This document shows positions 1-34,678 of a DNA stretch of 34,678 nt, piece after piece (position 1 is the first letter of the stretch; each line of letters starts with the position of its first letter). Below the pieces are notes generated by a model. That model was not told where the DNA came from, did no database searches, and saw only the letters and a list, made by a program, of their open reading frames with translations. Both the position numbers and the translations under genes were made by a program. Source of the DNA: an uncultured Rhodobiaceae bacterium (GTDB lineage: Bacteria; Pseudomonadota; Alphaproteobacteria; Parvibaculales; Parvibaculaceae); NCBI GenBank assembly GCA_913057645.1, contig CAJXOU010000033.1:1-34678 (forward strand). The letters run 5' to 3'.

Positions 1-372
1 TCTTGTGGGGGACGTGTCGCCAATATTGCGCCGGAACAGCGCTCAGTCGATGCAGTTCTGTCCTGCGACCATCTCTCGGGCGAACTTGCCGTCAATAAGA
101 AAAAAATCGACGAATTGTCGGGAGAGCGGCAGACAGCTAACGACCACAATGCCGGCAAGATCGCAGGCGCCGTGCTCGTTCCCACTTACATCCTTTTCCT
201 CGACCTGTCTGACACGGAGCGGCGTGAGGCTGAAGCGCTTGTTGCCCGGAACGACGAGCTTGAGCGACTGATCGCCGCCCGAAGCTGTGGGGGGTCGGGA
301 AACACGGTTGTCGCTGCGGAAGCGGCATCTGCGGGAACAGAAGTGAACGGAACCGCCGGAAATGCCCCCTAG
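1..372 (+). CDS. Hypothetical protein, 3' part only (possible lipoprotein)
   Basis: An open frame enters from the left edge and ends at a TAG at 370-372, giving 123 visible residues. No start codon in the visible part looks like the real one; the first ATG (115) would cut a frame that is plausible all the way back to base 1. A Cys at the second visible residue (SCGG) could be a lipobox cysteine, in which case the signal peptide lies just outside the window. Two charged, helix-prone stretches (KKKIDELSGERQ and ARNDELERLI) flank a hydrophobic middle (AGAVLVPTYILFLDL), a pattern seen in small envelope proteins of alphaproteobacteria. I do not recognise a named family. In related genomes tig often lies upstream of clpP, but this is not trigger factor. 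Confidence 0.5.
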   Translation, partial: SCGGRVANIAPEQRSVDAVLSCDHLSGELAVNKKKIDELSGERQTANDHNAGKIAGAVLVPTYILFLDLSDTERREAEALVARNDELERLIAARSCGGSGNTVVAAEAASAGTEVNGTAGNAP

Positions 373-412
373 CGGTAAGGGGGCGAAATCTGCCGTTCCA
401 GTGCCTATATTC

Positions 413-442
413 CTTGCGCTAGTGTTCTGAACCATCCATTTA
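413..442 (+). promoter_or_regulatory. Candidate RpoH (sigma-32) heat-shock promoter of clpP
   Basis: CTTGCGC (413-419), a 16-base spacer and CCATTTA (436-442) resemble the sigma-32 consensus CTTGAAA / CCCATnTA. The same spacing and -10 core occur upstream of lon at 2843-2872. A start near 449 would leave a leader of about 130 bases before clpP. It is known that clpP is often under RpoH; the site itself is inferred from the sequence. Confidence 0.5.
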
Positions 443-580
443 CCGAATCGGCCTAAATACGGTTGAAGTGCAGTTTCATGCGGTGGCATGGGAACGCGAC
501 GTCTGCATCCTTACTCTTTGCAGGGTGGCGGCGCTCCCTGATAAACATCCGCGTGAACCGGCCGACGCCTAGGAGAGACC

Positions 581-1207
581 ATGAAAGACCCCATCGAAAC
601 CTACATGAACCTCGTGCCGATGGTGGTCGAGCAGACCAACCGTGGTGAGCGCGCCTACGACATTTTCTCGCGCCTTCTGAAGGAGCACATCATCTTTGTC
701 GCCGGTCCTGTCGAGGACAGCATGGCGATGCTGGTGACGGCTCAGCTTCTTTTCCTTGAAGCTGAAAACCCGAAGAAGGAAATCTCGATGTACATCAACT
801 CGCCGGGCGGCGTGGTGACGTCGGGGCTTGCGATCTACGACACGATGCAGCACATCCGTCCGCCTGTTTCCACGGTCTGCATGGGGCAGGCGGCATCGAT
901 GGGTTCCCTGCTTCTCGCGGCGGGTGAAAAGGGCATGCGCTTCGCGCTGCCGAATGCCCGTATCATGGTCCATCAGCCTTCCGGCGGCTTCCAGGGCCAG
1001 GCGACGGACATCGAAATTCACGCCCGCGAAACGATTGCGATTCGTGAACGCCTCAACAATATTTATGTGAAGCATACGGGGCAGAGCCTGAAGGACGTGG
1101 AGGATGCGCTTGAGCGCGACAACTTCATGAGCCCGGAGCGCGCCAAGGAGTTCGGCATCATCGACCATGTCGGTGTCGAACGGGCGGAGAGCGCCAAAAA
1201 AGACTGA
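581..1207 (+). CDS. clpP: ATP-dependent Clp protease proteolytic subunit ClpP
   Basis: ClpP is the cytoplasmic serine peptidase that forms a double seven-membered ring and degrades substrates unfolded by ClpX or ClpA. The 208-residue length is normal for the family. The catalytic triad is visible: Ser106 in the context GQAASMGS, His131 in MVHQPSGG and Asp180 in ERDNFMSP. The glycine-rich INSPGG segment that shapes the oxyanion region is also present. AGGAGAG about seven bases before the ATG at 581 supports this start. clpX follows after 319 bases in the same direction, so the two partners are neighbours but perhaps separately transcribed. The only odd point is the heat-shock-type promoter candidate upstream. 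Confidence 0.98.
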
Positions 1208-1526
1208 AAATAACGAGACTTTTCCGGGTTCTCTTGTGCGCTTGCCGAAAAACCGGGCGGCATTTGCCTAGGATTCGGGCCGGGAGAACGCTGGGGCAGG
1301 GCCTTCTCGGCATTCGCTGCGGGGGCAGCTGAAGGTAATGAAATGTTGATCCCCCGCCGAATAACATGCTCGTATGGAGCCAAGGTGACCGGTTGAGGCA
1401 TCCATTTTATGGCCCCTGGCGTACAAAAATGGACGCCTTGATCGGATACCGGAAGGCAGGCACGGTTGGTGCATAGGCGTTGGTAAAACCTGTTCGTACC
1501 GGCCTGTGGGTTACTAAGGAGTTCTT
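1208..1526 (+). other. clpP-clpX intergenic region, no gene seen
   Basis: This 319-base stretch has no open frame with coding character and no convincing intrinsic terminator after clpP. It presumably contains a clpX promoter, but I see no match I would defend; TTGATC at 1344-1349 followed by an AT-rich stretch is only a weak candidate. AAGGAG just before the clpX ATG is the ribosome-binding site. Confidence 0.4.
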
Positions 1527-2792
1527 ATGAGCAAGGTGAGCGGCGGCGACTCCAAGAACACGCTCTACTGTTCCTTCTGCGGCAAAAGCCAGCATGAGGT
1601 CAGGAAGCTGATCGCGGGACCGACCGTCTTTATCTGCGACGAGTGCGTCGAACTGTGCATGGACATCATCCGCGAGGAGAACAAGAGCTCGCTGGTGAAG
1701 TCCCGTGACGGTGTTCCCTCGCCGCAGGAAATCTGCGCGGTGCTTGACGACTATGTGATTGGCCAGATGCATGCCAAGCGCGTGCTGTCGGTTGCCGTGC
1801 ACAACCACTACAAGCGCCTCAACCACGCCGCCAAGAACAACGACGTTGAACTCGCGAAGTCGAACATTCTGCTGATCGGTCCGACCGGTTGCGGCAAGAC
1901 GCTGCTCGCGCAGACCCTTGCCCGCATTCTCGATGTGCCCTTCACGATGGCGGACGCGACGACGCTGACCGAAGCCGGTTATGTCGGCGAGGACGTCGAG
2001 AACATCATTCTGAAGCTGCTCCAGTCGGCCGACTACAATGTCGAGCGCGCCCAGCGTGGCATCGTCTATATCGACGAAGTCGACAAGATCAGCCGCAAGT
2101 CCGACAACCCGTCCATCACGCGTGACGTGTCGGGCGAGGGTGTGCAGCAGGCGCTGCTGAAGATCATGGAAGGCACGGTCGCATCCGTGCCGCCGCAGGG
2201 CGGCCGCAAGCATCCCCAGCAGGAATTCCTGCAGGTGGATACCACGAACATACTGTTCATTTGCGGCGGCGCTTTCGCGGGCCTCGAAAAGATCATCGGC
2301 CAGCGTGGCAAGGGTGCGGGCATCGGCTTCAGCGCCACCGTCCAGTCCGTCGAGGACCGCAAGACCGGCGAGCTTCTGAAGGATCTGGAACCGGAAGATC
2401 TGCTCAAGTTCGGCCTGATCCCGGAATTCGTCGGCCGCATGCCGGTTCTGGCGACGCTGGAAGATCTCGACGAGGAGGCGCTCGTCACCATCCTCACGCA
2501 GCCGAAGAACGCGCTCGTGAAGCAGTACGAACGCCTGTTCGAGATGGAAAACGTCAAACTCACCTTCTCGGAAGAGGCGCTTCGTTCGATCGCCCGCAAG
2601 GCGATTGAACGCAAGACCGGCGCGCGTGGTCTTCGGTCGATCCTGGAGGCGATTCTGCTCGACACCATGTTCGACCTGCCGACGCTCGAAGGCGTCGAGG
2701 AAGTCGTCATCAGCGCGGAGGTCGTCGAGGGCAAGGCCCGCCCGCTCTACATCTACGCAGAGCGGCAGGGCGACGTCGGTACAGGTGCCTGA
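1527..2792 (+). CDS. clpX: ATP-dependent Clp protease ATP-binding subunit ClpX
   Basis: ClpX is the hexameric AAA+ unfoldase that feeds tagged proteins to ClpP. The protein has 421 residues, normal for the family. An N-terminal zinc-binding domain carries four cysteines, C15, C18, C37 and C40 (YCSFCGKS and FICDECVEL). Walker A is GPTGCGKT at residues 118-125, and Walker B is VYIDEVDKI near 179-187. The substrate-gripping pore loop GYVGED and the ClpP-docking IGF-type loop (GIGFSA) are both present, so it should dock with the upstream ClpP. AAGGAG sits six to eleven bases before the ATG at 1527. A short hairpin follows the stop codon. Confidence 0.98.
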
Positions 2793-2813
2793 CCCGAACT
2801 GAACAACGAAAAA

Positions 2814-2832
2814 CCCTGCCCTGGCAGGGGTT
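2814..2832 (+). terminator. Possible intrinsic terminator after clpX
   Basis: CCCTGCC (2814-2820) and GGCAGGG (2823-2829) form a seven-pair GC-rich stem with a two-base loop, then GTTT. The loop is tight and the T-run is short, so termination may be weak. It lies 21 bases after the clpX stop and ahead of the lon promoter candidate. Confidence 0.5.
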
Positions 2833-2842
2833 TGAAGGTGGC

Positions 2843-2872
2843 CTTGAAAGCGGAAGCTCTCGGGGCCATTTT
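2843..2872 (+). promoter_or_regulatory. Candidate RpoH (sigma-32) heat-shock promoter of lon
   Basis: CTTGAAA (2843-2849), a 16-base spacer and CCATTTT (2866-2872) give a strong match to the sigma-32 consensus, with a perfect -35 heptamer. Spacing is identical to the clpP candidate. It would leave a leader of about 205 bases before lon. Confidence 0.6.
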
Positions 2873-2922
2873 CATTTTAACCAGTAGGCCCGCCAACGCA
2901 GCGCGCCGGCCGGAACACACGA

Positions 2923-2950
2923 GGTTCCGGCGGACTTTTCGTCCGGAACC
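2923..2950 (+). repeat. Inverted repeat in the lon leader
   Basis: GGTTCCGG (2923-2930) pairs perfectly with CCGGAACC (2943-2950) around a 12-base loop. No T-run follows, so it is unlikely to terminate transcription. It lies between the predicted heat-shock promoter and the lon start and would be part of the lon mRNA leader. Its function is unknown. Confidence 0.4.
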
Positions 2951-3086
2951 GCTTCAATGAACGGGGCGGTCCACCCGAATCCCGGTATTCTGGACGAACA
3001 AGCGGCAGATCAGCATTCATTCAGATTCGAATGGTAGGCTGGAGTTTCGTTGCGGGCGGCAGCATTTGTAAGGCAGGTATCCGAGC

Positions 3087-5537
3087 ATGACAGACACAGA
3101 CGAAAACAGGCAGACAGGCGGATCGGAGAAGGGCGGGGCTCTCGTTCTTCCGGTGTTGCCGCTGCGCGATATCGTCGTCTTTCCCCATATGATCGTGCCG
3201 CTCTTCGTCGGTCGCGAAAAGTCGGTGCGCGCGCTGGAAAACGTGATGCAGGACGACAAGCAGATATTGCTCGTCGCCCAGAAGAACGCGGCGGACGACA
3301 ATCCGGACACGGACGATATCTACGAAATCGGCACCGTCGGTTCGGTGCTTCAGTTGCTCAAGTTGCCCGACAACACCGTCAAGGTGCTGGTCGAGGGCGT
3401 CCGCCGTGCGCGCGTCAAGCGCTACACCGGCAACGACGAATTCTTCGAAGCCGAGGTCGATGCGATCGAGGAAGCGGATGGCGAGGGCGAACAGCTCGAA
3501 GGCCTGTCGCGTTCCGTTGTGTCGCAGTTCGAGGGCTACGTGAAGCTCAACAAGAAGGTGCCGCCCGAGGTTCTGGGATCGATCGGCCAGATCGACGATC
3601 CCGCGAAGCTCGCCGATACCATCGCGAGCCACATCAACATCAAGATTCCCGAGAAGCAGGAGCTTCTCGAAATGGCCTCCGTCAGCGAGCGTCTGGAGCG
3701 CGTCTATTCTCTCATGGAAGGCGAAATCAGCGTCCTTCAGGTCGAGAAGCGTATCCGCTCGCGTGTGAAGCGCCAGATGGAGAAGACGCAGCGCGAGTAC
3801 TATCTGAACGAGCAGATGAAGGCCATTCAGAAGGAACTCGGCGACGGCGACGAGGGCAAGGACGAGATGCGCGAGCTCGAAGAGCGCATCCAGAAGACCA
3901 AGCTTTCCAAGGAAGCGAACGAAAAGGCCATGGCTGAGCTGAAGAAGCTCAAGCAGATGAGCCCGATGTCCGCCGAAGCGACCGTCGTGCGCAACTATCT
4001 CGACTGGCTGCTGTCTGTGCCGTGGAAGAAGCGGAGCCGCGTGAAGAAGGACCTTCTGAACGCCCAGCAGATCCTCGACACCGACCACTATGGTCTCGAC
4101 AAGGTCAAGGAGCGCATCGTCGAGTATCTCGCCGTGCAGACCCGTTCGAACAAGCTGAAGGGGCCGATCCTCTGCCTCGTCGGTCCGCCCGGCGTCGGCA
4201 AGACCTCGCTCGGCAAGTCGATTGCGCGTGCGACCGGCCGCGACTTCGTGCGCATGTCGCTTGGCGGCGTCCGTGACGAAGCGGAAATCCGCGGTCACCG
4301 GCGCACCTATATCGGCTCGATGCCCGGCAAGGTCATCCAGTCGATGAAGAAGGTGAAGCACACCAATCCACTCTTCCTGCTCGACGAGATCGACAAGATG
4401 GGTTCGGATTTCCGTGGCGATCCCTCGTCGGCCCTGCTTGAGGTTCTCGACCCCGAGCAGAACAACGCCTTCGCGGATCACTACCTCGAAGTCGACTATG
4501 ATCTCTCCGACGTCATGTTCGTGACGACGGCGAACACGCTCAACATTCCCGAGCCTCTGATGGACCGGATGGAGATCATCCGCATCGCTGGCTACACGGA
4601 AGACGAGAAGGTCGAGATTGCACGCCGTCACCTCCTGCAGAAGGCAATCGAAGCGCACGGCCTGAGGAAGGGCGAATGGTCGATCAACGACGAAGCCCTG
4701 CGTCACCTGATCCGCGTCTACACGCGCGAAGCCGGTGTTCGTAACCTTGAGCGCGAGCTGAACAACCTCACGCGGAAGGCCGTGAAGGAAATCCTCACCA
4801 CGCCGGGCAAGAAGTCGATCGAGCTCACGATGGAAAACATCGCGGACTATGCCGGCGTGCCCAAGTACCGCTATGGCGAGGCCGAGGGCGAGGACCAGGT
4901 CGGTATCGTCACCGGTCTGGCATGGACGGAAGTCGGCGGCGAGTTGCTCACCATCGAAGGCGTCATGATGCCCGGCAAGGGCCGCATGACGGTGACGGGC
5001 AACCTGCGCGACGTCATGAAGGAGTCGATCTCGGCGGCGAGTTCCTATGTCCGCTCGAAGGCGACCCGCTTCGGCGTCGAGCCGCCGCTCTTCGACCGGC
5101 GAGACATCCACGTCCACGTGCCCGAAGGCGCGACCCCGAAGGATGGTCCCTCGGCGGGTACCGCGATGACGGTTGCAATCGTCTCGGTGATGACCGGCAT
5201 CCCGGTGCGCAAGGATGTTGCCATGACGGGCGAGATGACGCTCCGTGGCCGCGTGCTGCCCATCGGCGGCCTGAAGGAGAAGCTTCTTGCCGCGCTTCGC
5301 GGCGGCATCAAGAAGGTGCTGATCCCGCAGGACAATGCCAAGGACCTCGCCGACATTCCGGACAACGTGAAGAACGCTCTGGAGATCGTGCCGGTGAATA
5401 CCATCGATGAAGTGCTCAGGAATGCCCTGACCCGCATGCCGGAGCCGATCGAGTGGGATGAGGAGGCCTGGCTCGCCGAGCAGGCTGCGTCCGGCCGGCG
5501 TCAGCCCGAGGCCCCGGAGCAGGTTATGGCACATTAA
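3087..5537 (+). CDS. lon: ATP-dependent endopeptidase Lon
   Basis: Lon is a cytoplasmic AAA+ serine protease that degrades misfolded and some regulatory proteins. The 816-residue length fits the LonA family. Domains in order are an N-terminal substrate-binding LAN domain (roughly residues 20-210), a coiled helical linker, an AAA+ module with Walker A GPPGVGKT at 366-373 and Walker [11 protein letters not shown], and the peptidase domain with catalytic Ser689 ([10 protein letters not shown]) and Lys732 (GGLKEK). The start at 3087 follows AAGGCAGG at a suitable distance. A perfect terminator follows the stop, so lon is probably a single-gene unit driven by the heat-shock promoter candidate upstream. 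The DNA-binding protein HU, a known Lon substrate in E. coli, is encoded next. Confidence 0.98.
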
Positions 5538-5574
5538 CTGCCTGAAACTGCCTCCATTGACGAAAAGAGTAGAA

Positions 5575-5600
5575 ACGGGAGCCACTTGGCTCCCGTTTTT
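5575..5600 (+). terminator. Intrinsic terminator of lon
   Basis: ACGGGAGCC (5575-5583) and GGCTCCCGT (5588-5596) form a perfect nine-pair stem with an ACTT loop followed by a T-run ending at 5600. It lies 37 bases after the lon stop. Confidence 0.9.
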
Positions 5601-5647
5601 CATGTCCGGAATACCTGCATTTTCCGCAGAAATCCTTTGATTTTGCT

Positions 5648-5677
5648 TTGACCCCCTTCTTGGCCGACGAGTAGACT
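5648..5677 (+). promoter_or_regulatory. Candidate promoter of hup
   Basis: TTGACC (5648-5653) and TAGACT (5672-5677) are separated by 18 bases, a fair housekeeping-sigma match. It lies between the lon terminator and hup, where an independent promoter is needed. The -10 element is imperfect. Confidence 0.45.
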
Positions 5678-5689
5678 CCTGAGTCTCAA

Positions 5690-5707
5690 GGGAATCCCAA
5701 GATTCCC
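5690..5707 (+). repeat. Hairpin in the hup leader
   Basis: GGGAATC (5690-5696) and GATTCCC (5701-5707) pair perfectly around a CCAA loop. The element ends 13 bases before the GAGGGG ribosome-binding site, so it would be in the 5' leader of the hup mRNA. A second short inverted repeat, GACTC-CT-GAGTC, lies just upstream at 5674-5685. A role in mRNA stability or translation control is only a possibility. Confidence 0.4.
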
Positions 5708-5732
5708 GCCATCGCATCTGGAGGGGCCTCAC

Positions 5733-6008
5733 GTGAACAAGAACGATCTGATAGCAGAAGTGGCGGACCGGAGCGGTCTATCCAAGGCCGATGCGACCAA
5801 GGCCGTCGACTATGTGTTCGATATCATCACGGCCTCGCTGAAGCAGGGCGACGAGGTCCGGCTCGTGGGCTTCGGCACGTTCAATGTGTCGAACCGCGCG
5901 GCCACCGAAGGCCGCAACCCGCGTACCGGCGAGACCATCCAGATTCCCGCGTCGAAGCAGCCGAAGTTCAAGGCAGGCAAGGGGCTCAAGGACGCTGTAA
6001 ACAGCTAG
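5733..6008 (+). CDS. hup: HU family DNA-binding protein
   Basis: HU is a small dimeric nucleoid protein that bends DNA without strict sequence preference. The product has 91 residues, standard for the family. It starts with the typical MNKNDLIAEVA, has the beta-arm signature GFGTFNVSNRAATEGRNPRT and ends with the conserved FKAGKGLKDAVN. The start is GTG at 5733, preceded by GAGGGG (5721-5726); no other start fits the family N-terminus. The gene sits between lon and the minus-strand MFS gene and has its own promoter candidate and a strong terminator, so it is probably monocistronic. Confidence 0.97.
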   Translation: MNKNDLIAEVADRSGLSKADATKAVDYVFDIITASLKQGDEVRLVGFGTFNVSNRAATEGRNPRTGETIQIPASKQPKFKAGKGLKDAVNS

Positions 6009-6052
6009 CAGTCGCACATCAGCCGCATGGTTTTGGCTGAAATCGTTTCGAG

Positions 6053-6084
6053 AGGCCGGCCGTCGAAGGACGCGCCGGCCTTTT
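6053..6084 (+). terminator. Intrinsic terminator of hup
   Basis: AGGCCGGC (6053-6060) pairs with GCCGGCCT (6074-6081). The stem is extended inward by CGTC-GAAG-GACG with one bulged C, and TTTT follows. It lies between hup and the convergent MFS gene. Confidence 0.85.
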
Positions 6085-6103
6085 CAATGGCAAAGTGGGA
6101 CAA

Positions 6104-7381
6104 TCAGGCCGTTTCTTCCGCCTCGTCTGCGGACTCGGGGGCGGGTTCGTCCGCTGCGCGCGGATCGAGTTCGGTTGGAAGCGGGTGCGCCTGCGGAAAG
6201 GGAACGGCCACGAAGTCGCTCCTCTGTTCCTCCGTCAGCGCGGGCGCAGAGGCGATGCGGTAGGCCGTGAAACCGGCATAGATCAGGTGCACCACCGCGG
6301 TAAAGACGAAGATCGACGCGGTGCCGAAGGTCGACACGCCAACCGAGGCTGCTGTCGGACCGATGATCGAGCCGACGGAGAACACGATCAGCATGCCGCC
6401 CGAAATGGCGACGAAGCTCTCGCTTTGTCCGTGATCGTTCATGTGGGCGACGACCACGGAATAGAGCGTCAGACCGAAGATGCCGAACAGGAAGCCCGCC
6501 CCCATCACGGCGAACACGCCGCCGTTCATGCCTGCAAGCACCAGCGCCCCTTCGCCGAGCGCGGCGCCGATGCTGAGCACGACGATGACGCGGCGCCTGT
6601 CCATGCGGTCCGACATGCGTCCTATGGGCCATTGGGCAATGGCTCCGCCGACAATGGCCGAGGACATGAAGACGGAAATACCTGCCGTGTTCAGACCGCT
6701 CTCGCTCGCATAGAGCGGCGCCAGCGTCCAGAACGGCGCATTGGCAAGCCCCACGACGAAGGAACCGACGACGCCCACAGGAGAGAGGGCAAAGAGCGCC
6801 TTGATGTCGATCCGCGTGCTCTGGATCGGCATGGGTTGCACCGAGGTGGTCATGGCGATCGGCACAAGTGCGATCGAGGTGAGGATCGAGCAGACGGCGA
6901 ATAGCACGAATCCGCCGGGATCTGCCGCGTTCAGCAGGACCTGGCCGACGGTCAGCGCCGAGAGGTTGACGATCAGATAGGCCGAAAAGAGCCGGCCGCG
7001 CGTCTCGTTCGTCGATTGCTCGTTGAGCCAGCTTTCGATCACCATGTAGAGGCCGGCGAAACAGAAGCCCGTCAGCACGCGCATCAGCGACCAGATGAAA
7101 GGATCCGCCGAGAGTGCGTGGATGAGAGGAGCGGCCGCCGCAATGCCGCAGAAGGTCGCAAAACTTCTGATATGGCCGGCCCGCCGAACGAGATGCGGCG
7201 TTGCCAGGCAACCGAGGAGGAAGCCGGCGAAATAGACACTGCCGATCACGCCCACTGTCGTCGGCGTGAACCCGTCGAGACCGGCCCGAATCGGTATCAG
7301 CGTGCCCAGCATGCCGTTGCCGACAAGCAGGATGGCTGTCGCAAGCAGCAGGGAGAAAACGGGTGCTATGGCGCGGGACAA
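6104..7381 (-). CDS. MFS transporter
   Basis: This inner-membrane protein of the major facilitator superfamily has 425 residues and about twelve hydrophobic segments. The overall character, with the segments GMLGTLIPIRAGLDG and GFLLGCLATPHLVRRAGHIR near the N-terminus and a loop GRMSDRMDRRRVI between helices, resembles the YcaD-like group. The substrate cannot be read from the sequence. The C-terminal 50 residues are acidic and cytoplasmic-looking. The only in-frame start is TTG at 7381, because a stop lies 12 to 15 bases upstream; no strong ribosome-binding site is visible. The gene is convergent with hup and divergent from the tRNA genes, and it interrupts the otherwise common hup-nuo neighbourhood. 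A translated frame extending beyond 7381 in another phase is spurious. Confidence 0.85.
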   Translation of the reverse strand: MSRAIAPVFSLLLATAILLVGNGMLGTLIPIRAGLDGFTPTTVGVIGSVYFAGFLLGCLATPHLVRRAGHIRSFATFCGIAAAAPLIHALSADPFIWSLMRVLTGFCFAGLYMVIESWLNEQSTNETRGRLFSAYLIVNLSALTVGQVLLNAADPGGFVLFAVCSILTSIALVPIAMTTSVQPMPIQSTRIDIKALFALSPVGVVGSFVVGLANAPFWTLAPLYASESGLNTAGISVFMSSAIVGGAIAQWPIGRMSDRMDRRRVIVVLSIGAALGEGALVLAGMNGGVFAVMGAGFLFGIFGLTLYSVVVAHMNDHGQSESFVAISGGMLIVFSVGSIIGPTAASVGVSTFGTASIFVFTAVVHLIYAGFTAYRIASAPALTEEQRSDFVAVPFPQAHPLPTELDPRAADEPAPESADEAEETA

Positions 7382-7471
7382 GGAGACACCCGGTTATCGA
7401 GGTGGTGAAAAGAGATGACCTGCAGTTTGCGGGTTTGATGTGGCAATGCAATGGCCGCGATTGGGTTCCGA

Positions 7472-7500
7472 TTGCATTCGTGAAAGCCTTCCGATACGAG
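7472..7500 (+). promoter_or_regulatory. Candidate promoter of tRNA-Val
   Basis: TTGCAT (7472-7477), a 17-base spacer and TACGAG (7495-7500) lie 20 bases before the mature tRNA. The tRNA-Asp gene has the same -10 hexamer at the same spacing, which supports both. Confidence 0.5.
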
Positions 7501-7519
7501 TTTCGCCGCGTACCGGAGA

Positions 7520-7595
7520 GGGCGGTTAGCTCAGTTGGTAGAGCATCTCGTTTACACCGAGAGGGTCGGCAGTTCGAGCCTGTCACCGCCCACCA
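7520..7595 (+). tRNA. tRNA-Val (anticodon UAC)
   Basis: This 76-base cloverleaf has acceptor stem GGGCGGT paired with ACCGCCC, D arm GCTC/GAGC, anticodon stem TCTCG/CGAGA with loop TTTACAC (anticodon TAC), T arm GGCAG-TTCGAGC-CTGTC (one G-T pair), discriminator A and an encoded CCA. It reads GUA and, through wobble, other valine codons. Confidence 0.97.
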
Positions 7596-7603
7596 GCCTG
7601 CGC

Positions 7604-7777
7604 TCGCGAAGCGAGCGGAGGCTGTCGCGCCGAAGCCTGTAAGGCGAAGGCGGGCTGATGCGCAAGCTACGGCTCGGCAAGCCAGCTTCATGCTGCAGAT
7701 TTGTTCAACGACTCTGGCATCGCGAAGCAAGCGGAGGCTGTCGCGCCGAAGCCCGAAGGGCGAAGTCGGGCATTGCG
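7604..7777 (+). repeat. Two direct copies of a REP-like palindromic sequence
   Basis: A unit of about 58 bases starting TCGCGAAGC occurs at 7604-7662 and again at 7720-7777, 116 bases apart, about 80% identical by eye. Copy 1 overlaps a perfect hairpin CGCTCGC-GAA-GCGAGCG (7601-7617), and both copies contain a second GCC/GGC-rich imperfect palindrome. Copy 2 has lost the first hairpin by point changes. The pair fills most of the 302-base space between the two tRNA genes, where I see no gene. Confidence 0.65.
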
Positions 7778-7833
7778 GCGCGAGCCCGCGCCACCGCCAT
7801 TTTGAGAACCGCCGGGCTTGCTTCCGATCCGCC

Positions 7834-7862
7834 TTGACAGGGCGGATACCTTGGCTTACGAG
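7834..7862 (+). promoter_or_regulatory. Candidate promoter of tRNA-Asp
   Basis: A perfect TTGACA (7834-7839), a 17-base spacer and TACGAG (7857-7862) are followed by a start region about 30 bases before the mature tRNA. The -10 hexamer matches that of the tRNA-Val promoter candidate. Confidence 0.65.
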
Positions 7863-7897
7863 ACGCCCACCTTTCAGACGGCAAAGCCGTCGGCAAA

Positions 7898-7974
<77 letters not shown>

Positions 7975-8103
7975 TCGTTTCCATATCGGGGCTCTGGATG
8001 CCGTCGCGACGCCGTCGCCGGGGGCTTGATGTGTTGTTCGGAATCTCTCGCAAAGACTGATAGTTCAACGCCTTTTTGCTCCTGACAAAACGTCGGCCAG
8101 CCT

Positions 8104-8131
8104 TTGATTTTGCAGTTGCGAGGGCTATACT
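8104..8131 (+). promoter_or_regulatory. Candidate promoter of the nuo operon
   Basis: TTGATT (8104-8109), a 16-base spacer and TATACT (8126-8131) give a good housekeeping-sigma match in the 275-base gap between tRNA-Asp and nuoA. The leader would be about 110 bases. I see nothing else in this gap. Confidence 0.55.
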
Positions 8132-8249
8132 GCGCGCCGAATTGGGAAGCCGGTTATGGATGATCTCTCATCCAGTTTGCACGCTCGTGTGAACAATGTG
8201 GCAGCCCCGCCGGCGCGGTCCCGCTCCGGTACCTTGTGAGGACAATTCG

Positions 8250-8615
8250 ATGGAAGACCTGCTGCTCGAGTACTTGCCCATACTGATTTTTATGGGCCTG
8301 TCTCTCGTTGTGGGTCTCGCCCTTCTGATCGCGCCGTTCATCGTTGCCCCGAGCAAGCCGGATCCCGAAAAGCTCGCTGCCTATGAATGCGGTTTCGATG
8401 CATTCGACGATGCGCGCATGAAGTTCGACGTCAAATATTATCTGGTCGCGATTCTCTTCATCATCTTTGACCTCGAAGTCGCGTTCCTGTTTCCCTGGGC
8501 GGTGTCGCTCGGCGATGTCGGTCTCTTCGGCTTCTGGTCGATGATCGTCTTTCTCGCCGTGCTGACGATCGGCTTCACCTATGAGTGGCGGAAGGGTGCT
8601 CTGGAATGGGAGTGA
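8250..8615 (+). CDS. nuoA: NADH-quinone oxidoreductase subunit A
   Basis: NuoA is a small membrane subunit of complex I with three transmembrane helices near the junction with the peripheral arm. The ATG at 8250 gives 121 residues, the usual size, and follows GTGAGGAC; an in-frame upstream ATG at 8196 would add a non-homologous, proline- and arginine-rich tail. Characteristic segments are [23 protein letters not shown] and the acidic [11 protein letters not shown]. The first stretch contains the conserved Cys found near the quinone channel. It is the first gene of the operon and overlaps nuoB by 10 bases. Confidence 0.96.
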
Positions 8616-9181
8616 CGAATCCCGACAAGACAATCGCGAACACCCCCGGAGTGGTCGAGCGTGAGGTGGCCGTGCCGGCGTGGCAGGACGATGCCTTCTT
8701 CCGTCAGGCCTCCGACGAACTGGCCGACAAGGGCTTCGTGCTGACGACGGTCGATGATCTCATCAACTGGTCGCGCACCGGTTCGCTGATGTGGATGACG
8801 TTCGGTCTCGCCTGCTGCGCGGTCGAGATGATGCAGACCTCCATGCCGCGTTACGACGCCGAGCGTTTTGGCGTTGCCCCCCGTGCCAGCCCGCGCCAGT
8901 CCGACGTGATGATCGTCGCGGGCACGCTCACCAACAAGATGGCCCCGGCGCTCCGCAAGGTCTATGACCAGATGCCGGAGCCCCGCTACGTCATCTCGAT
9001 GGGCTCTTGCGCGAATGGCGGCGGCTATTATCACTACTCCTATTCCGTGGTACGTGGCTGCGACCGGATCGTGCCGGTCGACGTTTACGTGCCGGGATGC
9101 CCCCCCACCGCCGAGGCCCTCCTTTACGGTATCCTCGCGCTTCAGAAGAAGATTCGTCGGACGGGCACGCTCGACCGCTGA
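8606..9181 (+). CDS. nuoB: NADH-quinone oxidoreductase subunit B
   Basis: NuoB carries iron-sulfur cluster N2, the last electron donor to quinone in the peripheral arm. The four ligands are visible as C70 and C71 (LACCAVEM), C135 (GSCANGG) and C165 (VPGCPPTAE). I choose the ATG at 8606, giving 191 residues, because GGAAGGG lies nine bases before it. A GTG at 8585 would extend the protein by seven residues. The start overlaps the end of nuoA, suggesting coupled translation. Confidence 0.97.
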
Positions 9182-9247
9182 TTTTCATGGAAGGTCATCC
9201 GCTTCCCGGCGAGGCGGACACCGTTGACGAGTTTCGAGACTGCACCG

Positions 9248-9850
9248 ATGGACGAGAGTCTGACAGAGCTTGGCGAGCACATTCACGGTACGCTTGAGGA
9301 CTCGGTGCTCGGTTTCGAGATCGCGTTCGGCGAGCTGACGATCCGGGCGCAGGCCCAGTCGATTACGCGCGTCCTGAAGTTTCTCCGCGACGACCCCGCC
9401 TGCCGCTTCTCGACGCTGCTCGACGTCACCGGCGTCGACTATCCGCAGCGTCCGTTGCGCTTCGACGTCGTCTATCACCTGCTTTCCATGTATCAGAACC
9501 ATCGCATTCGCGTCGTCGTCCAGACCGACGAGGACACGCCGGTGCCGAGCGTGGTCCCAGTCTATCCGACCGCCAACTGGTTCGAACGCGAGACCTTCGA
9601 CATGTATGGCGTGCTCTTCTCCGACCACCCGGACCTGCGCCGCATCCTCACCGACTACGGCTTCAACGGTTATCCGCTGCGCAAGGATTTCCCGCTCACC
9701 GGCTATGTCGAGGTGCGCTACGACGACGACGAAAAGCGCGTGGTCTACGAACCGGTGAAGCTCGTCCAGGAATTCCGCAGCTTCGATTTCATGAGTCCCT
9801 GGGAAGGCGCGGAATATCTGCTGCCGGGCGACGAGAAGGCGGAGGGCTGA
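9248..9850 (+). CDS. nuoC: NADH-quinone oxidoreductase subunit C
   Basis: NuoC is the 30-kDa-type peripheral subunit that packs against NuoD. From ATG 9248 the protein has 200 residues and starts [12 protein letters not shown], resembling other family members. A TTG at 9224 is a real alternative, giving 208 residues, since GAGGCGG stands before it while little stands before the ATG. The family signature [20 protein letters not shown], followed by [18 protein letters not shown], is intact. nuoC is separate from nuoD here; the two are fused in some bacteria, including E. coli. Confidence 0.95.
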
Positions 9851-9854
9851 GGCG

Positions 9855-11033
9855 ATGGCCGAACAGGAACTTCGCAATTACCACCTGAACTTCGGTCCGC
9901 AGCATCCGGCCGCGCACGGCGTGTTGCGCCTTGTGCTGGAGCTCGACGGCGAAGTGGTCGAGCGCGTCGACCCGCATATCGGTCTGCTCCATCGCGGCAC
10001 CGAGAAGCTGATCGAGTACAAGACCTACCTGCAGGCGACTCCTTACTTCGACCGCCTCGACTATGTCGCGCCGATGAACCAGGAACACGCCTTCGTGCTC
10101 GCAGCCGAACGGCTGCTTGGCCTCGAGGTGCCGCGCCGCGGCCAGTTCATCCGTGTTCTCTATTCCGAAATCGGCCGCATCCTCGCCCACATGCTGAACG
10201 TCACGACGCAGGCGATGGACGTCGGCGCGCTGACGCCGCCGCTCTGGGGCTTCGAGGAACGCGAAAAGCTCATGATCTTTTACGAGCGTGCGTCGGGCGC
10301 CCGCATGCACGCAAACTATTTCCGCGTCGGCGGCGTGCATCGCGACCTGCCGCCGAAGCTTCTGGAAGACATCTACAATTTCTGCGATCCCTGCGCCGCC
10401 GTGCTGGACGATCTCGAGGCGCTGCTGACGGGCAACCGCATCTTCAAGCAGCGCAACGTCGATATCGGCGTCGTCAGCCAGCAGGAGGCGCTCGACTGGG
10501 GTTTCTCCGGCGTCATGGTACGCGGTTCGGGCATGGCCTGGGACCTGCGCCGTTCGCAGCCCTATGAAGTTTACTCCGAACTGGATTTCGACATTCCGGT
10601 CGGCAAGAACGGCGACTGCTTTGATCGCTATGTGATCCGTATGGAAGAGATGCGCCAGTCGCTGCGCATCATGAAACAGTGCATCGAGATGATGCCGGGC
10701 GGCCCGGTGCACGCGAATGACGGCAAGGTCGTGCCGCCGTCCCGCGCCGAGATGAAGCGCTCGATGGAAGCGCTCATCCATCACTTCAAGCTCTACACCG
10801 AGGGCTACCACGTGCCGGAGGGTCAGGTGTATGCCGCCGTCGAGGCGCCGAAAGGCGAATTCGGCGTCTACCTCGTCTCTGACGGAGGCAACAAGCCATA
10901 CAAGTGCAAGATCCGTGCGCCGGGCTATGCCCATCTCCAGGCGATGGATCATCTTTGCAAGGGGCACATGCTGGCCGACGTGGCCGCCATTCTCGGTTCC
11001 ATCGATATCGTGTTCGGAGAGGTGGACCGGTGA
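9855..11033 (+). CDS. nuoD: NADH-quinone oxidoreductase subunit D
   Basis: NuoD is the 49-kDa-type subunit that forms the quinone-binding pocket with NuoB; it descends from hydrogenase large subunits. The protein has 392 residues. Signatures include [14 protein letters not shown] near the N-terminus, with the pocket His-Pro-Ala-Ala-His, then [12 protein letters not shown] and the C-terminal [15 protein letters not shown] lies about nine bases before the ATG at 9855. The stop overlaps the GTG start of nuoE in a GTGA arrangement. Confidence 0.98.
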
Positions 11034-11652
11034 GCGTCAGACGTCTCGACCCCAATCAGCCCGAAAGCTTCGCCTTCACGGCGGAGAACGTCGAATGGGC
11101 GAAGGGCCAGATCGCGAAATATCCGGAGGGCAAGCAGGCATCCGCGATCATTCCGCTGCTCTGGCGCGCACAGGACCAGCATGACGGCTGGCTGCCCGAA
11201 CCGGCGATCCGCTACGTCGCGGAAATGCTCGACATGGAATATATCCGCGCGCTCGAAGTCGCGACCTTCTACACGATGTTCAACCTCTCGCCGGTCGGCG
11301 AACACTATGTGCAGCTCTGTGGCACCACGCCGTGCTGGCTTCGTGGCGCGGACGAACTGAAGGAAGTCTGCCGCAAGCATATCGGTCCGGAAGGCACGGT
11401 GAGCGCGGACGGCAAGTTCTCCTGGCTCGAGGTCGAATGCCTCGGTGCCTGCGTCAACGCGCCGATGGTGCAGATCAATGCGGACTTCTTCGAGGACCTC
11501 GACGCCGCGTCCTTCGAACGCGTGCTGAACGATCTGCGCGCGGGCAAGGACGTGAAGCCGGGTCCGCAGAATGAGCGCCACGCATCCGAACCGGCGGGCG
11601 GGCTGACAAGTCTCACCACGGCCGGCCAGCCGGAGACGGGCGGGGGCAACTG

Positions 11653-11653
<1 letters not shown>
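11030..11653 (+). CDS. nuoE: NADH-quinone oxidoreductase subunit E
   Basis: NuoE is the 24-kDa thioredoxin-fold subunit with the [2Fe-2S] cluster N1a in the NADH-oxidising module. Its ligands are C97 and C102 (LCGTTPC) and C137 and C141 (VECLGAC). The start is GTG at 11030, overlapping the nuoD stop, with GGAGAGG seven bases upstream; the product is 207 residues. The open frame continues further upstream, but that stretch lies inside nuoD and has no homology. The last 35 residues are a Gly/Pro-rich tail variable among alphaproteobacteria. Confidence 0.96.
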
Positions 11654-12942
<1,289 letters not shown>

Positions 12943-12947
12943 GGGAC

Positions 12948-14993
12948 ATGCCGAAACTCACAGTCGACGGCATTGAAGTCGAAGTCGAAAACGGCGCCAC
13001 GCTGTTGCAGGCCTGCGAGGAAGCGGGCGCGGAAATTCCGCGCTTCTGCTACCACGAACGCCTCTCCATCGCGGGCAACTGCCGCATGTGCCTCGTCGAG
13101 GTCGAGAAGTCGCCGAAGCCGGTCGCCTCCTGCGCCATGCCGGCGGGCGATGGCATGGTCGTCCACACGAAGACCGAGCAGGTGAAGCGCGCCCGCGAAG
13201 GCGTGATGGAGTTCCTGCTCATCAACCATCCGCTTGATTGCCCGATCTGCGATCAGGGCGGTGAATGCGACCTGCAGGACCAGTCGATGGCCTACGGCGT
13301 CGATGGCTCGCGCTTCCATGAGAACAAGCGCGCCGTCGAAGAGAAATACATGGGCCCCCTCGTGAAGACCGTGATGACGCGCTGCATCCATTGCACGCGC
13401 TGCATCCGCTTCTCGCAGGAAGTCGCCGGCGTTCCCGAACTCGGCGCCATCGGCCGCGGCGAGGACATGGAGATCACCACCTATCTCGAGCACGCCCTCA
13501 CCTCCGAGCTGTCGGCGAACGTCGTCGATCTCTGCCCGGTCGGCGCGCTCACCTTCCGTCCCTTCGCCTACACGGCGCGCCCCTGGGAGCTGAAGAAGAC
13601 CGAATCCATCGACGTGATGGATGCCGTCGGCTCCAGCATCCGCGTCGATGCGCGTGGGAGCGAAGTCATGCGCATTCTCCCGCGCCTCAACGAAGAGGTG
13701 AACGAGGAGTGGATTTCCGACAAGACGCGCTTCGTCTGGGACGGCCTCAAGACCCAGCGCCTCGATACGCCTTACATTCGTGAGAACGGCCGCCTCCGCG
13801 CCGCGACATGGGACGAAGCCTTCGCCGCCATCGCCGCGCGCCTGAAGGACATGGACGGCAAGCGTATTGCCGCCATCGCGGGCGACCTCGCCTGCGCTGA
13901 ATCCATGAAGGCATTGAAGGACCTCTACGCCTCGCTCGGCTCGCCCAATATCGACTGCCGCCAGGACGGCGCGAAGCTCGCTGCGGGAAACCGCGGCGGT
14001 TACATCTTCAACTCGACCATTGCCGGGATCGAGGACGCGGACGCCATTCTTCTCGTCGGAACGAACCCGCGCATCGAAGCGCCCATCATCAATGCGCGCA
14101 TCCTGAAGCGCGCCCGCGCCGGTGGCCTCAGGGTCGGCGTCATCGGCCCGCGCGCCGACCTCACTTATGATTACGACTATCTCGGCGCCGGTCCGCAGTC
14201 GTTGAAGGACCTCGGTGCTTTCGCCGATGTGCTGAAGAACGCCGAACGGCCGATGATCGTGGTCGGCCAGGGCGCGCTTGCCCGTGGCGATGGCGCTGCG
14301 GTTCTTGCGGCGGCCCTCTCGCTCGCGAAATCGGCAGGCGCCGTCTCCGGCGACTGGAACGGTTTCAACGTCCTCCACACGGCAGCCTCCCGCGTCGGCG
14401 GTCTCGATCTCGGCCTCGTGCCGGGCGAGGGCGGCCACGACGTGGCGGGCATTCTCGAGGGCGCCTCGAACGGCGAAATCGATTTCGTGCACCTTCTCGG
14501 AGCCGATGAAATCGACATGTCGCGTCTCGGCTCTGCCTTCGTGGTCTATCAGGGCACGCATGGCGACGCGGGCGCGCATCGCGCCGACGTCATCCTGCCG
14601 GGCGCCGCCTACACCGAAAAGAATGCGACCTGGATCAACACCGAAGGGCGCGTCCAGCTTGGACGCCGTGCCGTCTTCCCGCCCGGTCAGGCGCGCGAGG
14701 ACTGGACGATCCTGCGCGCACTGTCCGGCGTTCTCGGCAAGACGCTGCCTTACAATGACCTCGCCGGCATCCGTGCCGCGATGGAAGAGGATGCGCCGCA
14801 CTTCGCGATGACCGATGTCGTGGCGCCGGCGGACGAAATGCCGTCGCTCTCCGAGGGCAATCTCGATGCTGCACCCTTCGAGTCCCCGGTGAAGGATTTC
14901 TACATGACCAATCCGGTCGCGCGCGCAAGCGCGGTCATGGCGGAATGCGCCGCCGGCCGTGCCGCCGCCGCGCGCATCCAGGCTGCGGAATGA
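12948..14993 (+). CDS. nuoG: NADH-quinone oxidoreductase subunit G
   Basis: NuoG is the 75-kDa peripheral subunit that carries three clusters between NuoF and the rest of the arm. From ATG 12948, preceded by AGGGGAC, it has 681 residues. Ligands in order are a [2Fe-2S] set C34, C45, C48 and C62, then the His-Cys set H94, C98, C101 and C107 (HPLDCPIC...GGEC), and a [4Fe-4S] set C146, C149, C152 and C196. The long C-terminal part is a molybdopterin-oxidoreductase-like fold that binds no metal in most complex I. I see no extra N7-type cysteine motif. The frame is open back to 12696, but that stretch lies inside nuoF. Confidence 0.97.
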
Positions 14994-15009
14994 GGGCGGG
15001 GCTCGACCG

Positions 15010-16014
15010 ATGACAGAATTTCTCGTCGCCTACGGCATACCGCTCGCGATCATCGTCGCGCAGTCGCTCGCACTCATCGTGGCGATCCTGCTGGTCACGG
15101 CCTATGTGCTGCTTGCCGATCGCAAGGTCTGGGCGGCGGTGCAGTTGCGCCGCGGGCCCAATGTCGTCGGCGCCTTCGGCCTGCTGCAGTCCTTCGCCGA
15201 CCTCCTGAAGTTCGTCTTCAAGGAAATCATCGTTCCTGCCGGCGCGAACAAGGGCGTCTTCCTCATCGCGCCGCTCGTCACCGTAACGCTCGCGCTGTCC
15301 GGCTGGGCGGTTATCCCGCTCGACGCGAAAATGGTCATCTCCGACATCAATGTCGGCATTCTCTATATCTTTGCCATCTCGTCGCTCGGCGTCTACGGCG
15401 TCATCATGGCGGGCTGGGCGTCGAATTCGAAATACCCGTTCATCTCCGCGCTCCGCGCCGCCGCGCAGATGGTCTCCTACGAAGTCTCCATCGGCTTCGT
15501 GATTGTCTGCGTGCTCATGACGGCTGGTTCGCTCAACCTGTCGGATATCGTCGAAGCGCAGAAGACGATCTGGTATTTCATCCCGCATCTGCCGATGTTC
15601 GCGATCTTCTTCATCTCCGCGCTCGCCGAGACGAACCGCCCGCCCTTCGACCTTGTGGAAGCGGAGTCGGAGCTCGTTGCGGGCTTCATGGTCGAGTATT
15701 CGTCCACCGCCTACATGATGTTCATGCTGGGCGAGTACGTCTCGATCCTGCTCATGTGCGCGATGACGACGATCCTCTTCCTTGGCGGCTGGCTGCCGCC
15801 CATCGACATCGCGCCCTTCAACATGGTGCCGGGCGTCATCTGGTTCCTGCTGAAGCTTTTCCTCGTCTTCTTCATGTTCGCCATGGTCAAGGCCTTCGTG
15901 CCGCGCTACCGCTACGATCAGTTGATGCGTCTCGGCTGGAAAGTCTTCCTTCCGTTCTCTCTCTTCTGGGTCGTGCTGACGGCGGGCGTGCTCGTCGGCT
16001 TCGATCTGGTGTAA
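15010..16014 (+). CDS. nuoH: NADH-quinone oxidoreductase subunit H
   Basis: NuoH is the membrane subunit at the junction of the two arms and contributes to the quinone channel. The product has 334 residues and about eight to nine hydrophobic helices. Family signatures are [20 protein letters not shown] and [20 protein letters not shown], with their conserved charged residues. The ATG at 15010 lies 16 bases after the nuoG stop; an upstream in-frame ATG at 14959 falls inside nuoG and adds no homologous sequence. Confidence 0.97.
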
Positions 16015-16057
16015 GGGGCAGGGGCAATGAACTCGTATCTGGGAAAGGACTGAGAAA

Positions 16058-16549
16058 ATGGCCTGGCTGGATCAGTCGGTGCGGTCTCTCTTCCTCGCCG
16101 AATTCGTTTCGAGCTTCTTCCTCGCCATGCGGTATTTCTTCAAGCCGAAGGCGACGTTGAACTATCCCTTCGAGAAGGGACCGCTCTCGCCCCGCTTCCG
16201 CGGCGAGCATGCGCTGCGCCGCTATCCGAACGGCGAGGAGCGCTGCATCGCGTGCAAGCTCTGCGAGGCGATCTGCCCGGCGCTCGCCATCACCATCGAG
16301 GCGGGCCCGCGCCGCAACGACGGCACGCGCCGCACCACGCGCTATGACATCGACATGACGAAGTGTATCTATTGCGGTCTCTGCCAGGAGGCTTGCCCCG
16401 TGGATGCCATCGTCGAAGGGCCGAACTTCGAATTCGCGACCGAGACGCGCGAAGAACTGATGTACGACAAGAACCGGCTGCTTGCGAATGGCGACCGGTG
16501 GGAACGCGAGATCGCGAAGAACATTGCGCTCGACGCGCCATACCGCTGA
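16058..16549 (+). CDS. nuoI: NADH-quinone oxidoreductase subunit I
   Basis: NuoI is the 23-kDa (TYKY-type) peripheral subunit with two [4Fe-4S] clusters, N6a and N6b, which pass electrons to N2. Both ferredoxin motifs are complete: C63, C66, C69 and C73 in [12 protein letters not shown], and C103, C106, C109 and C113 in [12 protein letters not shown]. The 163 residues match the family. The N-terminal amphipathic helix ([18 protein letters not shown]) that anchors it to the membrane arm is present. Confidence 0.98.
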
Positions 16550-16582
16550 ACCGCCCGGAACGAGGGACGGACGAGGAACCAG

Positions 16583-17197
16583 ATGATTGCCACCGCCATC
16601 GCATTCTATCTCTTCGCGGCGATAACCGTCGCTTCGGGATTCATGGTCATTGCGGCGCGCAATCCCGTGCACTCCGTGCTGTTCCTGATCCTCGCCTTCT
16701 TCAATGCGGCGGCGCTCTTCGTTCTCATGGGGGCCGAGTTTCTGGCGCTCATTCTCGTCATCGTCTATGTCGGCGCGGTCGCCGTGCTCTTCCTTTTCGT
16801 CGTCATGATGCTCGACGTCGATTTCTCGGAGCTGCGCGAAGGCTTTCTGCAATATCTGCCGGTGGGTGCGCTGGTCGGCATCATCCTGCTGATCGAGCTG
16901 CTGCTGGTTCTCGGCGGCTGGCTGATATCGCCGGAGGCAGCCGGCGTCGCGGCGGCGCCCACCCCCGCCATAACGGATGTCGACAACACGCGCGCCCTCG
17001 GCCGCATCGTCTACACACAATACGTCTATCTCTTCCAGGCGGCGGGCATGATCCTGCTCGTCGCGATGATCGGCGCCATCGTGCTGACGCTCCGTCACAA
17101 GCCCAACGTGAAGCGTCAGGTGATCCGCGATCAGGTTGCCCGCACGCGCGAACAGGCGGTCGAAAACAGGAAAGTGGAGCCCGGGCAGGGGCTCTAG
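16583..17197 (+). CDS. nuoJ: NADH-quinone oxidoreductase subunit J
   Basis: NuoJ is a membrane subunit with five transmembrane helices; its third helix is involved in coupling electron transfer to proton pumping. The protein has 204 residues. The signature AARNPVHSVLFLILAFFNAA near residue 25 and the EFLALILVIVYVGAVAVLFLFVVMMLD segment are typical. The tail after the fifth helix is a charged cytoplasmic extension. Confidence 0.96.
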   Translation: MIATAIAFYLFAAITVASGFMVIAARNPVHSVLFLILAFFNAAALFVLMGAEFLALILVIVYVGAVAVLFLFVVMMLDVDFSELREGFLQYLPVGALVGIILLIELLLVLGGWLISPEAAGVAAAPTPAITDVDNTRALGRIVYTQYVYLFQAAGMILLVAMIGAIVLTLRHKPNVKRQVIRDQVARTREQAVENRKVEPGQGL

Positions 17198-17295
17198 AAA
17201 ATTCAGGGGCAGGGCATCTAGGCCAGGCCTGAAGACATGAAGGGGACTGGCCCCCGAGCGGCTTGAAGAGCAGCGCAATGGGGCAGGAGACAATG

Positions 17296-17604
17296 ATGGC
17301 AATCGGCCTCGCACACTATCTCACCGTGGCGGCGATCCTGTTCACGCTGGGCATCTTCGGCATCTTCCTCAACAGGAAGAACGTGATCGTCATTCTCATG
17401 TCGATCGAACTGATGCTGCTCGCCGTGAACATCAATCTCGTCGCCTTCTCCGCCCATCTCGGGGATCTCGTGGGGCAGGTCTTCGCGCTCTTCGTCCTCA
17501 CCGTCGCTGCGGGCGAGGCGGCCATCGGCCTTGCCATCCTCGTCATCTACTACCGCAACCGCGGCTCCATCGCGGTTGAAGACATCAACATGATGAAGGG
17601 GTAA
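17296..17604 (+). CDS. nuoK: NADH-quinone oxidoreductase subunit K
   Basis: NuoK is a small three-helix membrane subunit with two conserved membrane glutamates needed for proton translocation, seen here in [11 protein letters not shown] and [10 protein letters not shown]. Two ATG codons are adjacent (17293 and 17296). I choose the second, which gives [11 protein letters not shown] and the family length of 102 residues, and puts AGGAGA (17285-17290) five bases upstream. Longer starts at 17263 or 17278 add residues not found in relatives. Confidence 0.95.
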
Positions 17605-17610
17605 GGAAGA

Positions 17611-19539
17611 ATGTATTCTGCCATCGTCTTCCTGCCGCTCATCGGGTTCTTGATCGCGGGCATCTTCGGCCGCTGGCTCGGGCCGCGCGGCGCGCAGATC
17701 GTGACCTCGAGCCTCCTCGTCCTTTCCGCGCTTCTTTCCGTCGTCGCTCTTGTCTCCGTCGGCCTTCAGGGCGAAACGGACCGTGTGCAGGTCCTGACAT
17801 GGATCGACTCCGGCGGCTTCGAGGCCGACTGGCGGCTGCGCATCGACACGCTGACGGCTGTCATGCTCGTCGTGGTGACGTCCGTGTCGGCGCTCGTGCA
17901 CATCTACTCGATCGGCTACATGAGCCACGACCCGCACCAGCCGCGCTTCTTCGCCTATCTCTCGCTCTTCACCTTCGCCATGCTGGCGCTGGTGACGGCG
18001 GACAACTTCGTCCAGCTATTCTTCGGCTGGGAAGGTGTGGGCCTCGCGTCCTATCTGCTGATCGGATTCTGGTACAAGAAGCCGAGCGCGAATGCGGCGG
18101 CCATCAAGGCCTTCGTGGTGAACCGCGTCGGCGACTTCGGTCTCATTCTCGGCATCGCGACGCTTTTCCTCACCATCGGCTCGGTCGATTTCGACACCGT
18201 CTTCGCCGCCATCCCGGAAATCGCCGACGAGACGTTCCACTTCCTCGGCTACGAGGTGCCCATCGTCACCACGGCCTGCCTGCTGCTCTTCATGGGCGCC
18301 ATGGGCAAGTCGGCCCAGTTCCTGCTCCACACCTGGCTGCCGGACGCGATGGAAGGCCCGACGCCGGTCTCAGCCCTCATCCACGCCGCGACAATGGTCA
18401 CGGCGGGCGTCTTCCTCGTCGCGCGCCTCTCGCCGATCTTCGAGTTTTCCGCCTTCGCGCTCACCGTCGTCACCGTCGTCGGCGCGACCACGGCGTTCTT
18501 CGCGGCCACGGTCGGCCTCGTCCAGAACGACATCAAGCGCGTCATTGCCTATTCGACCTGTTCGCAGCTCGGCTACATGTTCGTGGCGCTCGGCGTCGGC
18601 GCTTACGAAGTGGCGATGTTCCACCTCTTCACCCACGCCTTCTTCAAGGCGCTCCTGTTCCTCGGCTCCGGCTCAGTCATTCACGCCATGAGCGATGAGC
18701 AGGACATGCGCAGGATGGGCGGTCTCTACAAGATGATCCCCGTCACCTGGGTGATGATGGTCATCGGCACGCTGGCGCTCACCGGCTTCCCCTTCACGGC
18801 GGGCTACTACTCGAAGGACGCGATCATCGAAGCCGCCTTTGCGGGCCACAATCCGGCGCATATGTATGCCTTCACGATGACGGTCATCGCCGCGCTGCTC
18901 ACCTCCTTCTATTCCTGGCGCCTCATCTTCATGACGTTTCACGGGACAAGCCGCGCCTCCAACGAGACGCTGTCCCATGTCCACGAGTCGCCGCTCGTCA
19001 TGCTCATCCCGCTCGTCATTCTGGCGGTCGGCGCGCTCGGCGCGGGCATGGTCTTCGCACCGCTCTTCATCGGCCACGCCTATGAGGCGTTCTGGCTGGA
19101 GGCGGTCTATCGCGGCGCCGAAAACCACATCATGCACGAGTTCCACAACGTGCCGGAGTGGGTGCCCTATCTGCCCACGCTCATGATGGTTGTCGGCTTC
19201 GCGGTCTCCTGGCTCTTCTACATCGCCCGCCCGGACATCCCGAAGGAGCTCGCCCGCACCCAGGAGCCGCTCTACAAGTTCCTGCTCAACAAGTGGTACT
19301 TCGACGAGATCTACGACTTCCTGTTTGTGCGCCCGGCCTTCTGGATCGGCCGCGTCTTCTGGAAGCAGGGTGACGGACGCATCATCGACGGTCTCGGACC
19401 GGACGGCATCGCCGCCCGCGTACAGGACATCACGCGCGGTGTCGTGCGCCTCCAGAGCGGGTATCTCTATCACTACGCCTTCGCCATGCTGCTCGGCGTC
19501 GCCGGGCTTGTGACCTGGTTCATGGTCGGAGGGGCATGA
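17611..19539 (+). CDS. nuoL: NADH-quinone oxidoreductase subunit L
   Basis: NuoL is the largest antiporter-like membrane subunit, at the far end of the membrane arm, with a long lateral helix at its C-terminus. The 642 residues are normal. The proton-antiporter signature includes [20 protein letters not shown], and [12 protein letters not shown] lies before it. AAGGAAGA stands just before the ATG at 17611. The end overlaps the first ATG of nuoM. Confidence 0.97.
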
Positions 19540-19541
19540 CG

Positions 19542-21086
19542 ATGACCGACGGCAACATTCTTTCGCTCATCACCTTCCTGCCGGCCATCGGCGCGCTCAT
19601 CATTCTGGTGACGCGCGGCGACGAGGCGACGGTTGCGCGCAACGCGCGCTACGTCGCGCTCTGGACGACCTCGATCACCTTCTTCGTCTCGCTCTACATC
19701 TGGTGGCAGTTCGATCCCACGACCTCGGACTTCCAGTTCGTCCAGCAGACGGAATGGCTCGGCGGCGCGATCACCTATCACATGGGCGTCGACGGCATCT
19801 CGATGCTCTTCGTCATCCTCACGACCTTCCTCATGCCGGCCTGCATCCTCGCAAGCTGGACCTCCATCGAGAAGCGCGTGAAGGAATACATGATCGCCTT
19901 TCTCGTGCTCGAAACGCTGATGATCGGCGTCTTCTGCGCGCTCGACCTCGTGCTCTTCTACCTCTTCTTCGAGGGCGGCCTGATCCCGATGTTCCTCATC
20001 ATCGGCGTCTGGGGCGGCGCGCGGCGCATCTATGCGAGCTTCAAGTTCTTCCTCTACACCTTCGCGGGCTCCGTGCTCATGCTGCTCGCCATCATGGCGA
20101 TGTACTGGGATGCGGGTACGACCAGCATTCCCGTTCTGCTGGAACACGACTTCCCGGTCGACATGCAGCTCTGGCTCTGGCTCGCCTTCTTCGCTTCCTT
20201 CGCAGTCAAGATGCCGATGTGGCCGGTCCACACCTGGCTGCCGGACGCGCATGTGGAAGCGCCGACGGCGGGTTCGGTCATCCTGGCCGGCATCCTGCTG
20301 AAGATGGGCGGCTACGGCTTCCTGCGTTTCTCTCTTCCCATGTTCCCGGTCGCTTCCGCGGACCTCGCCTGGCTCGTCTTCGGCCTAAGCGTGATCGCGA
20401 TTGTCTATGCCTCGCTCGTCGCGCTGGTGCAGGAGGACATGAAGAAGCTGATCGCCTATTCCTCCGTCGCCCATATGGGCTTCGTGACCATGGGCATCTT
20501 CGCCGCCAACACACAGGGCGTTCAGGGCGGCATCTTCCAGATGCTGTCCCACGGCTGGGTCTCGGGCGCTCTCTTCCTCTGCGTCGGCGTCGTCTATGAC
20601 CGCATGCACACGCGCGAGATCGCGGCCTATGGCGGCCTCGTGAACCGCATGCCGCTCTACGCGATGGCCTTCATGGTCTTCACCATGGCCAATGTCGGTC
20701 TGCCGGGCACCAGCGGTTTCGTCGGCGAATTCCTCACCATCGTCGGCACCTTCAAGGTCAACACCTGGGTCGCCGCCATCGCCGCCACCGGCGTCATCCT
20801 CGCCGCCGGCTACGCGCTCTATCTCTACCGGCGTATCGTCTTCGGTGCGCTGGAGAAGGACACGCTCAAATCCATGATGGACCTGAACCGCCGCGAGGTC
20901 ATAACGCTCGCGCCGCTTCTCGCGGCGACGCTTTTCTTCGGCGTCTATCCCGCGCCCATCATGGACGTCACCGCCGCCTCGGTCGACAATCTGATCGCGA
21001 ACTACACCGCCGCCGTCGAGGCGCATCGTCTCGCGGGCGAAACCGGCTTGATTGGCCAGGTCGCAAGCCTCTTCGCCGGAAACTGA
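19542..21086 (+). CDS. nuoM: NADH-quinone oxidoreductase subunit M
   Basis: NuoM is an antiporter-like proton-pumping subunit of the membrane arm with about fourteen helices. The signature [20 protein letters not shown] contains the conserved pumping-channel residues. Two starts are close: ATG 19536 overlaps the nuoL stop (ATGA), and ATG 19542 is two codons later. I choose 19542 (514 residues) because GGAGGGG at 19528-19534 is seven bases before it but only one base before 19536. Either choice gives the same mature protein apart from two residues. Confidence 0.96.
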
Positions 21087-21105
21087 TCTCGGGAACGAAA
21101 GAAAC

Positions 21106-22557
21106 ATGGACTACGCAGCATCCGACGTTCCGGCCTTCCTTCCGGCTCTGCCCGAGATCATTCTCGCGCTGGGCGCGATGGCGCTCCTCATGTACGGCGT
21201 CTTCCGCAAGGAATGCGATGCGCGCGAAACGAGTTTCGGCGTTCTCGGCCTCTTCGCACTCGTCGGTGCTGTCCTCATCACGGAGCCGAACGCGACCGTT
21301 CACACCTTTGGCGACACCTTCGTCGTTTCCGGCTTCACCAAATTCATGAAGCTGCTGATCCTGCTTGCCGCCGCCGCTGCCATCGTCATGTCGCTCACCT
21401 ATATCCGGCGCGAGAAGATGGACCGTTTCGAGTTCCCGGTGCTGATTGCGCTGGCGACCCTCGGCATGTTCATGATGGTCTCGGCGAATGGTCTCATCTC
21501 GCTCTACATGGGCCTTGAGCTGCAGAGCCTCTCGCTCTACGTGATCGCGGCCTTCAACCGGGACAGCGGCCGCGCCACGGAAGCGGGCCTGAAATATTTC
21601 GTCCTCGGCGCGCTCGCCTCCGGCATGCTGCTCTACGGTGCCTCCCTCATCTACGGCTTCACCGGCACTGTCGAGTTCCCGGCCATCGCCGCCGTCCTTG
21701 AAACGGAAGGCGCGAATATCGGCACGATCTTCGGCATCGTCTTCGTGCTCGCCGGTCTCGCCTTCAAGATTTCCGCCGTGCCCTTCCATATGTGGACGCC
21801 CGACGTCTACGAAGGCGCGCCGACGCCCGTCACCGCCTTCTTCGCAGGTGCGCCGAAGGTCGCCGCCATGGCGCTGGTGCTGCGCGTCCTCTTCGGCGCG
21901 TTCCCCGCGATGGAAGCGGAATGGCAGCAGATCGTCATCTTCATCTCCATCGCGTCGATGGTGCTCGGCGCCTTCGCCGCCATCGGCCAGTCGAACATCA
22001 AGCGCCTGATGGCCTACAGCTCGATCTCGCATATGGGCTTCGCGCTGGTCGGCGTCGCGGCGGGCACGCCGGAAGGCATCCGCGGCGTCCTCATCTATCT
22101 CGTCATCTATGTCGTGATGAACGCGGGCGTCTTCTGCTGCATCCTCGCCATGCAGCGCAAGGAAGGCTATGTCGAAACCATCGGCGACCTCTCCGGCCTC
22201 TCGCGCAATCAGCCCATGGTCGCCTTCCTGCTCGCCATGCTGATGTTCTCGCTGGCCGGCGTGCCGCCGCTCGCAGGCTTCTTCGGCAAATTCTATGTCT
22301 TCATGGCCGCCATCGAGGCCGGGCTCTATCCGCTCGCCGTCATCGGCGTGCTGTCGAGCGTCGTCGGAGCCTATTACTACCTGCGCATCGTCAAGATCAT
22401 GTATTTCGACGAACCGGCCGAACCCTTCGAGCAGCCGATGCCGGGCGAGCTCGCCGCCATTCTCGGCGTCTCCGGCGTCTTCACCATGCTGTTCTTCGTC
22501 TATCCCGCGCCGCTCATCCTCGGCGCGCAGGCGGCCGTCGGCGCGTTGCTGCCCTAG
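21106..22557 (+). CDS. nuoN: NADH-quinone oxidoreductase subunit N
   Basis: NuoN is the third antiporter-like membrane subunit and completes the 14-subunit complex. From ATG 21106 it has 483 residues, with the motif ISAVPFHMWTPDVYEGAPTP and SNIKRLMAYSSISHMGFAL. A TTG at 21052 would extend the frame into nuoM and is unlikely. The ribosome-binding site is weak (GGGAACGAAAG). birA begins three bases after the stop, so it is probably co-transcribed with the operon. Confidence 0.96.
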   Translation: MDYAASDVPAFLPALPEIILALGAMALLMYGVFRKECDARETSFGVLGLFALVGAVLITEPNATVHTFGDTFVVSGFTKFMKLLILLAAAAAIVMSLTYIRREKMDRFEFPVLIALATLGMFMMVSANGLISLYMGLELQSLSLYVIAAFNRDSGRATEAGLKYFVLGALASGMLLYGASLIYGFTGTVEFPAIAAVLETEGANIGTIFGIVFVLAGLAFKISAVPFHMWTPDVYEGAPTPVTAFFAGAPKVAAMALVLRVLFGAFPAMEAEWQQIVIFISIASMVLGAFAAIGQSNIKRLMAYSSISHMGFALVGVAAGTPEGIRGVLIYLVIYVVMNAGVFCCILAMQRKEGYVETIGDLSGLSRNQPMVAFLLAMLMFSLAGVPPLAGFFGKFYVFMAAIEAGLYPLAVIGVLSSVVGAYYYLRIVKIMYFDEPAEPFEQPMPGELAAILGVSGVFTMLFFVYPAPLILGAQAAVGALLP

Positions 22558-22560
22558 AGC

Positions 22561-23313
22561 ATGACCGCCGACATTCGCCGCTTCGCCGAGATCGACAGCA
22601 CCAACGAAGAGGCGCGCCGTCTCGGCGATGCAGGCACTGAAGGCCCCGTCTGGATCGTCGCCGAACGCCAGACCGCCGGCCGTGGCCGCCGGGGCAGGGC
22701 ATGGGAAAGCCCCTCCGGCAATTTCATGGGCACGCTCTATCTGACGCCCCGCTGCGGTCCCCGCGAAGCGGGCGAGCTTTCCTTCGTCGCCGCCATCGCC
22801 GTACATGACGCGGTGGTCAGCCTCCTTCCGCCGCCGCTCCGCCCTGCGCTCCGTCTCAAATGGCCGAACGACCTTCTCCACGGCCGCGCCAAGCTCGCCG
22901 GCATCCTGCTCGAGTCCTCCGGCGTCGCCGGCGCGGAAGTCGCCTGGGTCGCGATCGGCATGGGGCTGAACCTCGCCACGCACCCCGAAGGCATGGAATA
23001 TCCCGCAACCTCGCTCGCTGCGATGGGCGCGGGCCCCGTCACGCCGGAGGACGCGCTCGCCGCTCTCGACAGCTCCTTCACACGCTGGCTCGGCGTCTGG
23101 CGCGGACAGCATGGTTTCGCCGCCATACGAGAGGAATGGCTGAAGCGGGCGGAGGGCATCGGCGGTACGATCACCGTGCGGCTGTCCACCGAAACGCTCG
23201 AAGGCACCTTCGAGGGCCTCGCCCCCGACGGCGCGCTTCAGCTCCGTCTCGCAGACGGCGAACGCCGCCTCGTCTCCGCCGGCGATGTCTTCTTCGCCGT
23301 CCCGGCACGCTGA
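22561..23313 (+). CDS. birA: Biotin--[acetyl-CoA-carboxylase] ligase
   Basis: This enzyme activates biotin with ATP and transfers it to the biotin carrier protein of acetyl-CoA carboxylase. The 250 residues contain the ligase fold and a short C-terminal SH3-like domain but no N-terminal helix-turn-helix, so this is the non-regulatory type. The nucleotide and biotin loop GRGRRGRAWESPSGN starts at residue 40, KWPNDLL at residue 100, and the catalytic lysine is K111 in AKLAGILLE. Its position at the end of nuo, just before the RNase J gene, is common in alphaproteobacteria. No good ribosome-binding site is seen, which fits translational coupling to nuoN. Confidence 0.95.
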   Translation: MTADIRRFAEIDSTNEEARRLGDAGTEGPVWIVAERQTAGRGRRGRAWESPSGNFMGTLYLTPRCGPREAGELSFVAAIAVHDAVVSLLPPPLRPALRLKWPNDLLHGRAKLAGILLESSGVAGAEVAWVAIGMGLNLATHPEGMEYPATSLAAMGAGPVTPEDALAALDSSFTRWLGVWRGQHGFAAIREEWLKRAEGIGGTITVRLSTETLEGTFEGLAPDGALQLRLADGERRLVSAGDVFFAVPAR

Positions 23314-23339
23314 GCGAAAATGTGCAATAATCGCGACAT

Positions 23340-25031
23340 ATGAGTATTCCAGAGTCCCCCAGCGCCACCCCCGGTGACGAACTCGTCTTCCTGCCGCTTG
23401 GCGGTTCGGGCGAGATCGGCATGAACCTCAATCTCTATGGCTACGGCCCGGAGGACGAGCGCCGCTGGATCATGGTCGATCTCGGCGTCACCTTCGGCGA
23501 CGACCGAACGCCCGGCGTCGACGTCATCATGGCCGACCCCGCCTTCATCGAGGAACGCCGCGACGAACTTCTCGGCATCGTGCTCACACACGCACACGAG
23601 GATCACATCGGCGCCGTCGCACATATCTGGCCGCGCCTGCGCTGTCCCGTCTACGCGACGCCCTTCACCGCCGCGATGGTGCGCGGCAAGCTGATCGAGG
23701 CGGGCATCGAGGCGGAAGTCCCGATGAACATCATCCCGCTCGGCCACCGTTTCGACCTCGGCCCCTTCGACATCGAACTCGTCACCCTGACGCATTCGAT
23801 CCTGGAGCCGAACGCGCTCGCGATCCGCACGCCGCTCGGCCTCGTTCTCCACACCGGCGACTGGAAGATCGATCCCGATCCCGTCCTCGGCGACGACATG
23901 GACATCGCCCGCCTCACCGCGATAGGCGACGAAGGCGTCCGCGCCATCGTCTGCGACTCGACCAATGTCTTCTCGCCCGGCACCTCGGGTTCGGAAGCCG
24001 ACGTCGCCGCAAGCCTCACCGAACTCCTGAAGACCTGCGAGGGCAGGGTGGCCGTCACCACCTTCGCCTCCAATGTCGCCCGCCTCGAAAGCATCATCCG
24101 CGCCGCCGATGCCTGCGGCCGTCATCCGGTCCTTGTGGGCCGGGGCATGCACCGCGTCACCGCCGCCGCGCGCGAGGCCGGCTATCTCACAGACCTGCCG
24201 GAGCTCGTCAGCGAAAACAATGCGGGCTACCTGCCGCGCGACAAGGTGCTCTTCGTCTGCACCGGCAGCCAGGGCGAGCCCCGTGCGGCGCTCGCGCGCA
24301 TCGCCGAGGACAACCATCCCCACATCGTGCTGGAGAAGGGCGACACGGCCATCTTTTCCTCGCGGGTCATTCCCGGCAACGAGACGCTGATCTTCGACCT
24401 GCAGAACCTGCTCGCGACACGCGGCATCCGCGTCATCACCGAGAAGGACCATTTCGTCCACGTCTCGGGCCATCCCTGCCGCGACGAGCTTGCCGCCATG
24501 TATCAGTGGATCAGGCCGCAGGTCTCGGTCCCCGTTCATGGCGAGGCGCGCCACCTCGCGGAGCACGCCGCTTTCGCCCGCGAACTCCAGGTGCCCGAGC
24601 AGATCGTCATCCGCAACGGCCTCATGGTCCGCCTCGCCCCGGGTCCGGCCGAGATTATCGACGAGGCGCCCTCCGGCCGTCTCTACCTCGACGGCGAGGT
24701 GCTGACCGCGTCGGACGAGGGCGCCGTGCAGGAACGCCGCCGCCTCGCTTTCGCGGGCTCCGTCTTCGTCAGCGTGGTCCTCGACGCAAAGGGGCAGGTC
24801 CGGGGCGACCCGCAGGTCGTCCTCATGGGTCTGCCCGAAGAGGACAGCCACGGCGTCCTCTTCGAGGACCGCGCCTATGACGCCATCGACGAGGCCCTCG
24901 GCCGCCTGCCGCTGAAGCGCCGCGGCGACGACGATGCCGTAGCGGAATTCCTGCGTCGCGCCGTCCGCGGCGCGCTCCGCCGCGAATGGGGCAAGAAAGC
25001 CCAGGTCGCGGTCGCGGTCACGCGCATCTAG
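23340..25031 (+). CDS. rnj: Ribonuclease J
   Basis: RNase J is a metallo-beta-lactamase-fold ribonuclease with 5'-exo and endo activity in RNA turnover and rRNA maturation. The 563 residues carry the metal motif THAHEDHIGA with H84, H86, D88 and H89. The beta-CASP part has the CDSTNVFSPGTSGSE segment and the HVSGHPCRDEL motif. The C-terminal domain of about 100 residues is variable in the family. The start at 23340 lies 26 bases after birA and no strong ribosome-binding site is visible. It belongs to the birA-rnj-mce-DUF1467 series. Confidence 0.94.
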   Translation: MSIPESPSATPGDELVFLPLGGSGEIGMNLNLYGYGPEDERRWIMVDLGVTFGDDRTPGVDVIMADPAFIEERRDELLGIVLTHAHEDHIGAVAHIWPRLRCPVYATPFTAAMVRGKLIEAGIEAEVPMNIIPLGHRFDLGPFDIELVTLTHSILEPNALAIRTPLGLVLHTGDWKIDPDPVLGDDMDIARLTAIGDEGVRAIVCDSTNVFSPGTSGSEADVAASLTELLKTCEGRVAVTTFASNVARLESIIRAADACGRHPVLVGRGMHRVTAAAREAGYLTDLPELVSENNAGYLPRDKVLFVCTGSQGEPRAALARIAEDNHPHIVLEKGDTAIFSSRVIPGNETLIFDLQNLLATRGIRVITEKDHFVHVSGHPCRDELAAMYQWIRPQVSVPVHGEARHLAEHAAFARELQVPEQIVIRNGLMVRLAPGPAEIIDEAPSGRLYLDGEVLTASDEGAVQERRRLAFAGSVFVSVVLDAKGQVRGDPQVVLMGLPEEDSHGVLFEDRAYDAIDEALGRLPLKRRGDDDAVAEFLRRAVRGALRREWGKKAQVAVAVTRI

Positions 25032-25048
25032 CTGCCTTGCCTGAGGCT

Positions 25049-25074
25049 TTGATCCGGCCTAAACATGGGATCAA
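25049..25074 (+). repeat. Inverted repeat between rnj and mce
   Basis: TTGATCC (25049-25055) pairs with GGATCAA (25068-25074) around a 12-base loop. There is no T-run, so it is a poor terminator. It could be an operator-like site or a chance match. Confidence 0.25.
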
Positions 25075-25111
25075 CGAAATCTGAAACCGTTCTAGTTCAG
25101 GGGTTTAACCG

Positions 25112-25516
25112 ATGCTCGGTCCGCTCAATCACGTCGCCATCGCCGTCCCGGATATCCATGCGGCGGCAGAGACTTACAAGCAGAAGTTCAATGCAAAAGT
25201 CTCCGAGGCCGTGCCCCAGCCGGATCATGGCGTGACCACCGTCTTCGTCGATCTCGGCAACACCAAGATCGAGCTGCTGGAGCCCTTGGGCGAGAACTCG
25301 CCGATTGCCGGCTTCCTGGCGAAAAACCCGAAGGGCGGCATCCATCACATCTGCATCGAGGTCGACGACATCGAGGCCGCCTGCGAGAAGATGAACACCG
25401 AAGGCGTCACCATCACCGGCACCGGCAAGCCCCGCATCGGCGCCCATGGCAAGCCCGTCGTCTTCCTCCACCCGAAGGACCTGAACGGCACGCTGGTCGA
25501 ACTCGAGCAGGCCTGA
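25112..25516 (+). CDS. mce: Methylmalonyl-CoA epimerase
   Basis: This enzyme interconverts the (R) and (S) forms of methylmalonyl-CoA in propionate and branched-chain breakdown. The 134 residues form two VOC modules. Metal ligands fit H7 (LNHVAIAV), a histidine of the GGIHHI pair at 78-79 and the terminal E130 (GTLVELEQ). CAGGGG stands before the ATG at 25112. It lies in the same order relative to rnj as in many alphaproteobacteria, although there is no functional link to nuo. Confidence 0.93.
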   Translation: MLGPLNHVAIAVPDIHAAAETYKQKFNAKVSEAVPQPDHGVTTVFVDLGNTKIELLEPLGENSPIAGFLAKNPKGGIHHICIEVDDIEAACEKMNTEGVTITGTGKPRIGAHGKPVVFLHPKDLNGTLVELEQA

Positions 25517-25524
25517 GAGGGCTC

Positions 25525-25800
25525 ATGGACCCCGTCGCCGGCCTCGCGATCTATTTCATCGTCTGGTGGATCACGCTCTTCGCCGTGCTCCCCTGGGGTG
25601 TCCGCTCGCAGCATGAAACGGGTGACGTCACCCCCGGCACGGAGGTCGGCGCCCCCGTCCGCCCCGCGCTCCTGAAGAAGATGGCCGCGACCACGCTCAT
25701 CGCCGCCGTCATCTGGCTCTTCATCGCCTGGATCCAGATCTACCAGCCGATCCCCTACGACAGCATCCCCTTCATGCCCGACTTCGGCGAGGCCTACTGA
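25525..25800 (+). CDS. DUF1467 family membrane protein
   Basis: This small inner-membrane protein has 91 residues and two hydrophobic helices (about residues 6-24 and 54-73). The segment WWITLFAVLPWGVRSQHE after the first helix and the gap-rich loop with GTEVGAP are typical of DUF1467. The function is unknown. GAGAGGG lies before the ATG and the gene starts eight bases after mce, so it is probably co-transcribed. In many relatives proS follows directly; here 4.2 kb lies between them. Confidence 0.88.
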   Translation: MDPVAGLAIYFIVWWITLFAVLPWGVRSQHETGDVTPGTEVGAPVRPALLKKMAATTLIAAVIWLFIAWIQIYQPIPYDSIPFMPDFGEAY

Positions 25801-25829
25801 GGGCTGAAGAAGCGCACTTTCCCTGATTT

Positions 25830-25931
25830 CGTCATGGCCCGCCCACCTTGATTGTAAAGGAGGGCGGGCCATCCACGTCTTCCTTTAAGGCCGCCAAGAC
25901 GTGGACGGCCCGGACAAGCCGGGCCGTGACG
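25830..25931. repeat. 102-bp compound palindromic intergenic repeat
   Basis: The element begins CGTCATGGCC and ends GGCCGTGACG, so its ends are inverted copies. Inside are three stems: ATGGCCCGCC with GGCGGGCCAT, CCACGTCTT with AAGACGTGG, and ACGGCCCGG with CCGGGCCGT. This resembles palindromic repeats scattered between genes in alphaproteobacterial genomes. It lies just after the DUF1467 stop and may stabilise or end the upstream message. I see no gene in it. Confidence 0.75.
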
Positions 25932-25974
25932 TGAAAGTTGATGCTCCTGAAAATCATCCCCCCGCGCAGCGGAC

Positions 25975-26009
25975 AAAAAAAAGCAAGGTCCGCTTTCGCG
26001 GCCTTGCTT
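25975..26009 (-). terminator. Strong intrinsic terminator, minus strand
   Basis: On the minus strand AAGCAAGGCCGC pairs with GCGG-A-CCTTGCTT, twelve pairs with a single bulged A and a GAAA tetraloop, followed by a T-run down to 25975. It ends the predicted small RNA and would also stop read-through from the NCS2 permease gene. Confidence 0.9.
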
Positions 26010-26116
26010 GCTCTAGTGTTCCCTCGTGTCGCGCCTTCGCAATCCTTTCCGGATCGTCGAAGTCTGCGTTCCCTCCCTAAACTTGGGCTGCGCTTGTGCG
26101 CTTTTTCCCTTTTGTG
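25975..26116 (-). ncRNA. Predicted small RNA, about 140 nt, family not recognised
   Basis: A near-consensus promoter (26123-26151) and a near-perfect terminator (25975-26009) bracket a minus-strand transcript of about 142 bases with no plausible open frame. Besides the terminator it can form two more local hairpins: GCGC-ACAA-GCGC (26090-26101) and an eleven-pair stem with one bulged A and a GGAAA loop (26035-26062). Between the hairpins are single-stranded purine-rich stretches containing GGGAGGGAAC and GAGGGAAC. GGA occurs repeatedly, once in the hairpin loop, which recalls CsrA-titrating RNAs, but this is inference only. It does not fit 6S RNA (no single long bulged rod), SRP RNA (no matching apical motif), tmRNA or RNase P. 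Confidence 0.7.
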
Positions 26117-26122
26117 CGTGGG

Positions 26123-26151
26123 ACTATACGCAGCCTGCGGCGAGGTGTCAC
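26123..26151 (-). promoter_or_regulatory. Promoter of the predicted small RNA
   Basis: On the minus strand GTGACA (26151-26146), a 17-base spacer and TATAGT (26128-26123) differ from the sigma-70 consensus by one base in each element. Transcription would start near 26116. It lies just beyond the end of the NCS2 gene. Confidence 0.75.
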
Positions 26152-26238
26152 GCCCCTTTTTCCCGCGAATGAAATTTTTGCAGCATTATGCGCGCGCCCA
26201 GGCAACTTCCGGACGATGCCGCGTCCCGGATCGGCGTT

Positions 26239-27549
26239 TCATTGCAGGGCGAGCTTGATCGCGAAGGCGGCGGCGATGATCCCGACCGCCCAGTTGAGGT
26301 CCCCGAAGCGCCCGGCCAGCAGCTTGATCGCGGCATAGGAAATCACGCCGAGCCCGATTCCGCTCGCGATCGAGAAGGTGAGGGGAATGGCGAGCGCCGT
26401 CACCACGGCGGGCACCGTCTCCGTCACATCGCCCCAGTCGATGTCGCCAAGCGCGCGCGCCATCAGGCAGGCGATCAGCACCAGCGCGGGCGCCGTCGCA
26501 TAGAGCGGCACCGTATCGGCGAGCGGCGCGAGGAACAGGCTCAGCACGAACAGCAGCGCGACCGTCACCGTCATCAGCCCCGTGCGCCCGCCCGTCTCGA
26601 TCCCCGCCGTGCTCTCGATATAGGCGGTCGTGGTCGACGTGCCGAGCGCGGCGCCGATGATGGTGGCGGAAGAGTCGGCGGTCATGGCTTTCCGGAGCCG
26701 CGGCAGCTTGCCTTCCGCATCCGTCAGCCCCGCGCGTTGTCCGGCGCTCACCAGCGTGCCCGTGGTGTCGAGCAGGTCGACCAGCAGGAACACGAAGACG
26801 ATGGTGACGAAGCCCATTTCGAACGCGCCGCGAATATCGAACTGCAGGAAGGTCGGCGCGAGCGAAGGGGGCATGTCCGCAATCCCTTCCAGCGGTTGCA
26901 GGCCGAGCAGCACCGCCGCCAGTGTCACGCCGAGTATGATCAGCATGATCGCGCCGGGCACGCGCCGGTAATAGAGCGCGACGAGGGCAACGAAGCCCGC
27001 CATCGCCAGCAGCGCGCTCGTGGCTCCGACATCGCCCAGCGTGACGAGCGTTGCCGGATGATCGATGACGATGCCCGCATTCTGCAGGCCGATCATCGCG
27101 AGAAAGAATCCGATGCCCGCGCCGATCCCGTATTTGAGCGAACGCGGGATCGCGTTCACGAGCCATTCGCGCAAGGGCGACAGCGACAGCCCGAGGAACA
27201 GCACGCCCGACGCGAACACGCAGCCCAGCGCGAGCCGCCAGTCGCCGCCGAACTGCGGCACCACCGTATAGGCGAAATAGGCGTTGAGCCCCATCCCCGG
27301 CGCAAGCGCCACGGGATAGTTCGCATAGAGCCCCATGATGAGCGAGCCCGCCGCCGCCGCAAGACAGGTCGCAACGAACACCGCGCCGAAATCCATCCCC
27401 GCCTGCGACAGGATCGCTGGGTTGACGAAGATGATATAGGCCATCGTGAGATAGGTCGTTACCCCTGCCAGTATCTCGGTACGGACGGTCGTCCCGCTGG
27501 CTTTCAGCGCGAACAGACGTTCGAGCAGGTCATCTTTTCTCTCGTTCAC
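26239..27549 (-). CDS. NCS2 family purine permease (AzgA-like)
   Basis: This inner-membrane nucleobase transporter has 436 residues and about twelve hydrophobic segments. It belongs to the adenine/guanine/hypoxanthine branch of NCS2, shown by ALAPGMGLNAYFAYTVV near residue 85 and the SSATIIGAALGTSTTTAYIE segment, where AzgA proteins bind substrate. The exact purine cannot be read. I place the start at GTG 27549, preceded by GGGGAA. A longer frame back to 27636 exists, but its first 29 codons lie in a palindromic repeat and translate to the LDCFVASLLAT peptide that such repeats often encode. The gene is divergent from the next two genes and splits DUF1467 from proS. Confidence 0.92.
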   Translation of the reverse strand: MNERKDDLLERLFALKASGTTVRTEILAGVTTYLTMAYIIFVNPAILSQAGMDFGAVFVATCLAAAAGSLIMGLYANYPVALAPGMGLNAYFAYTVVPQFGGDWRLALGCVFASGVLFLGLSLSPLREWLVNAIPRSLKYGIGAGIGFFLAMIGLQNAGIVIDHPATLVTLGDVGATSALLAMAGFVALVALYYRRVPGAIMLIILGVTLAAVLLGLQPLEGIADMPPSLAPTFLQFDIRGAFEMGFVTIVFVFLLVDLLDTTGTLVSAGQRAGLTDAEGKLPRLRKAMTADSSATIIGAALGTSTTTAYIESTAGIETGGRTGLMTVTVALLFVLSLFLAPLADTVPLYATAPALVLIACLMARALGDIDWGDVTETVPAVVTALAIPLTFSIASGIGLGVISYAAIKLLAGRFGDLNWAVGIIAAAFAIKLALQ

Positions 27550-27570
27550 AATTCTTCCCCCAGCCCTCCA

Positions 27571-27641
27571 CGTCGTTGCGAGGAGCGAAGCGACGAAGCA
27601 ATCCAGGGTCGCGCGCTCCATGCCGGTCGCTCGCAATGACG
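27571..27641. repeat. 71-bp palindromic intergenic repeat
   Basis: The ends CGTCGTTGCGAG and CTCGCAATGACG pair over twelve positions with one G-T pair. The interior carries GAGCGAAGCGAC and GGTCGCTC in partial inverted order. This is the 'TTGCGAGGAGCGAAGCGACGAAGCAATCC' type of repeat seen between genes in many alphaproteobacteria (quoted here only to name the type; see 27576-27604). It lies between the divergent NCS2 permease gene and the exported-protein gene at 27725 and is read as spurious N-terminal codons if the permease start is set too far upstream. Confidence 0.75.
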
Positions 27642-27724
27642 AAAAAGAAGGAAACCAACAGCAATCGATCCAGAGTAAACTCCCCGCAACAATTCCTTAA
27701 AGCCGATGCGCGCAGGATGAAAGC

Positions 27725-28168
27725 ATGATGAAGCGCCTCACACCGTTGATGTTCCTCGCGGCCTTCGCCGCCTCGCCCCTTGCCGCCCGTGCCGAGGCAG
27801 AACTCGCAGGCGGCGACGCCCCCCGCATCGTCGAAATCTCGGAAAGCGACTGCCGCCATATCGCGCCCTACCTCCCGGGCGGCGCGGACTATGTGCCCGG
27901 CGTCGCCGCCGACGGCAGCGCCGTCGCGCCCGCGGATATCAACGGCGGATATGGTTACGGCCTGCGGCCCCTTTATGAATTCGACGTGACGCTCGATCCG
28001 CTCATCGGCCGCAACCCGGCCTTCAATTCCGCCACCAAGATGACGGTCGCGCGCATCGCCATCGACACAAGGACGGGCCACGCCACCATCGACGGCCATG
28101 ACGTCTCCGGCGTCGATCAAGCGCTCGCCGAAGCCTGTGCAAGATTGCACCAGACGCCCGCGAAATAG
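27725..28168 (+). CDS. Hypothetical exported protein
   Basis: The 147-residue product starts with a clear signal peptide (MMKRLTPLMFLAAFAASPLAARAEA), probably cut near residue 23, so it should be periplasmic. The mature part has the segment GGADYVPGVAADGSAVAPAD, a pattern I associate with uncharacterised alphaproteobacterial proteins, one Cys (CRHI) and a C-terminal helix. I do not recognise a named domain. AGGATGAAAG precedes the ATG. The gene for a second exported protein follows 90 bases later in the same direction, so they may be one unit. Confidence 0.75.
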   Translation: MMKRLTPLMFLAAFAASPLAARAEAELAGGDAPRIVEISESDCRHIAPYLPGGADYVPGVAADGSAVAPADINGGYGYGLRPLYEFDVTLDPLIGRNPAFNSATKMTVARIAIDTRTGHATIDGHDVSGVDQALAEACARLHQTPAK

Positions 28169-28258
28169 CCGTTTCCCACCGGTTCCGCCCGACTTTCGTT
28201 GACAGCCCGCGCCGCCCCCCGCAGGCTTCAGGCGGGTCAGGGCTCGGGGTCTTCTTTC

Positions 28259-29947
28259 ATGCTGTCTCGCTGGCGCAGGGTTGCGTTTCTCATTGCGTGC
28301 GTGTCGCTCGTCATGGTCGGCATGAGCGCCGCCGCTCATGCGGACGCGCGCTGGCGCATCACCAAGGAGCGCTGGAGCGAGAGCGACGAAAAGGCATGGC
28401 AGGATTTCGTCGCCGCCCTCGGCGCGACCGATTGCTGGACCTTCGACGAGTGCATCAAGAGCCCCGCCAATCCTTATCGCCACACCGATCCGAAGACCCG
28501 CTTCTATGTCGACTGCGCCGACATGCCCTATGTGCTGCGCGCCTACTTCGCCTGGAAGAACGGCCTGCCTTTCGCCTGGCAATCGGCGATGCAATCCGCG
28601 GACGGCCCCGGCGGCGACATCCGCTATTCCGTCTACGGCAACACCGTCGTCTCCCGCGACAGCGTTCCGCGCACCGCGAACGGCGTCAACGCCATCCCCA
28701 TCCTGCACACGCTGGTGAACGTCGTCTCCACCGCCATGTTCCGCCGCAATTCGATGGCGGACGATCCCTCGATGTTCACGGACACCTATTCCCCGCGCCT
28801 CGACCGCGAGGGCATCGTTCCCGGCACCATCGCCTATGACGTGAACGGCCATGCCTCGCTCGTCTGGCGCGTCGAGTCCGGCGGCCGCATTCTCATCTTC
28901 TCCTCGCATCCGGACCATTCGCTGAGCCGAACGCATCTCGGCAAGGAATTCCTGCGCACCGGTCCGGAGCTCGGCTCCATCTTCCAGAAGTTCCGCCCCA
29001 TCGAGGTCGTCGGCGCCACGCGCGCCGCGAACGGGGCGCTGGTCGGCGGCCGCATCGTCGGCGTGCCGAACGCGGACATTCCGGATTTCTCGCTCGAACA
29101 GTATCAGGGCAACCCGCCGGGCGACCCGCATCGCTGGCGCTCGTCGTCATGGATGTCGAATGGCGAGAACCTCGACTTCTACACCTATCTCCGCTCGCGC
29201 CTCTCGGTGGGCGAACTCGAATACAGGCCCGTCGAGGAATTGCGCACGATGATGCAGTCGCTCTGCTTCGACCTGCGCTCGCGCAAGCAGGCGATCGAGA
29301 TATCGCTCGGCCGCGGCATCCAGAACATGGACCCGCCGCAGCGCCTGCCGGACAACATCTACGGCACGCATGGCGTCTGGGAGCTCTACTCCACGCCGTC
29401 CCGCGACGCGCGCCTCAAGACCGGCTTCAGGGAGATGTACGACCTCGTCGTCGAGTTCGTGAAGATGAACATGGTGGACGCGCCCCGCCTGAACTACGAG
29501 GGCGACGATCTGCCCCGCGATCTCGTCGCCGCCTACTGGGAAGAGAATGCCGCCTGCAGCGTCTCCTATGTGAACTCGGCCGGCAGCACCGTCGAACTCT
29601 CCATCGATCACGTCATCGACCGCCTCTACGACCTCTCCTTCGACCCCTATCAATGCGTCGAGCGGCGCTGGGGCGCGAAAGGCGACGAGCTCGCCACCTG
29701 CCGCGACGGCGCGGAGAAGACCCGCTGGTACGAGGCCCAGCGCTATCTGAGAAACCAGATCGACCGCACCTACGATGTCGACATGGGCTACACCGTCGAA
29801 AGCCTCGAACGCGGTCCCTGGGGCCTGCGCACGGGCAGGGGCGTGGAGGAGGGGCCGGAAGTCGATATCCGGGCATATCTGGAGGGTCTGATCGCGCGGC
29901 GCGGCGCGCCAAGGGCCGAGATTGCGAATCCGGCCCTGACCCCCTAA
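28259..29947 (+). CDS. Exported protein of unknown function, possible papain-like fold
   Basis: From ATG 28259 the product has 562 residues with a signal peptide (residues 1-28, ending SAAAHA). A longer frame from TTG 28199 would bury the signal peptide and is less likely; that TTG is part of a TTGACA that could be a -35 box. The mature protein has several cysteines (C59, C65, C86 and others), which fits a periplasmic location. C86 in [12 protein letters not shown] and H198 in [12 protein letters not shown], the latter followed by a beta-strand, resemble the Cys/His arrangement of NlpC/P60- and transglutaminase-like enzymes. That is inference from motif shape, not a recognised family. The gene lies in the segment inserted between DUF1467 and proS. 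Base use matches its neighbours. Confidence 0.75.
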
Positions 29948-30039
29948 AACGGAGCCTGTTTTTTGAAGCTCCGGCGGCCCTCTTGGGTCCGCGCCGGGTC
30001 GCCTGCGAAACCCGCCGGGCGGCCGTTCTCAGGGTCATC

Positions 30040-31359
30040 ATGCGCCTTTCCAGATATTTCCTGCCCACCCTCAAGGAAAACCCCGCCGAGGCGCAGATCG
30101 TCTCTCACCGCCTGATGCTGCGGGCAGGGCTGGTCCGTCAGACCGCCGCCGGCATCTATGCCTGGCTGCCGCTCGGCCTCGCGGTCCTGCGCAACATCGA
30201 GAAGATCGTCCGCGAGGAGCAGGCGAGGGCGGGCGCCATTGAGCTCCTGATGCCGACGATCCAGTCCGCCGACCTCTGGCGCCAGTCCGGCCGCTTCGAC
30301 GCCTACGGACCCGAGATGCTCCGCATCGTCGACCGTCACGAGCGCGACATGCTCTATGGCCCCACCAACGAGGAGATGATCACCGAGATCTTCAAGGGCG
30401 CCGTGAAGTCCTATCGCGACCTGCCGCGCAATCTCTTCCACATCCAGTGGAAGTTCCGCGACGAGATCCGCCCCCGCTTCGGCGTCATGCGTGGCCGCGA
30501 ATTCCTGATGAAGGACGGCTATTCCTTCGACCTCGACGTCGAAAGCGCCCGCCGCGCCTACCGCAAGATGTTCGTCTCCTATCTGCGCACCTTCGACCGG
30601 CTCGGCCTCCGTGCGATCCCGATGGCCGCCGACACCGGCCCCATCGGCGGCGACATGAGCCACGAATTCATCATCCTCGCCGAGACCGGCGAGAGCGCGG
30701 TCTTTTGCCACCGCGACCTCGTCGACATGCCCGTCCCCGGCGACGACATCGACTATGACGGCGACCTCGAACCCGTCATCCGCGCCCGCACCGAGCTCTA
30801 CGCCGCGACCGACGAGAAGCACGACCCCGCCGCCTTCGAAGCCGTCCCCGAGGACAAGCGCCTGTCGGCCCGCGGCATCGAGGTCGGCCACATCTTCTTC
30901 TTCGGCACGAAATATTCGGCCGCCATGGGCTGTGTCGTGTCCGGTCCCGACGGCAGGGACACGCCCCTTCAGATGGGCTCCTACGGCATCGGCGTCGCGC
31001 GCCTCGTCGGCGGCATCATCGAGGCGAGCCATGACGATGCGGGCATCATCTGGCCGGACGCCGTCGCGCCCTTCAAGGTCGGTCTCGTGAATTTGAAGAG
31101 TGGTGATGCCGAAACCGACGCCGCCTGCGCTACGCTCTACGACAAGCTGCAGGCCGCCGGCGTCACCGTCCTCTACGACGACACGGATGAGCGCGCGGGC
31201 GCCAAGTTCTCGACCATGGACCTGATCGGCCTGCCCTGGCAGCTCGTCGTCGGCCCGCGCGGCCTCAAGTCCGGCGTTGTCGAACTGAAGCGCCGCGCCA
31301 CCGGCGAAAAGGAAGAACTCTCGCCCGAAGCCGCCCTCGCGAAGATTTCAGGAAACTGA
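30040..31359 (+). CDS. proS: Prolyl-tRNA synthetase (short alphaproteobacterial type)
   Basis: This class II enzyme charges tRNA-Pro. From ATG 30040 ([13 protein letters not shown]) it has 439 residues. It lacks the internal editing (INS) domain of the long bacterial form, as is usual in alphaproteobacteria. Class II features are visible: the [11 protein letters not shown] motif, the [21 protein letters not shown] segment and the C-terminal [10 protein letters not shown]. The open frame runs back to 29149 in another phase of the upstream gene; that part is not proS. The ribosome-binding site is weak (CAGGG). Without the editing domain, mischarged Ala-tRNA-Pro would need a separate deacylase, which is not in this window. 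Confidence 0.96.
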
Positions 31360-31419
31360 ACGGTAATCGAAGTCGAAACGAGGTAATCGCATGCAATCGG
31401 CGAAACTCTCCATCGAAAT

Positions 31420-31475
31420 CACCCTCCCCCTGTGGGAGGGTCTGAAAATCCGCCAGGATTTTTAGGGGAGGGGTG
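31420..31475. repeat. Palindromic repeat, copy 1 (proS-lolC gap)
   Basis: ACCCTCCC (31421-31428) pairs with GGGAGGGT (31434-31441), followed by a second perfect hairpin AAAATCC-GCCA-GGATTTT (31445-31462) and then GGGGAGGGGTG. Copy 2 is the same element in reverse orientation. Confidence 0.75.
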
Positions 31476-31515
31476 AGCGGAGAATCGAGGAGGAGCCATA
31501 TGACGCGTGCGGAGG

Positions 31516-31579
31516 CCCCCTCCCCGAAATTTACTTCGCTGACGCTCGCAAATTTCGACCCTCCCACGGGGGGAGGGTG
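31516..31579. repeat. Palindromic repeat, copy 2 (inverted)
   Basis: Read on the minus strand it starts CACCCTCCCC and matches copy 1 through GTGGGAGGGTC before diverging in the middle hairpin, where CGAAATTT pairs with AAATTTCG. The outer hairpin ACCCTCCC/GGGAGGGT (31558-31578) is perfect. The two copies face each other across 40 bases. The 259-base gap between proS and lolC otherwise holds only a short direct repeat, GGTAATCG at 31362 and 31382. Confidence 0.75.
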
Positions 31580-31618
31580 TTGCCCCGAAGTCGACATGGC
31601 GACAACACAGGACAGAAA

Positions 31619-32908
31619 ATGACTGACGTCGCTCATCCTCGCGCAAAATCCACCGGACGCTCGCGCGCCTTCGGTGCCTTCGAATGGCTCCTCGCGATGC
31701 GCTATCTCCGTTCGCGCCGCCGCGAGGGCATCGTCTCCGTCATCGCGGGCATCTCCTTCGCGGGCATCATGCTCGGCGTCGCCACGCTCATCATCGTCAT
31801 GTCGGTGATGAACGGTTTCCGCACCGAACTCCTTTCGCGCATCCTCGGCGTCAACGGCCACATGTTCGTGCAGGGCGTCGGCACCAACATCATGGACTAC
31901 GACACCATTGCCGCCCGCATCGCGGACGTGCCGGGCGTCGTCTCCGTCGCGCCGCTGGTCGACGGTCAGGTCATGGTGCAGAGCGCGCGCAGCGCGGGCG
32001 GCGCGCTGGTCCGCGGCATGCGCGAGGCCGACCTGAAGAACCTTTCGATCGTCGCGGAGAGCGTCACCGCGGGTTCGCTCGACGGGCTCGACGAGGGCGG
32101 CGTCGCCGTCGGCTCGCGCCTCGCCATGAGCCTCGGCCTCACCGTCGGCGACAACATCACGCTGCTTTCCCCGAAAGGCGCGATCACCCCCTTCGGCACC
32201 GCGCCAAAGGTCGGCTCCTTTCCGATCCGCGCCATCTTCGAACTCGGCATGTCGGAATACGATGCGAGCTTCGTCTTCATGTCGCTGGACGAGGCGCGCG
32301 CCTTCTTCCGTACCTATGAAGGCGTCAGCGCGCTGGAAATCCGCCTCGCCAATCCCGACCGCGTGAACGATTTCGTGAAGCCCATCTCCATCGCCGCCGG
32401 TCCCTGCTGCACCACGTCGACATGGCAGCAGCGCAACGAGAGTTTCTTCTCCGCGCTCCAGGTCGAGCGCAACGTCATGTTCCTGATCCTGACGCTCATC
32501 CTCATCGTCGCCTCGCTCAACATCATCTCCGGCCTCGTCATGCTGGTGAAGGACAAGGGCAGGGACATCGCGGTCCTGCGCACCATGGGCGCAACGCGCG
32601 GCGCCGTCATGCGCGCCTTCTTTATTTCCGGCGCATCGATCGGCGTTGTCGGCACGCTGGCGGGTTTCCTGCTCGGCCTCGTCTTCTGCCTCAACATCGA
32701 GAGCCTGCGCCAGTTCCTTTCGAACCTGTCGGGCACCGAACTCTTTTCGCCCGAAGTCTATTTCCTGAGCCGGATGCCGGCGGAGGTCGATCCCGGCGAA
32801 GTCACCGCCGTCGTCCTCATGGCGCTCTTCCTTTCCTTCGCGGCCACGCTCTATCCCGCCTGGCGCGCCGCCTCGCTCGATCCGGTGGAGGCGCTGCGCT
32901 ATGAGTGA
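31619..32908 (+). CDS. lolC: Lipoprotein-releasing ABC transporter permease (LolC/E family)
   Basis: This inner-membrane permease extracts lipoproteins from the inner membrane and passes them to LolA. The 429 residues have one N-terminal helix ([20 protein letters not shown]), a large periplasmic domain and three C-terminal helices, the LolC/E topology. The start at 31619 follows CAGGAC. Only one permease gene is present and lolD follows with an 8-base overlap. Many alphaproteobacteria have a single permease of this kind (LolF-type) that should act as a homodimer with LolD; whether another copy exists elsewhere cannot be seen. Confidence 0.94.
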
Positions 32909-33629
32909 TCCGATGACGGACGAAGCGCCGGTGCTCTCGCTCCGCGGAATCACCCGCACCTACAGGCAGGGTGCCGAGGCGCTGCACATCTTCGCGGGCG
33001 CGGACCTCGACATCTGGCGCGGCCAGATTGTTGCGCTTGTCGGTCCCTCCGGTTCCGGCAAGTCCTCGCTGCTGCACATCGCGGGCCTCCTCGAAGCGCC
33101 GAACGAGGGCGAGGTCTGGATCGGCGGCCGCGATTGCGTCTCGCTTTCCGACACGCGGCGCACGGCGGTCCGCCGCGGCGATGTCGGCTTCGTCTACCAG
33201 TTCCACAACCTGCTGCCTGAATTCTCCGCCGTCGAAAACGTCATCCTGCCGCAGATGATCGCGGGCGTGCCGCGCAAGCAGGCGCGCGTCTTCGCGATGG
33301 ACCTCCTCGGGCGCATGGGCCTCGCCGATCGCGCCGAGCATCGCCCGGCGGAATTGTCGGGCGGCGAGCAGCAGCGCGTCGCCATCGCCCGCGCCCTCGC
33401 CAACCGGCCCGGCATCCTCTTCGCCGACGAACCGACCGGCAATCTCGACCCGAAGACCTCGCGCATGGTCTTCGCCGAACTCCTCAACATCTGCCGCTCG
33501 CAAGGCGTCGCCGCCCTGATCGCGACCCACAACCTCGACCTCGCCAGCCACATGGACCGCGTCGTCCTCCTCCACGAAGGCAAGCTCCACGAAGGCACCG
33601 ACATAGCCGCCGAGTACCAGAGCCTTTGA
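32901..33629 (+). CDS. lolD: Lipoprotein-releasing ABC transporter ATPase LolD
   Basis: LolD is the ATPase that powers lipoprotein release with the permease encoded just upstream. The 242 residues carry Walker A GPSGSGKS (48-55), the signature LSGGEQQR (from about 152), Walker [13 protein letters not shown] and the H-loop [11 protein letters not shown] 32901 overlaps the end of lolC by eight bases; a second ATG at 32913 is possible. In many alphaproteobacteria dnaE comes next; here a DUF411 gene does. Confidence 0.96.
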
Positions 33630-33647
33630 TCTTCAAATAAGCATCTC

Positions 33648-33667
33648 ACCCCGGCGAAAGCCGGGGT
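33648..33667. repeat. Short palindrome after lolD
   Basis: ACCCCGGC (33648-33655), a GAAA tetraloop and GCCGGGGT (33660-33667) form a perfect eight-pair hairpin. It has no T-run on either side, so it is a repeat-type palindrome, not a canonical terminator, though it could protect the lolD message. Confidence 0.6.
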
Positions 33668-33708
33668 CCATGGGCGGTGCGGCAAATGGCGTTGCATCCA
33701 CCTTGCCC

Positions 33709-33737
33709 TTGCGCTTCCCCCCACTGGAAGGTCTATC
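33709..33737 (+). promoter_or_regulatory. Candidate promoter of the DUF411 gene
   Basis: TTGCGC (33709-33714), a 17-base spacer and TCTATC (33732-33737) lie 24 bases before the start codon. The match is moderate. Confidence 0.3.
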
Positions 33738-33761
33738 CTTCAGCCAGACAGGAGGCCGCCC

Positions 33762-34223
33762 ATGAACCCCATCTCCCGCCGCACCTTCATCCTCGCCGCA
33801 GGTGCCGCCCTCTTGAGCGCGACCGGCCTCCCGGCCCACGCCTCCGGCGAAACCCTCGAACTCTGGAAAACGCCGTGGTGCGGCTGCTGCACCGCCTGGG
33901 TGGACCACATGCGCGCGGCGGGCTTCGAGGTCCGCGTCACCGAACTGGAAGACCTTGAGCCCGTGAAGACCCGCCTCGGCGTCACGCCGGAGCTTGCCTC
34001 CTGCCACACCGGCTTGATCGGCGGCTATGTGATTGAAGGCCACGTCCCCGCCGCCGACGTCGCGCGTCTCCTGAAGGAAAAGCCGCAAGCAACCGGCCTC
34101 GCCGTCCCGGGCATGCCCATCGGCTCCCCCGGCATGGAAATGGGCGACCGCAAAGACGCCTACGACGTGCTGCTGTTCGATGAAAATGGCACCGAGGTAT
34201 TCAGCCATCATCCGGGGAATTAA
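33762..34223 (+). CDS. DUF411 domain protein, Tat-exported, probable metal binder
   Basis: The 153-residue protein has a twin-arginine signal (SRRTFILAA, Arg6-Arg7) probably cut after AHA at residue 27. The mature part has a CxCC motif (WCGCC, C40, C42 and C43) and a second Cys-His pair (ASCHTG, C81-H82), both typical of DUF411 proteins, which occur with copper-resistance genes. Binding of copper or a similar metal in the periplasm is an inference; no copper genes are nearby. AGGAGG six bases before the ATG is a perfect ribosome-binding site. Confidence 0.9.
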   Translation: MNPISRRTFILAAGAALLSATGLPAHASGETLELWKTPWCGCCTAWVDHMRAAGFEVRVTELEDLEPVKTRLGVTPELASCHTGLIGGYVIEGHVPAADVARLLKEKPQATGLAVPGMPIGSPGMEMGDRKDAYDVLLFDENGTEVFSHHPGN

Positions 34224-34225
34224 AC

Positions 34226-34351
34226 AGCTGCGAGCGGCTAGCTACGAGTCGCGAGCAAGGACTGCGCTCAGTATGTGCCCACGCCTCCTGATCCCGGTCT
34301 ATGCTTTTCTTTTTGCTTCTTCTGGCAGCTCGCAGCTAGTCGCTCGTGGCT
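34226..34351. repeat. Inverted repeat pair after the DUF411 gene
   Basis: AGCTGCGAGCGGCTAGC... at 34226-34248 and its imperfect reverse complement at 34329-34351 match at 19 of 23 positions, 80 bases apart. The space between is T-rich and has no gene. The arms are built from repeated AGC/CGA/GCT units. Confidence 0.55.
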
Positions 34352-34415
34352 ATCTATCTTCAACCTGTCATGGCAACCCGCTAAAGTGTCTGCTTTGCGC
34401 GTAACGAGACCCTGA

Positions 34416-34589
34416 ATGCTTCCCTTCCACGACTGGCTGTTGCTGGCCAGCATCTGTGCCCTGGGGGCCATGGCCCCCCGGGCCCCGACCCTGGCCAGCA
34501 ACACCCACGCGTCGCAGCGCTGCCATCAGAGCATCGCCACGCACCACGTCCCCCCCTTACCGGTGTGCCATCACAATCGTCAGCAGTAG
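34416..34589 (+). pseudogene. Possible damaged 5' end of a LysE-family exporter gene
   Basis: The 57-codon frame starts MLPFHDWLLLASICALGAMAP, close in shape to the first helix and GAMSPGPSLAVV-type motif of LysE/RhtB amino-acid exporters. Here the motif reads MAPRAPTLA, and after about residue 43 the frame becomes His/Gln-rich and stops at 34587. NT.AS.R..Q.IAT in the middle may be the next part of the family pattern. It could be a decayed gene, or a real gene with sequence errors near the end of the assembled piece. I see no other gene in 34590-34678. Confidence 0.3.
34438..34503. repeat. Near-perfect 66-bp palindrome
   Basis: TGTTGCTGGCCAG (34438-34450) and CTGGCCAGCAACA (34491-34503) are perfect inverted 13-mers, and GGGGGCCATGGCCCCC (34463-34478) is a perfect 16-bp palindrome with exactly the same centre. 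In total 28 of 33 positions pair. Weaker pairing continues outward to about 34418-34523. It lies inside the LysE-like fragment. Confidence 0.75.
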
Positions 34590-34678
34590 AGTCAAGAGTA
34601 CCCACCAGGACCGTGCCAAGAGCAGCACAACACCAAGCATAGTCCGCAGCATGGCGCAAGGCGCCCATACAGCCGCAC

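Follow-up and report, generated by a model that had tools for sequence, protein, structure and literature searches.

The window analysed here, 34,678 nucleotides of a contig from an uncultured Rhodobiaceae bacterium, contains on its minus strand a strongly supported gene for a small RNA (25975–26116), which has its own predicted promoter and terminator and is backed by conservation and covariation among relatives. We suggest that this RNA probably serves as a trans-encoded sponge (anti-sRNA) for αR8, which ranks among the most widespread alphaproteobacterial sRNAs, and that it would thereby de-repress the targets of αR8. Sponging of αR8 is in our opinion the most likely function, because the RNA is almost perfectly complementary to αR8. 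Gene structure, strand, conservation, complementarity and trans-covariation were all computed in this work.

The promoter, GTGACA-N17-TATAGT, is located at 26151–26123 on the minus strand (−35 element GTGACA at 26146–26151, −10 element TATAGT at 26123–26128), matches the consensus at 10 of 12 positions and is the sole promoter-like site within 25500–26700, where shuffled sequence would be expected to give 0.2. From a predicted start at about 26116, some seven bases past the −10 element, the transcript would reach a 3′ end in the U-run, giving a length of about 142 nt; the earlier note had put it at 140 bases, while its view of the transcript as an independent RNA is upheld. Folding of the 143-nt RNA yields −52.1 kcal/mol vs −34.4 ± 3.4 kcal/mol for shuffled sequences (z −5.2). 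The terminator stem-loop (26009–25981, minus strand) comprises 12 pairs, arranged as 8 + 4 around a single bulged A and closed by a GAAA tetraloop, and leads into eight T (25975–25982, minus strand; U8 in the RNA). Two-sided changes occur at four of its pairs in relatives, the T-run is kept in homologues, and a simple terminator scan missed the structure, presumably because of the bulged A. Both promoter and twelve-pair, GAAA-capped terminator were thus recovered as the earlier note had described them from the letters.

Between these signals, and all on the minus strand, are the putative anti-αR8 site GCCCAAGTTTAGGGAGGGAACGC (26066–26088), a middle hairpin (26033–26068) that is variable in sequence with its pairing kept, and a second conserved unpaired element, GAGGGAACACTA (26014–26025), of which GAGGGA and AC are invariant within the genus. 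Alignment of relatives shows the hairpins to be conserved, as the note's reading of the RNA predicted, with two-sided changes at three pairs of the five-pair helix in the middle hairpin. The second element, GAGGGAnnAC(U)A, is not kept by the sister genera; it could pair over 8 bases with αR8 GUUUCCUC as a possible second site. No Rfam family reached its gathering score in the gap that holds the sRNA, and none was found for 17 homologous or similar loci. Identity with 6S, SRP, tmRNA or RNase P RNA was rejected for want of an Rfam match, and a small-ORF reading was rejected since no ORF is common to the eight homologues checked.

The sRNA promoter is separate from the upstream neighbour on the same strand, a gene of the xanthine/uracil permease family (PF00860; 26239–27636, minus strand), and lies 88 bases past the permease stop. 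The convergent neighbour encodes a DUF1467 protein (PF07330; 25525–25800, plus strand). Two overlapping strong inverted repeats (25834–25912; arms of 16 and 17 nt, 94%), whose common middle arm could switch partners, lie in the interval from the DUF1467 gene to the terminator of the sRNA. Two tRNA genes are located elsewhere in the window (7520–7592 and 7898–7971, both plus strand).

When 61 genomes were searched at the DNA level, the locus turned up in 26 of the 27 that belong to Parvibaculum and in part of those from sister genera. A covariance model (R1) built from 26 loci recovers it from 39 of the 40 Parvibaculales genomes, among them every genome of four sister genera; the exception, G020, is a fragmentary assembly, 57% complete, which shows the antisense of αR8 only. 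Pattern matches in named genomes, P. indicum and P. sedimenti among them, identify the genus as Parvibaculum. In G013 the homologue occupies 3425866–3426004 of the plus strand. In the four sister genera the parts follow one another in the same order, namely promoter, an A-rich 5′ end containing GGGG, the anti-core, and AGCAAGG...CCTTGCT with T-run; at the 5′ end genus g2 matches least closely. The −35/−10 pair, with a spacing of 17–18 nt, is present in all 38 Parvibaculales loci that have upstream sequence, with GTGACA or GTGACT as the −35 element except in genera g4 (TAGACA) and g5 (TGGACA). The putative independent transcription unit is delimited, by sequence, by a conserved promoter and a conserved terminator. 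No other unpaired part of the RNA is as conserved as the anti-core in the Parvibaculum alignment. Two-sided changes were seen at 7 of 24 consensus pairs, and the covariation score was 0.198 vs 0.122 ± 0.007 for shuffled and at most 0.057 for slid alignments. Tandem duplication of the terminator downstream, with a period of about 46–52 bp, was observed in several homologues (four copies at L012, three at L008, two each at L003, L015, L019, L025 and L029); the window has a single copy.

We also considered whether a divergent αR8/suhB paralogue on the plus strand is the functional gene, the minus-strand signals being secondary or due to an overlapping antisense RNA. A permissive Rfam search returned a suhB (RF00519) match on the plus strand opposite the sRNA, aligned through the core CGUUUCCUCCCUAGACUU, with 21 bits at this locus (cut-off 41), 42 bits in G006 and 30 bits in G015, and the plus strand of several species has a short GCGC hairpin and then T-rich sequence. 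However, the minus strand carries the strong terminator U-run and the only promoter-like site of the region, one that all 38 loci with upstream sequence retain, and it is the folding strand, since the consensus stems contain 46 G-U cells against 5 A-C cells. Moreover, the genome carries a bona fide αR8 gene elsewhere (C19:11891–11964, 78.8 bits), on another contig and adjoining an N-formylglutamate amidohydrolase (FGase) gene (256 bits), which is the canonical place of αR8 (PMC12559287). We therefore judge the plus-strand reading to be very improbable, and take the minus-strand sRNA as the gene. In some Parvibaculum species (L201, L202, L203, L204) there is a second αR8-like gene, altered in the flanks of its core, and in the genome of the window the only second match of this kind is a degenerate one (C1:2907–2980), which has no CUCCC.

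The invariant G/A-rich stretch at 26088–26066 is complementary to the αR8 core: the RNA segment GCCCAAGUUUAGGGAGGGAACGC pairs with GCGUUUCCUCCCUAAACUUGGGC of the αR8 from its own genome over 23 consecutive nucleotides, with one G-U. Matches to CCAAGTTTAGGGAGGGAACG within 3 mismatches numbered only two in the whole genome, the sRNA site itself and the suhB antisense. Cofolding with αR8 brings a gain of −35 kcal/mol vs −13.6 ± 3.6 kcal/mol for 200 shuffled RNAs, and the αR8 core is largely unpaired in its own predicted fold. The earlier note, which could place the RNA in no named family, was correct as far as membership is concerned, and missed that it is a near-perfect antisense of a named family, αR8/suhB/MmgR; its suggestion of regulation by base-pairing gains support from the complementarity and from the trans-covariation described below, both of which name αR8 as the partner.

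One αR8 position within the site varies in the order (UAAACUU or UAGACUU), and among 37 Parvibaculales genomes with both genes the αR8/RNA combinations at that position were A-U 23, G-C 8, G-U 6 and A-C 0 (Fisher 8e-5, kinship ignored). Across families, CUCGGG in αR8 is accompanied by CCCGAG in the RNA and CUUGGG by CCCAAG, the class-wide αR8–RNA counts being U-A 40, C-G 6, U-G 3, U-C 1 and C-A 0 (Fisher 5e-6, kinship again ignored). Within the order the true partners form 671 Watson–Crick pairs, vs a mean of 661 and a maximum of 669 in 20,000 random re-pairings, and a re-pairing test with 17 representatives gave P = 1e-4. Because shared ancestry is uncorrected, these statistics are to be taken as strong indications and not as exact probabilities. 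With kinship thus ignored, the two genes co-vary in trans, a strong indication that αR8–RNA pairing may have been kept by selection. The match could in part stem from an origin of the RNA as an inverted αR8 copy rather than from selection, and other RNAs that contain CUCCC are possible partners as well.

The same conservation pattern bears on the guess of the earlier note that the RNA is a protein sponge of the CsrA/RsmA type, which was based on its repeated GGA. These repeats are indeed seen in unpaired stretches, but the GGA in the hairpin loop, which such sponge RNAs would be expected to conserve, changes freely among homologues (CCGGAAAGG, CCGCAAAGG, CCUCAAGG). The GGGAG that is invariant sits in an equally invariant AAGUYUAGGGAG, and pairing of GGGAGG to CUCCC of αR8 explains this whereas binding of CsrA does not, so that we argue against a CsrA-type sponge and consider it extremely unlikely.

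Considering a potential mechanism of αR8 sponging, an active promoter would give rise to an RNA that starts at about 26116 and ends at 25975. The G/A-rich segment of this RNA, which is predicted to lie partly in a small CCC-AAGUUUA-GGG hairpin, would form up to 23 pairs with the single-stranded anti-Shine–Dalgarno core GCGUUUCCUCCCUAAACUUGGGC of αR8, probably on Hfq. Since the duplex would cover the bases that αR8 uses for mRNA binding, αR8 would be sequestered and might be broken down, and translation of its target mRNAs would resume. By analogy with CrfA of Caulobacter crescentus, the inducing condition may be a shortage of carbon. Alternatively, the RNA may regulate mRNAs itself, its G/A-rich stretch binding CU-rich 5′ UTRs and the αR8 match being secondary; in line with this, two further G/A-rich stretches, GAGGGAnnAC and the 5′ AAAAGGG, fall beyond the limits of the αR8 match. 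Against such direct action, the αR8 match spans 23 nt, far past a CUCCC motif, and co-varies in trans; in addition CrfA was initially interpreted as an mRNA-pairing sRNA, a reading later overturned in favour of sponging (PMC12559287). We thus regard direct mRNA regulation as improbable and retain the sponge of αR8 as the preferred function.

A search of 385 genomes with R1 extended the analysis to the class; many matches were αR8 genes read backwards and were discarded. In nine families outside Parvibaculaceae (f15, f28, f29, f40, f56, f60, f87, f107 and f121), 13 loci have the anti-core together with a U-run terminator of their own, in genomes with a bona fide αR8 elsewhere. The f121 loci have the whole layout in common with Parvibaculum. 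At some of the loci outside f121 a terminator could be read on the other strand too, and the sponge reading is consequently a lead there and not a result. Loci with αR8 itself on the opposite strand (G137, G154, G345, G257, G378 and G342) were left as ambiguous. Three further loci, L112, L114 and L125 (f99, f116), have terminators on both strands, one αR8-like and the opposite one strong and sponge-like, and possibly represent an overlapping sense/antisense pair of αR8. It is conceivable, and we put it forward tentatively, that αR8 sponges occur across the class, being either ancient or repeatedly arisen, perhaps as inverted copies of αR8 that stayed complementary via compensatory changes in trans. 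If so, CrfA would be one outlying case and not the peculiarity of one genus.

Parvibaculum is known for the degradation of surfactants and hydrocarbons, and the present work names for it a short, testable RNA pair and adds a new RNA family that is absent from Rfam, together with its covariance model. In the literature searched, a dedicated αR8 sponge was previously known from one species, and a second, order-wide candidate showing trans-covariation suggests that αR8 commonly has its own antagonist. The predicted partner, αR8 (MmgR), restrains PHB storage in Sinorhizobium and, as SisA, outer-membrane transporters in Caulobacter (PMC12559287), and SuhB restrains a catabolite-repressed pathway in Sphingopyxis granuli (PMC6563040).

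Finally, the RNA can be compared with known systems. The αR8 family itself, Rfam suhB (RF00519), which includes MmgR of Sinorhizobium and SisA-D of Caulobacter (PMC12559287), is the predicted partner, its core being the reverse complement of the core of the RNA. The sRNA differs from this family in its opposite direction of transcription, with the antisense of UUUCCUCCCU, the core that defines αR8, in the predicted transcript; no RF00519 match was obtained on the minus strand, the one predicted to be transcribed. CrfA (CCNA_R0093) has been established, in vitro and in vivo, as a sponge of SisA-D (PMC12559287, Nat Commun 2025); it pairs via residues G49-C63 and lowers SisA, compensatory mutations rescue this effect, its action is Hfq-dependent, and it is induced by carbon starvation (PMC12559287). 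Both RNAs are independent sRNA genes, that of Parvibaculum by prediction, in which a G/A-rich segment is the complement of the αR8 core UUUCCUCCCU, and the protected stretch G49-C63 of CrfA agrees in length and in its terminal bases with GUUUAGGGAGGAAAC, which is how the site reads in several Parvibaculum species. They differ in that the Parvibaculum pairing extends over up to 23 nt through CUAAACUUGGGC, whereas the αR8 siblings of Caulobacter share a 10-mer only; since these siblings differ beyond the 10-mer core, a sponge there need not keep a longer match. A search for crfA in Caulobacter (family f63, genus g298, recognised by a CtrA search and RF01519) with the exact 11-mer AGGGAGGAAAC gave no match other than the antisense strands of the αR8 siblings, and no convincing crfA emerged from a scan of 400 kb where synteny would place the gene. 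R1 at E ≤ 0.001 under stricter filters reached 1 of 299 Caulobacteraceae genomes, weakly (24.6 bits), and since the model barely extends to this family we liken the RNA to CrfA in function, and take common descent as no more than a possibility. Compared from the literature alone, QrrX, SroC, AgvB and 3′ETS-leuZ differ from it in partner, organism and sequence, but share with it the pairing of an RNA with the seed of regulatory sRNAs, and in QrrX, as proposed here, the target is an sRNA family.
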